Positions 1 through 64,000 of a stretch of DNA of 64,000 nt are shown piece by piece (position 1 is the stretch's first letter; the number at the start of each line of letters is the position of its first letter). The notes beneath the pieces were generated by a model that was not told where the DNA came from, did no database searches, and worked only from the letters and a program-made list of their open reading frames with translations. This DNA is from Phycisphaeraceae bacterium (GTDB taxonomy: Bacteria > Planctomycetota > Phycisphaerae > Phycisphaerales > Phycisphaeraceae), in the NCBI GenBank assembly GCA_020851465.1, contig JADZCR010000001.1, forward strand, positions 186,001 through 250,000, read 5' to 3'. The translations under genes were made by a program, and so were the position numbers.

Positions 1-1311
1 GTATTCGCAAAGAACATTCTTGGTGACAGCATGCTCGTGCCGGCACTGCACGATTCGCACATCGCGCTGTACGACATCGATCCGCAGCGGCTGCGTGAGT
101 CGCAGTTGATGCTCGAAACGCTCAACAGGAACATCAATCAGGGCCGGGCGACCATCACGACCCACTTAGGCACGCGCAACCGCAAAGCTGCGCTCAAGGG
201 CGCCAGCTACGTCGTCAATGCCATCCAGGTCGGCGGGTACAAGCCTTCCACCGTCATCGACTTCGAGGTTCCCAAAAAGTACGGCCTGCGACAGACCATC
301 GCGGACACGCTGGGCATCGGCGGCATCTTCCGCACGCTGCGCACGCTTCCGGTCATGTGGGACTTCGCCCGCGAGATGGAAGACGTCTGCCCTGGCGCAT
401 GGCTGCTCAACTACACCAACCCCATGTGCATGCTCGTCATGGGCATGACCCTGTACACCGGGGTCAAGACCGTCGGTCTCTGCCACAGCGTGCAGGCGTG
501 TGTACCCGGACTTCTGGGTGAATGGGGCACCAACCATCCCAGCCAGAACAGCAAGGATCTGCGCTGGAAAATCGCGGGCATCAATCACCAGGCGTGGCTG
601 CTCGAACTGACCGACAAGGGACGCGACATCTACCCGGAAGTGAAAAAACTTGCGTTCGCCAAAAACGACGCTGCACGAAAATCCAATGGTAAAAAACACT
701 GGGATATGGTCCGCTACGAGTTCATGCGGCACTTTGGCTACTACATCACCGAGTCGAGCGAACACACCAGCGAATACATGCCCTACTGGATCAAGAGCAC
801 GCACCCGGAGCTGATCAAAGAACTCAACATTCCGATTGATGAATATCTCCGCCGCTGCATCAACCAGATCGCCGGCTGGAAAAAACAGCGGGACGAGATC
901 GTGAAAAACCCGACCCTTTCCCACACTCGCGGACACGAGTACGGCTCGTACATCATGGAAGCGATCGAAACCGGCAATCCGACACGCATCCACGGCAACG
1001 TGCTCAACAACGACCTGATCACCAACCTCCCGCGCAACGCCAGCGTGGAAGTCGCCTGCCTGGTGGACAAAAACGGCGTCCAACCGATCCACGTCGGACG
1101 CCTGCCCGAACATCTGGCGGCAGTCAACCGCACCAACATCAACGTGCAGATCATGACCGTCGAAGCTGCTTACACTCGCAAACGCGAGCACATTTACCAC
1201 GCAGCGTATCTCGATCCGCACACCAGCTCAGAACTGTCGCTCGACCAGATTCGTGACCTGTGCGACGACCTGATCGACGCCCACGGGAAAATGCTGCCCA
1301 AGTATCGGTGA
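1..1311 (+). CDS. GH4 family alpha-galactosidase/6-phospho-glycosidase-like hydrolase (5' partial)
   Basis: The reading frame is open from base 1, and the ten residues before the first ATG (position 31) read VFAKNILGDS. They continue a GH4-type N terminus, so the nucleotide-binding start lies outside the window. Counting from that ATG, the visible GH4 landmarks are DIDPQRL near 15-21, NYTNP at 127-131, CHS at 151-153 and GINH at 183-186. The Cys and His of the last two match the metal ligands of GH4 enzymes, which use NAD+ and Mn2+ to cleave glycosides by a redox-elimination route. A cytosolic MelA-like alpha-galactosidase or alpha-glucosidase/glucuronidase is likely; the substrate cannot be fixed. 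The GH2 gene 25 bp downstream on the same strand suggests a shared oligosaccharide-utilisation operon. Confidence 0.85.
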   Translation, partial: VFAKNILGDSMLVPALHDSHIALYDIDPQRLRESQLMLETLNRNINQGRATITTHLGTRNRKAALKGASYVVNAIQVGGYKPSTVIDFEVPKKYGLRQTIADTLGIGGIFRTLRTLPVMWDFAREMEDVCPGAWLLNYTNPMCMLVMGMTLYTGVKTVGLCHSVQACVPGLLGEWGTNHPSQNSKDLRWKIAGINHQAWLLELTDKGRDIYPEVKKLAFAKNDAARKSNGKKHWDMVRYEFMRHFGYYITESSEHTSEYMPYWIKSTHPELIKELNIPIDEYLRRCINQIAGWKKQRDEIVKNPTLSHTRGHEYGSYIMEAIETGNPTRIHGNVLNNDLITNLPRNASVEVACLVDKNGVQPIHVGRLPEHLAAVNRTNINVQIMTVEAAYTRKREHIYHAAYLDPHTSSELSLDQIRDLCDDLIDAHGKMLPKYR

Positions 1312-1336
1312 GCCATGCCGGCGGTAAGATTCCGCC

Positions 1337-3118
1337 ATGCGCCACCGTCTCGACCTCTCAGGCTACTGGCAGGGTCGGCTGGAGTTGAATCCCGCCATCG
1401 ACGTATCCGCGCCTGCTGTCATCGAGCAAGACTTCTACATTCCCCTGCCGTGGAATAAGCAGATCGACCACCTGCGCTGGCCGAGCGAGACGCAGGAGCT
1501 TTCCGGCATTGTCCGACCGACACAGAATCAGAACTTCCGTGACGTGATGCGGAAATTCAACGAGGGGACGATCACCTATCGCAAAATGGTGTACGTACCC
1601 GACGGCGCGGATCGCCGCCCGCCGTCACGAGTATTTCTGGTGTTCGAGGGGAGTAACTACCGCACCACCGCGCGGGTCAACGGTCAGGAAGTCGGCACAC
1701 ACGAAGGCGGACACCTGGGATTTGAGTTTGAGGTGACTGACGCCATCGCGATTGGCGGCGAAAATCATCTGGAAATCACCGTGGACAACCTGCGAAGCCC
1801 AGACGCTGCGCCGCAGGAGCAGTTCAACTGGCAGAACTACGGCGGGATCTACCGGCCGGTCTGCCTCGAATGGCGGCCGGAGGTTTATGTCGATGCGGCC
1901 TGGGTGACCACCGGCCGTGACGGCACGAGTTGGTTTGCCGATGTCACCGCACAGATCGTCGGTGCGCCTCGCGGACCGGTGACGGTGCAGATCAGCTCCG
2001 GCCGGGAACGACAAACCGCCACACTCGAAGGCGGCCTCACCCGGACAGCGAGAGTGCGCTTCGTCGCGCCCGTCGTGTGGGAGCTGGGAAGAGGCGGCCT
2101 GAGCCAGTGGACCATCACCTGTCCGTCAGTGTCCGGCGTGACCGACAAAGTCACGGGATTGACCGGCTTCCGCAACGCGGATTTCGCGTCCGGACACTTC
2201 ATCCTCAACGGTAAACCCACCCGCATCCTCGGCGCATCATGGCATGAACAGCATCCGACCTTCGGCAACAGCGTGCCCGGCTGGCAGGTGACACGTGATA
2301 TTCAGCTCATGAAACAGGTCGGCCTCAATGCCGTCCGTCCCGCGCACTACCCGCATGCGCAGGCGTTCTATGACGCATGTGACCGCGAGGGAATGCTCGT
2401 CATTGCCGAGATGCCCTGCTGGCAATTCCACCCGCATCAGTTTGCCAGTACCAAAGTCCGTGACCTCTGCTGCGAAATGGCGCGTCAGATGGTTCGGCAA
2501 CTCGGCCATCATCCGTGCATCGTAGGTTGGGTGATTCAAAATGAATCGAAGACCTTTGAACCCGGCGCAGCCGAGTTTTTCAAAGCCATCCACGACACGT
2601 TCAAGCAGGCTGATCCGACGCGGTTCACGATCACCGCAGAGAGTCCCGCTCCGCCGGAACACCTGACGGTGGTTAAAAAAGTAAGCGGTGAGCCGACCGG
2701 CGGCTTACCGCCGACGAGTGCGTATGTCGATGTACTGGGATTGAATTGCTACGCGGGCTGGTATGCGGACAAAGCGGAATTTCTCCCGAAGCTGCTCGAT
2801 CATGTGAAGTCGCTTTGGGGAAACAAGCCGCTGATGGTGACCGAGTTCGGAGCGGAGGGCATCCTCGGCCAGCGATCGCTGGAGATGCATCCCTGGACAG
2901 AGGATTACCAGAGCGAACTGCTCTGCCGACATATCCGTGCGATCCTTGATCGTGAATGGGTCGCTGGGTTTTTTCTGTGGCTTTTCATCGACTATGAAGC
3001 TGCATCAATCTCGATCCGCGGGATCAACGCCAAGGGACTGGTGGACGAGTACCGACGCCCGAAGCTGGCGTTTGATACGGTCAAGGCGTTGCTCGCATCG
3101 CGAAATGATCTCGGCTGA
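1337..3118 (+). CDS. GH2 family glycoside hydrolase (beta-galactosidase/beta-glucuronidase type)
   Basis: 593 residues with the GH2 layout: an N-terminal jelly-roll domain (about 40-190, with GGHLGFEFEVTD and YGGIYRPV), an immunoglobulin-like domain (about 190-285) and a C-terminal TIM barrel. The acid/base Glu is E403 in QNES and the nucleophile is E503 in VTEFG, so the enzyme should be active. No signal peptide is visible, which suggests cytosolic hydrolysis of imported oligosaccharides. It follows the GH4 gene by 25 bp and is probably co-transcribed. The fold resembles beta-glucuronidase more than LacZ because it is short and lacks the LacZ C-terminal domains. The exact substrate is unknown. 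Confidence 0.9.
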   Translation: MRHRLDLSGYWQGRLELNPAIDVSAPAVIEQDFYIPLPWNKQIDHLRWPSETQELSGIVRPTQNQNFRDVMRKFNEGTITYRKMVYVPDGADRRPPSRVFLVFEGSNYRTTARVNGQEVGTHEGGHLGFEFEVTDAIAIGGENHLEITVDNLRSPDAAPQEQFNWQNYGGIYRPVCLEWRPEVYVDAAWVTTGRDGTSWFADVTAQIVGAPRGPVTVQISSGRERQTATLEGGLTRTARVRFVAPVVWELGRGGLSQWTITCPSVSGVTDKVTGLTGFRNADFASGHFILNGKPTRILGASWHEQHPTFGNSVPGWQVTRDIQLMKQVGLNAVRPAHYPHAQAFYDACDREGMLVIAEMPCWQFHPHQFASTKVRDLCCEMARQMVRQLGHHPCIVGWVIQNESKTFEPGAAEFFKAIHDTFKQADPTRFTITAESPAPPEHLTVVKKVSGEPTGGLPPTSAYVDVLGLNCYAGWYADKAEFLPKLLDHVKSLWGNKPLMVTEFGAEGILGQRSLEMHPWTEDYQSELLCRHIRAILDREWVAGFFLWLFIDYEAASISIRGINAKGLVDEYRRPKLAFDTVKALLASRNDLG

Positions 3119-3320
3119 TTTGCTTGTACGATTAAACCCGCCCTTATAAACAGAAACTTGTCGATCAACTCACCGTCTCATTCAGCGCAGCCGCTTACGG
3201 TATGCGGTTTGTCGAACTGCTCTGACCTGTCACTTTCTCGCCTGCTCATGGCGGAAATGCCCCGACTCACTCACGCTCCTGTTCGGATAGGCTCTCGGTC
3301 GGATCATCAGCACAACAAAC

Positions 3321-3338
3321 AACGTGGAAGTCCACGTT
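3321..3338. promoter_or_regulatory. Perfect 8-bp inverted repeat upstream of the mgtC-like gene
   Basis: The arms AACGTGGA and TCCACGTT are separated by two bases and end 37 bp before the ATG at 3376. The symmetry suits a dimeric repressor or activator site or a short leader hairpin. No T-run follows, so a terminator is less likely. The rest of 3119-3375 shows no gene I can support. Confidence 0.4.
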
Positions 3339-3375
3339 AAGATTGGGTGAATACCCCTGCTTGCGGAAAGCGAAC

Positions 3376-4071
3376 ATGCCCGAATTCCAAGGCACTTTTC
3401 CGTCGGAAGCTGAAGTCCTGCTGCGGCTTGGGCTGGCGGTACTCATGGGCCTGGTCGTCGGCTATGAGCGGGAATCACGCGGCCGCGCCGCCGGGTTGCG
3501 CACCACCATGCTCGCCTGTGTCGCTGCCTGTGTGGCGATGCTTCTTTCCACACATCTGCATCAATACACCCCCGGTAACGGCTGGAGACCCGACCCTGCA
3601 CGACTCGGTGCGAGTGTTCTGGCGGGAATGGGATTCCTCGGTGCCGGTGCCATCCTCCGCGAAGGCAACACCATCCGCGGCGTCACCACGGCCGCTGTTC
3701 TCTGGTACGTCACCATTCTGGGCTTGTGCTTCGGCGCGGGCTTTTACCTTCTGGGGATCCTCGCCTCCGGCATCGCCTTCATCGCGCTCTTCATCATCCC
3801 GCCGCTGGGTGGATTGATCGCCAACGATTGGTATGGCGTGGTCACGGTCGTTCTCGACGCCACCGGCCCAAGCGATGCCGCCATCCGCGACACCATCAAT
3901 GCCACCGGCGTGCGGGTGAAAAAGACCGACCTCCACTACCAGTTGCTCGATGGTCGGCGAACGCTGCGCTTCGACGTGAAATACAAAAAGACCGACCTGT
4001 TCGAAGTTTCCCAGCGCGTCGCTGCTGCTCTCAAAGCCCATCCGGGCATCATCGAGCTAAGCTGGGCTTGA
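3376..4071 (+). CDS. MgtC/SapB family membrane protein
   Basis: 231 residues from the ATG at 3376. This start is chosen because GGAAAG lies 5 bp upstream and the homologous region begins shortly after; a TTG at 3343 would add 11 unconvincing residues. The N-terminal half holds about five membrane segments and the family landmark GYERESRGRAAGLRTTM. The small C-terminal domain from about residue 155 is ACT-like. MgtC/SapB proteins are inner-membrane proteins linked to growth at low Mg2+ and to control of F-type ATP synthase or phosphate in some pathogens; many environmental members have no known role. An inverted repeat lies just upstream. I saw no M-box riboswitch. Confidence 0.9.
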   Translation: MPEFQGTFPSEAEVLLRLGLAVLMGLVVGYERESRGRAAGLRTTMLACVAACVAMLLSTHLHQYTPGNGWRPDPARLGASVLAGMGFLGAGAILREGNTIRGVTTAAVLWYVTILGLCFGAGFYLLGILASGIAFIALFIIPPLGGLIANDWYGVVTVVLDATGPSDAAIRDTINATGVRVKKTDLHYQLLDGRRTLRFDVKYKKTDLFEVSQRVAAALKAHPGIIELSWA

Positions 4072-4082
4072 TCAGCGGCATC

Positions 4083-4109
4083 ACGCAGCAGTTTTCATCA
4101 AAGCTGCGT
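4083..4109. terminator. Hairpin between convergent genes (possible bidirectional terminator)
   Basis: The 7-bp arms ACGCAGC and GCTGCGT enclose a 13-base loop in the 53-bp gap between the stop of the mgtC-like gene (plus) and that of the topoisomerase B subunit (minus). The position is right for a shared terminator, but neither side has a clear T-run. Confidence 0.35.
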
Positions 4110-4124
4110 CTGCTTCAGGACGGT

Positions 4125-6035
4125 TCACACGTCCAGCTCCTGCGCTTCTTCCGCACGCTCCATGATGAACTTGAACCGTGCTGATGCGTCCTTACCCATC
4201 AGATCCGCAATCACGCGATCCGACAGCAGCGGGTCGGCGATCTCCACGCGAAGCAGGCGGCGCTTCTTCGGGTCCAGCGTCGTATCCCACAACACCTTGG
4301 GCATCATCTCGCCCAGCCCCTTGAATCGCGTGATCTCCGGCTTGGCGCGCCCGCCGTGTTTCTTCACCAGTTCATCGCGCTGGGTGTCATCGGCAGCCCA
4401 GTATGTTTCCTTGCCGATGTCCACGCGGAAAAGCGGCGGTTGGGCCAGAAACACCTTGCCCGCTTCCAGCAAACCGCGCATGTGACGGAAAATAAAGGTC
4501 AGCAGCAGCGTCGTGATGTGATGGCCGTCCGAGTCGGCATCGGCCAACAGGATGATTTTCCCGTAGCGCAGCCGACTGATATCGAAATCCTTGCCGATCG
4601 AGCAGCCCAGCGCGACCACCAGGTCCGCCAGCTCTTTGTTTTCCAGCACCTTGCCCAGTGCCGCCTGCTCGGTGTTGAGCACCTTGCCGCGCAGAGGCAG
4701 GATCGCCTGTGTACCGCGATCACGGCCCTGCTTGGCGGAACCACCGGCTGAGTCACCCTCGACAATGAACAGCTCGCTTTCATCGGCGCGGCGACAGGTG
4801 CAGTCGCTGAGCTTGCCCGGCAATGTCGCCCGACCGGAAGTCGCACCGCGACGGGTAATCGCCTGGCTCGCGGCGCGCGATGCCTCACGAGCTCGCGCCG
4901 CCAGAATGATCCGCGCCACGATGCCTTCTGCCGTCGTCTTGTTATGGTTGAGCCAGTGTTCGAGCACCGGCCGCACCGCGCCGTCGATGTGAGCCTGCAC
5001 TTCGGGGTTGTTCAGTCGATCCTTCGTCTGTCCCTGGAACTGCGGCTCGGTGACGAAAGTCGAAAGTACGCAGACCATGCCCTCGCGTATGTCCTCCGCG
5101 GTGATCGTGACGCCCTTGGGCGTCAGGTTGTGAGTCTCGATGAAATTACGAAACGCCTTGCCGATCCCGGCCCGCAGACCCAGCTCGTGAGTCCCGCCTG
5201 ACCCGGTCGGAATGCCGTTGACGTAACTGCGCACGTGCTCATCGGTAGCTTCGGTCCACTGGAGCGCAAGCTCGACCTTCACGCCGTTCTCACGACTGAG
5301 CGTGAACGGCGGATCGTGGATCGGTTTGGCGTTTCGTTCCGTCAAAATCTTTTTGAGAAACGCGACGAGGCCTTCTTCGTGCTGGAAGGTGTATTTCTGC
5401 TTGTTCACCTCATCGTTGAACGCGACCTTGATCCCCTTGTGGATGTAGCTGGTGATCTCCAGTCGATCGCGGATGAGCAGAGGATCAAACTCCGTCTTGG
5501 GAAAGATGGTCGGGTCAGGATGAAAATAGATCGTGGTGCCCGACCCGCGCGCCGGACCGAGTTTTTTAAGCGGTCCCTGGGGCTTTCCAGCCTTGAACCG
5601 CATCTCGTACTCGTGACCGTCACGGCGCACGGTGGCGATGAGTTCCTTGGAGAGCGCGTTGACGACCGACGCGCCGACGCCGTGAAGCCCGCCGGAGGTC
5701 TTGTAATTCTGGTGTTCAAACTTACCGCCGGCGTGAAGCTGACAGAGGACGACTTCGAGGCCGGACTTTTTGGTTTTGGGGTGAATATCGACGGGGATCC
5801 CGCGGCCGTTATCGCTGACGGTGATGCTGGTGCCGTCGGCATCGAGTGTGACTTCGATGGCGGTGGCGTGGCCGTTCATGGCTTCATCGACGGAGTTGTC
5901 GAGGATTTCCCAGACAAGGTGGTGAAGGCCCGCGCTGCCGACGCCGCCGATGTACATACCGGGACGTTTGCGGACTGGCTCAAGGCCTTCGAGCACCTGG
6001 AGATCTTTGGCGGTGTAAGCGGTGGTACTGGTCAT
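4125..6035 (-). CDS. gyrB: Type IIA DNA topoisomerase, B subunit (GyrB/ParE)
   Basis: 636 residues. The ATG at 6035 is preferred because AAGGA sits 6 bp upstream; an in-frame ATG at 6068 adds 11 residues. The N-terminal GHKL ATPase domain has [17 protein letters not shown] and [15 protein letters not shown], and the transducer domain carries the QTK loop ([12 protein letters not shown]). The TOPRIM domain has [14 protein letters not shown] and [10 protein letters not shown], and the C terminus ends in a short tail. It supplies ATP hydrolysis and strand passage for the topoisomerase made with the A subunit upstream. The length fits both GyrB without the proteobacterial insert and ParE, so the symbol is provisional. 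It is the last gene of the operon, 59 bp after the 118-residue ORF. Confidence 0.93.
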
Positions 6036-6094
6036 CCGTGATCCTTCATGCCGGCAACCGGCTGGCACTTTCCTTCCTCATCAATCCACTATGC

Positions 6095-6451
6095 TCAGCG
6101 ATACATCTTTTCTTCTAACTGCCGTTTCATGTACGCGATGTACGACTCATGCGAGCCGGGGCGTGCCTCGTACATGCCCGGGTGACGGCCCAATATCGCA
6201 TCATGGTGCTCCACGCATTCAAACCCGTGTTCTGCGCCATCGTGTTTACCGAGAAAACTGCTCACCCGTACGCATGAAGCAAACGCAAATCGTTTCTGCA
6301 ACGCCTCCGTGTCAAACACCACATCGAAGTAAATCCGCTCATGCGTGCCGCCGCTCGACGACGGGCTGCGGTAATCGACCTTATGCCCACGGGTGATCAG
6401 TTCTTCTTCCAACGCTCGCAGGTGTTCACAGACCACGACATCCTCCGTCAA
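6095..6451 (-). CDS. Uncharacterised 118-residue protein inside the topoisomerase operon
   Basis: The ORF starts with TTG at 6451, which overlaps the TGA stop of the A subunit (TTGA), so translation is probably coupled. It ends 59 bp before the B subunit. The residues include CEHLRALEEEL near the start, a FDVVFD segment, and a Cys/His-rich second half (KHDGAEHGFECVEHHDAILG), then a basic C-terminal helix. The conserved-looking Cys and His residues could bind metal, but no known fold is recognised. There is no signal peptide or membrane segment, so it is probably cytosolic. Its place between the two subunits suggests, without proving, a role linked to the topoisomerase. Confidence 0.7.
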   Translation of the reverse strand: MTEDVVVCEHLRALEEELITRGHKVDYRSPSSSGGTHERIYFDVVFDTEALQKRFAFASCVRVSSFLGKHDGAEHGFECVEHHDAILGRHPGMYEARPGSHESYIAYMKRQLEEKMYR

Positions 6452-8928
6452 TCCCCTTCATCGAGCATCACCGGCGGAGCGGGATCGTCATAAATCACGC
6501 GCGACAACTCGCCGCGCTGCAGGATCGCGCGTCCCTTGCCGCCCCGACTGGTCAACTCGTACTTGGCGGTGCTGATCGTCTGCTGGCCGCCGCGCGCCGA
6601 CTCGACATTCATCAGGTCGCGGTCGCCCGTGCTGGCGATGAAACCCAGCACGCCGTCATCCTTGTCCGTAATCTTGATGAGAATCACGCCGCGACCGGGT
6701 CCGGTGAGAAAGTTCACCTCTTTTGCACGGCAGAGCAGTGCGTGGCCGTGACGTGTCGCGGTGATGATGACCTCGCTGCCGTGAATGATTGCCACGCCGA
6801 CGACGTGCGCTCCCTCCGCAGTTCGAGCGAATTTTCTCCCCGCACGAGTGCTGACTTCCACGAACGGCTCGATCCCAAAACGCAGCGCATAGCCGTCACT
6901 GGTGACCGCGATGGCGTGGGTGGGCGGCTCGTCGCCTTCTTTGCGGGCCTTGATGTCGGTCGTGACGCGCGGGTCCATTGACGCAGCCGCTACGACTTTC
7001 TCTCCGTCCTTGAACTTGAACAGGCTCTGGATCGGCTCGCCGTAACCCGTCGTCGCGGGGATGTCGATGAGTCGGCAGGTGTAACAGGTTCCGAAGTTCG
7101 TGAAAAACGCCGCCGTCGCGCGCGTGCTGCCTCGGAACCACGCCATTACACTGTCCCCCTCGCGCAGCCGGGTGGTGGCCAGGTCCTTGACCTCCTTCTG
7201 ACGTTTCACCCAGCCATCGCGGGAGATGATGACGTCATTGTCCTCCTCGATGATGAAGTCCTCCGCCGAGTATTCCTTTTCCTCGCCGACATCTTCAATC
7301 AGCGTGCGGCGTTTGTTGAGCGGATCCTTGCCGTACTTCTCGCCGATCTCCGACAACTCAGCGCGGACGAGTTTCCATCGGCTGTCCTCATCCTTGAGCA
7401 GGCCCTTGATCTCACGCGAACGCTTGCGCTTCTCCTCAAGCTCCTTCTGGATGATGAGGATTTCCAGCCGCGCCAGCCGGTACAGCTTCAATTCGAGAAT
7501 CGCGTCGGTCTGTTCGGCGTCCAACTCGAAACGCTTCATGATCTTTTCGGCGGCGTCGGCTTTGCCTTCGCTCTTGCGAATGATCCGAATGATTTCATCC
7601 AGCGCGTCGAAGACCTTTTCAAACCCTTCCAGGATGTGAATCCGTTTGCCCAGCTGCGCCAACTCATGCTCAAGCCGGCGGGTCACGACCTCCAGACGGA
7701 ACTTCAGGAAGTGCATCAGCACCTCGCGCAGCTCCAGCCGCTCAGGGCGGCCAACCTCAGGATTTTCCGTCGGTATCAGACAGGTCATGTTGACGGCAAA
7801 ATTGCTCTGCAAGCCGGTGTGCTTGAAGAGATAAGCCATCACCATCTGTTCATCCGCCTCACGCTTTAGCTCCAGCTCGATGCGCACATCGTCGGTCGAA
7901 ATATCCTTGATATCGACCAGCGGCGGAAGCTTGCGCTGGAGCACAATCTGCGCGATCTCCTCGACCAGCGTCGCCTTATTCACGCCGTAGGGAATGCTGT
8001 TGACGATGATCGTCTTGCCGCTGCGCGTGACCGGTCCGGGCTTCCATGTGGCGCGGATGCGGAAGCCGCCCTGTCCTTCCTTGTAAATGCGCTTGATCTC
8101 GCTCCGCGGGTTGAGAACCTGTGCTCCGGTTGGAAAATCCGGGCCTTTGATGTAATTGCAGAGCTGATGCGTGGAAAGCTCCGGGTCGTCGATGAGCTTG
8201 ATCAGCGCATTGCAGACTTCGCCAAGGTTGTGCGGCGGGATATTGGTCGCCATACCGACGGCAATGCCTGACGCGCCGTTGACGAGCATGTTGGGGTATC
8301 GCGCGGGCAGGACGACCGGCTCGGACTTTGTGCCGTCGTAGTTGGGACGAAAATGCACGGTCTGCTGATCTAGCTCGGTGAGCAGTTCGTCGGAGATGCG
8401 GGTGAGACGACACTCGGTGTAGCGATAGGCTGCGGCGTTGTCGCCATCCATCGACCCGAAATTGCCCGACCCATCGACGAGCGTCGCGCGCATGACCCAG
8501 GGCTGGGCCATACGAACCAGGGCGTCATAGACGGAGCTGTCGCCATGCGGGTGATAGCTGCCAAGAACGGTACCGACGACATCGGCACACTTACGATGCT
8601 TGGAATCGGCGGTCAACCCACGCTGCCACATGGTGTAAAGAATACGCCGCTGAACAGGCTTCAGCCCGTCGCGTACGTCAGGCAGGGCTCGAGCGGTAAC
8701 TACTGATAGCGCATAGTTTAAGTATCCAGTCTGGGCGGCTTCGTGCAGTGCTACCGCACCAGTTCCGTCGCCGTTTCCGCCTCCGACTGAACGTTTTTCA
8801 CCGCCTCGTCCGCTTCCGTTTCCGGATGAAGAAACGTTGTTCACTTCGGCGCCTGTACCGTCTCGCTCGGACGAGTCGAACAGACTTCCGCCCTGCTGCT
8901 TGGATGTGGATTTATTGGGCCTGATCAA
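6448..8928 (-). CDS. gyrA: Type IIA DNA topoisomerase, A subunit (GyrA/ParC)
   Basis: 826 residues from a TTG at 8928, chosen because GGAGGA lies 8 bp upstream. Another TTG at 8949 gives 833 residues without such a site. The first ~55 residues are a Gly/Ser/Asn-rich extension, then the breakage-reunion domain begins ([20 protein letters not shown]). The catalytic Tyr lies in AAYRYTECR, at about residue 170. A coiled-coil tower and a C-terminal beta-pinwheel follow. The GyrA box is degenerate: only SRGGKG is seen instead of the full QRRGGKG. This leans towards a ParC-like or non-supercoiling enzyme, so gyrA versus parC is unresolved. It is the first gene of the operon, with a tandem repeat in the promoter region. 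Confidence 0.9.
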
Positions 8929-8956
8929 TGGCCTTGTCCTCCATGACAACTACCAA

Positions 8957-8962
8957 ACTATA
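8957..8962 (-). promoter_or_regulatory. Putative -10 box (TATAGT) of the topoisomerase operon
   Basis: On the minus strand TATAGT matches the sigma70 -10 consensus at five of six positions. It lies 8 bp from the TTG at 8949 and 29 bp from the one at 8928, so transcription from here would give a very short leader and favours the 8928 start. No good -35 box exists at the right distance; the repeats fill that area. Confidence 0.35.
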
Positions 8963-8985
8963 CCGATTCCTTAACCGATTCCTTA
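8962..8985. repeat. Perfect tandem 12-bp direct repeat in the topoisomerase promoter
   Basis: Two adjacent, identical copies of ACCGATTCCTTA (plus-strand sense) occupy 8962-8973 and 8974-8985. They cover the spacer and -35 region of the putative promoter and touch the -10 box. Same-face placement, about one helical turn apart, suits binding of two protein protomers, so an operator is the likely role. Confidence 0.6.
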
Positions 8986-9225
8986 GACCGGCGATCACGT
9001 CTTCCGGTCGTTCACCATAGTGGGCATCGGCGGATGATACAAATCAACTGTTGGATTCTTCATCGCCTCGCAGCCGTCAGACTGACGAAAAAATCGTAAC
9101 CGGCAGATCGCAGGGAATATCCGGTGAACTGCCGCGTTACTCTCGCGTCTGAGTTACCGGCTGAACAATATCGAGCCGACTCTACAATGCGCGGCTTGAA
9201 CTATTACTGAAAGCGGGTATCCGTC
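8986..9225. other. Intergenic region between divergent genes
   Basis: This stretch separates the minus-strand topoisomerase operon from the plus-strand secreted protein gene at 9226. Beyond the repeat and -10 box listed separately, I see no ORF or RNA I can support. A promoter for the 9226 gene must lie here but none is clear. Confidence 0.4.
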
Positions 9226-9981
9226 ATGTTGATGCGCGCGATTGTTTTCTGTGCCGCTACGTTTATCGCTTCGTCACTCTCAGCCGCCCCGGCGAGCTCT
9301 CCTGCCGCGACCACCCGGACGCCCGCCACTCAACCCGCAGACGAGCCGCCCGATTTATCACAATACGACCTGCCCACGCTGCGCGCGATAACAGAGCGGT
9401 TATTCGGCACGCTGACCGAAGCGAAGCAACGACTTGCCGCCAATGATGCGGAGATTGCAAAGCTGAAAAAGGAAAACGCTGCGCTGACTCAAAAGCTGGA
9501 CGAACTCGCCGCCGAAGTAAACGGCCAGAAGGAGCTGATTACCGACCTGCGTAACCGCCTTGAAACCGCGGCGACAGAGACGAAGAAATCTGACGAGCCG
9601 ACCCGCACCGTTGCGGCAGCAGAGAACGACGCCGTCGCCCGGCAGATCCGCGACCAGCCGGTTAACTTCGCTGAATTGAATGAAAATCCCGCGTCGCATC
9701 TGGGTAAGGTGTTCAAGCTGCTGGGCTATGCTTCGCCGACGCAGTATTCGAGTCAGGCCATGTTCAATGACCAGGACTCACCCCGTCAGTATCTGGCGCT
9801 GACCAATGCTGCCGGCGATGAAATCTATCTTTCCTATTCCAAAAGCGGCAACGAAAAGCTGACCGCCCTGCTCAACGGTGATCGGTCGCGCGTACCGCTG
9901 CGGCTGGAAGTCATTGCCACCGGCACCAAGCCCGACGCCCTGTTCGAAGGCGCCATTCAGAAGTGGGAAGTGCTCAAGTAG
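9226..9981 (+). CDS. Secreted coiled-coil protein of unknown function
   Basis: 251 residues. A signal peptide covers about 1-21 (hydrophobic IVFCAATFIASSLSAAPA) and a Pro/Thr/Ala-rich linker follows. Residues about 65-125 form a coiled coil (EAKQRLAANDAEIAKLKKEN), and the C-terminal ~100 residues form a compact domain (PASHLGKVFKLLGYA to the end). The layout suggests a periplasmic protein or one tethered by its coiled coil. The family is not recognised. It stands alone, with the minus-strand gene at 10045 convergent to it. Confidence 0.75.
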   Translation: MLMRAIVFCAATFIASSLSAAPASSPAATTRTPATQPADEPPDLSQYDLPTLRAITERLFGTLTEAKQRLAANDAEIAKLKKENAALTQKLDELAAEVNGQKELITDLRNRLETAATETKKSDEPTRTVAAAENDAVARQIRDQPVNFAELNENPASHLGKVFKLLGYASPTQYSSQAMFNDQDSPRQYLALTNAAGDEIYLSYSKSGNEKLTALLNGDRSRVPLRLEVIATGTKPDALFEGAIQKWEVLK

Positions 9982-10044
9982 CCGCCCAGCCAGCGCGACG
10001 ACTACGCGCACGATCCACACGAGATGAACCTCAACGCACGCTGA

Positions 10045-12231
10045 TCAACCGATCGCAGCCTCTCGCTGTGCAGAGGCTACGAAGATCGGACTCGACGGTT
10101 GTGCGCCGGAGCGTACGTTGACCTTCAACTCACCCCACGGCGTAGCCACGGTCAGCACAGACGGCCCGGTACTCAGATCGCCGACAGGTGAAAGTTCGAC
10201 ACCGTGACCCTTGATGGTCGCACCCAGACGCAGGGCGTCGTGATAAAGCGGGTTGAGCATGTTATCCCCCAGTCGGCCTCGCGGAGCCCACCGCTGAACA
10301 TCGACGGACGGTTGCTCCGCCATCTTTCGGAACCCCGCCTCGGCCATCGCTTTGACCGCACCGGCCAGTGCGCCGCAGCGCGGAGCGAGTCGGGCCGCCA
10401 GGGAATACACGCGACCGCTGACCACCACCCACATCTGCTGGCCGACTTCTCCCCACTTGTCGCGTCCGCCGGCACCGTAACTGCTCGGGAAAAGCTCCAC
10501 GTCGTCACGCATCCAGCGTTCGTGCAGCTTGAGTATCAGGCGATACGCTGCGGCCACTCCCTCATCACAGCCTTCTTCAAACTCAGCTTCGGCGATATCG
10601 CTGAGACTGTTCATGCACACGCCGGTCATGTAGATCGAGGAGATGTATCCCGGATGGGGGCCGGCGCCTAGCTGCCCACCGACCATCCCGCGCGTGTCCA
10701 GCACCACGCCGATCATGCGGACAAACTCGCGTGTGCGCTCCCGCGCACGCTCACTCCGCAGATACCGCCGCAGCAAACCCCAGCCGCCGACCTCGAACGC
10801 ATCCCGCCCGATCGTGTTGCGCGGCCAGTTTGAGCGGAACCACATCCAGTACGCATCAGCGGCATTTTCAACGGCGTCGAGAAAGTAAGGATCGCCCGTT
10901 TCGAGATAACCAAACAGCACGTCACGAAACTTCGAGTATGCGCAGGTTTTCCACGGCCAGCCGCCGATCCACTGATGCACGGAAAAATCGGTGTGGTCCA
11001 CCGCGATATCCGCCCAGTAGTGGCAGTAGTCGAGGCCGGCCTGAAAAAAGTCGGGATCGCCGGACTGGTAGTAATGCTGTAACAGACCGATGCCCGCGAA
11101 GCCGTCGTTGCCCAGTCCCGCATTGCCTGCGTCGAACTGATTGCGGCGCATCAGTGAGCGGACGTATTCAGCGGTTACTGACGCGACGCTCTGGAGCTTA
11201 CCCTTGACGGGCAGGTAACCGCCCGACCACGGTTCACCCGCGACTGCGTACCACCACGAGGGCGCACGGTAGCGCGCGATTTTCGGAGCTGCATCGCTGA
11301 GGCTCAAGTCAAACCGCACCGTGCGGGCAAAGCCGGCCGGCCACTCATTTACCGGGGCTGTCTCCACCTGCGGATTAAATGTCCGACTCACCGGGCGCCA
11401 GACAACGTCATCCGCGCCCGCGTCGAGTCGGCTCGGATATTCCGCGCCGGAGAGTTGCATCGCCTCGGCGAGGTTGAGCCTGGCGTTTCCCAGGTCGAAG
11501 TCAGGCCCGTGCGTCGAGAGTATCGCGCTGACGGGCTTGATTCCCTTGCCGGCGAAGCGGATCAGCGGCAGGCCCTGAAAGTCGTAACCCTCGATGTGAA
11601 GTTTGGTGTTGACGAAATGGGCGGCTGCGCGTGCGACGCCGTTGGCGAAGAGCATGAGAAACACATCCGCCCAGAGGTAGGTGTCGCCGTTGTAGATCAC
11701 GCCGCCGACGCGCACCGCCTGTGCCGCAGCGTTGTTCCAGAGGCGATCGACCTGCACGTTCTGCCAGAAATAATTTCGCTCCCGACCGGTCGGATCGGTC
11801 GCGCCACACTGGAGCCGCAGCTCACGCTGGCCGTACTGGAGGACAACCTCAAACTCAACGGTCGTGCAATCCTCAGCAGGCACGCCCCGGAGCGAGGCAA
11901 TGTCGTAAAACTTTGGCGGCTTGAAGTCGAGCTTTTCCCGGACGAGGTGAGTCGAGACCGTCCATGCGGAGGACGCGGGCGCCGTATGCGAGCCGGCGGA
12001 AGAAACCAGCCGCAGCGTGTCGGGCAGACGATGACGGTCAACGATCATCGCCAGCGCACGGCGGGGTGTCCGGTGACGCTCCCACCAGGCGACCGGCTCC
12101 ATCGCTGCGAGCGGATGATCGATCGCAAGAGCGCCCGCTGACTCGCGCGGCAGAGGCAGAGAAATTAATCCGACGGAGGCGTCGGCCGGGCCGGTGCGTT
12201 CGAGTACGAGCTGATCGAGGAGCGACGTCAT
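10045..12231 (-). CDS. Large uncharacterised protein, possibly alpha-toroid glycan-active
   Basis: 728 residues from ATG 12231, with AAGGAG 5 bp upstream. No signal peptide is seen. The N-terminal ~350 residues look beta-rich. The middle is rich in aromatic residues and acidic helical repeats (GLDYCHYWADIAVDH, HQWIGGWPWKTCAYSKF, ENAADAYWMWF), as in alpha/alpha toroids of polysaccharide lyases and unsaturated glucuronyl hydrolases. The C-terminal ~100 residues again look beta-rich. The overall order recalls heparinase-like or lyase families, but no signature is certain. The neighbouring PhyH oxygenase is divergent. A cytosolic role in sugar or polysaccharide breakdown is a guess. Confidence 0.75.
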   Translation of the reverse strand: MTSLLDQLVLERTGPADASVGLISLPLPRESAGALAIDHPLAAMEPVAWWERHRTPRRALAMIVDRHRLPDTLRLVSSAGSHTAPASSAWTVSTHLVREKLDFKPPKFYDIASLRGVPAEDCTTVEFEVVLQYGQRELRLQCGATDPTGRERNYFWQNVQVDRLWNNAAAQAVRVGGVIYNGDTYLWADVFLMLFANGVARAAAHFVNTKLHIEGYDFQGLPLIRFAGKGIKPVSAILSTHGPDFDLGNARLNLAEAMQLSGAEYPSRLDAGADDVVWRPVSRTFNPQVETAPVNEWPAGFARTVRFDLSLSDAAPKIARYRAPSWWYAVAGEPWSGGYLPVKGKLQSVASVTAEYVRSLMRRNQFDAGNAGLGNDGFAGIGLLQHYYQSGDPDFFQAGLDYCHYWADIAVDHTDFSVHQWIGGWPWKTCAYSKFRDVLFGYLETGDPYFLDAVENAADAYWMWFRSNWPRNTIGRDAFEVGGWGLLRRYLRSERARERTREFVRMIGVVLDTRGMVGGQLGAGPHPGYISSIYMTGVCMNSLSDIAEAEFEEGCDEGVAAAYRLILKLHERWMRDDVELFPSSYGAGGRDKWGEVGQQMWVVVSGRVYSLAARLAPRCGALAGAVKAMAEAGFRKMAEQPSVDVQRWAPRGRLGDNMLNPLYHDALRLGATIKGHGVELSPVGDLSTGPSVLTVATPWGELKVNVRSGAQPSSPIFVASAQREAAIG

Positions 12232-12382
12232 GGGAACTCCTTGGTGGGATTTTGAGCGGGCTATGATAGTGAATGGTCATGGAGTTGAAACCCGCAAGAT
12301 GAATATCTCTGCCGGTGATTCTGTGTGATCAGCGGGCGATGGGCGTTTCGATTTTCGTCATCTATCTTTCTCTGGACTCTGC

Positions 12383-13231
12383 ATGTCTGTTCTGACTTCA
12401 ACCGACCATGCTTTTTTTGCCGAGAACGGTTATCTCCACGTTCCGCACGCTGTACCGAAAAAGCAGTGCGCTGCGGTAGTGTCAGCGATATATGAGTTTC
12501 TCGACTTCGACCGGCGCCGCCCCGACACGTGGTATCGCCCCCCGCTCAAGCCGGGCAACGGCGGCATGATCGAGCTTTATCACCACCAGGCGCTCTGGGA
12601 CAACCGCCAGCATCCGCATCTGCACAAAATTTTCGCGGAGTTATTGCACGAGAAAAATCTCCATTGCAGTCTCGACCGCGTCAGCATGAAGCTGCCGGCA
12701 AACTCCCGATACCCCGATTGGGTGGACAAGGGATTTCTGCACATCGACGTACCCCTGCCTGCTGCGAATGACGTGTTACCCGCCAATGCACCGATCAGAC
12801 TTCAGGGCGTGATCTATCTCACCGACACCACGGAAAACCAGGGCGGGTTCCACTGTGTGCCGGGGTTTAACCATCGACTGCGTAGCTGGGCACAGACCCC
12901 GCCATCGGAACGCGCACCCGCGCCGCCCGATTTCTCCGCGATCACGCCGACACCCATTGCGGGCAGCGCGGGTGATCTGATCGTGTGGGATGTTTTTCTG
13001 CCCCACGGCAATGGGCTGAACACCACGACCCGGCCGCGTTTCGCCCAGTACGTCCTGATGTACCCGGCCAAAGATGCCTCGGATCAGGATCGCGCTGACC
13101 GCGTGCACCGCTGGCGTGGAAGTCTGCCGACGTTCTCAGGCGATCCGCGAAAGATCGAGGAAACGTCCGGCAAGACCGCGACGCTGACTCTGCTGGGACG
13201 ACGATTGCTGGGGCTGGATGCCTGGGATTAA
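12383..13231 (+). CDS. Phytanoyl-CoA dioxygenase (PhyH) family oxygenase
   Basis: 282 residues. The Fe(II)/2-oxoglutarate facial triad is visible: H120-x-D122 (FLHIDVP) and distal H208 (FLPHGNG), with Arg 217 or 219 for 2-oxoglutarate. The double-stranded beta-helix core runs about 95-230. PhyH proteins hydroxylate diverse small molecules such as lipids, osmolytes, sugars or phosphonates, so the substrate is not predictable. The gene lies 126 bp before thrS on the same strand but need not share a function with it. Two related proteins occur at 27673 and 28569, though this one is more distant from them than they are from each other. Confidence 0.85.
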   Translation: MSVLTSTDHAFFAENGYLHVPHAVPKKQCAAVVSAIYEFLDFDRRRPDTWYRPPLKPGNGGMIELYHHQALWDNRQHPHLHKIFAELLHEKNLHCSLDRVSMKLPANSRYPDWVDKGFLHIDVPLPAANDVLPANAPIRLQGVIYLTDTTENQGGFHCVPGFNHRLRSWAQTPPSERAPAPPDFSAITPTPIAGSAGDLIVWDVFLPHGNGLNTTTRPRFAQYVLMYPAKDASDQDRADRVHRWRGSLPTFSGDPRKIEETSGKTATLTLLGRRLLGLDAWD

Positions 13232-13357
13232 ATGAGCCTTGGCACTCCGCATCCGACTGCCTCTCCCTAATGCTCGCGCAGGATGCAGGCAGACCAAACG
13301 CTACCCGCTTGCTGCAATCTGACGATAAACTTCTCCGTTTCCTGCAGTGGAGGTTTT

Positions 13358-15433
13358 ATGCGCATCACCCTGCCCGACGGCAGCATCAAGGAATATGACT
13401 CCCAAGCTGGTCCCGTCACCCCTGCGCGCGTAGCCGCGGACATTGGTGCCGGTCTGGCGAAAGCCGCCATCGGCGCGAAGGTCGATGGCCAGCTCTGGGA
13501 TCTCAACCGGCCGATCGACCATGACGCCAGCCTCGCCATCATCACCAAGCCGCGCACCGACAAGGACGGGAAAACCAAGGGCGAACACAGCCCCGACGCG
13601 CTCTACCTGCTGCGCCACTCCACCGCGCACGTGATGGCCGAAGCCATCGAGCGCGTGTACGGCAAAGACAAGGTCAAGCTCGCCTACGGCCCGCCTCTCG
13701 ACAACGGGTTTTACTACGACATCGCGCTCGATACGCCGATCAGCAGCGAGGACTTCCCAAAGATCGAAGCGGAGATGAAAAACATCGTCGCGGAAAACCG
13801 ATTGTTCACTCGCTATGAACTGCCTCCATCCGAGGGTATGAAACGACTTGAGATCGAGGGAAACAAGTACAAGATCGACAACGCGAAGCGTGCGATTGAC
13901 GGCGGCGCGAGATCGCTCTCTTGGTACGCGACCGGAGAGATCAATAAAAACTGGGAAGACCTCTGCATGGGGCCGCACGTGCCTTCCACCGGCGCGATCG
14001 GCGCGTTCAAGGTCACCAGCGTCGCCTCGTCGAACTGGCACGGCGATGTCAACTCCGACCGTTTCCAGCGTGTTTACGGCACGGCGTTTTTTTCGCAGGC
14101 GGACCTCGATGCCTACCTCGCACAGGTCGAGGAGGCCCGGCAGCGCGACCATCGCGTCATCGGACAGAAGCTCGGCCTGTTCACCATCGACGAACAGGTC
14201 GGCCAGGGACTGATCCTGTGGAAGCCCAAAGGCGCGGTCGTGCGCGGCGAGCTGCAGAAGTTCATCAGCGAACATCTGCGCCGCCAGGGTTACAGCCACG
14301 TGTTTACTCCGCACATCGGACGGCTTGATCTTTTCAAGACTTCCGGGCACTTCCCCTATTACCGCGAGAGCCAGTACCCGCCGATGATCGACCACGAGCA
14401 GATGAAATCGCTGGCCGATGAAAAGTGCGGCTGCGCCGAGCTGGCCAGCCGGATGGGCAGCGGCGACATCGACGGCTACCTGCTCAAGCCGATGAACTGC
14501 CCCTTCCACATCAAAATCTACGCCAGCGAAAAACGCTCTTACCGCGACCTGCCGATCCGACTCGCGGAATTCGGCACGGTGTATCGCTGGGAAAAGAGCG
14601 GTGAGATCGGCGGGATGACCCGTGTCCGCGGCTTCACCCAGGACGACGCCCATCTTTTCGTCACCGAGGAACAACTCGACTCGGAACTGCTCGGCTGCCT
14701 CGAGCTGGTCAAGATCATCTTCGGCACGCTCGGACTCCATGAGTACCGCGTGCGTGTCGGCGTGCGCGACCCGGACTCGAAAAAATATGTCGGCAGTGCG
14801 GATCAGTGGGACAAGGCTGAAACCGCCTGTAAACGTGCTGCGCAGACGCTGGGCGTGCCCTTCAGCGCCGAGCCGGGCGAAGCCGCGTTTTACGGACCCA
14901 AGATCGACTTCGTGGTCAAGGATGTCATCGGCCGCGAGTGGCAACTCGGCACGGTGCAGGTGGATTACCAGCTCCCCAACCGCTTCGACCTCTCCTACAC
15001 CGGCGCGGACAACCAGCCGCACCGACCGGTGATGATCCATCGTGCGCCGTTCGGCTCGATGGAACGGTTCGTCGGATTGCTCATCGAGCATTTCGCCGGC
15101 GCGTTTCCGCTCTGGCTTGCGCCGGAACAGATCCGCGTGCTGACGATCTCGGATAAGTTCGCCGCCTATGGCAGAAAAGTTCTCGACGCACTGCTGGCGG
15201 AAGGATTCCGCGCGACGCTCGACCAGAGCGGCGAGCGCGTGCAGGCGAAAATCAAGATCGCCCAGGACGACAAGGTGCCCTACATGCTGATCGTCGGCGG
15301 CAAGGATGAAGCGTCCGGCTCAGTGAGTGTCCGCGATCGGGTCAAGGGCGACGTAGGCGCGGTGAAGCTCGAAGAATTCATTGAGAAGGCAAAGGCGGAA
15401 GCGAATCGTCGCGGCGATGCTGCTGCGACGTGA
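13358..15433 (+). CDS. thrS: Threonyl-tRNA synthetase
   Basis: 691 residues from ATG 13358, chosen because GGAGG lies 4 bp upstream and the TGS domain starts immediately (MRITLPDGSIKEYD). An upstream in-frame ATG at 13283 would add 25 unrelated residues. Domains in order: TGS (1-65), editing domain with HSTAH, catalytic class II core with motif 2 (RVRGFTQDDAH) and motif 3 (APFGSMERFVG), then the anticodon-binding domain. The zinc ligands are the Cys of MNCPFH and the His of QDDAH and MIHRAPFG. It attaches Thr to tRNA-Thr in the cytosol and clears mischarged Ser. The family's usual MNCPGH is MNCPFH here. Confidence 0.97.
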   Translation: MRITLPDGSIKEYDSQAGPVTPARVAADIGAGLAKAAIGAKVDGQLWDLNRPIDHDASLAIITKPRTDKDGKTKGEHSPDALYLLRHSTAHVMAEAIERVYGKDKVKLAYGPPLDNGFYYDIALDTPISSEDFPKIEAEMKNIVAENRLFTRYELPPSEGMKRLEIEGNKYKIDNAKRAIDGGARSLSWYATGEINKNWEDLCMGPHVPSTGAIGAFKVTSVASSNWHGDVNSDRFQRVYGTAFFSQADLDAYLAQVEEARQRDHRVIGQKLGLFTIDEQVGQGLILWKPKGAVVRGELQKFISEHLRRQGYSHVFTPHIGRLDLFKTSGHFPYYRESQYPPMIDHEQMKSLADEKCGCAELASRMGSGDIDGYLLKPMNCPFHIKIYASEKRSYRDLPIRLAEFGTVYRWEKSGEIGGMTRVRGFTQDDAHLFVTEEQLDSELLGCLELVKIIFGTLGLHEYRVRVGVRDPDSKKYVGSADQWDKAETACKRAAQTLGVPFSAEPGEAAFYGPKIDFVVKDVIGREWQLGTVQVDYQLPNRFDLSYTGADNQPHRPVMIHRAPFGSMERFVGLLIEHFAGAFPLWLAPEQIRVLTISDKFAAYGRKVLDALLAEGFRATLDQSGERVQAKIKIAQDDKVPYMLIVGGKDEASGSVSVRDRVKGDVGAVKLEEFIEKAKAEANRRGDAAAT

Positions 15434-15492
15434 TCGACTTTCGTAAGTGCGCCGATTTTCGCAGGTTGAACGCGGGCAAACCATCGAGGCGG

Positions 15493-16395
15493 CTATGGGC
15501 GGAAAGGTTGCGCACGAATACCAAAGTGCGTGGCGTTGGGTATCCATGTCCGCATGATCGCGCCGGGACGCACCTGCCGAGCATCCGCGCCCAGAACCAT
15601 CTCCGTTGACGACCCGCCATCGAGCGGAATCGCTTCGGTTGCACCCAGGCGGTTCATTTCCACCGCAGCGCGGCGCTCGGTCACGTCATCAAAGACAGCC
15701 ATCCAGAGCAGCTTCCCGTGCGGATCAAGACCCAACCAGGTCCGGCTGTCACGACGACTCGTGCCGACGTATGGCGTCACCGCGCCATCGTGGACACCCA
15801 TGACATTGCCGCCGATTCCAAACCGTGCCCGCCGTAAAACCGACTCCCCAGGGGGGCGCGTCGCTTCCATGTGCGGCGTCATGTCATCCTCAAACCAGAG
15901 CAAGAACGAACTGCGATCCACATGATTCACGACGTGTTCGGAGACGACCGTCTCCGCGCTGCGGGCGGGCCGGCCGGGAAGCGGAAAATCACCCGCACGA
16001 TAGAGCGTGCCGTTGACCGCGGCGGCCAGGTCGTGCTCCTTGACGGCTGTGCTCGTGTAACGGAGGCGGTACTCCATTTCCGAAGGTGACGGATAATCCA
16101 GAGGCGTGGTGAAGATTTCGATACCGGGTGTTTTCAGATCGACGCGAATCCAGTGCATCAGGCCGCTGCCCTGTTCGTCGGGCGTCAGGCGTTCACAGGC
16201 GTAGGTCACGCCGTGATAAATCTCGGTGGCCGGCAGCGGGCCACGGGCAGTCCACCAGCGGAAGCTCAGCCAACCGATGACGATCAGCAGGAGCAGGATG
16301 CCGGCGTTCCGCAACCTTACCCACCACCGTGGACGACGCGGCGGCAGCACGGGTGTGACAGGCTCTGATGTCGAGGTGGATTCCGTGCTGCTCAA
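15493..16395 (-). CDS. Phosphodiester glycosidase (NAGPA) domain membrane-anchored protein
   Basis: 300 residues. A Pro-rich cytosolic head is followed by one membrane segment at about 30-47 (AGILLLLIVIGWLSFRWW), so the rest is probably periplasmic. The catalytic-type domain shows VNGTLY, RTWLGLD and IPLDGGSSTEM, which match the NAGPA/DUF2233 fold of proteins related to the mammalian uncovering enzyme. Bacterial relatives act on phosphodiester-linked sugars or cell-wall glycans. The gene is divergent from the SirB1-like gene and convergent with thrS. Confidence 0.82.
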   Translation of the reverse strand: MSSTESTSTSEPVTPVLPPRRPRWWVRLRNAGILLLLIVIGWLSFRWWTARGPLPATEIYHGVTYACERLTPDEQGSGLMHWIRVDLKTPGIEIFTTPLDYPSPSEMEYRLRYTSTAVKEHDLAAAVNGTLYRAGDFPLPGRPARSAETVVSEHVVNHVDRSSFLLWFEDDMTPHMEATRPPGESVLRRARFGIGGNVMGVHDGAVTPYVGTSRRDSRTWLGLDPHGKLLWMAVFDDVTERRAAVEMNRLGATEAIPLDGGSSTEMVLGADARQVRPGAIMRTWIPNATHFGIRAQPFRP

Positions 16396-16672
16396 GTCGA
16401 TCTCCGGGAGTCACGGCAGGCTAACCGGCAGACTGCCGGACGGAAAGACTCGGCAAACCTATGGCCTGCCTGCGCTGTCACGCAAGACCGTCGCCCAGAA
16501 GTGACAAACGGTCGGGATTGGCCGCGATTCAATAACCAAGGGGCTGACGCCTCCGCCTGTCTTTTGTGGAAATTTCCATCGGGTAACGGGCGGAAAAACT
16601 CAAAAAAGGCTGTAGGTTTTTGAGGTTTGTTCCTACAATAAACTAGTCGGTTTGATCCAGCGGGAACCTCTC

Positions 16673-17380
16673 GTGTCGGACGCAGCAAAGCCTATCCATT
16701 GTCGGCCGGCGGCTTTTTCGTTCTTCGCGAATCAGTTGCCGAATCTTGAAACGCCCGGCTCGCTGGAGCGCGGTGCGGTCGCCATCGCCATGCACGCGAT
16801 GCCGGAAATCGATCCTCTCCGAGTCGAGGCGGAAATCAACTCGCTGGCGGAGACGATCCGCTCACGAGTCCGCAGCGGACAGGTGAAGGCAATCCTCGCC
16901 CACGCGCACGAAGTGCTCTTTGAGGAGGAAGGCTTCACCGGATCGACTCCGGAACACTACTACTCGCCCGACAACAGTTACATCCCCATCGTCCTGCGAC
17001 ACAAGCGCGGCCTGCCCATCACGCTTACGCTGATTTACAAAGCGGTGCTGGGGCGGCTCGGTCTGCGCGTTTACGGCATTAATGCGCCGTCGCATTTTCT
17101 GGCTGGTGTGCAGATTGATTCCGACAATGCCGCACCGCTGATGCTCGTCGATCCCTTCTCCGGCGGAAACGTGCTCAGCCGCGACGAGGCTTTTGAGATG
17201 ATCGAGCAGGCCGGCCAGCCTACCGTGACGCGATCCGACTCGCTGCTGCAGCCGGCGACACACCGACAGTGGCTCGGTCGGATGCTCATGAACCTTCAGC
17301 ACATTTTCTACATGCACGACCGGAGACATGATCTGGCGGCTGTTTCGGAATTACAGGGGCTGCTGGGCGCAGGGGCGTAA
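16673..17380 (+). CDS. SirB1-like transglutaminase-related protein
   Basis: 235 residues from GTG 16673, with GGGAA 6 bp upstream; a TTG at 16652 would add seven residues. The family core is YYSPDNSYIPIVLRHKRG, then LPITLTLIYKAV, PSHFLAG and LVDPFSGG. The transglutaminase-type His and Asp are present, but the Cys position lies in GLPITL and has no Cys, as is usual in SirB1 relatives. Catalysis is therefore doubtful and a structural or regulatory role is possible. The gene is followed by lpxI after 65 bp on the same strand. Confidence 0.8.
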   Translation: MSDAAKPIHCRPAAFSFFANQLPNLETPGSLERGAVAIAMHAMPEIDPLRVEAEINSLAETIRSRVRSGQVKAILAHAHEVLFEEEGFTGSTPEHYYSPDNSYIPIVLRHKRGLPITLTLIYKAVLGRLGLRVYGINAPSHFLAGVQIDSDNAAPLMLVDPFSGGNVLSRDEAFEMIEQAGQPTVTRSDSLLQPATHRQWLGRMLMNLQHIFYMHDRRHDLAAVSELQGLLGAGA

Positions 17381-17445
17381 TCGCCGGACGCAGCGCGATC
17401 CGCACCCGTGGCATCGAGGCGGCAAACTTCGATACGATAAAACGC

Positions 17446-18276
17446 ATGTCGTCAGAACCCATCGGACTCATCGCCGGCCAGGGACGCCTGCCCGTGCTGA
17501 CCGCGCAGGGCATCCGTGCGGCGGGGCGACGGGTCGCGTGTGTCGGTCTAACCGATCAGTACGCGCCGGAATTACCCGGACTGTGTGACGACTTCGCTAA
17601 AGCGGGCATCATCCGCATCGGTCGGTGGATCCGCCTGCTGCGACGCTGGGGAGTGCGCGAGGCGGTGATGATCGGCCGGGTAAAAAAAGCCCGCATCTTT
17701 GAACCCATGCGGCTGTTTCGACAGATGCCCGACTGGCGTGCCGCCAAGCTGTGGTATCGTGTCCTGCGTCACGACCGACGAAACGAAGCACTCCTCGGAG
17801 CCGTCGCCTCGGAACTCCTCGCAGGCGGCATCACCTTGGTCGATTCCACCCGTTACATTCCTGACTCACTGGCGACACCGGGCACACTGACCCGCTGCGC
17901 TCCGACCGCTGAACAACTGGCCGATATCGACTTTGCCTGGCCGTTGCTGCTGCAGATGAACAACCTCGATGTCGGTCAGGCTATCGCTGTGCGCGAGCGC
18001 GAGGTCATCGCTGTCGAAGCGATCGAAGGCACCGACGCAATGATCCGTCGGGCCGGCGAACTCTGCCGCATCGGCGGATGGACGCTGCTCAAGGCAGGCA
18101 AGCACACGCAGGACATGCGCTTCGACGTGCCCACCGTGGGTCTGCAAACCATCGAAAACCTCAAACGCTGCAGCGCCAGATGCCTCGTCGTCCAGTCGGG
18201 AAAAGTGATCCTGGCGGACAAACTCGAATTGCTCGCTGCGGCGGACAGGGCGGGTATCGCCGTCGTTGGACGATGA
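17446..18276 (+). CDS. lpxI: UDP-2,3-diacylglucosamine pyrophosphatase LpxI
   Basis: 276 residues. The N-terminal domain (about 1-130) carries GLIAGQGRLPVLTAQGIRAAG and the C-terminal catalytic domain carries QAIAVREREVIAVEAIEGTD and KAGKHTQDMRFDVPTVG. Both are typical of LpxI (DUF1009). The enzyme hydrolyses UDP-2,3-diacylglucosamine to lipid X in lipid A synthesis and replaces LpxH in many non-gammaproteobacterial lineages. It acts in the cytosol at the membrane face. Its presence is good evidence that this organism makes lipid A. The length is normal. No other lpx genes lie nearby. Confidence 0.92.
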   Translation: MSSEPIGLIAGQGRLPVLTAQGIRAAGRRVACVGLTDQYAPELPGLCDDFAKAGIIRIGRWIRLLRRWGVREAVMIGRVKKARIFEPMRLFRQMPDWRAAKLWYRVLRHDRRNEALLGAVASELLAGGITLVDSTRYIPDSLATPGTLTRCAPTAEQLADIDFAWPLLLQMNNLDVGQAIAVREREVIAVEAIEGTDAMIRRAGELCRIGGWTLLKAGKHTQDMRFDVPTVGLQTIENLKRCSARCLVVQSGKVILADKLELLAAADRAGIAVVGR

Positions 18277-18313
18277 CAGCGCTGAGATTTGGCGACATGC
18301 GCCGCGACTTGAA

Positions 18314-19951
18314 TCACTTACCCGTGTGCGTCTCCGCGCTGGCACTCGTACCCTTGGTGGGCAGCCAAACCGTCACGGTCGTTCCCTCGCCGGGCTTGCT
18401 CTCGATGGTCACGCGGCCGCCGTGTTCCTCGACGATTTTCCGTGTCACGACCAGCCCCAGCCCCGTGCCGCGCAGTCCTTTGGTGGAATAGAAAGGAACG
18501 AACAGCCGACGCCGTACTTCCTCCGGGATTCCGGGGCCGTTGTCGATCACGCGGATCGTCACTTCCTGCGTTTCCTCGTGATATTCACACGCCAGCGTCA
18601 CCGCGCCCAATTCCGGCTCGACGGCCTCCAGCGCATTACGCAGCAGATTCAGCACCGCCTGATGGATCCCCGCGCTGTCGATAGGTATCGGCGGCATGTC
18701 GGAATCGAAGTCGGCGATCAACGCTGCTTTCTTCGCGTCGAACTGGCTTTGCACCAGCACCACGATCTCATCGAGCAGCTTGGGCAGGTTGGTCATCTCC
18801 AGCTCGGGCTTGCGCTCCTTCGAATAGGCGAGCATGTTGAGCATCAGGTGCGAGATGCGTTCGAGGTTGCGTGAGACGATGTCCCACCCGCCCTTGACGA
18901 CCTTCATGTTCTCTTTCTTAAGCCCCAGCTCGACGAGGTCCGCTCCGCCGCGCATGCCTTGCAGGATGTTTTTGATCGAATGAGAAAGCGACGCGACGGT
19001 CTGCCCCACCGCCGCGAGCCGTTCGCGGTTAAGCCGCTGCACGTAAACACCTGCGTTCGCCAGTGCCAGTCCGGTCTGCAAGCCGATGGCAGTCAGCAGG
19101 CGAAGCTGATCTTCGGTGTAGGTGTAATTCGCCACCTGGCTGTCCACGTGGATCACGCCGTAGAGCTGCTGGCGAAACCGGATGGGGACGCACATCGCCG
19201 AGCGGATGCCGTAATACTGCACACTCTCACCGCTGGCGAAGCGTTTGTCGGTCATCGCGTTGGACGAAAGCACGCCCTCGCCATGCCGCAGCACGTGCTG
19301 CACGATGGTGCGGCTGACCGTGATGCGCTGGTCGGTTTTGCTTTCCGGCTTGACGCGGTGCCAGACAACGACCGGCTCAGGTCGCTGGTCCGGTGCTTCC
19401 TGGAGCAGGACAAATCCGCGATCGACACGGATGTATTCGGTGATCAGGTGCATCACCTTTTCGAGCAGTTGCTCCATGTCGGTCGTCTGGGCGGTCAACT
19501 GCACCATGTCGTAGATGACTTTGAGCTGGAGTGCCGCCGCTTCGTTGGCGTCGGGAACAGCCATGATCATGGACTCGTCGTTGGCGGCAACCGTCATCTC
19601 AACGACGGTGTCGATCTCCCCCGCCTTGGCGACACGCACGCCATGGGCGCGCTTGCCCAGACTCTCCTGGCCGAAAAGAAACAGCGTCGAGCCGCATTTG
19701 ATCTGATCGCCCGGATGCAGCACGGTCGGCTTTTCCACACGGCGGCCATTCACCAGCGTGCCGTTGGAACTCTGCAAATCATTGATGATCCACTTACCCT
19801 CGTCGGGTGTCAGCTCCGCATGCCGACGCGAAATGTTGCGATCCGTCAGCGGTAACGACTCGCCGGAGCGACCGATGAGCTGCGGCTCGTTGTCCGGCAA
19901 GCGCCAGCGGCGACCTTTATCCGGGCCCTGAATGACGGTGAGGATGAGCAT
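18314..19951 (-). CDS. FHA-GAF sensor histidine kinase
   Basis: 545 residues. An FHA domain (1-95) carries IGRSGESLPLTDRNISRRHA and SSNGTLVNGRRV. A linker and a GAF domain (about 145-310) follow. The histidine-kinase part has its phospho-acceptor region at SLSHSIKNILQGM (about 327) and ATPase motifs NLLRNALEA, DNGPGIP and GTGLGLVVT. No membrane segment is visible, so it is cytosolic. It probably reads a phospho-Thr protein signal plus a small ligand. Several other signalling genes lie upstream on the same strand, though argH separates them. Its partner is unknown. Confidence 0.9.
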   Translation of the reverse strand: MLILTVIQGPDKGRRWRLPDNEPQLIGRSGESLPLTDRNISRRHAELTPDEGKWIINDLQSSNGTLVNGRRVEKPTVLHPGDQIKCGSTLFLFGQESLGKRAHGVRVAKAGEIDTVVEMTVAANDESMIMAVPDANEAAALQLKVIYDMVQLTAQTTDMEQLLEKVMHLITEYIRVDRGFVLLQEAPDQRPEPVVVWHRVKPESKTDQRITVSRTIVQHVLRHGEGVLSSNAMTDKRFASGESVQYYGIRSAMCVPIRFRQQLYGVIHVDSQVANYTYTEDQLRLLTAIGLQTGLALANAGVYVQRLNRERLAAVGQTVASLSHSIKNILQGMRGGADLVELGLKKENMKVVKGGWDIVSRNLERISHLMLNMLAYSKERKPELEMTNLPKLLDEIVVLVQSQFDAKKAALIADFDSDMPPIPIDSAGIHQAVLNLLRNALEAVEPELGAVTLACEYHEETQEVTIRVIDNGPGIPEEVRRRLFVPFYSTKGLRGTGLGLVVTRKIVEEHGGRVTIESKPGEGTTVTVWLPTKGTSASAETHTGK

Positions 19952-20012
19952 AGGGTCATGCGTTGCAAAACGAGGCTGTCAACACTTCATCGTGATCCGG
20001 GGGGCGAGCGAT

Positions 20013-21584
20013 TTAACACATCCCGCCTTTGATTCGTTCCTTCCACGCCTTGAGCTGCGCCTGAAAGCCGCTGACACCCGCGTTGCCGTACGTCTGATAG
20101 CGCTTGACGACGTTTTCCGCACCGAGCCAGTCGTAAACGTCTCGATTTACCGTGCCCTTTTTCGCGCCTGCCGTGTCGCAGGCCGTTTCAAAATCCTTCA
20201 CCGCCAATTGCGATAGCTGGACCAGCCCACGCTCCTCACAGGTCCGCACCAGCGAGCCGACCACCTGGTGAGCCGTGCGGAACGGCACGCCTCGGGTCAC
20301 GAGATATTCCGCGAGCGAGGTCGCATCGAGGAAGCCGCGGTCGAGCGTGGCCTTGATTTTCTCCTCGTTGAACTTCGTCGTCGCGACGATCCTCGCTGCC
20401 ATCTCCAGACAATCGGACACCACATCGTAGGCTGCGAAAACATGCCGCTTGTCTTCCTGAAGGTCGCGGTTGTATCCGACGGGAATCCCTTTGAGGATCG
20501 TCAAGAGCGCGACGAGGTGGCCGTACACGTTGCCGCACCGGCCACGAATAAGCTCAAGCATGTCGGGGTTGCGCTTCTGCGGCATCATCGACGAACCGGT
20601 GGTGTATTTAGCGTCGAGCGTGATAAAGGAAAACTCGGTTGAACAGTAGATGATCCACTGCTCCGCCCAGCGGGAGAGCCAGTTGGCGATGGTGGTCAAG
20701 CAGTAGATGAAATCCAGTGCCGCATCTCGGGAGGCCGTGGCGAAAATGCTGTTCTCCTCAACGGTGGTCGTCATGTCGATGCTTTTCGCCATCGCGTCGG
20801 ACAATCCCAGAGCGTTGGACAGGAGATTTGCGATGTCGCCAGGAATGTTTTGATCCAGCAATTCTCCTGCGACCGCCATGCGATCCAGCGGCAGCGACGA
20901 GCCGGCAATGGCACCGGAACCCAGCGGCGATCGATCGAGCACGCGCAATGATTCGATCCGTTGGATACATACCCCGAACGCCCGCGCCCAGGCCATCAAC
21001 TCCGCGCCCGCTACGATCGGCTGGGCGCGCTGAAGATGCGTGTAAGCGGGCATGACGATGTCGCCCTGCTTGTCAGCCAGTGCAACCAGCGCCTTGAGCA
21101 GATCAACAATCCGTTCGCGCAGATGCTCCGACTCCTTGCGGACCCAGAGCAACAGATCAAGAGCCACCTGATCGTTGCGGCTGCGCCCCGTGTGGAGCTT
21201 GCGCCCCGCGTCACCGACTTTTTCAATCAGTGCCGCCTCGATGCACATGTGGACGTCTTCAAGCTCGATTTTCCAGCCCGGCCAGCTCGCGCCGTAATCC
21301 GCTCCGGCAGCTTCGATTTCTTTTTCGATCTCCTTGAGGCCGCGCTTGATCTCACTCAACTCCTGCTTAGTGATGAGGCCGACCTTTTCGAGCATGGTCG
21401 CGTGGGCGATCGAACCGGCAATGTCGTGCTTATACAGCCGGCGGTCGTAGGAGAGCGACTCGACAAACCGTGACGCCAGCGGATCACCGCCGCTGCCGGA
21501 CTTGCCGCCCTTGGCGTGTTCCCAGGGTTTGACGACGGGCTTGGCGGAGCGGACGGATGCGTTTTTCGGAGATTTAGAGGCCAT
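20013..21584 (-). CDS. argH: Argininosuccinate lyase
   Basis: 523 residues, longer than the usual ~460 because of an N-terminal Lys/Ser-rich extension of about 30 residues and a C-terminal tail. Landmarks are SRFVESLSYDRRLYKHDIAGS, the substrate loop HTGRSRNDQVALD and the fumarase/aspartase signature GSSMMPQKRNPD. It cleaves argininosuccinate to arginine and fumarate in the cytosol, the last step of arginine synthesis. It forms no arg operon here and sits between signalling genes. Confidence 0.96.
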   Translation of the reverse strand: MASKSPKNASVRSAKPVVKPWEHAKGGKSGSGGDPLASRFVESLSYDRRLYKHDIAGSIAHATMLEKVGLITKQELSEIKRGLKEIEKEIEAAGADYGASWPGWKIELEDVHMCIEAALIEKVGDAGRKLHTGRSRNDQVALDLLLWVRKESEHLRERIVDLLKALVALADKQGDIVMPAYTHLQRAQPIVAGAELMAWARAFGVCIQRIESLRVLDRSPLGSGAIAGSSLPLDRMAVAGELLDQNIPGDIANLLSNALGLSDAMAKSIDMTTTVEENSIFATASRDAALDFIYCLTTIANWLSRWAEQWIIYCSTEFSFITLDAKYTTGSSMMPQKRNPDMLELIRGRCGNVYGHLVALLTILKGIPVGYNRDLQEDKRHVFAAYDVVSDCLEMAARIVATTKFNEEKIKATLDRGFLDATSLAEYLVTRGVPFRTAHQVVGSLVRTCEERGLVQLSQLAVKDFETACDTAGAKKGTVNRDVYDWLGAENVVKRYQTYGNAGVSGFQAQLKAWKERIKGGMC

Positions 21585-21719
21585 CCGTGTAGTTTAACGG
21601 GTCCCGTCTCAACGACGAGATTGCGACAGGCCGCCAATCGCATGAACTGAGATCACGCGGCACTCCATACCGGAGGCGGAACGCTGCGGCTGACAGCGGT
21701 TGAACCGCAGCCGAATCGC

Positions 21720-22808
21720 TTATGCCGCTTCGCGTGATTGCGAGTCATCACCATGATGGCGGTGATGAATACGGATGATTTTTGCAAGGAAGCCAGCGAG
21801 CATCGGCGCAATGGTGTTACATGCCTCGACGAAGCTGGACTCAAACGGCTGCGCTCCGTCGCGGAACAGCGCGATCGAGGCGAGCACTTCGCCGTCGTGA
21901 CGGCAAGGGAAGGCCACGATGTGCGCATCTTCGAGGTAGGCCGCATCGTCGCCGATCCACTCGACGAGCGTCGTGTTGTCGGTGATGTGCAGAATGTTCG
22001 ACCGGCGCGCCAGTCGCGGAGCCAGCACGTCAGCCAGATGCTGCAACAGGATATCCGCCGACTCGGAGGTGCAGTCGTAATTCACATAGCCGCCCAGTGA
22101 ATACTCATCGGAGGTCGAGGGCAGAAAGATCGCTGCGTTGGTGGGGCCGGCCTTGTGGAGGAGATGTTCGAGCGTCTTGCGCAGGAGCGATTCGAGATCA
22201 AGCTCGTTACCCACCACGCCGGCAAACTCGCTGGTCTGCACCGCCTGATGCATCTGGGTCGCCAGTTCCTGATAGGCAGCCACCAGGTCGCTGCACAGCA
22301 CGTCCACCTGCTGAGTAATCTCATCGCGCGAAGCGTTCAGTTTTTTGCAGATGCGGCGAAGACGCTGAACGCGCTGCTGCACCGCGCGATGGGTATGCTG
22401 TCGTTCAAGAGCGCGGCTGAGCGTGGCGCGGACCTGATCAGCCTTCAATGGCTTGACGATTACGTCAGCCGCCCCGGCGCGCATCGCTTCAACCGCGAGA
22501 GCAAAGTCAGCGTGATCGGTCATGACGACTGTTTGCGTGGCGAGCCTGCCGCGTTGCAGTTCTTCCGCCAGCGCGATGCCCGATCCATCAGAGAGTTTTT
22601 CGTCGATCAGTGCCAGGTCGATGCACGCGGAGGCGATCCGCTCTCGAGCTTCGGCGGTATTAGCGGCTTCAATCACCATCGTGGGAGTGCCGCGCAGGCT
22701 GCGCAGGATCGCACGGCGACTCTGCGCCTGACCATCCACGATCAACACCCGCACTGCAGGGGGCGTTTTCGAGGAGCTTTGGGGCACTTCCACACTTCGA
22801 CGGGTCAC
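21720..22808 (-). CDS. Response-regulator receiver protein with GAF-like output domain
   Basis: 362 residues from GTG 22808, chosen because AGGGAG lies 6 bp upstream; a TTG at 22835 would add nine residues. The receiver domain covers about 18-135 with phospho-acceptor D69 (LALIDEK), T97 (VVMTDHAD) and K119 (IVKPL). One residue of the usual acidic pair is missing, with VDG (D25, G26) instead of DD. A coiled-coil linker (about 140-190) and a GAF-like domain follow. There is no DNA-binding output, so it probably acts on another protein. It lies 150 bp downstream of the HDOD kinase. Confidence 0.88.
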   Translation of the reverse strand: MTRRSVEVPQSSSKTPPAVRVLIVDGQAQSRRAILRSLRGTPTMVIEAANTAEARERIASACIDLALIDEKLSDGSGIALAEELQRGRLATQTVVMTDHADFALAVEAMRAGAADVIVKPLKADQVRATLSRALERQHTHRAVQQRVQRLRRICKKLNASRDEITQQVDVLCSDLVAAYQELATQMHQAVQTSEFAGVVGNELDLESLLRKTLEHLLHKAGPTNAAIFLPSTSDEYSLGGYVNYDCTSESADILLQHLADVLAPRLARRSNILHITDNTTLVEWIGDDAAYLEDAHIVAFPCRHDGEVLASIALFRDGAQPFESSFVEACNTIAPMLAGFLAKIIRIHHRHHGDDSQSREAA

Positions 22809-22959
22809 ACCAATCTCCCTGGTCCGGTTCGACAATCCGTGCCGACGGTGAGCGGCAAAACGCAGTCGCTCCGTTTGGGTATCGGCGTTCGGCGCGGGTC
22901 AGTTTGGTGACCGGAAGTGTTATTCGATGTGAAATTTCACAGCCGCCGACGATAACTGC

Positions 22960-25221
22960 TCACGCGGCTGTCGTGTCCGCCGTCTCAAAATCCACCTCAT
23001 CCAGCGGCAGGAACAGCGACGCGGTGGTGCCCTCGCCCACCTTGCTCCGCAACTCGATCCACCCGCCATGCGCCGCGGCCAACTGCTGCGCTCGGGGCAG
23101 TCCCATGCCTACGCGACGGCCCGCCGTCTTGTTGCTGAAAAACGGATCCATCGCATGCGCGAGCGTGTGACCATCCATCCCCACGCCGTCATCATTCACC
23201 TGCACGATCAGATGCCGCTCGACCGGCTCAACCCGCACGGTGACATGAACCCCGGTTCGCGGTGAGGCCTGCAAACCGTTCTCGATCAACTCCGTAATCG
23301 CGGACTGAATCTGACTCGCATCGAGCGAAACCGAAGGCAGCTTCGTCTTGATCTGGAGATTCACCGGCTTGTCATTCGCGCCCTGCTCTTTGCGTACCCG
23401 CTTGATCGTTTCCTGAAGCAGCGCACCGATGTCGGTCGGCTTCGGATCGGCGCGGGGCGGATCGGCGAACATCCGCAGCGAGGTGATCAGGTCGCTGAGT
23501 CGATGCGCCTGTTCGAAAATCGTCTGGGCTGCTTTCTGTTCTTTGGTTCCCGGCGGGAGCGAGATCGAGAGCAGTTGGCTGCGGCCGGAGATCACAGCCA
23601 GAGGATTATTCATCTCGTGGGCGGCACCGGCAGCCATCTCGCCCAGACGAGCCATCGATTCCGTGTGGAGCAGCTTGTCCTGTGCCTCAGCCAGGGCGCG
23701 ATTCGCCTCGGCGAGTTCCTCACCCATGCGACGGGCACCGTCATGCTGACCGGCGGCGGCAATCGCAGAGCCCCAGGTGCTCAGCAACGCTGAGAGCTGC
23801 GGCCACGGCGGAAGCTGGGTCTGGTTGTGCAGCAGCACCGCTGCGGTGCCCCAACCGCAGGACAGCGGCAGAAGTTTCACCTCGCGAAGGTCCGGTGCTT
23901 CGAGCAGATAGTCTGCGATCCACGGAAGAATCTGCGTCAGGTTCATCGACACCGGCTCACCCTCACCCAGCCGCGTCAGGTCCGGCGCCAGCGGCGGAGG
24001 CTCGATGTATTGCGACCGCAACGGCTGCCCCTGCGTGCCGTACTGCGCAATGAACCACGGCTGGCCTTCCTGCTCCGACTGCTGGAGCAGCGCGTAAAAC
24101 CCCTCACCCAGTGCTGTGCCCGCATTACTGACAACGAGGTTCATCACGTCGAGCATGCTTCGGCCCGGCTGTGCTGCAGCGTGAAACGCTCCGATCGCGT
24201 CGAGCACCTGCGACTGCTTCGACAAGCCCCGACTGCGCCGCTCCAGCGCACTGTTAAGCCGGCCGAGCACTTGATTGGCCTGCTCGATGGACTGGAGATA
24301 GAGGTCGCGCGACGGCCGATCTTCCAGTCCCAGCGCGCGGGCGCGTTTTTCCACTTCTTCGTGAAGTCGCTGCGCGACGCGCTCAATGCGGTCGGGATCG
24401 AGTGCGAGTTTCTGTGCCAGCTCGCGCGGCGTCTGTTTGATCTGGAAGTTCCCGCTGTATCCGAGGTGCTGCTGTCGGACGATCAGGTCCGCCAGCCCCA
24501 CGAGTCCGATGAGTCGGCGATGATCCAGCCGCGGCAGCGACTCGTAGGATGAGCCGTGCAGCCAGATGCAGTCCTGGAGTCGGTGCGGGAGCTGCCACTG
24601 CTCGGCGATGCGTTTGCCGGCGGTGTGATGGTCGAGTCCGATGATGCGTCGTTCAAACTCGGCGATATTCCCCTGATTGAGATCCGTCAGCTCGATGACG
24701 CGAGCAAAACTCTTGGGCAGGACGTGATCCAGCGCAACCTTGCCGATGTCATGAAGCAGACCGGCGACGAAGGCTTCGGCGGGCGGCAGGTCCGCGGGCG
24801 AGCCGTGTGCGGCGGCGATAAGCTCGGCGGCGATTCCCACCGCCAGACTGTGCCGCCAGAAATCCACACGATCGAAGCTGTCGGGCTTTTCCTCCTTGCG
24901 CGACTCGTGCGGATCAAACGTCTCGAAAATCTTGATCGACAGCACTGCGTTGCGCACCTCGGTGAAGCCCAGCAGCACCACCGCCTTGTCAATGGTCATG
25001 ACATCCGTGCGCACCCCGCGATCAGCCTGACGGCAGAGCGAGAGGATTTTGGCGGTCAGCGACTGATCGCCCATGATCAGGTCGGTGACCTGTCGGGCGT
25101 TGGACTCATCGCTGGCGGTCAGAGAAAGCAACCGCGTCGCCACCACGGGAAGCGTCGGCAGAGAATCAATCTGCCGGAGAATCAGTTCGAGGCGTCGAGT
25201 CTTGGAAAGGTCGGTGGGCAT
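22960..25221 (-). CDS. HDOD domain sensor histidine kinase
   Basis: 753 residues from ATG 25221. The N-terminal HDOD domain (about 10-270) carries LPTLPVVATRLL and the HD-type GLLHDIGK. A GAF-like sensor region occupies about 325-500, then a coiled coil precedes the kinase core. The H-box is GEMAAGAAHEMNNPLAV, and the ATPase motifs are TELIENGLQAS, NDDGVGMD and GRRVGMGLPRAQ. No membrane segment is visible. HDOD-kinase fusions often control motility, chemotaxis-like or stress decisions, but the specific signal is unknown. It is followed on the same strand by the receiver-GAF protein, its most likely partner, and preceded by the HTH-receiver gene. Confidence 0.9.
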   Translation of the reverse strand: MPTDLSKTRRLELILRQIDSLPTLPVVATRLLSLTASDESNARQVTDLIMGDQSLTAKILSLCRQADRGVRTDVMTIDKAVVLLGFTEVRNAVLSIKIFETFDPHESRKEEKPDSFDRVDFWRHSLAVGIAAELIAAAHGSPADLPPAEAFVAGLLHDIGKVALDHVLPKSFARVIELTDLNQGNIAEFERRIIGLDHHTAGKRIAEQWQLPHRLQDCIWLHGSSYESLPRLDHRRLIGLVGLADLIVRQQHLGYSGNFQIKQTPRELAQKLALDPDRIERVAQRLHEEVEKRARALGLEDRPSRDLYLQSIEQANQVLGRLNSALERRSRGLSKQSQVLDAIGAFHAAAQPGRSMLDVMNLVVSNAGTALGEGFYALLQQSEQEGQPWFIAQYGTQGQPLRSQYIEPPPLAPDLTRLGEGEPVSMNLTQILPWIADYLLEAPDLREVKLLPLSCGWGTAAVLLHNQTQLPPWPQLSALLSTWGSAIAAAGQHDGARRMGEELAEANRALAEAQDKLLHTESMARLGEMAAGAAHEMNNPLAVISGRSQLLSISLPPGTKEQKAAQTIFEQAHRLSDLITSLRMFADPPRADPKPTDIGALLQETIKRVRKEQGANDKPVNLQIKTKLPSVSLDASQIQSAITELIENGLQASPRTGVHVTVRVEPVERHLIVQVNDDGVGMDGHTLAHAMDPFFSNKTAGRRVGMGLPRAQQLAAAHGGWIELRSKVGEGTTASLFLPLDEVDFETADTTAA

Positions 25222-25329
25222 GGGTCGCAAAAGTGCTGGAGTAGTGGCCGGTGGCCCGGTGAACTCGACGATTCGTTATGAAGCTCGCGGTACGACCTTT
25301 TTCGGAGCGCGGCTGGCCGGGTCTGGATT

Positions 25330-25923
25330 TCACAGCACCAGCAATTCGCCCACGCGCGCCAGAAGTTTTTCGATGTTGAAGGGCTTCTTGACGAATTCAT
25401 CGGCACCAGCCTTGAGCAGCTCGTCAATTTCGTCCTGATTTACCACGCCGGAGACAATGATGATTTTCATTCCCGCCAGATCAGGGTTGGAGCGGACGGT
25501 TTTGCAGACGACGTTGCCGTTGATATCAGGAAGCATGAAGTCGAGGATCATGAGGTCCGGCCGAAATTGTTCGGTCAGCACACCAGCGTCGTAGCCGGTC
25601 GCCGCAGTCTTGACCTCGAACCGATCGTCCCGCGAAAGGACGTCAACGAACAGCTCGACAATCTGCTCGTCGTCATCGACGATGAGAATCCGACGTTTGC
25701 CGCCTTCGAGGCTGTCGGTTGGAATGTTGTTTTCCCGCATGAAACGGATCAATTCCTCGCGGGGGATCCGTCGAAACTTGCTGCCCGGTACGCGGAAACC
25801 ACGCAGCCGTCCGCTGTCGAAACAACGGATGATGGTCTGCTGAGAAATCTTGCAAACCTCGGCAGCTTCGCCGGTTGTAAAAATCTGCTTGTTGACGAGG
25901 TCGGTGGTTTCAGGCGTTGACAT
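25330..25923 (-). CDS. Response regulator with N-terminal excisionase-type HTH
   Basis: 197 residues from ATG 25923 with GGGAGA 7 bp upstream. Residues 14-65 form an excisionase/MerR-type winged helix (FTTGEAAEVCKISQQT, then RVPGSKFRRIPREEL). A complete receiver follows at 77-195, with D83/D84, phospho-acceptor D128 (LMILDFMLP), S158 and K180. The DNA-binding domain precedes the receiver, the reverse of the common order. It is probably a transcription regulator and is 108 bp upstream of the HDOD kinase on the same strand, which makes that kinase its likely partner. Confidence 0.92.
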   Translation of the reverse strand: MSTPETTDLVNKQIFTTGEAAEVCKISQQTIIRCFDSGRLRGFRVPGSKFRRIPREELIRFMRENNIPTDSLEGGKRRILIVDDDEQIVELFVDVLSRDDRFEVKTAATGYDAGVLTEQFRPDLMILDFMLPDINGNVVCKTVRSNPDLAGMKIIIVSGVVNQDEIDELLKAGADEFVKKPFNIEKLLARVGELLVL

Positions 25924-26075
25924 AGCCAGAATCTCCCTTTTAGGGCAACTATCAAATATTCCAAACTACCCAAAATCTCCACTTTTACAATCGGCATGGG
26001 AGCAATAAGACTTGACGGAGATACCGGGTAGGGAATGGGTAGCTGCGACAAACAACCGTTAATTAAGAGTTGCCA

Positions 26076-26103
26076 ACTCCGCGTTTAACGCGAAACACGG
26101 AGT
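26076..26103. terminator. Hairpin downstream of the coiled-coil gene
   Basis: The arms ACTCCG and CGGAGT enclose a smaller inner palindrome (GCGTTTAACGC). It lies just past the stop of the minus-strand coiled-coil gene and upstream of the HTH-receiver gene, as expected for a terminator. No clear T-run follows on the minus strand. Confidence 0.3.
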
Positions 26104-26137
26104 CAGCGTCAGTTTCGACACGTGACGGGGGCGAGGC

Positions 26138-27211
26138 TCAGTAACGCGGATAGGTGTAAAGCGTGCGCGACAGTGACTCGCGGCGGGCTCGGAGGTAAGC
26201 CAGCTCCCGATTCACACGATCCATCTCGTCATCGATTCGATCTCGTCGGCCCTCGGCGGCGGCCATGTCTTTGGTCGCTCGATTGGCGTCGGCAGAGAGC
26301 CGTTTGTAGTCGCCTTCGATCTGCTCGCGTTCGGACGTGGCTGTCTTGTAGGCCTCCTCCGCCTGGGTCCATTCCATCCGCGCTTCAGCGCGATCACGGC
26401 TGGCCTTCACATAGCGCGGGTCGGCATATACCGCCATGACCAACTCACCGCGAACCGCAATCGAATCGAGAACCGCAAGGCTGAGCGTGAGCTGTGCCTT
26501 GCCGAAGGCAGGCTCCATCCCAAGTGCGCGCTGCTCCATCCGGGTGGTGACTCCCTGAAGCTGGAGCAGATCGTTGGCGGCGGCGGTTTTGGTCTGCCGC
26601 GTGGCATCACGCGAATCTTCGATCTCGTCGAAGTGCCGCTGGGCAGCGTCCACCTCGTCCTGTGCCCGGCGAAATTCCTCCGACTGTTTCAACGGCTTGA
26701 GAATCTCATTGCGCACGGCCAGATATTCCGCGCGGGCTTCCTTGAATTCACGAGTCACTTCGAGCCACGCCGGTGATGTGTCGATCGCACCCATCAACCG
26801 CTTGTGCAGAACGCGGAATTGCGTATCGGTTTTTTTCGCGTTGGCTTTTGCAGCGTTGAATCTCTTTTCGGCAGCCTGGTGTTGCTTGACGATCGCCTGG
26901 CCGTCCTTACGCATCTGTTTGAGTCGGGGCGTGAGCTGATTGAGTCGATCCTCCATGTCCCGCGCTTCGTCCCGCGCGTCACGGTAGTCACGCCGAAGTT
27001 GTTCGAGATAGAGTTGCAGCGAATAGATCTGTTGGTCGATGGCTGTGATCTGGGCTGCGGGATCGGTCTGCTGAATGATCTGTGCGGCTGCGGGAGTGAG
27101 GATAAATCCCAGCGAGGCCAAAGGCACCACCAGCCGCGACAGGAACAACAAACCCAGCGTATCGAGACGATCACGGATTGGTTTACGAGTCCATGTCACG
27201 GGGATCCCCAT
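26138..27211 (-). CDS. Exported coiled-coil protein of unknown function
   Basis: 357 residues. A basic N terminus and a hydrophobic stretch at about 18-44 (LGLLFLSRLVVPLASLGFIL) end in TPAAAQ, a signal-peptidase-like site. Nearly all the rest is predicted coiled coil rich in Glu, Arg, Ala and Gln, with a short interruption near 225-265. It is probably a periplasmic filament-like or scaffold protein, as common in planctomycete-type genomes. The C-terminal YPRY is odd but conserved status is unknown. No catalytic motif is seen. It is transcribed towards the signalling genes. Confidence 0.75.
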   Translation of the reverse strand: MGIPVTWTRKPIRDRLDTLGLLFLSRLVVPLASLGFILTPAAAQIIQQTDPAAQITAIDQQIYSLQLYLEQLRRDYRDARDEARDMEDRLNQLTPRLKQMRKDGQAIVKQHQAAEKRFNAAKANAKKTDTQFRVLHKRLMGAIDTSPAWLEVTREFKEARAEYLAVRNEILKPLKQSEEFRRAQDEVDAAQRHFDEIEDSRDATRQTKTAAANDLLQLQGVTTRMEQRALGMEPAFGKAQLTLSLAVLDSIAVRGELVMAVYADPRYVKASRDRAEARMEWTQAEEAYKTATSEREQIEGDYKRLSADANRATKDMAAAEGRRDRIDDEMDRVNRELAYLRARRESLSRTLYTYPRY

Positions 27212-27324
27212 GATTCATCATAAGGCGGCTGCGGTGATCTCTTGCACAAAAAAGCGTGAGCGGTGATCGAGGTAGTGCCGCGTCATCAACATCATGCTCA
27301 CGAATCGCGGCGTGGAGAGGCTCA

Positions 27325-27573
27325 TCAGCCAGCCTCAAAGAAGCGGTGATCTGTCCCGCCCGGTCCAACCCTTGCCCGGACGGGTGTGCCGCACTTGGGG
27401 CATCGGCCTTCGTAGGCTGAGCCATCGGCGTTGCGGTAGATTCGTGAGTAGGTAGCGCAGCAGCGCCATTTCACCGCCAGCCAAGGCCGTCCGCGCATGG
27501 GTGCGGGCGTCGCCTCCGCCGGCGCGGGAGGTTTCAAACCCTGGATGTCGAGGATGTAATCCGGGCTGGACAT
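27325..27573 (-). CDS. Small CxxC protein of unknown function
   Basis: 82 residues from ATG 27573; an in-frame ATG at 27621 would add 16. The core is WLAVKWRCCATYSRIYRN, then CPKCGTPV and a C-terminal GTDHRFFEAG. The CC and CxxC cysteines may bind zinc as a zinc ribbon. It is cytosolic, with no signal peptide or membrane segment. The Pro/Ala-rich N-terminal third is probably disordered. It lies 99 bp after the PhyH gene on the same strand. Its role is unknown. Confidence 0.7.
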   Translation of the reverse strand: MSSPDYILDIQGLKPPAPAEATPAPMRGRPWLAVKWRCCATYSRIYRNADGSAYEGRCPKCGTPVRARVGPGGTDHRFFEAG

Positions 27574-27672
27574 TCCGATGTCATCGGCATTTTCACAGCT
27601 CCCGTTTGAGGGCCGCTGCAAAACGGGATTCTCCGCAGGCCATCACCGTGAGGCTTCCGCGGCGTGACGGGT

Positions 27673-28500
27673 TCAGACGGCCGCAGGCTGATTCCGCGGT
27701 TTGTTCTCGATCCTTCCCAGCCACATCGACAAATCCCATTTCGGATCGCCGGTGAGGAAGCGCCAGAGTTTGACGCGCTGCACGTACTCAATGCGCACTT
27801 CGTTGCCGTACCAACGGTGGTTGGTGCTGAGGATCTGTCGAATCTCCGGATCGTCGATGTCCTCTGTGTTCCACAAGCGGAGCTGGCGCACGGTCGGATT
27901 GACGCGGAGCTTGAGCATGTGCCGCGTGCGGTCGGTGAGATTGGGCTGGGCACAGTGCCAGATGCCGTGATGCGTGGCGATGACGGTGCCGGCCTTGCAA
28001 ACGATGCAATGCTGACCGAGGAAGTTTTGATAGCGGTTGATGTCGAACGTGTTGACTTGTCGGAAGTGGCTTCCGGGTACGACCATGGTGCCGCCCATCT
28101 CACGCGGCGTGTCGTGCGGGAAGTAATAGAACTGCACGTCGAAGTGCGTGCGCGTGTCGATGATGGCGTCGGCGTGCAGAGCCTGCGCTTCGTGGCGGCC
28201 GGGGGGAACGGTGTGGTTCGCGTGATGGTCGTACAACGGGTCAGGCCCCACGAGCGAGTGCATGATTCCCTGAAAGCGCGGGTGGTCGAACACCGCACGC
28301 ACACCGGGCATGTTTTCAAACATCCGCGACAACGGCGTGCCCGACTTCGCGTAGCCATACCAACCGCCGGTCTCCTTCGACTGAAGCTCGGCAAGAGCCT
28401 TGGTATTAAGCTCGGCAGGGATGAGACTGTCGAACTGAAGAAAACCATCCGCGACAAAGCGCGCCATCTGCTTACTGGTCAGGAGGAGTGATTTATCCAT
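27673..28500 (-). CDS. Phytanoyl-CoA dioxygenase family protein, paralogue 1
   Basis: 275 residues from ATG 28500, chosen because AGGGA lies 9 bp upstream and the homology with its neighbour starts here; a longer frame from 28620 adds 40 unrelated residues. The Fe(II) triad is H109-x-D111 (LHADAIID) and H182 (WHCAQPN), with R192 for 2-oxoglutarate. Landmarks shared with the next gene are SLVGPDPLYDHH, TPREMGGTMVVPGSHFRQVN and RQLRLWNTED. It hydroxylates an unknown small molecule. It is 68 bp after paralogue 2 on the same strand. Confidence 0.88.
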   Translation of the reverse strand: MDKSLLLTSKQMARFVADGFLQFDSLIPAELNTKALAELQSKETGGWYGYAKSGTPLSRMFENMPGVRAVFDHPRFQGIMHSLVGPDPLYDHHANHTVPPGRHEAQALHADAIIDTRTHFDVQFYYFPHDTPREMGGTMVVPGSHFRQVNTFDINRYQNFLGQHCIVCKAGTVIATHHGIWHCAQPNLTDRTRHMLKLRVNPTVRQLRLWNTEDIDDPEIRQILSTNHRWYGNEVRIEYVQRVKLWRFLTGDPKWDLSMWLGRIENKPRNQPAAV

Positions 28501-28568
28501 GTGCGTGATCCCTGGAGCTTCGGAACAATTTCTTCCGGTGCGGCGAAACGAAGCGCGAGGCTTCATCG

Positions 28569-29393
28569 TCACGTCGCAGCGGGCACGTTCTCCGGTTTGT
28601 TTTCCAATCGTCCCAGCCAATAGCCTGCGTCGAATTTCTCGTTGCCGGTGATAAATCGCCAGAGTTTGATGCGCTGCACGATTTCGATGCGGTCGTCGTT
28701 GCCGTACCAGCCGTGGCTGCGACCAAGGATGCCGTCGATTTCCGGGTTATCCAGATCGTCGGTGTTCCAGAGTCGGAGCTGCCTGACCATCGGGTTGAGT
28801 CGGACCTTGAACATGTAGCGTGTCTGCTCGGTGTGATTGGACTGCGCACAATGCCAGACGCCGTGGTGACCGACCACGATCGTGCCGGCCTTGCACACGA
28901 TGGGGTGCTGGCCGAGGAAGTTCTGATGGCGGGCGATATCGCTTTCGTTGACCTGCCGGAAATGACTGCCGGGCAGAAACATCGTGCCGCCCATTTCGCG
29001 CGGCGTGTCATGCGCGAAGTAGAAAATCTGGATGTCAAAGTCCAGCCGGGTGTCGATGATGGCGTCGGCGTGCCACAGGTGCCTCTGCTGCGCACGCGGC
29101 GGAACAATGTGGACGTGGTGATGGTCGTAGCGCGGCTCCGGGCCAACGAGCGAGTGAATGATCGCACGCACCTTCGGCAGCGCGAGCATGGCACCGACGC
29201 CCGATGAATCCCGCCACTTGCTCGACAACGGCTCACCTCGATAGCCGCCGCTGTGTGGCCAGGGCTGCTCCTCAAACTCCCGGATCGCAGCTCGATTGAT
29301 CTCCGGCGGCACCAGTTGGTCGAAACGGAGAAAGCCATCCGTCACAAAGTTGGCCATCTGCCGGGTGGTGAGAAGATTCTTTGAGTCAGACAT
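28569..29393 (-). CDS. Phytanoyl-CoA dioxygenase family protein, paralogue 2
   Basis: 274 residues from ATG 29393; a frame from 29426 would add 11. The order of motifs matches paralogue 1: LVGPEPRYDHHH, the metal-binding LWHADAIID, TPREMGGTMFLPGSHFRQVN, the distal WHCAQSN and LRLWNTDD. Both copies keep the full iron triad, so both should be active, perhaps on related substrates. The pair looks like a tandem duplication that has diverged well, since the sequence between the motifs differs. It is preceded by a small unknown gene 36 bp upstream. Confidence 0.88.
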   Translation of the reverse strand: MSDSKNLLTTRQMANFVTDGFLRFDQLVPPEINRAAIREFEEQPWPHSGGYRGEPLSSKWRDSSGVGAMLALPKVRAIIHSLVGPEPRYDHHHVHIVPPRAQQRHLWHADAIIDTRLDFDIQIFYFAHDTPREMGGTMFLPGSHFRQVNESDIARHQNFLGQHPIVCKAGTIVVGHHGVWHCAQSNHTEQTRYMFKVRLNPMVRQLRLWNTDDLDNPEIDGILGRSHGWYGNDDRIEIVQRIKLWRFITGNEKFDAGYWLGRLENKPENVPAAT

Positions 29394-29429
29394 GGCTTGA
29401 TCCGTTACCAATGCTTCCGCTGCCAATCA

Positions 29430-29741
29430 TCAGACGGACGACTGCTGCTTTTGCGGCACAGGCAAATCCACGTCCACCATCTTTTCGAGTACGTACTCGA
29501 ACTTCAGATAACTGGTGGTGTATTCCATACCCGGATAGGCGGGGATCTGTTGTGGAAGCTGAATGACGCGCCAACCGTCCTTCATCGCTTCGAGAACAGA
29601 GTCATACGGCGGACGGTCGCTGTCACCCGTGGTGTGCGTTTCCCGGCCGGTGCCGTCGTAGATGGTCCAGGCTCCGACACTCGAACCTAGGTCGGGAGTG
29701 CTCAGGTAGAGAATCATGAGTTGCTGACGAAAAGTTGGCAT
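29430..29741 (-). CDS. Small protein of unknown function
   Basis: 103 residues. The central part reads WTIYDGTGRETHTTGDSD and then a well-ordered second half PPYDSVLEAMKDGWRVIQLP, PAYPGMEYTTSYLKFEYVLEK. There is no signal peptide, membrane segment or metal motif. It is the first gene of the run with the PhyH paralogues and ends 36 bp before them, so it may belong to their operon. I recognise no family. Confidence 0.65.
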   Translation of the reverse strand: MPTFRQQLMILYLSTPDLGSSVGAWTIYDGTGRETHTTGDSDRPPYDSVLEAMKDGWRVIQLPQQIPAYPGMEYTTSYLKFEYVLEKMVDVDLPVPQKQQSSV

Positions 29742-30244
29742 GTCATATCCGCATCAAGATCAGGAATCGAAAAAGCGAAACTGCTGCAGAGGTCATTTTC
29801 GCAGCGCGCGACGCGGGCATTTTAACGAAGGCCGACCGGATCACGCACCGCCACGGACGGCGACGGATCACATCATCCGCAACTCCGATCCAAGCCACCC
29901 CATCCGCCCCGAATGGAGCGGAAAGAAATTTGCAAAATAAAAAGTTCACTATGCAATAAACTATCCCACTTAGACGTTGTACTGTTGTATTTTTATTTTA
30001 CCGAAGGTCGAGAGACACCCGGCTGCGACAATCGACTCGTGAATCACATCAAAGCTCTGCTGCGAACCGCAAAACCAAAGGACCACGATTGACAGGTTTA
30101 ACACGTCCAACGAGCTTGGTAATTTTCCATATCTCTTTTATTTGAAGTGTATTAGATAAAAATTGCGCCTTTTGGTTCTGGAATCAGCGTCGGGATTGGT
30201 CGGCGGGTCTGCCGTGCTCCGCAGGCCGGGTAAAGGCTCTTAAC
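29742..30244. promoter_or_regulatory. AT-rich intergenic region with putative promoter of the GH17-GT2 gene
   Basis: No gene is supported here. From about 29930 to 30180 the sequence is clearly richer in A and T than its surroundings. TTGGTA at 30116-30121 and TATTTG at 30139-30144 are 17 bp apart and form a weak sigma70-like promoter on the plus strand. A promoter for the minus-strand small gene at 29741 must also lie here but was not identified. Confidence 0.3.
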
Positions 30245-30514
30245 ATGTGGACTTTTCTAACCTTGTCTGCTATTTTTATGCTCCTGCGGGCAGATTCCGC
30301 AGTCGTGGGAATTGTGCGTAGTGGTCGTTCGCTCGGGCGCTGCGGGCAAACCCCATGGGTTCAGGGCTTCTTGTCTTCATGGACCGTCCTGGTCCTACCC
30401 TGCCCCATTTTTAAGCCAATCAGAGCGCGTTTCGGTTGTCCGGCCCAATGTCAGGCCGGGCGATGGCCGACACGAAAGAGTGGGTACGGCGAAAGCCGTC
30501 AAGGCTGTCCTTCT
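30245..30514 (+). ncRNA. Hairpin-rich leader upstream of the GH17-GT2 gene
   Basis: An in-frame ATG at 30245 exists, but the encoded 90 residues are Cys/Arg-rich and unlike any domain, so this is read as a leader. Perfect hairpins are AACCC/GGGTT (about 30350-30362), GGACC/GGTCC (about 30381-30395), a CAGGG/CCCTG stem around it followed by ATTTTT near 30408-30413, CCGGCC/GGCCGG (about 30440-30459), and ACGGC-GAAA-GCCGT (about 30486-30499), 16 bases before the start codon. The CCCTG arm plus T-run could be a terminator. A fragment GGGCAAACC recalls the c-di-GMP-I riboswitch, but its other conserved parts are absent. Confidence 0.4.
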
Positions 30515-33388
30515 ATGAACAGGTCCACGTCTATCGCATTGATTCTCGCGCTGGTGATGTTCCTCAACTTTGTCGCCTGGGGCCTCTCCCCTCGCGGCAC
30601 GGGTGACATCGAGGCCCATGCCTTTTCGCACCTCCCGGGTATCACCTACTCGCCCTACCGTGAAGGACAGGATCCCACCAAAGGGAGCATTCCCAACCCA
30701 CGGCTGATTGATGAAGACTTCGCCATCCTCAGCGGCAAGGTACAGGCGATTCGTACCTACGGCTCAACAAAAGGTCTGGAAGTCATCCCCGCGCTGGCAG
30801 CCAAACACGGGCTGCGGGTAATCCAGACCGCATGGCTCGACGGCAACCGCCAAACCAACGAGGCGGAAATCAATGAGTTGATCGCCAGCACGCACCGCAA
30901 TCCCAATGTCGAAGCCGTTCTGGTCGGCAACGAAGTGGTGTACCGCGGTGATCTGGCGGACCCCAACGATCCGCAGAACAACTGGGTGACCTATCTGCCC
31001 GCAGGCGTCAAGCCGACCAGCGCAGCCAAGGCGGATGAAAACAACCCGATCGAATGGGAAGCCGCAAAACGAGCCAACACCCATCGTCAAAAGCAGACGG
31101 TCGAAGAACTCATCAAGCACCTTGATCGCGTGAAGAAAGAGAGCCGCTTCGGCGTGCCTGTCAGCGCCAGCGAGCAGTACCACGTTTATCTGGAGCACCC
31201 AAAGCTCGCCGAGGCTGTGGACTTCATCGCCATCCACGTCTTCCCCTACTGGGAAGGCAAGACGGTGGACGAAGCGGTGACTTTTGCCGAGCAGAACATC
31301 GAAGCGGTTCGCAAAGCCTATCCGAACAAGGAGGTCGTCGTCACTGAAATCGGCTGGCCCAGCGGCGGGGAGTTCCGCCTCGGCGCAGTACCCAGCGCGT
31401 GGAATCAGGAGCAGTTTGTCCGCGAGTTTGTCAGCCGGACGATGCAGCGGCGCTATTTCATCTTCCAAGCGTTTGACGAGCCATGGAAAGGTGTCGGCGA
31501 CGCGCAGTTAGGCGACAGCGAAGGCAGCGTCGGCGCACACTGGGGTCTCTGGGATAAGAACCGTCACGCCAAGTTCGACTGGGAAAAGCCTTCATACGCG
31601 GGTGTGCCGTGGATGACGCAATGGCTGGCCGCCACCGCCGCTGGCATGATCCTCAGCGCCGTCTTCATCTTCCGCTATCACGAGAAATTCCGCTTTGAAG
31701 GACTGGCTTTCTTCTGCGTCATGCTTCAGGCAGCCGTCTCGGTCCTCACCTATGTGGGGCTGGTGCCGACGATGGCGTGGCTGACGCCTTCCGCCAAGCT
31801 GCTCTGGATTCTCCTTTTCCCTGCGCAGCTTGTGATGATGGGGATCGTCATCATTCAAGCGCAGGAGGTCAGCGAGATGCTCTGGGTCAAGCGGTGGCGT
31901 CGCCGGTTTGAACCCCACGTCCACCCGCTGCCGGCGAATCGTTACCCGATGGTTTCACTGCACATCGCCTGCTGCAACGAGCCGCCGCACATGGTGATCC
32001 GTTCGCTCGAATCACTCGCGGCGCTGGACTATCCGAATCTTGAAGTGCTGGTCATCGACAACAACACGAGCGATGAATCCAAATGGAGACCGCTCGAAGC
32101 CTGGTGTGCCCAGTCGGGCGTCGCGGGACAGAATCGGTTCCGCTTTTTCCATCTGGAAAAATGGCCCGGCTACAAGGCCGGCGCGTTGAACTTTGCCCTC
32201 ACGCAGACCGCACCTGAGGCGCAGGTCGTCGGCGTGCTCGATGCTGACTACATCGTCAAGCCCGAATGGCTGCGCGAGGTCATGCCCTACTTCAACGATC
32301 CGAAAGTCGGCCTGGTGCAGGGACCGCAGGACCATCGCTCCTGGAAGAAAAACGCCTTCAAGGAAATGATGAACTGGGAGTATCGCGGATTCTTCCACAT
32401 CGGCATGGTTCATCGCAACGAATACGATGCGATCATCCAGCACGGCACGATGTGTCTGATCCGCAAGTCGGCTCTGGAACAGGTCGGCCGCTGGGGTGAA
32501 TGGTGCATTTGCGAGGACGCGGAGCTTGGTCTGCGTCTCATGCAGCACGACTACGAAACCGTGTACATGGAAGAGTCGTACGGCTTTGGCGTCGTACCCG
32601 ACACGCTGGCAGCCTATAAGAAACAGCGGTTCCGCTGGGCCTACGGAGCGATCCAGATTCTCCGCGGGCACTGGAAGAGCCTGCTCCCCTGGTCGCGCAA
32701 CGGCCTGTCGCTGTCGCAGAAGTACCACTTCATCGCCGGCTGGCTCCCGTGGCTGGGTGACGCGCTGCACCTGGTTTTCACCCTGCTGCTTTTGCTGGGT
32801 ACGGCTGCGCTGGTCTTTCTGCCGCGTCACTTCATGATGCCGATCGTTGCGTTCCTCATCCCGCCGATGGCGCTGGCGGTGTTCAACATCGTGCGCTCGG
32901 TGTGGCTGTATAAGGAGCGGGTCGCGTGCACCTGGCCGCAGCGCATCGGGGCGTGCATCGCCGGGCTGGGATTGACCTACACCATCGGTCGGGCGTGTCT
33001 GACGGGGCTGGTGTATTCCGGGCGTCCGTTCTATCGCACGCCCAAGTGCGAGAAGATGTCCGCCCTGTGGCGCAGCCTTGCCATGGCGCGTGATGAAATG
33101 GTGCTGCTGACGCTTCTCTGGTCGGGTATCGCGGGCATCGTCTATATTCGAGGAAGCTGGCAAAACCCGCAGACGCTGGTGTGGATGACGAGCCTGGCGC
33201 TCCAGTCGATCCCGTACCTCGCGGCCGTGGTGACTGCGGTGGTGGCAGGCACGAACCTGCAATCGCTCTCAGTCTTCGCCGGGCCTTTGGCGCAGCGCGG
33301 TCGATGGACGCAGCTCGAAGCCCGTCGCGCCCGCCGGATGCGCTCGGTGGTGTCGGCTCCAGCCAACAGTTCCGCCGCCACGACGTAA
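30515..33388 (+). CDS. GH17-GT2 fusion, NdvB-like membrane beta-glucan synthase
   Basis: 957 residues from ATG 30515. Residues 5-24 are a signal anchor. A GH17-like domain covers about 35-355 with both catalytic Glu: E140 (LVGNEV) and E278 (VVTEIGWPS). Three membrane segments (about 370-450) lead to a GT2 domain (about 475-730) with DAD at 576-578, CEDAELGLR and QRFRW. More membrane segments end the protein. This order matches NdvB-type enzymes that make beta-1,3 or 1,3/1,6 glucans. The GH17 part faces the periplasm and may branch, cyclise or trim the chain. It stands alone, after a long leader. Confidence 0.88.
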   Translation: MNRSTSIALILALVMFLNFVAWGLSPRGTGDIEAHAFSHLPGITYSPYREGQDPTKGSIPNPRLIDEDFAILSGKVQAIRTYGSTKGLEVIPALAAKHGLRVIQTAWLDGNRQTNEAEINELIASTHRNPNVEAVLVGNEVVYRGDLADPNDPQNNWVTYLPAGVKPTSAAKADENNPIEWEAAKRANTHRQKQTVEELIKHLDRVKKESRFGVPVSASEQYHVYLEHPKLAEAVDFIAIHVFPYWEGKTVDEAVTFAEQNIEAVRKAYPNKEVVVTEIGWPSGGEFRLGAVPSAWNQEQFVREFVSRTMQRRYFIFQAFDEPWKGVGDAQLGDSEGSVGAHWGLWDKNRHAKFDWEKPSYAGVPWMTQWLAATAAGMILSAVFIFRYHEKFRFEGLAFFCVMLQAAVSVLTYVGLVPTMAWLTPSAKLLWILLFPAQLVMMGIVIIQAQEVSEMLWVKRWRRRFEPHVHPLPANRYPMVSLHIACCNEPPHMVIRSLESLAALDYPNLEVLVIDNNTSDESKWRPLEAWCAQSGVAGQNRFRFFHLEKWPGYKAGALNFALTQTAPEAQVVGVLDADYIVKPEWLREVMPYFNDPKVGLVQGPQDHRSWKKNAFKEMMNWEYRGFFHIGMVHRNEYDAIIQHGTMCLIRKSALEQVGRWGEWCICEDAELGLRLMQHDYETVYMEESYGFGVVPDTLAAYKKQRFRWAYGAIQILRGHWKSLLPWSRNGLSLSQKYHFIAGWLPWLGDALHLVFTLLLLLGTAALVFLPRHFMMPIVAFLIPPMALAVFNIVRSVWLYKERVACTWPQRIGACIAGLGLTYTIGRACLTGLVYSGRPFYRTPKCEKMSALWRSLAMARDEMVLLTLLWSGIAGIVYIRGSWQNPQTLVWMTSLALQSIPYLAAVVTAVVAGTNLQSLSVFAGPLAQRGRWTQLEARRARRMRSVVSAPANSSAATT

Positions 33389-33418
33389 AAATATCGACAT
33401 TCGCACGGTGACCGCCGT

Positions 33419-33443
33419 GTCAACCCTGTGCGATGCGGTTGAC
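33419..33443. terminator. Hairpin between convergent genes
   Basis: The perfect 7-bp arms GTCAACC and GGTTGAC enclose 11 bases in the 74-bp gap between the GH17-GT2 gene (plus) and the PBP4-like gene (minus). A second overlapping stem (CACGG/CCGTG) lies just before it. The position suits a bidirectional terminator, but no T-run is seen. Confidence 0.4.
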
Positions 33444-33462
33444 GGACGATCGGGAAATCGTG

Positions 33463-35025
33463 TTATCGCTTTTTCTGGGCGTCCACAGCCGCCTCAGGTG
33501 CGGGCGTGCCCTGTTGATCCAGCAACAGGATGATGCGGTCCTGAAGATCCTGAATGTGCCCGATCGTAATGGGTGCTCTGAAATTATTGAAAAGCAGGGA
33601 AAAGGCGAAGGTCCGCTCGCCTGTGCCGTCGGGTACCACGATGTAACCGCTGATCGTCACCACGCCGGCGATGTAGCCGGTCTTGGGATACAGCCGCCCG
33701 GTGAGTTGGCGTTTGAGGTCTTTGAAACGATGCTTGAGGTTGTCCTCGACATCGTTGATGGAAAGGCTGTCACGGAAGATCGGCCAGAGACGGGCGTCCT
33801 TCCTCATCGCGGCGAGCAGACCGACCATCACACCAGCAGTCACGCGATTGTCCCGGCTCATTCCGCTTCCATCGGCGATGGAAACGGACGCTGACTGCGT
33901 CTGAAGCTCCTCGCTGAGAAACCGGCGGACGGCGGCGGCGCCGTTATCCCAACTGCCGGGCGCGCCCGTCAAAGCGCGACCCATTCGCTTGAAAAGCGAC
34001 TCGGCGAACAGATTCTGTGAATCCTTGTTGCAACGCTGAAGCACCAGCGGGAGCGTGGTCTCGACAGCGTAAATCGCTCGACCTGCGGGTAGAGACTCCT
34101 CCGCATCCGGACGGGCGATCGCATCGACCTTGATCCCCGCCTGGCCAAGCCGATCGGCCAGAATCTGCGCGAAGAAAATCGGCGGATCGTGGATCGTCAC
34201 CGTGGTCGCCTGCGTACGTCGTGTCTTGACCTGGCCGGAAAAGGTGATTTCGTTCGTGTCGGTTTTGCGATTGACGATGAAGCGGTCATTGTTCCCGGTG
34301 ACGACGCGGTTAGTCGTCGGCAGAAACGGAGCGGAGGGAATGAGCCGGACCTTCGCACCCTGCCCTCGCGTCGTCGGCTCCGCGTACACATCAATGCAGT
34401 TGTCGTAGAAGTTCACCCCGCCCACCTGAGCACAATACCACGCGCTGAGCTGACCCTGCGGCCAGGAGGGATGAACAAAGTCGCGGTCGAACACGCGATC
34501 ATCCACCACCAGTCTCGCAACGCGCTGGAGGCCCGCTGATTTGGCCGCCTTGACGAAACCGTTGAGCTGATCTTCGACATCAAGGTTATGGAGTCGCAGC
34601 AGGTCGGGGTCACCCAGCGCCGGATCGCCGTCACCGTGAATGATGAGCACCGGTCCTGACGCCGGCGCTGATGCGGTGCCGGCCAACGGCCGATTCGCCT
34701 GTGCTTTCCAATCCTCCGGCTGGACCAGCCGCATCTCGGTACGGAAGACAAAATCCGGCCCAAGTGTTTTCAAGGCTGCGGCTGTGGTCACAACCTTCAT
34801 GTTGCTGGCGGGCATGAGCGGATCGTCAGGATTGATCTGCGCGACGCGCTTGCCGGTGTTGAGATCAACGATGCAAATGCCGATGTCCGTCTGCCGCAGG
34901 TCGGCGGCATTCACCAGTGCCCGTACCTGACTCTGAAGATCCGCCGCCTGTGCCGGTGCAGAAATCAGCAGACCCAGCGCAAACAGCGCTGCCAGACGAC
35001 CCGAATGGTACACCCCTTTGAACAT
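33463..35025 (-). CDS. dacB: PBP4-type D-alanyl-D-alanine carboxypeptidase/endopeptidase
   Basis: 520 residues. The signal peptide is 1-27 (ending SAPAQAA). The active-site motifs are S74-x-x-K77 (MPASNMKV), the SxN-type motif near the end of the second third (DGSGMSRDN) and KTG in LYPKTGYIAG. The usual PBP4 insert domain lies between the first two motifs. It trims or cleaves peptidoglycan cross-links in the periplasm. This supports the presence of a normal peptidoglycan wall. The gene is alone and convergent with the glucan synthase gene. Confidence 0.92.
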   Translation of the reverse strand: MFKGVYHSGRLAALFALGLLISAPAQAADLQSQVRALVNAADLRQTDIGICIVDLNTGKRVAQINPDDPLMPASNMKVVTTAAALKTLGPDFVFRTEMRLVQPEDWKAQANRPLAGTASAPASGPVLIIHGDGDPALGDPDLLRLHNLDVEDQLNGFVKAAKSAGLQRVARLVVDDRVFDRDFVHPSWPQGQLSAWYCAQVGGVNFYDNCIDVYAEPTTRGQGAKVRLIPSAPFLPTTNRVVTGNNDRFIVNRKTDTNEITFSGQVKTRRTQATTVTIHDPPIFFAQILADRLGQAGIKVDAIARPDAEESLPAGRAIYAVETTLPLVLQRCNKDSQNLFAESLFKRMGRALTGAPGSWDNGAAAVRRFLSEELQTQSASVSIADGSGMSRDNRVTAGVMVGLLAAMRKDARLWPIFRDSLSINDVEDNLKHRFKDLKRQLTGRLYPKTGYIAGVVTISGYIVVPDGTGERTFAFSLLFNNFRAPITIGHIQDLQDRIILLLDQQGTPAPEAAVDAQKKR

Positions 35026-35241
35026 TTCGCCGCCGCTCCTCGAACCGTATCTCAGGATTCGTGTGTTGATTGCTCATTCCATCGACCCGCGACTCCCCGA
35101 GCCGCCGGGCCGGCACCCTGCTGTGCCGTGACAGAAATTATCGGCCTCTCGATAACCACCGCTCGACTTTACGCAGGCTCCCTTCGCAGACCGTAGCGAT
35201 GACTGCGAGAAAACAGCATCTCACCCCTCGCGGGCCGGGAA

Positions 35242-36381
35242 TTATACGGCGGTCATCTCGCTGTAAATCGAGGCGTACCGTGCGTGCATTTGCGCTTGCG
35301 TGAAATGTTCAAGCAGCCGCTTCCGTCCCGCGGAACCCATGCGGCGACGCAACTCGCTGTCACGCAGAAGCGTGACGAGATTCGCACTCAGCTTTGTTGC
35401 ATCACTGCGCGGCGAAAGCAGACCGGTCTGATGGTCCGCGACAACCTCGCCGTTACCTCCGACATCGGTGGCGGCAATGGGTAGCTCGCAGCCCATCGCT
35501 TCGAGCAGTGTGACGGAGATGCCTTCACTGAGACTGGAAAGGATGAACACATCCGCGGCAGCCATGAGACGGGGCACATCGCGCCGCACGCCGAGGAAGC
35601 GGACGCTGGACGCGATGCCCAGTTGCGCTGCCTGTGCTTCGAGTGCTGATCGCAGTTCGCCGTCACCGGCCAGGATGAACAGGGCATCGGGCAGAGATTT
35701 GAGCGTTTCTGCCATGGCGCGCAGGGCGGTGGCGTGATCTTTGACCGGATGAAAGCGTGCAACCTGAAGCACCACGGGTTGATTGTCGCGTATGCCAAGC
35801 TCAGCACGGACTTCCCGTCGCACGGTCGGAGAGACAGCCTCGAAAAGAGCGGGATCGATGCCATTGCGTACCACTTCGATCCGCGGTGCGGGGATGCCTT
35901 CGTTATTCACCAGAGCAGTTTTGACGAACTGACCGACCGCTGTGACGCGATCGTGTCGGCGCAGCAGAAACCGATTCGCCAGCACACGCTTCCAGCTTCG
36001 ATGATCGGGATAGTGCCGTCCGTGTTCGGTGAAAAGAATGGGGGCATCCGCGCGGGAAGACAGCAATCCGCGTGACAAGGCTGCGTAGAAAAACGGCGTG
36101 TATTGGTGAGCGTGGAACAGTGCGACGCGGTGTTCTTTCGCCATCGCCCGCATGCGACGGCCCACCGCACGGTCGATGCCCGGCTTGCGCGCCAGATCAA
36201 AGACATCGAAGCCCTCAGACCTGAGAAGCTCGCCCATCGGCCCGACGCTGTCGAGGCAGAAAAAGACGAAGCGAAACTGTCCGCGCAGCCGGCGGGCCAG
36301 GTCGGCAGCCAGTACCTCCGCGCCGGCGAAATACAGCCGGTGCAGGACATGCGCGATGGTCGGGAGTGCGTGTTCGTTCAT
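35242..36381 (-). CDS. GT4 family glycosyltransferase
   Basis: 379 residues. The N-terminal Rossmann domain carries HVLHRLYFAGAEVLAADLAR and the C-terminal half holds the nucleotide-sugar signature SEGISVTLLEAMGCELPI. No membrane segment is seen, so it is a cytosolic or peripheral retaining enzyme. It is the last gene of a minus-strand group of three and lies 65 bp after the O-antigen ligase-like gene. It probably adds a sugar to the glycan made by the locus. Donor and acceptor are unknown. Confidence 0.88.
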   Translation of the reverse strand: MNEHALPTIAHVLHRLYFAGAEVLAADLARRLRGQFRFVFFCLDSVGPMGELLRSEGFDVFDLARKPGIDRAVGRRMRAMAKEHRVALFHAHQYTPFFYAALSRGLLSSRADAPILFTEHGRHYPDHRSWKRVLANRFLLRRHDRVTAVGQFVKTALVNNEGIPAPRIEVVRNGIDPALFEAVSPTVRREVRAELGIRDNQPVVLQVARFHPVKDHATALRAMAETLKSLPDALFILAGDGELRSALEAQAAQLGIASSVRFLGVRRDVPRLMAAADVFILSSLSEGISVTLLEAMGCELPIAATDVGGNGEVVADHQTGLLSPRSDATKLSANLVTLLRDSELRRRMGSAGRKRLLEHFTQAQMHARYASIYSEMTAV

Positions 36382-36446
36382 GAACGGAATCGCGCAGGTA
36401 TCCGCGCCCCGATGTTTTCCGGTTTACGACAAAACTTCTCGATGGA

Positions 36447-37775
36447 TCAAGTCGTCCTGGCGTAAGCCAGATCGACTTCCGCAAGCTCGGGCAGGACTTC
36501 CCTGCGTTTGCGGGCACTGACCGCTTCACGATCCACGAAGGCGGCAGTGGTAAGTCCCAGCAGCGAAACCATGAACGCGATTTCCACTGATTCAAGCCCG
36601 ATGAATTGACTACACGTCAGAAACCCGATCAGCGAGATGCTGACCATAGAGCCGTAGTAGCGAGGCCAACCGAGTCGTCGGGCGGTCGGATGGATCGAGA
36701 GCTTGATCGCCTGCCACGCTGAGCTGAAGTAGAAGATCGCCAGTCCGATCATTCCCGCGACGCCGTAGTCAGCACCGGTCTGGAGGAACAGGTTGTGCAC
36801 GGACTTGCCTTCGCCCAAGCCGTATTCGGTCGCATAGCGACCAAAGGCGCGTGGTCCGACGCCGATGGGGTGATCTTTCATGCAGTTGTACGCGGCGCGC
36901 CAGGTATCGAACCGGCTCGCCGCCGATTTATCGCGGACTTCCGCGTTAACAAAGGTGCTGAAGAATCGTTCCCGAACTTCGACACCCGCCAGGCGGAGGG
37001 TGATAGCCACCATGACGATACCGATGGCGATGGTGACGCCTTTTTTGGGCAGGGTCGCCAGCGCGACGGTAAAGAGGGACGCACCGACGATGCACAGGCC
37101 GAGCATCCCGCCGCGAGAGAAGCTGAACAGGATGACATGGATCATGCATGCGAGGGCGAAGAAACACAGCCCCTTGATCCACCATTTACGGGAGTGGATA
37201 CCCAGGAAGAACGCCAGCGGCGCGCTGGCGACCATGGTCATCGCCACGCCGTTGTTGTCGATGCCGCCAAAGCCGCGGCTGACGATGATGTTCCAATTGC
37301 TGAAGACGTAGTAGTTGTTGAAGTTGTACGCCAGATAGCCGACGCTCAGGAGAATAACCCAGGCGAGAGTCTTGACGTGCTTAGGCTCGCGGACGACCGT
37401 GAGGGTAACCAGAGCCATGATCCCGATCTTGGTCTGGATGATCAGTGCTTCCCACGCATAGGCTGAGCCGCGTTCGCAGAATGATGCCGCCACCGCCCCG
37501 GAGAGGAGGTAGAGGATCAGGCCGGCCATCGGTAAGGCGGCCTTGCGCAGGCCGTCCCATTTGCCCAGCCCCAGCATAAACCAGCCGATGAGCGTGGAAA
37601 TACCGACATAGAAGCTGAATCGTGTTGCGTTTCGCTGGTCAAACGCCCAGAACCAAAGCGCGGTCGGCCTGAGGCTGGCGAAGGCGTAGTACACCATCAA
37701 CCCGAAAACCGGGTCGAGCCAACCTTTCAGGACGCCGGCCGCCGCCAGCAGATGGGTGAAGATGTAACCCCACAT
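36447..37775 (-). CDS. O-antigen ligase/polymerase-like membrane protein (Wzy_C family)
   Basis: 442 residues with about ten to twelve membrane segments. The family core has FSFSRGGMLGL and, in the long periplasmic loop, SRFDTWRAAYNCMKDHPIG, GVGPRAF and VHNLFLQTGADYG. These are landmarks of WaaL/Wzy-type O-antigen ligases and polymerases. The N terminus resembles DUF5935-type proteins found with exopolysaccharide clusters. It would join or polymerise the exported glycan at the periplasmic face. It follows the GT4 gene at 37779 with only three bases between stop and start. Confidence 0.85.
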   Translation of the reverse strand: MWGYIFTHLLAAAGVLKGWLDPVFGLMVYYAFASLRPTALWFWAFDQRNATRFSFYVGISTLIGWFMLGLGKWDGLRKAALPMAGLILYLLSGAVAASFCERGSAYAWEALIIQTKIGIMALVTLTVVREPKHVKTLAWVILLSVGYLAYNFNNYYVFSNWNIIVSRGFGGIDNNGVAMTMVASAPLAFFLGIHSRKWWIKGLCFFALACMIHVILFSFSRGGMLGLCIVGASLFTVALATLPKKGVTIAIGIVMVAITLRLAGVEVRERFFSTFVNAEVRDKSAASRFDTWRAAYNCMKDHPIGVGPRAFGRYATEYGLGEGKSVHNLFLQTGADYGVAGMIGLAIFYFSSAWQAIKLSIHPTARRLGWPRYYGSMVSISLIGFLTCSQFIGLESVEIAFMVSLLGLTTAAFVDREAVSARKRREVLPELAEVDLAYARTT

Positions 37776-37778
37776 GTC

Positions 37779-39002
37779 TTAGAGTATTTCTTCGACCAGT
37801 TTGACCGTCCGCTGCACCACTGCCGGCCAATCAAACTGTTGTGCGTGAATTCTTCCCGCCTGACCCATTCGGCGGCGCAGAGCCGAATCGGCCACCAGTC
37901 GTTCCAACGCCGCCGTGACCGCCGCTGGGTTATCGCCCTCGACGATCAACCCGGTTTGTCCGTCGGCGACCGCGTCAGGCTGGCCGCCCTCCCGACCGGC
38001 GATCGTCGGCTTACCGCAGGCGGCAGCTTCCAGAAAGACCATGCCGAAGCCTTCCACATCCGGCCCGTCGCGTACCGCGGGCATGGCAAAAATGTCGCAT
38101 CCGCCAAAAATCGCCAGCTTCAGCGCGGAGCTGACCGCTCCGGGAAACACAATTTTATCCTCAACCCCCCGCGAACGAGCCAGAGCCTTGAGCTGGTCGC
38201 TCGTCCGTCCCGCACCGGCGACAACATAAACCAACTGCGGAAAACGCGGCGCAAGATCGGCGACGGCATTGATGACCGCCGCCTGATTTTTACGCGGATC
38301 GAGCCGTCCGACGGTCGCAACCACGATCCGGTCTTCATATTTTTCGTCACGACGCCAGCGCAATCCGGCATCTTCCGCGCTGGCGAACACGCTCAGGTCC
38401 ACTCCCGGATTGATGACACGCACCCGTTCGTCAGCCACGTAGCGGTTGACGATCCGGGCGGTGTACCGGCTGTTGGCGATCATCCTATCGACGATGCCGC
38501 ACGATTTTCCCAGCAGAAAACGCAACTGTCGGCTCGACTCGCAGGCGTTGAGTTCTTCGCCGTGTGCGTAACAGACAATGCGAAGACGCTGGCCATAACG
38601 CCATTTGAGCGGAACAAGGCAAGCGACCTCCGGTACAGCGTGGATGGCGTGGACGACCAGCCGTTGTCCCCGCTTGAGTGATCGCAACTGTTGATGCACA
38701 GCGCGCATCATCCTCCAGTAGCGCAACGCGCGACGCGGACTTTCCAGGCCCCAGTCGTTAATAAAAATATCGCGGCGATCCATGCGCAGGTTGGCATCGG
38801 TGACGTGGTCGCCCGCAGCGGGACGCTGAGGCGCATCGGGAAACTCAGGCGTGCGCGGCGGATGCGCGTAGTAGTCGTGCGTGACGACCCGGACCGTCGT
38901 CGGCCAGCGGCGATAGACCTCGTGCATCCAGTGGATCGATCCGCCGTGCTCAGGCAGGAATCGCTGACAAAGCAGCAGATGTTGGGCGTCGGCTATGGGC
39001 AT
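37779..39002 (-). CDS. GT4 family glycosyltransferase
   Basis: 407 residues from ATG 39002. The N-terminal acceptor domain carries LLLCQRFLPEHGGSIHW and the C-terminal donor domain carries VATVGRLDPRKNQAAV and DVEGFGMVFLEAAACGKPT with the EX7E-type Glu pair. It is cytosolic and retaining in mechanism by family. It is the first gene of the minus-strand group, head to head with the ABC exporter operon. Confidence 0.88.
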   Translation of the reverse strand: MPIADAQHLLLCQRFLPEHGGSIHWMHEVYRRWPTTVRVVTHDYYAHPPRTPEFPDAPQRPAAGDHVTDANLRMDRRDIFINDWGLESPRRALRYWRMMRAVHQQLRSLKRGQRLVVHAIHAVPEVACLVPLKWRYGQRLRIVCYAHGEELNACESSRQLRFLLGKSCGIVDRMIANSRYTARIVNRYVADERVRVINPGVDLSVFASAEDAGLRWRRDEKYEDRIVVATVGRLDPRKNQAAVINAVADLAPRFPQLVYVVAGAGRTSDQLKALARSRGVEDKIVFPGAVSSALKLAIFGGCDIFAMPAVRDGPDVEGFGMVFLEAAACGKPTIAGREGGQPDAVADGQTGLIVEGDNPAAVTAALERLVADSALRRRMGQAGRIHAQQFDWPAVVQRTVKLVEEIL

Positions 39003-39362
39003 GTTTGGAGGTTGGCCAGCGGCACAGACCAGCCTCTGCGACCGGTGCCATCGGCAATACTATCGGCCTACCTGAGGGGATTACCCAAGATCGAATTACA
39101 CGATCGGCGGCTATACTTATTGCGGTCTGGATCAGGGGACATCACGCATCGGTCGAACCGCATCCGGCGACGGCTGCTGGAATTGCGTTCCGCATGCGGC
39201 AAATCTTTTGGCCGCATCCGAGACTCCGCGGCATCAAGTGTCCGGACGGTCCTGCCGATCCTTTTGGCGTGCGGTACTCCACGCCGGCTATCTCTGTGGT
39301 CCCCGGCTGAGTCCGAGGGCGCGCCGGGAAACGGCGGGTCCGATAGAAAAGGTGTTTTGACG
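39003..39362. promoter_or_regulatory. Divergent intergenic region of the polysaccharide locus
   Basis: It separates the minus-strand GT4/ligase/GT4 group from the plus-strand exporter operon, so both promoters should lie here. TATACT at 39112-39117 is a possible plus-strand -10 box but has no good -35 partner. The open frame running from 38691 into the permease is not convincing upstream of 39363. No RNA gene is seen. Confidence 0.35.
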
Positions 39363-40247
39363 ATGTCGGCATTGACTGACCGCTCCATGCCTGCGACGGC
39401 CACGCCGCGCAAGCCAACCATTCTCATCTACCCTCATAAAGGGTGGCAGGCGATTCGTCTGGGTGAAATCTGGACCAACCGTGACCTGCTCGCCCTCATG
39501 TGCCTCCGCGATGTGACGATCCGTTACAAGCAGGCCGCCCTGGGCGTCCTCTGGGCAATCATTCAGCCATTGACGCAGATGGTCGTGCTGAACCTGGTTT
39601 TCGGTCGCTTCGGCGGCATGTCCGACCGCGTGAAGGAAACCATCGGCATCGATGTCCCTTACCCGATCTTTCTTTTCTCCGGTCTTATTTCCTGGCAGTT
39701 CTTCGCCAGCGCGGTCAATGCCGGCAGCAACAGCCTCGTGTCCAACGCCAACATGCTCCGAAAGGTTTACATCCCTCGGCTCATCCTCCCTCTCTCGTCA
39801 CAGGGCGCTCCGATGGCGGATTACGCGCTGTCGATGGTCGTGCTGGCGGGCATGATGGTCTATTACGGCACGACGTTTTCCATCACTCTCCTGCTGTTGC
39901 CCCTGCTGGTCATCTCCACGATCCTCGCTTCGCTGAGCGTGGGGTTGATTCTCGCGGCATTGTCAGTGAGCTATCGAGACTTCAAGTTTGTCGTGCCGTT
40001 CCTGATCCAGGTGTGGTTCTATCTGACGCCGGTGATCTATCCGATCAAGATGTTTCCGGAGCGGTATCGGTGGCTGCTGAAGCTCAATCCGATGGCCGGA
40101 CCGGTCGAGGGATTCCGAGCGGTGATTCTGGGCACGCCGGTTCCCTGGAGTTCGTGGGCGATATCGACAGGGGTCGCCTCGGTGCTGGTGGTGTTGGGTC
40201 TTATGTATTTCAGCCGGGTGGAGCGTCGCTTCGCCGATTTAATCTGA
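39363..40247 (+). CDS. wzm: ABC-2 type polysaccharide exporter permease (Wzm/TagG-like)
   Basis: 294 residues from ATG 39363. The frame continues upstream to 38691, but those residues are antisense to the GT4 gene and show no domain. The N-terminal cytosolic region has HKGWQAIRLGEIWTNRDLL, then RDVTIRYKQAALGVLW and six membrane segments, with the typical LNPMAGPVEGFRAVILG near the end. With the Wzt-like ATPase it forms the exporter that carries an undecaprenyl-linked glycan across the inner membrane. The ATPase gene follows after 41 bp. Confidence 0.93.
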   Translation: MSALTDRSMPATATPRKPTILIYPHKGWQAIRLGEIWTNRDLLALMCLRDVTIRYKQAALGVLWAIIQPLTQMVVLNLVFGRFGGMSDRVKETIGIDVPYPIFLFSGLISWQFFASAVNAGSNSLVSNANMLRKVYIPRLILPLSSQGAPMADYALSMVVLAGMMVYYGTTFSITLLLLPLLVISTILASLSVGLILAALSVSYRDFKFVVPFLIQVWFYLTPVIYPIKMFPERYRWLLKLNPMAGPVEGFRAVILGTPVPWSSWAISTGVASVLVVLGLMYFSRVERRFADLI

Positions 40248-40288
40248 GCGTGGCGCAGGCTGCGTGCGGTCTGGAGGATTGATATTCC

Positions 40289-41548
40289 ATGAGTGATCTG
40301 GCGATACGGGCAACCGGCCTCTCCAAGCGCTACCGCATCGGGCAGGGCGCGCCAGGCCACCTGCGCGAATTGATCTACGACAAGGTCGGTGCCGCGGCAC
40401 GATGGCTTACGGGAAATCGAAACGGCACGCCGCAAAGCTCCGAGTTCTGGGCGGTGCGCGATGTGAGCTTCGAGGTTAATCGCGGCGATGTCGTGGGCAT
40501 CATCGGGCGCAACGGTGCCGGCAAAAGCACGCTGCTCAAAATCCTTTCGCGGATCACCGACCCCACCGATGGCCGGGCGGAAATCTACGGCCGCGTCGGC
40601 AGCCTGCTTGAGGTCGGCACGGGCTTCCACCCGGAGCTGACCGGTCGCGAAAACATCTATCTCAACGGCACCATCCTTGGCATGAGCCGTGCAGAGATCA
40701 AAAAGAAGTTTGACGAGATCGTGGATTTTTCCGAAGTGGAAAAATTTCTCGACATGCCCGTCAAGCGTTACTCCTCCGGCATGTATGTCCGCCTCGCTTT
40801 CGCGGTGGCGGCCCACCTGGAACCGGAAATTCTGATTGTCGATGAAGTGCTGGCTGTGGGCGACGTGTCCTTTCAGACCAAGTGCCTGGGAAAAATGGGA
40901 CAGGTCGCGCAAACTGGTCGCACCGTGCTGTTCGTATCGCACAACATGGGCGCGGTGCAGACGCTCTGCAATCGCGGCATCGTGATCGATCAGGGGCGGA
41001 TGGTGATTGACGACACCTCTGAGCGTGCCGTGCGCGAGTACCTGGCGCAGTTTGAAGAAAAAGCGACGGAGCAGCTCGAAACCCGACAGGAACGGGGCGG
41101 AACAGGGCGCGTCCGGGTGAGCCGGGTGGAGGTCGCCAGCTTTGACGAAGCGGGCACGACCGCTGCAGCCACCGGACGACCGGCGCGGATCACACTCGAT
41201 CTCAACGGATGGCTGCCCAACCTGCGCTGCGTCGTCAAGATTCTGGATCACATGGGCCAGCCGCTCAGCGAGCTGCGCAGCGAGATGCACGGGTCAGCGG
41301 ATACGACCATCTCCGGGCCTCAGCCGCGTTTTGTCTGCGAATTGCCTGAGCTTTTGATCGCCCCCGGCCGCTACCGGATCGATTTGGCGCTTTACAGCAC
41401 CGAAGGCCTCGAAGACCACCTGAATGCCGCGACGTTTTTCGACATATCACCGGGTCAGGTCAATGGGCGTCCGATTCCCAAACGCCTGAAAAGCACCGCC
41501 GTCTGTATGCCGCATCGCTGGTCAATCGTGGTTCCCTCAAGCTCGTGA
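40289..41548 (+). CDS. wzt: ABC-type polysaccharide exporter ATPase with C-terminal glycan-binding domain (Wzt-like)
   Basis: 419 residues. The ATPase domain (1-250) has Walker A GRNGAGKST at 73-81, the signature YSSGMYVRLAFA and Walker B ILIVDEVLAVGD. A C-terminal beta-sandwich (about 265-419) matches the Wzt carbohydrate-binding type, which reads the end modification of the O-polysaccharide before export. That domain implies the chain carries a terminal cap. The two pyruvyltransferase-like proteins downstream are candidates for making it. It pairs with the permease just upstream. Confidence 0.93.
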   Translation: MSDLAIRATGLSKRYRIGQGAPGHLRELIYDKVGAAARWLTGNRNGTPQSSEFWAVRDVSFEVNRGDVVGIIGRNGAGKSTLLKILSRITDPTDGRAEIYGRVGSLLEVGTGFHPELTGRENIYLNGTILGMSRAEIKKKFDEIVDFSEVEKFLDMPVKRYSSGMYVRLAFAVAAHLEPEILIVDEVLAVGDVSFQTKCLGKMGQVAQTGRTVLFVSHNMGAVQTLCNRGIVIDQGRMVIDDTSERAVREYLAQFEEKATEQLETRQERGGTGRVRVSRVEVASFDEAGTTAAATGRPARITLDLNGWLPNLRCVVKILDHMGQPLSELRSEMHGSADTTISGPQPRFVCELPELLIAPGRYRIDLALYSTEGLEDHLNAATFFDISPGQVNGRPIPKRLKSTAVCMPHRWSIVVPSSS

Positions 41549-41552
41549 GGCC

Positions 41553-42734
41553 GTGAATCGCCGCATGGTTACCCATCGCCACAACAAACCCTACCGGATC
41601 GCCTACATCGGGTGGCTGGGACACGACAACATCGGCGACGAGCTGGGGCCGGAGGTCTTTCGTCGCTGTTTTGCGGAAGAAGCACCCGACCTCAGCGCGC
41701 AGTGCGAACTGGTGACGCAACGGGAACGCTGGCCGGAATGCGAGGCATCCGTTGTCGGCTTGGGCACGCTGATCTCGCCGGGAGATTACCGCACCGAGTG
41801 GATGCGGGAGTTTCGTCTCGCCAGCCTTCGCGGTCCGCTCGTGGGTCTGGGGCTGGGTGTCGTTCCGCCGCCGACGTGGGAACGCTGGCCGGTAGCGCCA
41901 AGCCGCAAGTACCGCGTTCGCGACTGGTTTGATTACCTCTGCCTGCGGGGAAAGATGAGCGCACAGATGCTGGGCGCGCCGGAGAGCATCATCAGCGGCG
42001 ACACTGTTTTTGGCATCCGGTGGACCGCGCCGCGGCCGTCACCCAACCGCCGCCGTCCCCTGCTCATGGTGAATCTGGGCGAAGGTCGTCACCCGCTGAT
42101 GATCCGACCCGGCCAAAGTCTTTGCGCCGCCGTTGCCCAGGCGTGCCGTCAACTTGAATCTCGGTTTGAGATCGCTTTTTTTTCGATGGGTCGTCGCGAC
42201 GACGAACCGATTCGTGAAGCCGCATCTCTGCTGACGACTCCGCCGCGCATCGTTACGGAACGCGATCCGTTTACCCTCGCACAGATACTGGCGGAGGCTG
42301 ATCTGGGGCTGACGGTGAAGTGTCACGCCTCCGGCCTTCTTTACGCGGTGGGCGTGCCGACCGTCAACGTCGCCTATCGCTCCAAGTGCGCAGATCTGGC
42401 GGGCGAGGTGACGGACGATCGCTACGTGGTCGCGGCCGCAGAGGCGGAGACAGCGCATCTGGTCGAGAAGGTGGACGCACTGGCGAGCGAACGGGCAGCC
42501 GTCCGGACTGATCTGCAAAACGCAACGGACCGTGCGCTGCATCGCTATCGCAGCCACTTTCGACTGGCTATGGAACCGATCCGGGCTGGAGTCGAGGGGC
42601 ATTATCAAAACTCAGCGCGCTCCGTGATGCTCCGCGATCGAGTCGGAGCGTTGCTGGCCTACCCGCACGCCGTCACCGCGCGGGCCGCCAGATGGATCGA
42701 CAATCGGAGAAAGCGGACCGGCCATGAGATTTGA
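41553..42734 (+). CDS. Polysaccharide pyruvyltransferase family protein
   Basis: 393 residues from GTG 41553; ATG 41565 is an alternative and neither has an ideal ribosome site. The family landmark is IGWLGHDNIGDELGPEVF at the N terminus, then VVGLGTLISPGDY and a C-terminal VKCHASGLLYAVGVPTVNV with the conserved His. Members transfer pyruvate ketals from PEP to sugars (CsaB/PssK type) or act in glycan assembly. It begins 4 bp after the exporter ATPase stop, so the two are co-transcribed. Confidence 0.82.
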   Translation: MNRRMVTHRHNKPYRIAYIGWLGHDNIGDELGPEVFRRCFAEEAPDLSAQCELVTQRERWPECEASVVGLGTLISPGDYRTEWMREFRLASLRGPLVGLGLGVVPPPTWERWPVAPSRKYRVRDWFDYLCLRGKMSAQMLGAPESIISGDTVFGIRWTAPRPSPNRRRPLLMVNLGEGRHPLMIRPGQSLCAAVAQACRQLESRFEIAFFSMGRRDDEPIREAASLLTTPPRIVTERDPFTLAQILAEADLGLTVKCHASGLLYAVGVPTVNVAYRSKCADLAGEVTDDRYVVAAAEAETAHLVEKVDALASERAAVRTDLQNATDRALHRYRSHFRLAMEPIRAGVEGHYQNSARSVMLRDRVGALLAYPHAVTARAARWIDNRRKRTGHEI

Positions 42735-43794
42735 ATACTTTCCGCGATCCACAGAGAACCGCTACCAGGAAGACTTCGCTGCTGCGATGCGGCAACACGG
42801 CATCGTTATGGAGCCGACGGAGCGCCTTGAAAACAGCTACCTGATCGCCCGTGCCAGCTCCCTCGACGGTGTTCACTTCCACTGGATCGAGTCGATCATC
42901 GGCGAAGGCTCGACGATGCAGCGTGCCCGCGCGACCCTCGGACTGTACACGTATCTGCGTTGTCTCAAGCGACTCAATAAACGCCTGATCTGGACTGTCC
43001 ACAACCATGCCCGCCACGACAAAGGCATGCGCGTTGACGCGCTGGCTTATCGCGTCGTTGCCAGGGCAGCCGATCTGATCATTGTGCACAGCCGGTGGTC
43101 GGGCGATTACATCCAGCGAAAGTACAACCCGGCCGGCCGCATCGTTGTGATGCCACACGGCAACTACGACGACTTTTACCACCCCCGGCAGTCCGTCGCC
43201 CAGACACGCCGCGCCGCAGGACTGCGCGAGGATCGACCGGTCTGCGGCGTGATCGGCTCGGTCAGACCCTATCGCGGTCATGAGTTGGCGATTCAGGCTG
43301 CGGCGACGTGGGGTGACGAATGCCAGTTGTTCATCAGCGGAAAACCATACAACGCCGACTACGGCAGACAGATTGAATCCGCCGCCGGAAAACACGCCAA
43401 TATCCGCTGCCGCCTGTCACGTTTGACCAACGATGAATATGCCGAGGCTGTGCAAGCATGCGATATCGTGCTGCTGCCCTACAACGAAGTGACCAGCAGC
43501 GGCGCGCTTCTTTCCGCGTGGTCGCTCAGTCGTCCCGTCATCGCAACCGCATTGCCTCTTTTCTGTGATTTCGAGCGCGATCAGTTGACACGGGGAGCCA
43601 TCAAAACCACCAAGCCGGCACCCGAAGCGATGACCGATGCGGTGCGGGAGCTGCTCGCGATCAATTCCGCCGAACGTATTGCCGCCGCACGCGGTGAGGC
43701 GGACCGCTTTCCCTGGAAAAGCGTTGTCCAGCCCGTGGCGCAGGTGGTTCAAAGCTGGAATGGTGCAGCGAAAAGCTCAGGAGGATCGACCTGA
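42724..43794 (+). CDS. GT4 family glycosyltransferase
   Basis: 356 residues. The ATG overlaps the upstream gene by 11 bases. The acceptor domain carries LDGVHFHWIES and IWTVHNHARHD, and the donor domain carries VCGVIGSVRPYRGHELAIQA and LLPYNEVTSSGALLSAWS. It is soluble. It resembles UDP-sugar GT4 enzymes in exopolysaccharide loci. Overlap with its neighbours shows it belongs to the exporter operon. Confidence 0.85.
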   Translation: MRFEYFPRSTENRYQEDFAAAMRQHGIVMEPTERLENSYLIARASSLDGVHFHWIESIIGEGSTMQRARATLGLYTYLRCLKRLNKRLIWTVHNHARHDKGMRVDALAYRVVARAADLIIVHSRWSGDYIQRKYNPAGRIVVMPHGNYDDFYHPRQSVAQTRRAAGLREDRPVCGVIGSVRPYRGHELAIQAAATWGDECQLFISGKPYNADYGRQIESAAGKHANIRCRLSRLTNDEYAEAVQACDIVLLPYNEVTSSGALLSAWSLSRPVIATALPLFCDFERDQLTRGAIKTTKPAPEAMTDAVRELLAINSAERIAAARGEADRFPWKSVVQPVAQVVQSWNGAAKSSGGST

Positions 43795-43796
43795 AC

Positions 43797-44747
43797 ATGG
43801 GGCGTCCGCTCCAAATCTGTTACGTCCTGGCTGGGTCGGGTGACGATGTTTACGCCGACATGCTTTACATTTCGGCGTCGATGTCGCGGCGGCTCTATGC
43901 CGATGCCCGCATCCGGCTGTTGTGCGACGAAGTGACTGCACCCGCACTTGAGCAGCATCACTCTCCGGTGCTGGATGTCGTCGATGAAGTGGTCCGTGTC
44001 GAGACCGGGATGACAACGGTCGCATCGCGCAGCCGCTTTGTAAAAACGTCGATGCGTCAGGTGGTTCAGGGCGATTTTATTTTTCTTGATGCTGACGCGC
44101 TGCCTGTCCAGCCGTTTCATCAGATGGCTCTGGTGAAAGAAGACTTCGCAGCGGTGCGCGATTGTCTGGTGGTCCCCGCCGGACAGTGGTACCAGTTGAA
44201 ATTACTCTGGCGCCACTGGACGGAAAGCCCGCCCATCCCCGCACCCGTCAAGCCGGTTTATGACTCGATGGCGTGGAATTATCCGCCGCGCTATTACTTC
44301 AACACCGGCGTCATGTTCATGCGCGACACGCCCGAAGCGCGACGCCTGGGGCAGGAGTGGCATAACCGCTGGCGTCAACAGTTCGACAAGCTCGGCATCC
44401 ATCAGGATCAGTTTTCCTTCAATAGCGCGATCCACGACCTGACGACTCCCATCCGCGTGCTGCCGACGCGGTACAACGCCATGGTCCGTACCTCACCCTG
44501 GTACGCCCACCGCGCGAAGATTTTTCACTTCTTCACGACCGGAAAAAGTCCCGAACCCGGCACCGTGCTGGCGCGGCTGGTTGAGACTTTGCAGAAGACC
44601 CGCAAGCTCGACACGGAAATGATTGAGCGATTCTGCCGCTCAGGTTATCCCTGGCTCACCGATTCGCTGCTCCTGCGTGCCGCTGCGGGAAATTACGGTG
44701 TTCTTGCACAACGGCTGATCCCCGGCCGGAGGAGGCAGACCGCTTGA
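43797..44747 (+). CDS. GT-A type glycosyltransferase-like protein, paralogue 1
   Basis: 316 residues. The DxD metal and nucleotide-sugar site is FIFLDADALPVQPF, preceded by SRFVKTSMRQVVQGD. The middle has PPRYYFNTGVMFMRDTPEARRLG and DQFSFNSAI, as in GT8-like and nucleotide-diphospho-sugar transferase families. No membrane segment is seen. The gene starts 2 bp after the GT4 stop and has AGGAGG 12 bp upstream. It is related to the next gene across its whole length. Confidence 0.8.
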   Translation: MGRPLQICYVLAGSGDDVYADMLYISASMSRRLYADARIRLLCDEVTAPALEQHHSPVLDVVDEVVRVETGMTTVASRSRFVKTSMRQVVQGDFIFLDADALPVQPFHQMALVKEDFAAVRDCLVVPAGQWYQLKLLWRHWTESPPIPAPVKPVYDSMAWNYPPRYYFNTGVMFMRDTPEARRLGQEWHNRWRQQFDKLGIHQDQFSFNSAIHDLTTPIRVLPTRYNAMVRTSPWYAHRAKIFHFFTTGKSPEPGTVLARLVETLQKTRKLDTEMIERFCRSGYPWLTDSLLLRAAAGNYGVLAQRLIPGRRRQTA

Positions 44748-45703
44748 ACCCCGCCGCCTCCGCTCCCGACGCATCGCGTGCCGCCAACCCCAAGGTGGTC
44801 TTGATCCTTTCCAGTCAGGAAAAGGATTACTACGCGGAAATGGCCGCGATCTGCGCGTGGATGATCCGGTCTATCCATCCTTCGCTGCCCATCTGGCTGC
44901 TGGTGGATGAGCAGACCCGCCCATCGCTTGAACAGCGGCGTGCGGAGGTACTCAACTATTGCGATCACGTGGAGGTCGTCCCCACCGGCCTGCCTAAACC
45001 GCGCGAACGCGCCTGGTGCATCAAGTCGATGATGCGGCAAGTGGTACCGGGCGATTTTCTTTTTATGGATGCCGATGCGCTGGCCATCCGACCGTTTGAT
45101 TCGATCTTTCGGCTCGACTGCGATTTCGCAGCGGTGCTAGATCGCCACGACCCGCCGCAGAAATATCAGCCGATGAAAGCAGAGATCGCGCTTTATAAGG
45201 AAGTCGGCTGGCGCTTCCCGCCGCGCTACTACAACAGCGGGGTCGTCCTTTTCCGTGACACTCCCGGAGCACACCGGCTGGGTGCGGAATGGCAGCGGCG
45301 CTGGCGCATCGCGTGGCAGGCCGGTCAGATCGCCGACCAGTTCTCCCTCAACAGCGCGCTGGCGGACCTTGAGGTGAAGATCGCAACGCTCCCCGCCAGA
45401 TACAACGCCCAGATCATGATGAAACGCTCGACGTTGCGCGGGGCGGCGATCGTCCACATTTTCAGCGTCGCAGTCGGGCCGGACTCCGACACCGCCCTGG
45501 GTCAGATCGCCCATCGCATGAAACAAACAGGAAAGCTCGACACCGACGCGCTGCGACGAATGCAGCAAACCGGCTACCCGTGGGCGGATGAAGGCTGGAT
45601 TTCCGGCCAGCTCGCCGCTGGGCGTTACGGTGCAGCGATGCTTGCAGCGGGAAAAAAGTTGATCGGACGGCGACACAGGACAACACTCGGCAACACCCCA
45701 TGA
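44744..45703 (+). CDS. GT-A type glycosyltransferase-like protein, paralogue 2
   Basis: 319 residues from TTG 44744, overlapping the previous stop (TTGA) with GGAGGAGG 8 bp upstream. Motifs match paralogue 1 in the same order: WCIKSMMRQVVPGDFLFMD, DADALAIRPF, PPRYYNSGVVLFRDTPGAHRLG, DQFSLNSAL. Sequence between motifs differs, so they probably use different donors or acceptors. It belongs to the exporter operon. Confidence 0.8.
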   Translation: MNPAASAPDASRAANPKVVLILSSQEKDYYAEMAAICAWMIRSIHPSLPIWLLVDEQTRPSLEQRRAEVLNYCDHVEVVPTGLPKPRERAWCIKSMMRQVVPGDFLFMDADALAIRPFDSIFRLDCDFAAVLDRHDPPQKYQPMKAEIALYKEVGWRFPPRYYNSGVVLFRDTPGAHRLGAEWQRRWRIAWQAGQIADQFSLNSALADLEVKIATLPARYNAQIMMKRSTLRGAAIVHIFSVAVGPDSDTALGQIAHRMKQTGKLDTDALRRMQQTGYPWADEGWISGQLAAGRYGAAMLAAGKKLIGRRHRTTLGNTP

Positions 45704-46986
45704 AACGAGCGATTCGACAATTCGTACTCAACAACCGCATCGCCTCGGCGCGACGAACCCATAGCGCGCCGGCAACCGAGATTGTCGTCTGCTGTGCCCC
45801 GGTACCCGAAGGAAATCGCGGCGATCAGGCGCTGCTCGCGGCTGTCGTGGACACTCTGCGCCGGGGGCCATGGAAAAAAATCCATCTCGTGCAGACCGCG
45901 TACCATCCGATCCTCGCCATCCGGGAAGATGAGCGAATCCGCATCCATGCGGGGTATTACCCGGTGTTCACCTCGCTGGAATGCTTCCGGGAACAACTCG
46001 CCTGGGTGCGCTTCCTGCGCAGCAAGGGTGAGGTGATCCTCATCGGGGCCGATGTTCTCGACGAGCATTACAGCGTGGCGCGCAGCGAAGGCTCGTTCTA
46101 CGCGATGCACCTTGCAGCGCGTTGCAGTTGCCCCACACGGATCATCGGCTTCAGCGTCAACGGTGCGCCGTCCGACGCGCTGCGCAGTCGCTTCCAACAA
46201 GCTCAGAACGACGGCACTCGGCTGTTCGTCCGGGATGCGCTGTCATTCCAACGGCTGCATGATGCGGGTATCAAGTCCGCTGAACTGGTCGGCGATCTGG
46301 CACTGCTCATGCGGCCAGCACGGGTTGAGGATCTCGATCCGGCGTTGCGGCAATTCATCCAGACCGCGCCCGGGCCGGTGGTTGGGTTGAACTTCACCGA
46401 GGTCGTCATGGGCCGGGGACCGGAAACCGACGCCTTGCTTGATCGTGTCATGGATGCCTGCGCCCACCTCGCGCGGGAAGGCGGCTGCCGATTCATCTGC
46501 ATCCCTCATGATGAGCAAGGCGGCATCGAGTACCTCGGTGCATTTCACGCGAGAATGAACCAGCGACATCCGGGAATAGCGACACTCGTATCGCCGATGC
46601 CCAGCGCACAACAGCTCAAGTGCATTGCCGGCCAGTGCGCCCACGTATTCACCTGTCGGCTGCATTTGGGAATTGCGACGCTCGGTATGGGCCGGCCGGT
46701 GACGGGATTCCCGTATCAGGGAAAGTTTGAAGGACAGTTTGAACACTTCGGGCTGACAGATGGGTTGGTTTATAAGGATCACTTACCTGGAACGGTTGAC
46801 GGCATGACAGAGCTTTTCCGTCGGCGCATTCAGGCCAGCAGCGAGCTGGCGCAGCGCGTGCGGGACCGCCTGCCCGCGGTGCTGGCGTTGTCGATGAAAA
46901 ACTTCGCAGGATTGCCCTGCGATGCTGCTGACAAAACCGCCGATGCTGCGCCAATCGGTGCGGTCGGAGGGATTGCCCGCACATGA
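45700..46986 (+). CDS. Polysaccharide pyruvyltransferase family protein, second copy
   Basis: 428 residues, ATG overlapping the previous stop by four bases (ATGA). The N-terminal domain has CCAPVPEGNRGDQALLAA and the C-terminal domain has VFTCRLHLGIATLGMGRPV with the conserved His. It is longer than the first copy and not closely similar to it, so it is unlikely to be a recent duplicate. The ~30-residue tail is Ala-rich and probably unstructured. A second pyruvyl transfer or a related assembly step is inferred. Confidence 0.82.
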   Translation: MKRAIRQFVLNNRIASARRTHSAPATEIVVCCAPVPEGNRGDQALLAAVVDTLRRGPWKKIHLVQTAYHPILAIREDERIRIHAGYYPVFTSLECFREQLAWVRFLRSKGEVILIGADVLDEHYSVARSEGSFYAMHLAARCSCPTRIIGFSVNGAPSDALRSRFQQAQNDGTRLFVRDALSFQRLHDAGIKSAELVGDLALLMRPARVEDLDPALRQFIQTAPGPVVGLNFTEVVMGRGPETDALLDRVMDACAHLAREGGCRFICIPHDEQGGIEYLGAFHARMNQRHPGIATLVSPMPSAQQLKCIAGQCAHVFTCRLHLGIATLGMGRPVTGFPYQGKFEGQFEHFGLTDGLVYKDHLPGTVDGMTELFRRRIQASSELAQRVRDRLPAVLALSMKNFAGLPCDAADKTADAAPIGAVGGIART

Positions 46987-48005
46987 GCGAGCCGTGTGTC
47001 AGCATCGTGTTACCCACTTACAACCGCGCCGCATTTATCCCCGGTGCGTGTGCCTCCATCGCTGCGCAGACATTTAAGGACTGGGAACTCATCGTGGTGG
47101 ATGACGGCTCCACGGATGACACGCGCCGAGTCGTGGAAGAATGCGCCGCGGCGTCAGCGCGGCCGATACGCTACGTCTCACGACCCAACGGCGGTCCGGC
47201 GGCGGCGCGTAACACCGGCATCGCCCGCGCGTCAGGACGATACGTCGCCTTTTTCGACAGCGACGACCTCTGGGTGGAACATCATCTCGCCGAGTGCGTC
47301 GAAGCACTGAATGCTAATCAAGAGGTCAGCTGGGTTTTTGGTGCCGGTCGGCGTGTAGAAATACCCAGCGGTAAGGTAGTCGTGGAGCATTCGTATTATC
47401 GCGACGGCCAGTTACGTCCTTACATGCGGCTTCACTCGCGCAGGAGCGGCAAGCTCTCCATCGTGGACGATCCCGAACTGGTCGAGTGTGTCATCAACCG
47501 CGATCACACGGGCGGGCTTCAAGCCTCGGTGATTCGCAAAGAGGTTCTCGCGCGAACGCCCATCCCCGACTTCCGCGTGGGTGAAGACTGGGCGTTGACG
47601 GTTCAATATCTCGCCGCTGGGGGCAAGATCGGCTACTTTGATTCCGTGCATGCGATCTACCAGATTCACGGCGACCAAATTTCTTCTGCGGGGGCGTCGC
47701 AGCAGGATGTCGAGCGACGGCTGCGGGTGCAGCGGGAATACATCCGTGCTGCCGAGTACGTACTGGCAATCCCCGCGCTTACGCCGCGCCAGCGTCGTGC
47801 GGCTCACTCCCGGCTGGCGCGTGAGTATTTCTGGCGACTCGGTTACGCCATTCTGTGGATGAGCGGACGCCGCCGGGAAGCACTCGACGCTTTCCGCTCC
47901 GGTCTGCGCCACCAGCGCAGCGACTGGCGCATGTGGAAGACGTGGCTGGCCTGCCGTCTCCGCTTCGTATTCCAAGGCTCACTCCGGGGCGCGGCTTCGG
48001 CATAA
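46983..48005 (+). CDS. GT2 family glycosyltransferase, paralogue 1
   Basis: 340 residues, ATG overlapping the previous stop by four bases. The GT2 domain has SIVLPTYNRAAFI, WELIVVDDGSTDDT and the DSD metal motif FFDSDDLW. The C-terminal ~120 residues share a distinct domain with the gene at 49147 (REYFWRLGYAILW, WKTWLACRL). It is soluble and inverting by family. It would extend the glycan at the cytosolic face. Confidence 0.9.
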   Translation: MSEPCVSIVLPTYNRAAFIPGACASIAAQTFKDWELIVVDDGSTDDTRRVVEECAAASARPIRYVSRPNGGPAAARNTGIARASGRYVAFFDSDDLWVEHHLAECVEALNANQEVSWVFGAGRRVEIPSGKVVVEHSYYRDGQLRPYMRLHSRRSGKLSIVDDPELVECVINRDHTGGLQASVIRKEVLARTPIPDFRVGEDWALTVQYLAAGGKIGYFDSVHAIYQIHGDQISSAGASQQDVERRLRVQREYIRAAEYVLAIPALTPRQRRAAHSRLAREYFWRLGYAILWMSGRRREALDAFRSGLRHQRSDWRMWKTWLACRLRFVFQGSLRGAASA

Positions 48006-48022
48006 CCTTCGCGGCGATCATC

Positions 48023-49150
48023 ATGCGGGTTCTGTACCTGACCATTAATCGCAAGCTTTTCGGCACGACACGGATTCTCCGTGACTGGCTGACACTTGGT
48101 CGTGCATGCGGGATCGACGGTTGTGTCGCCACTGTTGCCGATGACGACCTCGCCACGTGGTGTCGTGAGAACAATGTGCCCGTGCGCTGCGGACCGCTGC
48201 CGTGGATCAGCAAGGCCAATCCGATTCCCGGACTCTGGCATGCGTGGCGTGTCGCGGCCTTTGCCCGCAAGCATCACGTCGATCTGATTCATTGCAACGA
48301 GCACAACTGTCACCCGTTCGCCACACAGGTGCAGCGTCACTACCCCGTGCCGATTGTCTGCCACGTGCGCTTCAAGCTGGAGCGCGGCTTTGTGGAATGG
48401 GGGATGACGGGGTCGAAACGCCCCGCAGCGGTGCTCTGGACCAGCACCCAGCAAAAAGAGGATTCACTTCCCGCGACGCGGGATCTGCTGCCCGAGGATT
48501 TGCAGCATGTGGTGAGTCTGGGACTGGACCTGGAAAAGTTCGGCAACATGACGCAGAGCCGCGCAACCCTGCGAACTCAGTGGGGCTTTTCCGACGAAGA
48601 CGTCGTGATCGGCTACGCGACGGTTCCGCAGCCGCGCAAACGGTTGTTTGATTTTGTGGAGGCGGTGGCGGAACTAGCCAAGCGTGATCCGCGCGTTTGC
48701 GGCGTGCTGGCCGGCCATGTTTATCCTCAGTGGGAAAAGCATCGCGATGAGGTGATCGCGCGGATCGCAGCGACGGGCATGGGCAAGCGGTTTCAGTGGC
48801 TCGGACGGCTCGATCCTGTCGAGCCTTTCGATCACGCGATCGACATCTGCATGCACACGAGTGAATACGAGACCTTCGGCATGAGCGTGTTGGAGGCGAT
48901 GGCCTGCCGCCGTCCGGTCGTCGCTTACCGCGGCGGCTCCGTGGGCGAGGTGGTGGATGACGGCGGAGTGATCGTGGAAAATGGCGATGTGTCCGGCCTG
49001 ATCGAAGCGGCCCTGCCGCTGGTGCGCGATCCGGCTCGTCGTGCGGAAATGGGTGAACGTGGCCGCCGGCGGGTAGCTGAACATTTCAGCCCCCGGCGAG
49101 CTGTGCGTCAGTTGGCGGACATTTACCAGTCGGTAAAGGGTAAATCGTGA
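48023..49150 (+). CDS. GT4 family glycosyltransferase
   Basis: 375 residues from ATG 48023, where the family N terminus begins (MRVLYLTINRKLFGTTRI). The open frame reaches back to 47855 within the GT2 gene, but that part is not coding. The donor domain has SEYETFGMSVLEAMACRRPV and the catalytic His/Glu pattern of GT4. It starts 17 bp after the GT2 stop and ends overlapping the next gene by four bases. Confidence 0.9.
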   Translation: MRVLYLTINRKLFGTTRILRDWLTLGRACGIDGCVATVADDDLATWCRENNVPVRCGPLPWISKANPIPGLWHAWRVAAFARKHHVDLIHCNEHNCHPFATQVQRHYPVPIVCHVRFKLERGFVEWGMTGSKRPAAVLWTSTQQKEDSLPATRDLLPEDLQHVVSLGLDLEKFGNMTQSRATLRTQWGFSDEDVVIGYATVPQPRKRLFDFVEAVAELAKRDPRVCGVLAGHVYPQWEKHRDEVIARIAATGMGKRFQWLGRLDPVEPFDHAIDICMHTSEYETFGMSVLEAMACRRPVVAYRGGSVGEVVDDGGVIVENGDVSGLIEAALPLVRDPARRAEMGERGRRRVAEHFSPRRAVRQLADIYQSVKGKS

Positions 49151-50181
49151 CTCCCGGGCACTGTTCGATCATCATGCCCTGCTTCAACCGTGCGGCGTTT
49201 CTGGCCGACGCCTTGGCGTCGATCCGCGCACAGTCGTTTCAGGCATGGGAGTTGATCGTCGTTGATGATGGATCAACCGATGACACCAAAGCCACGCTCG
49301 AACGCCTCCTCCGCGCGGACAAGCCCTCGCAGAGTGTGCGCTACGTCCATCAGGAAAATGCAGGAGCCTATGCCGCTCGCAACGCTGGGCTGAATCATGC
49401 GCACGGCGAATACATCGCATTTTTCGACAGCGATGATGTCTGGCTGCCTCACCATCTGGCGGACGGCGTTGCAGCCCTGCGCGACCATCCTGATCTGGAT
49501 TGGGTGTACGCTGACGCCCGAAAAATCGATCACGATACGGGGCGCGTCGTGGTCGAGCGCGGTTTTTACGAAGGCGGCAAGCCGCACCCGATGCTCTCGC
49601 TGCGCACGAAACAATTCGGAAAACTGCACATCTACGACGATCCCGCTGCAGTCGCCTGCGAACTGCGACACAACCTGAACGTGCTTTTACAGACATCCGT
49701 GATCCGGCACCGCGTCTTTGCGGGCCGACGCTTCGTGGACCACTATCGCAACGAAGGCGAGGATGAACTCTTTCCGATTCGGGCGATGAAGGCGGGGTTT
49801 CGCCTGGGGTATCTCGACGATGTTCATTTGATCTATCACATGCACGGCGACAATGCGTCATCCGCCGCGGTGGGAATGTCCGCCGATAAGCGGTTGCGCG
49901 TCTATGCCGCCGCCGTGCGCGGGTATGAAGAACTGGGGCGTGAGGTGCCCTTGACGAGCCAGGAGCGACGCGCGCTCCGCGAGCGATTGGCGAATGATTA
50001 TTTCTGGAAGCGTGGTTATGCGGTGCTGTGGCAGAGCGGTCGGACGAAAGAGGCGTGGGCGGAGTTTCACCGGGGCCTCAAATACCGGCCGACCGATGGG
50101 CGGTTGTGGAAGACCTACTGGGCCTGTCGATTGAAGGCGATGCTTGGCCGTGCCCCGCGTCCTGCCTCTGTGACGACGTGA
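49147..50181 (+). CDS. GT2 family glycosyltransferase, paralogue 2
   Basis: 344 residues from GTG 49147, overlapping the previous stop (GTGA). The motif order matches the 46983 gene: SIIMPCFNRAAFL, WELIVVDDGSTDDT, FFDSDDVWLPHHL, and the shared C-terminal domain (NDYFWKRGYAVLW, WKTYWACRLKAML). This is the last gene of the operon. The shared tail suggests both bind the same partner or acceptor. Donor sugar unknown. Confidence 0.9.
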   Translation: MTPGHCSIIMPCFNRAAFLADALASIRAQSFQAWELIVVDDGSTDDTKATLERLLRADKPSQSVRYVHQENAGAYAARNAGLNHAHGEYIAFFDSDDVWLPHHLADGVAALRDHPDLDWVYADARKIDHDTGRVVVERGFYEGGKPHPMLSLRTKQFGKLHIYDDPAAVACELRHNLNVLLQTSVIRHRVFAGRRFVDHYRNEGEDELFPIRAMKAGFRLGYLDDVHLIYHMHGDNASSAAVGMSADKRLRVYAAAVRGYEELGREVPLTSQERRALRERLANDYFWKRGYAVLWQSGRTKEAWAEFHRGLKYRPTDGRLWKTYWACRLKAMLGRAPRPASVTT

Positions 50182-50215
50182 GGCCGGAATGACGCCAAGG
50201 CTTCCGCAGCGCGAA

Positions 50216-50298
50216 TGGGCGCGGTTGGATTTGAACCAACGAAGACGTAAGTCAGCAGATTTACAGTCTGCCCCGTTTGGCCGCTTCGGTACACGCCC
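50216..50298 (-). tRNA. tRNA-Tyr (anticodon GTA)
   Basis: On the minus strand the acceptor arms GGGCGTG and CGCGCCC pair with one G-U. The D arm is CCG/CGG, the anticodon stem is GCAGA/TCTGC with loop CTGTAAA (anticodon GTA), a long class II variable arm follows, and the T arm is GTTGG-TTCAAAT-CCAAC. The discriminator is A and the CCA end is not encoded. Length 83, normal for bacterial tRNA-Tyr. Confidence 0.95.
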
Positions 50299-50615
50299 GC
50301 GAGTCCCAAAGCGTATCTTCGGCCCGATCTCAAATCAACTTCACGGTTCCGATGAACACGCGGATTAACACGTCGAATTCATCGTCGGCGATGACTTCAA
50401 GACGGTGCTGCCTATGATTCCCCTGACCAACTTCCGCTGATTTTTTGCAGCACAGCCCGCCACCCGTTAACATTTTTCCCTGTTTGTTCTGCAGGGTTGC
50501 CGGCTTGGTCGCTTGTGGACCAGTTCGAAAACCGGTCCAGCGGTCGGTCGCTGTCTCCCTTGCCCTCCGAAGGCATCGCCTCCGGGACGGGCAAGCGTGG
50601 ATTGGTGGTGAATCG
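50299..50615 (+). promoter_or_regulatory. Intergenic region with structured leader of the HNH gene
   Basis: The region lies between the minus-strand tRNA-Tyr and the plus-strand HNH gene. Two hairpins are seen near its end. GGACC/GGTCC encloses a loop at about 50517-50538. A strong stem at 50559-50595 has CTTGCCC/GGGCAAG plus an inner TCC/GGA after one bulge, 20 bases before the ATG. The rest (50299-50510) shows nothing I can name. Confidence 0.35.
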
Positions 50616-51248
50616 ATGGATGCCGCAGCCTCCAGCCTGAACGCTCACGTCCTGGTGCTGAACAAGCTCTGGATGGCTATCCGTGTCACGGACGCCCGCC
50701 GGGCATTCTCACTTCTAGCGCGAGACCTGGCGGAAGTCATCCACGTCAACGACGGGGCCTACACCTCGCACGACTTCGAGTCGTGGACCGAGCTAAGCCT
50801 GGCGCGGGCGACATTCAAATCCTCACACGAATATGAGTGGGTGCGTACCGTTCGCATGCATCTGGCGGTGCCGAAAGTGATCCGCCTGTTCGGCTACGAC
50901 CGGCTGCCCAAGCAGGATGTAAAGCTGAACCGGCGAAATATCTTCGCGCGCGATCGCAATCTTTGTCAGTATTGCGGACGGCATTTTCCCACCAGCGAGT
51001 TGAGTCTGGACCACATCCTGCCGCGCAGTCAGGGCGGGATCAGCACCTGGGAAAACCTTGTTTGCTCCTGTGTGCATTGCAACGCCCGCAAAGGCGGCCG
51101 CACACCCGAACAGGCCCACATGAAACTAGTGCGCAAGCCGATTAAACCGCGGCGAAATCCGGTGATCAGCCTGCGGATGGGTTCGGATAAATACGCCAGT
51201 TGGCGGGCGTTCCTTGATAACGCTTACTGGTCCGTCGAGCTCAAGTAG
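50616..51248 (+). CDS. HNH endonuclease family protein
   Basis: 210 residues from ATG 50616; the frame extends back to 50445 but those residues are not domain-like. The N-terminal half (LVLNKLWMAIRVTDARRAFSL) matches a class of small bacterial HNH proteins. The HNH part has CQYCG, SLDHILPRSQGG, and CSCVHCNARKGG with the zinc-binding Cys pairs. It probably cuts or nicks DNA, but many chromosomal members have no known role. ruvC follows 49 bp downstream. Confidence 0.85.
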   Translation: MDAAASSLNAHVLVLNKLWMAIRVTDARRAFSLLARDLAEVIHVNDGAYTSHDFESWTELSLARATFKSSHEYEWVRTVRMHLAVPKVIRLFGYDRLPKQDVKLNRRNIFARDRNLCQYCGRHFPTSELSLDHILPRSQGGISTWENLVCSCVHCNARKGGRTPEQAHMKLVRKPIKPRRNPVISLRMGSDKYASWRAFLDNAYWSVELK

Positions 51249-51297
51249 CGCGTCGCGGATTCTGGCGACAGACTCCTTTCACCAGTAAAACTCATTC

Positions 51298-51792
51298 ATG
51301 CTCCGAGTGCTCGGCATTGATCCCGGTCTGCGCATCACCGGCTACGGCGCGGTTGAGTTACCCGATGACGCAATGGAGCCGCGTCTCGTTGACGGCGGGT
51401 ATATCAAACTCAACCCGCGCGACTCCATCGAAAAACGTCTCGAACAACTCCACCGTGAACTGGGGGAAATCGTTGACGAGATCAAGCCGGCTCAGCTCGC
51501 GGTTGAAAAACTTTATGCCCATTATGCTCACCCGCGCACAGCCATCCTTATGGCCCACGCTCGCGGAGTCATCCTGCTCTGCGCACAACAGCGCGGCGTG
51601 CCCCTGGAGCACCTGCCGTCCACGGAAGTGAAAAAGGCGGTCACCGGCCACGGTCACGCTTCTAAAGAGCAGGTCCAGCGTGCGGTGATGAGTCAGTGCC
51701 GCCTAAAAGAGCTTCCGAACCCGCCCGATGTCGCCGACGCCATCGCCATCGCGCTCTGTCACGCCCGACGGATTGCAATGGGACGGCTCTAA
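51298..51792 (+). CDS. ruvC: Holliday junction resolvase RuvC
   Basis: 164 residues. The catalytic acids are D8 (LGIDPG), E70 (AVEKLYAHY) and D144/D147 (PPDVADAIA), with the basic patch KKAVTGHGHASKEQV. It cleaves Holliday junctions in recombination and repair as a dimer. ruvA and ruvB are not next to it. Length is normal. It lies 49 bp after the HNH gene. Confidence 0.96.
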   Translation: MLRVLGIDPGLRITGYGAVELPDDAMEPRLVDGGYIKLNPRDSIEKRLEQLHRELGEIVDEIKPAQLAVEKLYAHYAHPRTAILMAHARGVILLCAQQRGVPLEHLPSTEVKKAVTGHGHASKEQVQRAVMSQCRLKELPNPPDVADAIAIALCHARRIAMGRL

Positions 51793-51974
51793 AACGACAG
51801 AACTCTTCATTCGCCGTAAATGATGATTTTCCGGCTTTCGCTGTAGTTCACGGCTGGACAGACAGCCACGATTGCGGGCAAGATAAACGGTTGTCGAGCG
51901 CGCAGGTCGCCCCGCTTGGAGGGATCGGCATGCGATAATGAACTTTTCACCCCTTTAGCACGCTTGGAGAAAAC

Positions 51975-53171
51975 ATGGATCGTCAAGCACAGGTTTCCAA
52001 AGCTCTGGACAATTTCAAAATTGAACTCCCTTCCTGGGGCTTTGCCGATACGGGTACGCGATTCGGTAAGTTTTTTCAGGACGCGGCTGCTTCGACTCTC
52101 GAACAAAAGCTGCACGATGCCGGCCTGGTACACAAACTCACCGGCGCCTGTCCGACTGTCGCGGTACATGTACTCTGGGACTTTGCGCCGGGTACTGACC
52201 CGAACCAGACTGCGAAGATCGCCGCCAAGCACGGCGTCAAGATCGGGGCCATCAATCCCAACGTCTTTCAGGATCAGCAATACAAGCTCGGATCGTTTTG
52301 TTCACCTGTAAAGGCTGCCCGGGAGATGGCACTGGAACACACGATGGAGTCGATCGAGATCGGTAAGGCGGTCGGCTCGACGCTGCTGTCGATGTGGATC
52401 GCTGACGGCACGAACTACCCCGGCCAGGACAGCATCCGTCGCCGCTGGCACGACTTGATTAACGCCTATCAGAAGATTCACGACGCGATGCCTGCGAACA
52501 TGACGATGCTCGTGGAATACAAGCCGTTCGAGCCGAGCTTTTATCACACGGACATCCAGGACTGGGGTACCGCATACCTGCTCGCCAAGCACTCAGGTAA
52601 ACGCGCCAGGGTGCTCGTGGACACCGGTCACCACCTGCAGGGTTGCAACATCGAGCACATCGTCGCCACGCTGCTCGATGAGCAGATGCTCGGCGGATTC
52701 CACTTCAATGATCGCAAGTATGCTGACGACGACCTGACCATCAGCTCGATTGATCCCTACGCGGTCTTCCGCATCTTTGATCAGATCGAGGCGTACATTT
52801 TCGATACGGGCAAAGATCCAAAGCTCGCGTACATGGTGGACCAGTGCCACAACCTCAAACCCAAGCTTGAAGCGATGGTACAGACGGTCATGATGGCGCA
52901 GGATCTCTACGCCAAAGCAGCGATTGTCGATCGCAAAACACTCGCAGCCACACAAGCCAAGGGTGATATCGTCAAAGCGGAGCGCACGCTCCGTGACGCA
53001 TACGAAACGGATGTCCGCCCCATGGTCGCCGAGTGGCGCAAGAGCAAGAAGGTTGCTGCGGATCCGCTGGAGGAACTGCGGAACAGCGGGATCATCGCCA
53101 AACTGGGGAAAGAGCGCAAAGCGGCCCGTGAAGCGTCCGGGCAAAAGCAAAGCTCGGTCAAGACGTTCTGA
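51975..53171 (+). CDS. rhaI: L-rhamnose isomerase (RhaI type)
   Basis: 398 residues, a TIM-barrel sugar isomerase of the Pseudomonas RhaI type rather than the Escherichia RhaA type. Landmarks include SMWIADGTNYPGQDSIRRRW, MLVEYKPFEP with a metal-binding Glu, DTGHHLQGCNIE and FHFNDRKYADDDL with the metal-binding His and Asp. It interconverts L-rhamnose and L-rhamnulose and often other pairs such as D-allose/D-allulose. A kinase gene follows 253 bp downstream. The C-terminal ~45 residues are Lys/Ala-rich. Confidence 0.9.
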   Translation: MDRQAQVSKALDNFKIELPSWGFADTGTRFGKFFQDAAASTLEQKLHDAGLVHKLTGACPTVAVHVLWDFAPGTDPNQTAKIAAKHGVKIGAINPNVFQDQQYKLGSFCSPVKAAREMALEHTMESIEIGKAVGSTLLSMWIADGTNYPGQDSIRRRWHDLINAYQKIHDAMPANMTMLVEYKPFEPSFYHTDIQDWGTAYLLAKHSGKRARVLVDTGHHLQGCNIEHIVATLLDEQMLGGFHFNDRKYADDDLTISSIDPYAVFRIFDQIEAYIFDTGKDPKLAYMVDQCHNLKPKLEAMVQTVMMAQDLYAKAAIVDRKTLAATQAKGDIVKAERTLRDAYETDVRPMVAEWRKSKKVAADPLEELRNSGIIAKLGKERKAAREASGQKQSSVKTF

Positions 53172-53424
53172 GATAATTTTTATTGAATCGGTTTCCGTGT
53201 TCAGACCCGGCGAAGTTGTCAGAACACAGTGACGATCGCACCGTTGACGGACCATCGCGGAACGATGTATTCGCCGCATGGATGATCGCATGGCGGATCG
53301 GACGCGATCCGTATTGAGATCACAATTGCAATGGTTTTCGATATTGAGACGCAAATGAATTGGAAGATGCTTGCTGCTTTGTGTGGGGCGGAGCTGTCTT
53401 CCCCGGATTCACGGAGAGCTTTTC

Positions 53425-54951
53425 ATGTCCTATCTGCTCGGCATTGATATCGGTACGTCGGGGACCAAGACACTCATCTGCGACTACCGGGGCAAAGTCC
53501 TCGCGACCGCGGTGGCAGAACACGACATCTATTCACCAAAGCCCGGATGGTCGGAGCAGAATCCGCTCCAGTGGTGGGAGGCGACCTGCAAGGCGACACG
53601 CGACGTGCTCCGCAAGGCAAAGGTCAAGGGAAACCAGATCACCGCGATCGGCCTGTCGGGACAGATGCACGGATCAGTTTTTTTGGGTGACGGCCACACA
53701 CCTCTCCGCCACGCGCTGCTCTGGAACGACCAGCGAACCGCGGCGGAGTGCGCGGAAATCGAAAAAATCGCCGGCGGCAGAGGAAAGCTGATTAACATGG
53801 TAGGCAATCCCGCGCTGACGGGGTTTACCGCACCCAAGATTCTCTGGGTGCGGCGGCATGAGCCAAAGGTTTACGCCAAGACGAAACACATCCTTCTCCC
53901 CAAGGATTACATCCGGTATTGCATGACTGGTGAATATGCGACCGAGGTAGGCGATGCGTCGGGCACGCTGTTGCTGGATGTCAAGAAACGCGCATGGAAC
54001 GACAAGCTGATTTCGATGTTGAAGATCGACCGCGCGCTGCTGCCAAAATGTTTCGAGTCACATGTTGTGTCGGGTGAATTGAACCGAACGGCGGCAGCGT
54101 TGATGGGGCTGGCGGAGGGCACACCGGTCGTCGGAGGCAGCGGTGACCAACCGGCAGGCGCGGTGGGTAACGGCATCGTGAACAGCGGAATCGTCAGCGC
54201 GACGCTGGGTACCAGCGGCGTGATGTTTGCTCATGCAGATAAACCCACTTACGACCCGTTAGGTCGAGTCCACACCATGTGCAGTGCTGTCGAGGGCAGA
54301 TGGTGCGTCTTCGGCTGCATGCTCTCCGCAGGCGGCAGCTTTCAGTGGTTCCGAAACCACCTGGCTTTGGCGGAACGTCAAGCTGCGGCGAGCAAAGGCG
54401 TTGATCCTTACGAATTACTCGTTGACGAAGCATCCAAGGCTGCGCCGGGAAGTGAAGGACTGTTTTTCCTGCCCTATCTCACCGGCGAGCGATGCCCCTA
54501 TCCGAATCCCAACGCACGCGGCGGATGGATCGGCCTGACGGCACGCCATAACCGCGCGTCGATGATTCGCAGCTTGCTGGAGGGCGTGACCTACGGCATG
54601 GCTGATGCGCTTCGGATCATGGAGGGTATGGGGATCCGCATCAATACCGTGCGACTCAGCGGCGGCGGCGCACGCAGCCGTTTCTGGCGTCAGCTCCAGG
54701 CGAACATCTACAACAAGCAGGTCGCAACGATCAACGCACAGGAAGGACCGGCCTACGGCGTCGCCCTGCTCGCGGGCGTCGGCACCGGTATTTGGAAAAG
54801 CGTTCCCGAAGCGTGCAATGCGTCGATACGAGAGACCGAAAAACTTAAACCAAACGCCAAAGCTGCGAAACAGTATGAACAAGGGCACGCACAGTATCAG
54901 CGGTTATATGCAGCACTGGTCGAGGAGTTTGATCAGATCGCAAAGTTGTAA
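53425..54951 (+). CDS. xylB: Xylulokinase-type FGGY sugar kinase
   Basis: 508 residues from ATG 53425, with GGAGAG 7 bp upstream. The FGGY fold shows GIDIGTSGTKTLICD, GLSGQMHGSVFL, LWNDQRT and the catalytic Asp in GGSGDQPAGAVG. These features fit XylB better than RhaB. It phosphorylates D-xylulose or a related ketose such as L-rhamnulose made by the upstream isomerase. An aldolase is not seen in the window. The 253-bp gap may hold its own promoter. Confidence 0.88.
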   Translation: MSYLLGIDIGTSGTKTLICDYRGKVLATAVAEHDIYSPKPGWSEQNPLQWWEATCKATRDVLRKAKVKGNQITAIGLSGQMHGSVFLGDGHTPLRHALLWNDQRTAAECAEIEKIAGGRGKLINMVGNPALTGFTAPKILWVRRHEPKVYAKTKHILLPKDYIRYCMTGEYATEVGDASGTLLLDVKKRAWNDKLISMLKIDRALLPKCFESHVVSGELNRTAAALMGLAEGTPVVGGSGDQPAGAVGNGIVNSGIVSATLGTSGVMFAHADKPTYDPLGRVHTMCSAVEGRWCVFGCMLSAGGSFQWFRNHLALAERQAAASKGVDPYELLVDEASKAAPGSEGLFFLPYLTGERCPYPNPNARGGWIGLTARHNRASMIRSLLEGVTYGMADALRIMEGMGIRINTVRLSGGGARSRFWRQLQANIYNKQVATINAQEGPAYGVALLAGVGTGIWKSVPEACNASIRETEKLKPNAKAAKQYEQGHAQYQRLYAALVEEFDQIAKL

Positions 54952-55045
54952 CAAATCGGCGCGCCGTTCCATGCACCCCGCAGCATGGTGTCGTTTGCGC
55001 TGTGGATTTCCCGGAGAATCACCTCATCAAGAATGCCGGTGATTT

Positions 55046-55750
55046 TCACCACTCCGGCTTGGTGCCCTTGCTGGTCAGATCATTCAGACGATCCTGAATG
55101 AGCGAGTCTTCCGCCGCGGCGGTGGCCTCTAGCTTGGCCTTGGTGTCAGCAAGCTGCTTCTCAAGCCGTGCCACTTCCAGTTGGCGCATCTGCTGGCGGA
55201 CTTTGAACTGCTCCTTGAGCTTGGCGAGGAGTTGGTCGTGCAGATCTTTGGCTTTCGCTTCGTCCTTGGCTTCGACAGCATCACGATATTCCCGCGCCAA
55301 GTTTTCGCTCTCGCGATTCAGGCGGTAGTCTGCCACACGAACCTTGTAGATTTCCGGGGCGCGCCGCTTAAGAAACGCCAACTCTCCGAGACGACCCATG
55401 TTTTCCCGGACAAGCTCCGCCGCCTTCTCAGGATTGGCTTCGCGGATTTTTTTGAGTTCCTCGGCACGCTGCGGACTCACGTCATTCAAAATGGTGATGA
55501 TTTCTTCAAACTGCTCGTCGGTCAGCATCCGCATCAACGGCCCCGGTCGATTCTCCGGGTTAAATCGTTTGCGCAATGTTTCCTCATCCCAACGGCTTGG
55601 CCGGTCGGCGCCCGCCTTGTCGATCTGTTGTTCCGATTCGGGCGGACCAGGCGGCGGGTCGGCCAGGAGTTTCGTACATGGCGTGCCGACAACAGCTGCG
55701 AGCACCAGAACACTCGACCAGGTTGAGAATCGCTCCGTAATTTTTTTCAT
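55046..55750 (-). CDS. Secreted coiled-coil protein of the ECF sigma operon
   Basis: 234 residues. The signal peptide covers about 1-31 (ending KLLADPP). The mature part has MLTDEQFEEIITILN and then long helices rich in Glu, Lys and Arg. The layout recalls periplasmic helical sensors such as the Spy/CpxP or CnrX type, though no exact motif is present. It lies 59 bp after the membrane protein on the same strand and probably belongs to its operon. Confidence 0.75.
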   Translation of the reverse strand: MKKITERFSTWSSVLVLAAVVGTPCTKLLADPPPGPPESEQQIDKAGADRPSRWDEETLRKRFNPENRPGPLMRMLTDEQFEEIITILNDVSPQRAEELKKIREANPEKAAELVRENMGRLGELAFLKRRAPEIYKVRVADYRLNRESENLAREYRDAVEAKDEAKAKDLHDQLLAKLKEQFKVRQQMRQLEVARLEKQLADTKAKLEATAAAEDSLIQDRLNDLTSKGTKPEW

Positions 55751-55809
55751 AGCGCGTCCTTCATGTCCGAGCCGCGCTGCGCGATCAACCGCAGCGCTGA
55801 CTTCTCAAA

Positions 55810-56274
55810 TCAAAACAGGGGGTTGGAAAACGAGGTTGTGGCAATTTCGTCCAGATTCTCAAAGGGGTCGTTGATATCCGCATCGCTGCGGTGCGCATGA
55901 TCGACGCGGATCGCCAGCTCGGCCAACTCGTGATCGACGGGTTCGCTCGGACCGGCATACGCGGTGAGATCCTGAAGTGCAGCTTTGACGCGGGCGATTT
56001 CAATATCTCCAGACGCAGCCTTCCCGTTGTCCGGGGCAAGACGCAGCCAGAGGGCTGCGCCGGTAATGAGCAGGATAATCGCCGCGACCGCCATCAACCG
56101 TGACGGCCCGATGCGCGCCAGCACGCCGCGACCGCGAGCTTCTACCGCGCTTTGTGTGGCTGCGCAAATACGATCCGCCAGTCCGGCGGGTACATCCACC
56201 GTCTCAATCGCCAACACTTCGTCAAGAAGCGATTCAAGCTGGGCGTCGATAGGTTTTTCGTTTCGGTTTGTCAT
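55810..56274 (-). CDS. Single-pass membrane protein, candidate anti-sigma factor
   Basis: 154 residues from ATG 56274, chosen for GAGG 6 bp upstream; a start at 56289 would add five residues. The N-terminal ~65 residues are cytosolic and helical (LESLLDEVLAIETVDVPAGL). One membrane segment is at about 67-83 (MAVAAIILLITGAALWL) and an acidic periplasmic tail follows. Position after the sigma factor and topology fit an anti-sigma factor, but no zinc-binding HxxxCxxC is seen. Confidence 0.75.
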   Translation of the reverse strand: MTNRNEKPIDAQLESLLDEVLAIETVDVPAGLADRICAATQSAVEARGRGVLARIGPSRLMAVAAIILLITGAALWLRLAPDNGKAASGDIEIARVKAALQDLTAYAGPSEPVDHELAELAIRVDHAHRSDADINDPFENLDEIATTSFSNPLF

Positions 56275-56323
56275 ACTCACCTCTATCAACTGTTTTTCAT
56301 CTGTCGCGTAGCCGGGTCGTCTC

Positions 56324-56941
56324 TCATGATTCGTCTTCTTCCAGCAGTTTTCTCAGCTTCCCTAAAGCTCGATGTCCTCTGGCGAGCACTGTGCCCAGCG
56401 GTTCCTCAAGCGCCTGGGCGATCTCCGCAAAACTCAAGCCGGCGGTGTGGCGGAGATTCAGAATCTCCCGGTCATCCTCGCTGAGCATCGCGATCGCTGC
56501 TTTCAGCCGATCAATCTGCTCCGCACGGCTGACGGACTCATACGGCTCTTCGCTCTCGCCGCGCGAGCTTGCGCCATTCACGAGTTCGCCTTCCACCGCA
56601 GCCCATGGTCGATCCTCGTCACCCGCTGCGCCCGTCATGTCCATCGGACGCGCCTGCCGCTTGCGACGCCGCATCTCGTCGCGGAGCTGATTCATGGCGA
56701 TGCGGAAAAGCCAAGGCTCAAACCGTCCACGCTCGCTGTACTTACCCAACTGTCCGACCAGCTTCACAAACGTGGCCTGGGTGATTTCTTCCGCCAGCTC
56801 GCGATCGCCGCATTGCTTGACCACGAGCGCGAAGACCCGCTTGGAATAACCCTCAACCAAGACACGCCAAGCCGCACTGTCGCCTCCAGCCGCCTGCGCA
56901 AGCGTCACATCCAATGGTGGTGGCGATGCCGCGTCGGCCAT
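56324..56941 (-). CDS. ECF-type RNA polymerase sigma factor
   Basis: 205 residues from ATG 56941; the longer frame from 57247 covers non-coding sequence. Region 2 has FEPWLFRIAMNQLRDEMRRRKR and region 4 has LSEDDREILNLRHTAGLSFAEIA, both typical of group 4 sigma factors. It directs RNA polymerase to stress genes when released from its partner. It is the first gene of an operon with a membrane protein and a secreted helical protein. Its own promoter probably shares the gap with the metallophosphoesterase gene. Confidence 0.9.
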   Translation of the reverse strand: MADAASPPPLDVTLAQAAGGDSAAWRVLVEGYSKRVFALVVKQCGDRELAEEITQATFVKLVGQLGKYSERGRFEPWLFRIAMNQLRDEMRRRKRQARPMDMTGAAGDEDRPWAAVEGELVNGASSRGESEEPYESVSRAEQIDRLKAAIAMLSEDDREILNLRHTAGLSFAEIAQALEEPLGTVLARGHRALGKLRKLLEEDES

Positions 56942-57035
56942 GAGACAAAGGATAAACGAAGACGGGTTAAGGGTTATTGCCTGCCAGCCGAAACGACCCG
57001 ACATAGAGTGCAAATGCCTCGAAAACAGGCTGATT

Positions 57036-57049
57036 CCGCCTTTTGGCGG
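57036..57049. promoter_or_regulatory. 14-bp palindrome in the divergent ECF/phosphoesterase region
   Basis: CCGCC and GGCGG flank TTTT. It lies between the sigma-factor start (minus, 56941) and the phosphoesterase start (plus, 57106). An operator or a short hairpin is possible. No T-run follows on either strand. Confidence 0.3.
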
Positions 57050-57105
57050 CAAAATATCCCGGCCGTCACGTCGCCAAACAGGGCTTCGCGTCCCATAATG
57101 ACCTG

Positions 57106-58005
57106 ATGGATTCTCCCTCCAACGCCATGACTGACCATACCGGCGCCGACCTGCAAAGCGCCACCGTGGTTTCGTTCCTTTTTTCCAGAGCGGCGGCTGC
57201 CAACCTCGACTGTACCTACCGCAAGGGATCGACCGTCCACCTGCCACGGAAGGGGCGAGTGCTCATTACCGGCGATCTGCACGACAATGGCCGGAACCTC
57301 CAGCGCATCATCAAACTTGCCGCACTCCACGAAAGTCCCGACCACCATCTCATCCTGCATGAAATTATCCATGGTCCGCACCTGATCAATGGCCGCGACC
57401 TCTCCGTGCGGACGCTGGCGCGTGTGGCGGAGCTCAAGCTCAAGTATCCCAATCAGGTTCATGTGTTGCTCGCCAATCATGAACTTTCCCAAATCGTCGG
57501 CTCGAGCATCAGCAAAGACGGCATCAACGTGTGTGATGCGTTTAATGCGGGAATTGATTTCATCTATGCCGATGCTGCGGAAAAAATCCGAGCAGGTGTA
57601 AACCGCTGGGTGCGGAGCCTGAATCTCGCGGTTAAATGCGAGAACGGCCTCTTCGTCAGCCACAGCCTCCCCGGTGCCCGGAAGCTGGAAAAATTTGATC
57701 CTCAGGTGATTGATCGTGAACTGACCGATGCTGACCTGCATAGCGGCGGCTCGGCGTATGACATGGTCTGGGGACGACATCATCCGCAGGATTTGGCGGA
57801 CCATCTCGCCAAGGTTTGGAATGTCCGCCTCTTTGTCCTCGGTCATCAGCCCACCGACATGGGCTATCAGGTTCAGGGCACATCAATGCTGGTCCTCGCC
57901 TGCGATCACAATCACGCCCAGGTCGTACCTGTAGATCTGTCGAAGCGATACACTCTGGATAATCTGCTTGAAGTAATGACCCCGCTTGCTGGGGTAACCG
58001 TGTAA
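57106..58005 (+). CDS. Calcineurin-like metallophosphoesterase
   Basis: 299 residues from ATG 57106; ATG 57127 is possible and no clear ribosome site decides. Metal motifs are GDLHDNG, LLANHE and LGHQP, as in calcineurin-like enzymes. A final HNH-like run of Asp and His (LACDHNHAQ) closes the active site. It is cytosolic. The substrate (protein phosphate, nucleotide or other phosphoester) is unknown. It is divergent from the ECF operon. Confidence 0.88.
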   Translation: MDSPSNAMTDHTGADLQSATVVSFLFSRAAAANLDCTYRKGSTVHLPRKGRVLITGDLHDNGRNLQRIIKLAALHESPDHHLILHEIIHGPHLINGRDLSVRTLARVAELKLKYPNQVHVLLANHELSQIVGSSISKDGINVCDAFNAGIDFIYADAAEKIRAGVNRWVRSLNLAVKCENGLFVSHSLPGARKLEKFDPQVIDRELTDADLHSGGSAYDMVWGRHHPQDLADHLAKVWNVRLFVLGHQPTDMGYQVQGTSMLVLACDHNHAQVVPVDLSKRYTLDNLLEVMTPLAGVTV

Positions 58006-58168
58006 TACCTGACCGGATCACAGCACCGACGGGCGAGGGTTGATGATCCCCGATTAAATCCGTGGCCAACTGCTCGTTTTCCGGTTGCGGCGCGCTACGA
58101 TGTGACGGGGTTGCCCCTCTGTCGGGGCAAACAGCGTTAACCACCCATAGATAGAAAGTGAGGCTTTC

Positions 58169-58837
58169 GTGAACCGTGTAAACGTCATCGTCTGGGGTCT
58201 GATTGCCGGCGCTGTATTACTGATCGCCTCGTATGAAACGCGCTCAGAGGAAAAAGCCAACGCTCTTGAGCGGGTGCAATCCACCGTGCAAGCCGTCACC
58301 GGCCACGACCATGAACACGGCATGTCTGCCGACATGGCGCATCAAAACATGTGGGCGTCCGTGACCGATGCTGTCTGCGTACTGCACCCTACCAAAGACA
58401 ACAAGGCGCATGGCTGGGTTCGTTTTTCACAATCGGGTGACAAGGTCGTTGTCACCGCGCAAATCGAAGGACTGAATCCCAACTCCGAGCACGGTTTTCA
58501 TATTCACGAGTACGGCGATTGCTCCGCTCCTGATGCCACCAGTGCCGGCTCGCACTACAACCCCGAAGGCCACAAGCACGGCGCCCCCGATGCTTCAAAC
58601 CGTCACGCGGGTGATCTGGGAAATATCAAGGCGGACGAAAATGGCGTTGCACGACTCAATGTGACCGTGGACAACATCACCATTGCAGGCACCAAAGCGC
58701 CGATCGTCGGCCGAGCGGTGATCGTTCACGCCAAGGCGGACGACCTCAAAACACAACCCACGGGTGACGCGGGGGGCCGCATCGCTTGCGGCGTGATCGG
58801 TATCGCCAAGAGCACCGCACCAGAGCCTGCCAAGTGA
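58169..58837 (+). CDS. sodC: Cu/Zn superoxide dismutase, membrane-anchored
   Basis: 222 residues from GTG 58169 with GAGG 7 bp upstream. Residues 6-21 form an N-terminal membrane anchor or uncleaved signal. Copper ligands are H111, H113, H129 and H187; zinc ligands are H129, H137, H146 and D149; C118 and C207 form the disulfide. All are intact. A segment GHDHEHGMSADMAHQNM (45-61) is rich in His and Met and may pre-load copper. It removes superoxide outside the cytosol. It meets the TlpA-like gene stop to stop with no gap. Confidence 0.95.
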   Translation: MNRVNVIVWGLIAGAVLLIASYETRSEEKANALERVQSTVQAVTGHDHEHGMSADMAHQNMWASVTDAVCVLHPTKDNKAHGWVRFSQSGDKVVVTAQIEGLNPNSEHGFHIHEYGDCSAPDATSAGSHYNPEGHKHGAPDASNRHAGDLGNIKADENGVARLNVTVDNITIAGTKAPIVGRAVIVHAKADDLKTQPTGDAGGRIACGVIGIAKSTAPEPAK

Positions 58838-59377
58838 TTAACTCGCCGCGGCTGAGGCAGACGCCACGGCACGCTTCAGGATAGGTTCGACTTCGCCGGG
58901 GTGACCGATCCACATGACCTTGCCCTCGCGCGACAGAACGACGGTAAGCGGAATGTAGCTGACTCCCCATCGCTTCGCGTGGGGCGAAGAGTTGCCCTCA
59001 AACACCTGCGGCCAGGAAAGCTCTTTACTCTTGACGACGCGAAGCATGTCGTTACGGTCATTGTCCAGGCTGATGCTGACGAATTCGACACCTTGACCTT
59101 TGTAATCGGAGTAAAGCTGCTTCATGGCGGGTAGTTCAGCCATACACGGACCGCACCAGGTCGCCCAGAAATCAAGCATCACAACTTTTCCTGCATACGT
59201 CGTCGGAGTGATCGTCCGGCCTTCAACCGTGGTGAAGGAAAATGTCGGCTTTTCTCCCAGCGCAAGGCCGGGAAGTGATCCGGATGAGGCTGGTGCCCCG
59301 GCCCCACTCTCGCCCCGATAGCAGCCAGTAAGAAAAACGAAAACAATACAGAGAAGAAAAGCTGGAGTACTTCGCAT
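58838..59377 (-). CDS. TlpA/ResA-like thioredoxin-fold lipoprotein
   Basis: 179 residues from ATG 59377, chosen for AAGGGA 6 bp upstream; a GTG at 59413 would add 12. The lipobox is LTGC (C19), so the protein is a lipoprotein outside the cytosol. The redoxin domain has WATWCGPCMAELP with active-site C75 and C78. It reduces disulfides of envelope proteins such as cytochrome c or Cu proteins. It is convergent with sodC. Confidence 0.92.
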   Translation of the reverse strand: MRSTPAFLLCIVFVFLTGCYRGESGAGAPASSGSLPGLALGEKPTFSFTTVEGRTITPTTYAGKVVMLDFWATWCGPCMAELPAMKQLYSDYKGQGVEFVSISLDNDRNDMLRVVKSKELSWPQVFEGNSSPHAKRWGVSYIPLTVVLSREGKVMWIGHPGEVEPILKRAVASASAAAS

Positions 59378-59555
59378 ACGGAATCCCTTCGTGGATGACC
59401 GCATCATAGTCACGAATATCGAGAGTAAACCAGAACCAACCCGCTTCTCTGCAAAACGTCAGCGTGATGCTGAGAAGACGGTGATTTCAACAAGTGCCCT
59501 CCGCCCGATGGAGAACCATGGCTTGTTCCTGTTTTGCTGAAAGATCCGAAAGGAC

Positions 59556-59741
59556 TCACCGATTGCCACGGTATCCGACGCCACCGGGGCCATTCGATGT
59601 GCGCGGACGCGCTTTATTAACCGTCAGCGAGCGACCGCTGAAGTCCTGACCATTGAGTGCCGTGATCGCCTTTTTGCCTTCCGTGTCGTTCATCATCTCC
59701 ACAAAACCAAATCCCTTTGAGTGCCCCGGCGAGCGGTCCAT
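59556..59741 (-). pseudogene. 5'-truncated RRM RNA-binding protein gene
   Basis: 61 residues. RNP-1 (SKGFGFVEM) and the C-terminal half of an RRM (KKAITALNGQDFSGRSLTVN) are intact, with an Arg/Gly-rich tail. The first strand and helix, including RNP-2, are missing. The frame upstream of the ATG reads into unrelated sequence and reaches a stop. Full RRM proteins of this kind are about 85-110 residues. The ORF may be silent. Confidence 0.7.
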
Positions 59742-59836
59742 GCTGCAACCTACGGTTTTTTGTGGAGCCGGAGATAAGGCCGCGATGATTGAAGACTGGT
59801 GGTCGCGGTCGTGTCAACAGGTAATTGCTGGATAGA

Positions 59837-62800
59837 CTAACTCAGCAGTTGTTCGAGGTCCGCGCGGGTGAGGCTGCTGAGCAGGCTCTCCTGTCCGCCG
59901 ACGATCGCATCCGCAAGTTTCTTTTTCTTTTCCTGAAGTTGCGCGATGCGCTGCTCAACCGTGTCTTCACAGATCAGGCGATACGCAAAGACGTGTCGCG
60001 TCTGTCCGATGCGGTGAATGCGATCGATCGCCTGAGCCTCCACCGCAGGGTTCCACCACGGATCGAGGATAAAGACATACTCCGCAGCGGTGAGGTTCAG
60101 CCCCAGGCCGCCAGCCTTGAGACTGATGAGGAAGAGCGGGCAGGCAGGATCGGTCTGGAATCGCTGCACATGTTTCTTGCGGTGGCGAGTCTGGCCGTCG
60201 AGATACTCGTAAACAATTTTTCGCTCGTCGAGACGGCGGCGTACCAGCGCAAGCATGCTTGTAAACTGGCTGAACACCAGCGCCTTGTGCCCTTCTTCGA
60301 TGATGTCCGCGAGACGATCAAGCAACACCTCGAGCTTGGCACTCGGTTCATCAGCTCGTTTCGGATCGATGAGGCCCGGATGACACGCAGCCTGGCGCAG
60401 GCGCAGCAACGCCTCAAGCACCATCATGGTCGAGCCGCCCAGTGAAGCGGTCATTCCGCTTTCAAGTTTGTTAAGCAGCGTACCCCGGTAGTGCTGGCGC
60501 AGTTGCTCGTAAAGCTTTTTCTGTTCCGGCTCGAGTTGACAGACGATCGTCTGCTCCGTCTTTTCGGGCAGTTCGCTGAGCACCTGCTTTTTGGTGCGAC
60601 GGAGGATAAACGGCCGAAGCGCTCTGGCGATCTGCGCAGCGGCTTTGGGGTCCATTGTGATGCGCGGATCGCCCGCAGCCGACTGAGCAACAGGCGCGGC
60701 AGACTTGGCGGGTGATTCAATCTCGACTTTTTCTTCCGGTTCACCGCGCACCAGCAGGCCGAACTTTGTGTTGCTGCCGAGCATGCCGGGGTTGAGAAAC
60801 TCAAAGATTGACCACAGATCGCCCAGATGATTTTCAACCGGCGTGCCGGTCAGCGCCAGACGATGGTTGGCCTCAAGAAGCCTTGCTGCCTTGGCGGATT
60901 GTGATGTCGGATTCTTAATCGCCTGAGCCTCGTCGAGGACGACGTAATCAAACGCATGTTTGCGCAGCTCGTTGATGTCGCGGCGCATGAGGCCGTAACT
61001 CGTGACGATCACATCGTGATCAACAAACGCCTCACGCAATGTGTTGCGCTCCGTGCCTGTGTATGCCTGCACCCGGAGGTTGGGGGCGAAATGTTGCGCT
61101 TCGTCAATCCAGTTAAAGACCACAGATCGAGGAACGATAATCAGCGATGGCTTGTGCTGTCCCGGGTCCGCTGCTCCGTGTTCCGACGACGTGCTGTTAG
61201 CAGCGGAAGTCCGGCCCTTCCGCGCTGTCGCTCGCTCGCCATACCGGGCGTCGAGCATCGCCAGTACCTGGATCGTTTTCCCAAGCCCCATGTCGTCAGC
61301 CAGCACGCCTCCCATGCCGAACCAGCGGAGAAACGCCAGCCAGCCAAGCCCTTCGCACTGGTAGGGACGAAGCGTTCCTTTGAAGGTGGCCGCGGGTTCA
61401 ATCGGCTGGATGCCGGAAAACTGACGGAGCTTGCGGCGAGCTTCCTGGAACTTTTCATCCGCCTCGATGAAATCTTTTTCGCCCAGTAGCGTGTCGAGCA
61501 GTGCTGCCTGCGTCTTCTTAAACCGGATGTGATCGCCTTCGACTTTACCGATGGCGGCAAGCAGGCCCTGCTGCTCCAGCCACTCTTCGGGGAGCAGGCC
61601 CTCGCTGCCATCGCCGAGCGTGATCATTTTTTTCCCGGATCGCATGGCCGCAAGAACTTCAGGCAAGCCGACGATCTGTTCACCGTTTGCGGTGTCGAAT
61701 TTCACGCTGCCGTGCATCTCGAACCAATCGACGCCGCTGGTGATAGAGATGCGTGGCGGCGCGGCGTAACGAATCACGCGCTGATCCGCCGACACCACCC
61801 AGCCTTTCCGCAGCAACTCGGAAACCACCGACACCATCTGCCTGGCGGGAAGCAGCATGGTGTCGAAGCCGTTATTCGGATGATGGCGAAACCCCAGCCC
61901 GGCAAGAATCGTCACCGCTTCGTTTTCTCGTGCCGGATCGCGCCGGATCAGCACGCGCTGCGCCGGTGAGCGAGGGATCGGGAAAGAGTCGTCTAAGCCC
62001 TCATCACCAGAGTCTTCGCCGCCATCATCCAGATCGGCACCGGGATCATTGAGGTCGTCTCGTTTCGTTTCTTCGCCGATGGAGTCATCGGACTGATCAG
62101 ACGGCTCTGTTGTAATACCTTCTTCCGAACCAAGCTCTTCGGTCGCCAAGATGTCATCAGTTTCAGCGGCATCGCCATGTTCGCGCTGCGGCACGTATCG
62201 TCCCGGCAGTCCCGGTCGGACACGTGAGTCCTCGTATGCGAATGACAACCTCGCCACCAGTTGACTCCGCGGCGTCCCGCCACCCAAGGCGGCGGCATGC
62301 GCATCAGGACCAAATATTTCCAGATGTGGAATGGGGGCGACATGCTGTTCGCGACGACCGACACCATCGGGCAGCTCAATTTCCGGCAGGTTTGTCAGGC
62401 GGTAGAGACGATCGAGAAATCGCGGCACGTCGGCGGCGGGGACGCGGATCGGCGCAGAGCGGCCGCCATGTCGGTAATCATCACGGAATTGCCCCGCCCA
62501 GCGTGCAGCACCACGGTCGTCAAAAGGCGCGACTTGGCCATCGTAGATCACAACGCCGTCAGCACCACTGACGATCAGGTCCGGGTCTTCAATGCTCGAC
62601 CGCTCCTCGCCCGCGGGGCCGGTCCTTCGCAGCTCGGTTGTGACGACCAGCTCGTTCACTCCTTCAATGCCGATCATCCAAAGCACCCACGGCTCATCGC
62701 CCCCCCAGCGGAGAGGCTCCGGTTCGCTCAAATCGCCGTCGAGAAAACACCGACCGGTATCGACCATGCGCTTGAGCAATGCTCGACCTGCGCCGCGAGG

Positions 62801-63532
62801 CAAGCGGAAGGCATCGCGCATTGATTCGTTGCCGAAGTTTACGCGGATGTCTTCGGACTCAATCGGTGTAGCCCCCCAAACCAGCGCGCAGAGTTCGCGA
62901 TCCGTTGAATCCTGTATTTCCTCAACACTGCCGCCAGTGATTTTGAGTCGTTTAAGGCGGCTCCAGCCGGTCTGAGTTGGGTCACGTTGTCGCAGCAGGA
63001 CGACAAGCCCGTTATAGCGAGAGGAAAGCTCGCTACTGAGTGAATAGCAGACCTGTGAGTGCATGATCGTCGGCGGTGCTGGAATCACGCCCTGGGATGC
63101 ACCGGAAACCGGCATGCGAAGCAGGCTGAGACGCCCAACCCATTCCGGTTCGCTGGCCGAGCTTGTCTTGGCTCCGCCGTCGCGTTTACGCGCCTTGGGC
63201 ACACGCAGGCTTGGCTGGTCTTCCTCATTGGCCAGCGTGCGTTGTTCGGAGACCGCAGCCTCCAGCGGGTTGTAATTCGCGTCAAGAATCGTCGCCCAAA
63301 TATGTTTGCAGTACGACCCGCCAGCAAAGAACGCACAATTACACTCGGCTGTAGCTGTGGACCCCTCTCCACGAATCACCACGGTATAGGTCTGTTTTCC
63401 TCGGACCTCGGCGCGGATCAACTCACCCTCTTGAGGAGGCATCCGCTTGACGCGACCCTCCGCCTGATATGCGCGGCCTCGCATACGAATGCCGCTTTGA
63501 AAATGAGGTGCCCAGATCTTGATTAACGACAT
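59837..63532 (-). CDS. SWIM zinc-finger SNF2-family ATPase
   Basis: 1231 residues. A SWIM finger sits at 64-77 (C64, C66, C75, H77 in AECNCAFFAGGSYCKH). The middle (~120-660) has no named domain and includes a strongly acidic stretch at ~460-515. The SNF2 ATPase follows: Walker A DDMGLGKT (about 747), DEAQ (about 867), SLKAGGLGLNLTAA and QAIDRIHRIGQ. It is likely a DNA translocase that remodels DNA-protein complexes. Stand-alone bacterial relatives are poorly studied. The RRM fragment lies downstream. Confidence 0.92.
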   Translation of the reverse strand: MSLIKIWAPHFQSGIRMRGRAYQAEGRVKRMPPQEGELIRAEVRGKQTYTVVIRGEGSTATAECNCAFFAGGSYCKHIWATILDANYNPLEAAVSEQRTLANEEDQPSLRVPKARKRDGGAKTSSASEPEWVGRLSLLRMPVSGASQGVIPAPPTIMHSQVCYSLSSELSSRYNGLVVLLRQRDPTQTGWSRLKRLKITGGSVEEIQDSTDRELCALVWGATPIESEDIRVNFGNESMRDAFRLPRGAGRALLKRMVDTGRCFLDGDLSEPEPLRWGGDEPWVLWMIGIEGVNELVVTTELRRTGPAGEERSSIEDPDLIVSGADGVVIYDGQVAPFDDRGAARWAGQFRDDYRHGGRSAPIRVPAADVPRFLDRLYRLTNLPEIELPDGVGRREQHVAPIPHLEIFGPDAHAAALGGGTPRSQLVARLSFAYEDSRVRPGLPGRYVPQREHGDAAETDDILATEELGSEEGITTEPSDQSDDSIGEETKRDDLNDPGADLDDGGEDSGDEGLDDSFPIPRSPAQRVLIRRDPARENEAVTILAGLGFRHHPNNGFDTMLLPARQMVSVVSELLRKGWVVSADQRVIRYAAPPRISITSGVDWFEMHGSVKFDTANGEQIVGLPEVLAAMRSGKKMITLGDGSEGLLPEEWLEQQGLLAAIGKVEGDHIRFKKTQAALLDTLLGEKDFIEADEKFQEARRKLRQFSGIQPIEPAATFKGTLRPYQCEGLGWLAFLRWFGMGGVLADDMGLGKTIQVLAMLDARYGERATARKGRTSAANSTSSEHGAADPGQHKPSLIIVPRSVVFNWIDEAQHFAPNLRVQAYTGTERNTLREAFVDHDVIVTSYGLMRRDINELRKHAFDYVVLDEAQAIKNPTSQSAKAARLLEANHRLALTGTPVENHLGDLWSIFEFLNPGMLGSNTKFGLLVRGEPEEKVEIESPAKSAAPVAQSAAGDPRITMDPKAAAQIARALRPFILRRTKKQVLSELPEKTEQTIVCQLEPEQKKLYEQLRQHYRGTLLNKLESGMTASLGGSTMMVLEALLRLRQAACHPGLIDPKRADEPSAKLEVLLDRLADIIEEGHKALVFSQFTSMLALVRRRLDERKIVYEYLDGQTRHRKKHVQRFQTDPACPLFLISLKAGGLGLNLTAAEYVFILDPWWNPAVEAQAIDRIHRIGQTRHVFAYRLICEDTVEQRIAQLQEKKKKLADAIVGGQESLLSSLTRADLEQLLS

Positions 63533-63710
63533 CCCGCACTCCGCGCATGCAATAGGCCGAATTACTTAGCTTAGCGTGTTTGCTTTTTGAGGCAATCTCT
63601 AAGCAGAAATAACATCGTGTGCCGCCATACTGCTGGCCTTCACATGCAAATAATCCAGCCGTTGCTGTCGCGGTTCACCCCTGATCCATTTGCACCGTTA
63701 CCATGCCCTC

Positions 63711-64000
63711 ATGTCCCGCGAGCTGATCGTCCTCTGTCTGCTTGCTCTGACGTCATTGACCCTCATGCGGGTCAATGGCGTCCTTTCGCCACACGCCTTT
63801 GATCATTCTCCGCGGCGACAGACGAGGCTCGGACTGATCGATCTGTTCATCGGACTGTTGCTTGTTTTTGTTGGTATCTATCTCGCGCAGGGACTATTGC
63901 AATGGTTTGCGCCGCACCTCCTGGCCGGGGCTGAGACCTCAACCCTCTCGTCGGATGATCGAGTACGTCAGATGATTGTGATCCAGTTTTGTTCACAGGG
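63711..64000 (+). CDS. Membrane protein, 3' partial
   Basis: From ATG 63711 the frame stays open to the end of the window, giving about 96 residues. Two hydrophobic stretches are seen (LIVLCLLALTSLTLMRV and LFIGLLLVFVGIYLAQGLL), separated by a basic loop. The rest lies outside. CPBP-type membrane proteases can begin this way, but nothing here proves it. It is divergent from the SNF2 gene. Confidence 0.6.
   Translation, partial: MSRELIVLCLLALTSLTLMRVNGVLSPHAFDHSPRRQTRLGLIDLFIGLLLVFVGIYLAQGLLQWFAPHLLAGAETSTLSSDDRVRQMIVIQFCSQ

Follow-up and report, generated by a model that had tools for sequence, protein, structure and literature searches.

A hairpin-rich segment of 270 bases precedes a predicted beta-glucan synthase gene in the 64,000-nt stretch of DNA analysed here (the window), raising the question of whether it is translated as part of the enzyme, acts as a regulatory RNA or DNA element, or is structured merely by chance. 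The initial annotation had described it as a long structured leader, possibly a riboswitch or attenuator belonging to a new RNA class. The reading favoured here, which we hold at about even confidence, is that the stretch forms an untranslated, lineage-specific structured 5' leader on the mRNA for the GH17-GT2 glucan synthase that, if functional, would most likely set translation or mRNA stability. The features of the locus are collected in Table 1.

Table 1. Features of the glucan synthase locus (window coordinates)
Feature	Position	Strand	Basis
A+T-rich stretch, probable (putative) leader promoter region	30100..30166	+	GC profile
Structured non-coding leader of glucan synthase gene	30245..30514	+	Codon score; MFE against shuffles
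Hairpin CTGCGGg..tCCGCAG	30284..30302	+	Pair probability 0.76-0.94 in three of four stretches; the fourth begins inside the hairpin
Long imperfect hairpin, arms CGTGGG / TTGT / CGTAGTG / TCG	30304..30357	+	Pair probability 0.87-1.00 in all four stretches
Perfect stem AACCC..GGGTT	30349-30361	+	Stem scan
CAGGG..CCCTG stem around the GGACC..GGTCC hairpin	30362..30402	+	Probability 0.92 and 0.96 with the fold ending at 30470
Perfect stem GGACC..GGTCC	30381-30395	+	Stem scan
Compound stem, closing arms CCCATTTTT / AAGAGTGGG	30404..30484	+	0.88-0.96 folded from 30245 or 30300
Inner stem TGTCCGGCC / GGCCGGGCG of the compound stem	30437-30462	+	Pair probability
Perfect stem CCGGCC..GGCCGG	30440-30459	+	Stem scan
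GNRA-capped hairpin ACGGC-GAAA-GCCGT	30486..30499	+	Pair probability 0.56-0.94; ends 15 nt before the start codon
CAAGG (weak Shine-Dalgarno-like) and GTCC	30500..30510	+	Possible partners 30249-30252 and 30261-30265
GH17 plus GT2 beta-glucan synthase, 957 aa	30515..33388	+	Pfam PF00332, PF13641, PF13632

Genomic context and coding status

The protein of the downstream gene carries a GH17 and a GT2 domain on a single chain (PF00332, 28.9 bits against a cut-off of 28.2; PF13641, 97.2 bits). Its homologues share 40-51% identity over the best segment, and the gene is rare in the class, being found in two of 298 genomes at E 1e-60, its own genome included. Pfam analysis of the glucan synthase revealed no PilZ domain. 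The genome itself harbors five GGDEF and six PilZ matches, and on this sequence evidence the host probably makes c-di-GMP.

The reading frame of the gene is open from 30245 to 33388, and the enzyme could in principle begin at 30245 with a 90-residue extension. The codon score of 30245-30514 was -0.198, close to that of off-frame windows (mean -0.187, sd 0.082) and lower than that of every in-frame gene window (mean 0.172, sd 0.083). All six frames of the segment were off-frame-like in their codon statistics, and the gene scored as coding from 30515. Of the 66 homologue loci, 21 were inspected; in these a membrane anchor helix begins close to the start of the match, as MNRSTSIALILALVMF does here. 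In six of these 21 (L006, L020, L024, L030, L034 and L050), fewer than 10 residues of open frame precede the match. In others the open frame reaches farther, by up to 166 residues (L008), which decides nothing alone. Because the codon statistics are off-frame-like and the homologues start right before the same anchor, a translation start at 30515, as previously assumed, rather than at 30245, is well supported at the sequence level. Translation of the leader, for which the open frame is the argument, is thus scarcely credible.

GC content is 0.30-0.38 per 40 nt at 30100-30179 and 0.5-0.68 downstream. Transcription of the leader would probably start near 30166, following the A+T-rich block, which is a probable promoter; a motif scan found no match to the sigma-70 consensus near the leader. 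The neighbouring ORF at 29430-29741 lies on the opposite strand, making the region divergent. Farther out on the minus strand, 27673-29426 holds two adjoining ORFs that appear by eye to be tandem relatives; the one transcribed first (28569-29426) showed a PhyH dioxygenase match in Pfam.

Hairpins, folding stability and predicted fold

Five perfect Watson-Crick stems, none overlapping another, occur in the leader, each at least 5 bp long and with a loop of 3-9 nt, which bears out the earlier count of at least five hairpins in 270 bases; dinucleotide shuffles contained 1.33 on average, and five or more in 8 of 1000. The GNRA-capped hairpin reported just before the start codon is likewise present. 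The leader's minimum free energy (MFE) was -109.5, whereas its dinucleotide shuffles averaged -95.8 (sd 5.0); 9 in 1000 of them were as stable. On these figures z is about -2.7 (-3.40 with 60 shuffles; -2.29 with 200, of which five were as stable). With the region chosen by eye from 64 kb, this excess of about 1 in 100 is moderate evidence only, and it counts against the favoured reading and towards chance structure. Against chance, both halves of the leader fell below their shuffles separately (z -2.36 and -2.78), and the five perfect stems compare with 1.3 expected. The z of -2.36 belongs to the segment 30398-30506, for which 3 of 200 shuffles were as stable.

The palindromes might instead work as DNA, serving as operators for regulators of divergent promoters between 29741 and 30515. 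The divergent neighbour and the compact dyads AACCCCATGGGTT and GGACCGTCCTGGTCC are in keeping with this; however, every dyad sits over 100 nt downstream from the putative A+T-rich promoter, no dyad occurs twice in a repeat scan of 29700-30530, and the complementary strand gave a z of only -1.65 against about -2.7 for the coding strand, a better fit to RNA than to DNA. Operator function is accordingly quite unlikely.

Pair probabilities were obtained by single-sequence prediction over four overlapping stretches (e.g., 30245-30520 and 30166-30540). The leader RNA is predicted to fold into the 54-nt hairpin at 30304..30357, which is its best-supported helix in these models, the compound stem and the GNRA hairpin beside the start codon. 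Not every perfect hairpin is present in the predicted fold, AACCCCATGGGTT competing with the longer stem 30304-30357. Pairing of CCCATTTTT with AAGAGTGGG reached 0.88-0.90 in the two stretches with both arms and a start at or after 30245; it did not exceed 0.5 in the 30166-30540 stretch, yet was kept in the minimum-energy fold of that stretch. The CAGGG..CCCTG stem was displaced in longer folds. Mutually exclusive alternatives are predicted for 30352-30360, which may pair either with 30304-30309 or with 30397-30408; within it, 30355-30359 may pair with 30404-30408 or be partly taken by 30304-30357. Taken with the codon score, the shuffles and the homologue anchors, this fold supports the description of the stretch as a long, structured, untranslated leader, its transcription being inferred.

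If the leader has a role, it would most likely concern the translation or mRNA stability of a single gene. CAAGG could pair with CCTTG at 30261-30265, or 30249-30270 could pair with 30221-30240, leaving the start region more or less open. The former pairing reached only 0.62-0.65 when folded from 30245 and was lost (<0.5) in the longer fold from 30166, which weighs against the favoured reading; in that fold 30249-30270 paired with 30221-30240 instead (0.51-0.55). A more specific proposal is a lineage-restricted regulatory RNA in which 30249-30270 switches between 30221-30240 and the start region at 30500-30510, controlling translation on some signal, and this is highly unlikely.

The stability of the leader was compared with that of upstream regions in 444 kb (380 kb of contig C3 plus the window), where a simple codon model predicted 61 regions of 250 bp or more; one of them is this leader itself, taken from a start at 30539. 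Two of the 61 had a z as low as the leader's -3.40 in the same 60-shuffle run, and four were as low as or lower than its 1000-shuffle z of about -2.7 (-5.2, -3.6, -3.0 and -2.8). On average the upstream regions of this genome fold more stably than their shuffles (mean z -0.70), which, on the side of chance structure, makes part of the leader's deviation general. Rfam identified a SAM riboswitch (RF00162, 74.2 bits) on the minus strand of contig C3 (L111:6396-6545), in the predicted upstream region of an ORF starting near 6267. Its presence in one of the two strongest of the 61 serves as a positive control, indicating that the yardstick detects real regulatory leaders. Its structure excess is comparable to that of the glucan synthase leader (z -3.57 vs -3.40), whereas Rfam recognises the riboswitch and not the leader. 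The most structured of the 61 regions (L114:3672-3941, contig C3; z -5.23, GC 0.39) carries several A+T-rich dyads before a predicted gene start at 3942 and gave no Rfam match.

Known RNA families and termination signals

A new class of ligand-binding riboswitch or transcription attenuator would accord with the long leader, the nested stems, the U-run and the exclusive pairings of 30352-30360, as well as with probable c-di-GMP production by the host. The Rfam/Infernal search suggested earlier, run against 4227 families with E values up to 10 allowed, matched none of them to the leader (30160-30530), and gathering scores likewise gave nothing. Over 29900-30800 at E up to 5, one chance snoRNA match was obtained, inside the gene. 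As controls, a tRNA was found within the window and the SAM riboswitch elsewhere in the genome.

Short pieces of the leader had been likened to a c-di-GMP-I motif. Two of them, GGGCAAACC (30344-30352) and CGAAAGAGTGGG (30473-30484), resemble parts of the c-di-GMP-I (GEMM-I) consensus and stand in the same order. In that riboswitch the core pieces are nearly adjacent in one compact junction, whereas in the leader they are ~120 nt apart and in different helices, and the RF01051 covariance model did not match the leader at the gathering score or at E up to 10. RF01051 was also found in 0 of 51 genomes of the family, and likewise in none of 14 control genomes, so that this count shows no absence by itself.

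The ATTTTT run noted downstream of a hairpin exists (30407-30412); however, in most predictions it is a paired arm within the long stem rather than a terminator tail, the U-run after the GGACC hairpin pairing with 30476-30484 at a probability of 0.88 in the 30245-30520 fold. CCCCATTTTT, which follows the 30362..30402 stem, looks terminator-like by eye only. A scan of 29700-30700 found no terminator-like site against a mean of 1.4 in shuffles. The attenuator idea thus finds no support, and nothing points to a ligand, a terminator or a partner for the leader.

Relatives of the leader

A DNA search of the 51 family genomes with the leader returned, besides itself, only short matches (~16-42 bp, E of at least 0.008) that were treated as chance. 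Two covariance models, one per leader half and each built from a single sequence, were run on the 51 family genomes, the 298 class genomes and 51 local sources that contain 28 of the 66 homologue loci. In the family and class genomes only the window itself was found at E 0.01 or better, the class searches scoring only ~11 or 12 candidates per genome, so that weak members could escape. Four weak matches in the family (25.5, 17.6, 20.8 and 15.2 bits) were rejected, all lying within open frames of 456-1035 codons; five weaker ones (E 2 to 3.7) occurred in the local sources with homologue loci. No second copy of the leader was found in its own genome, in the 50 other family genomes or in the 297 other class genomes. 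Riboswitch classes are usually widespread, and together with the lack of an Rfam match and of a terminator this makes a riboswitch or attenuator very doubtful. The claim of a new RNA class fares no better: a conserved structured class is recognised by several members with compensatory changes, and no second member was found in the genomes searched.

G026 (51% identity over the best segment) and G002 are the nearest homologues, and their leaders do not align with this one (mean column identity 52%, no conserved block). The leaders of the 21 inspected homologues together with G026 and G002, measured from approximate starts, had a mean z of -0.55, so these leaders are not structured as a rule; three fell below -2.5 (L004, -2.64; L005, -3.30; L012, -3.13). 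The glucan synthase leader is non-coding and has more predicted structure than its own shuffles, and neither its sequence nor its structure is conserved in the genomes searched. This last result weighs against the favoured reading. That no relative keeps the leader also suits its main rival, chance structure in fast-evolving G+C-rich intergenic DNA with no selected function, which we regard as less likely but still serious.

Candidate motifs among orphan structured 5' leaders of bacterial mRNAs have been published (for example PMC2864571). Such leaders are likewise long and non-coding, several stems preceding one enzyme gene; published motifs are built by comparing homologous members, whereas the leader here is a single member. 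The full texts searched yielded no paper on such a leader, which is not proof of absence. Should the leader prove functional, it would add another single-species case of a structured leader upstream of an exopolysaccharide or glucan gene, and it would become useful only once relatives of the same genus are sequenced. It also warns against calling a hairpin-rich leader a riboswitch when it has no homologues.

Rfam analysis of 14 of the 66 homologue loci placed no family inside a leader. The sole hit was a COG3860 RNA (RF02940; L009:2422-2475, minus strand), located on the other strand ~1.5 kb upstream of the glucan synthase homologue of a deltaproteobacterial MAG.
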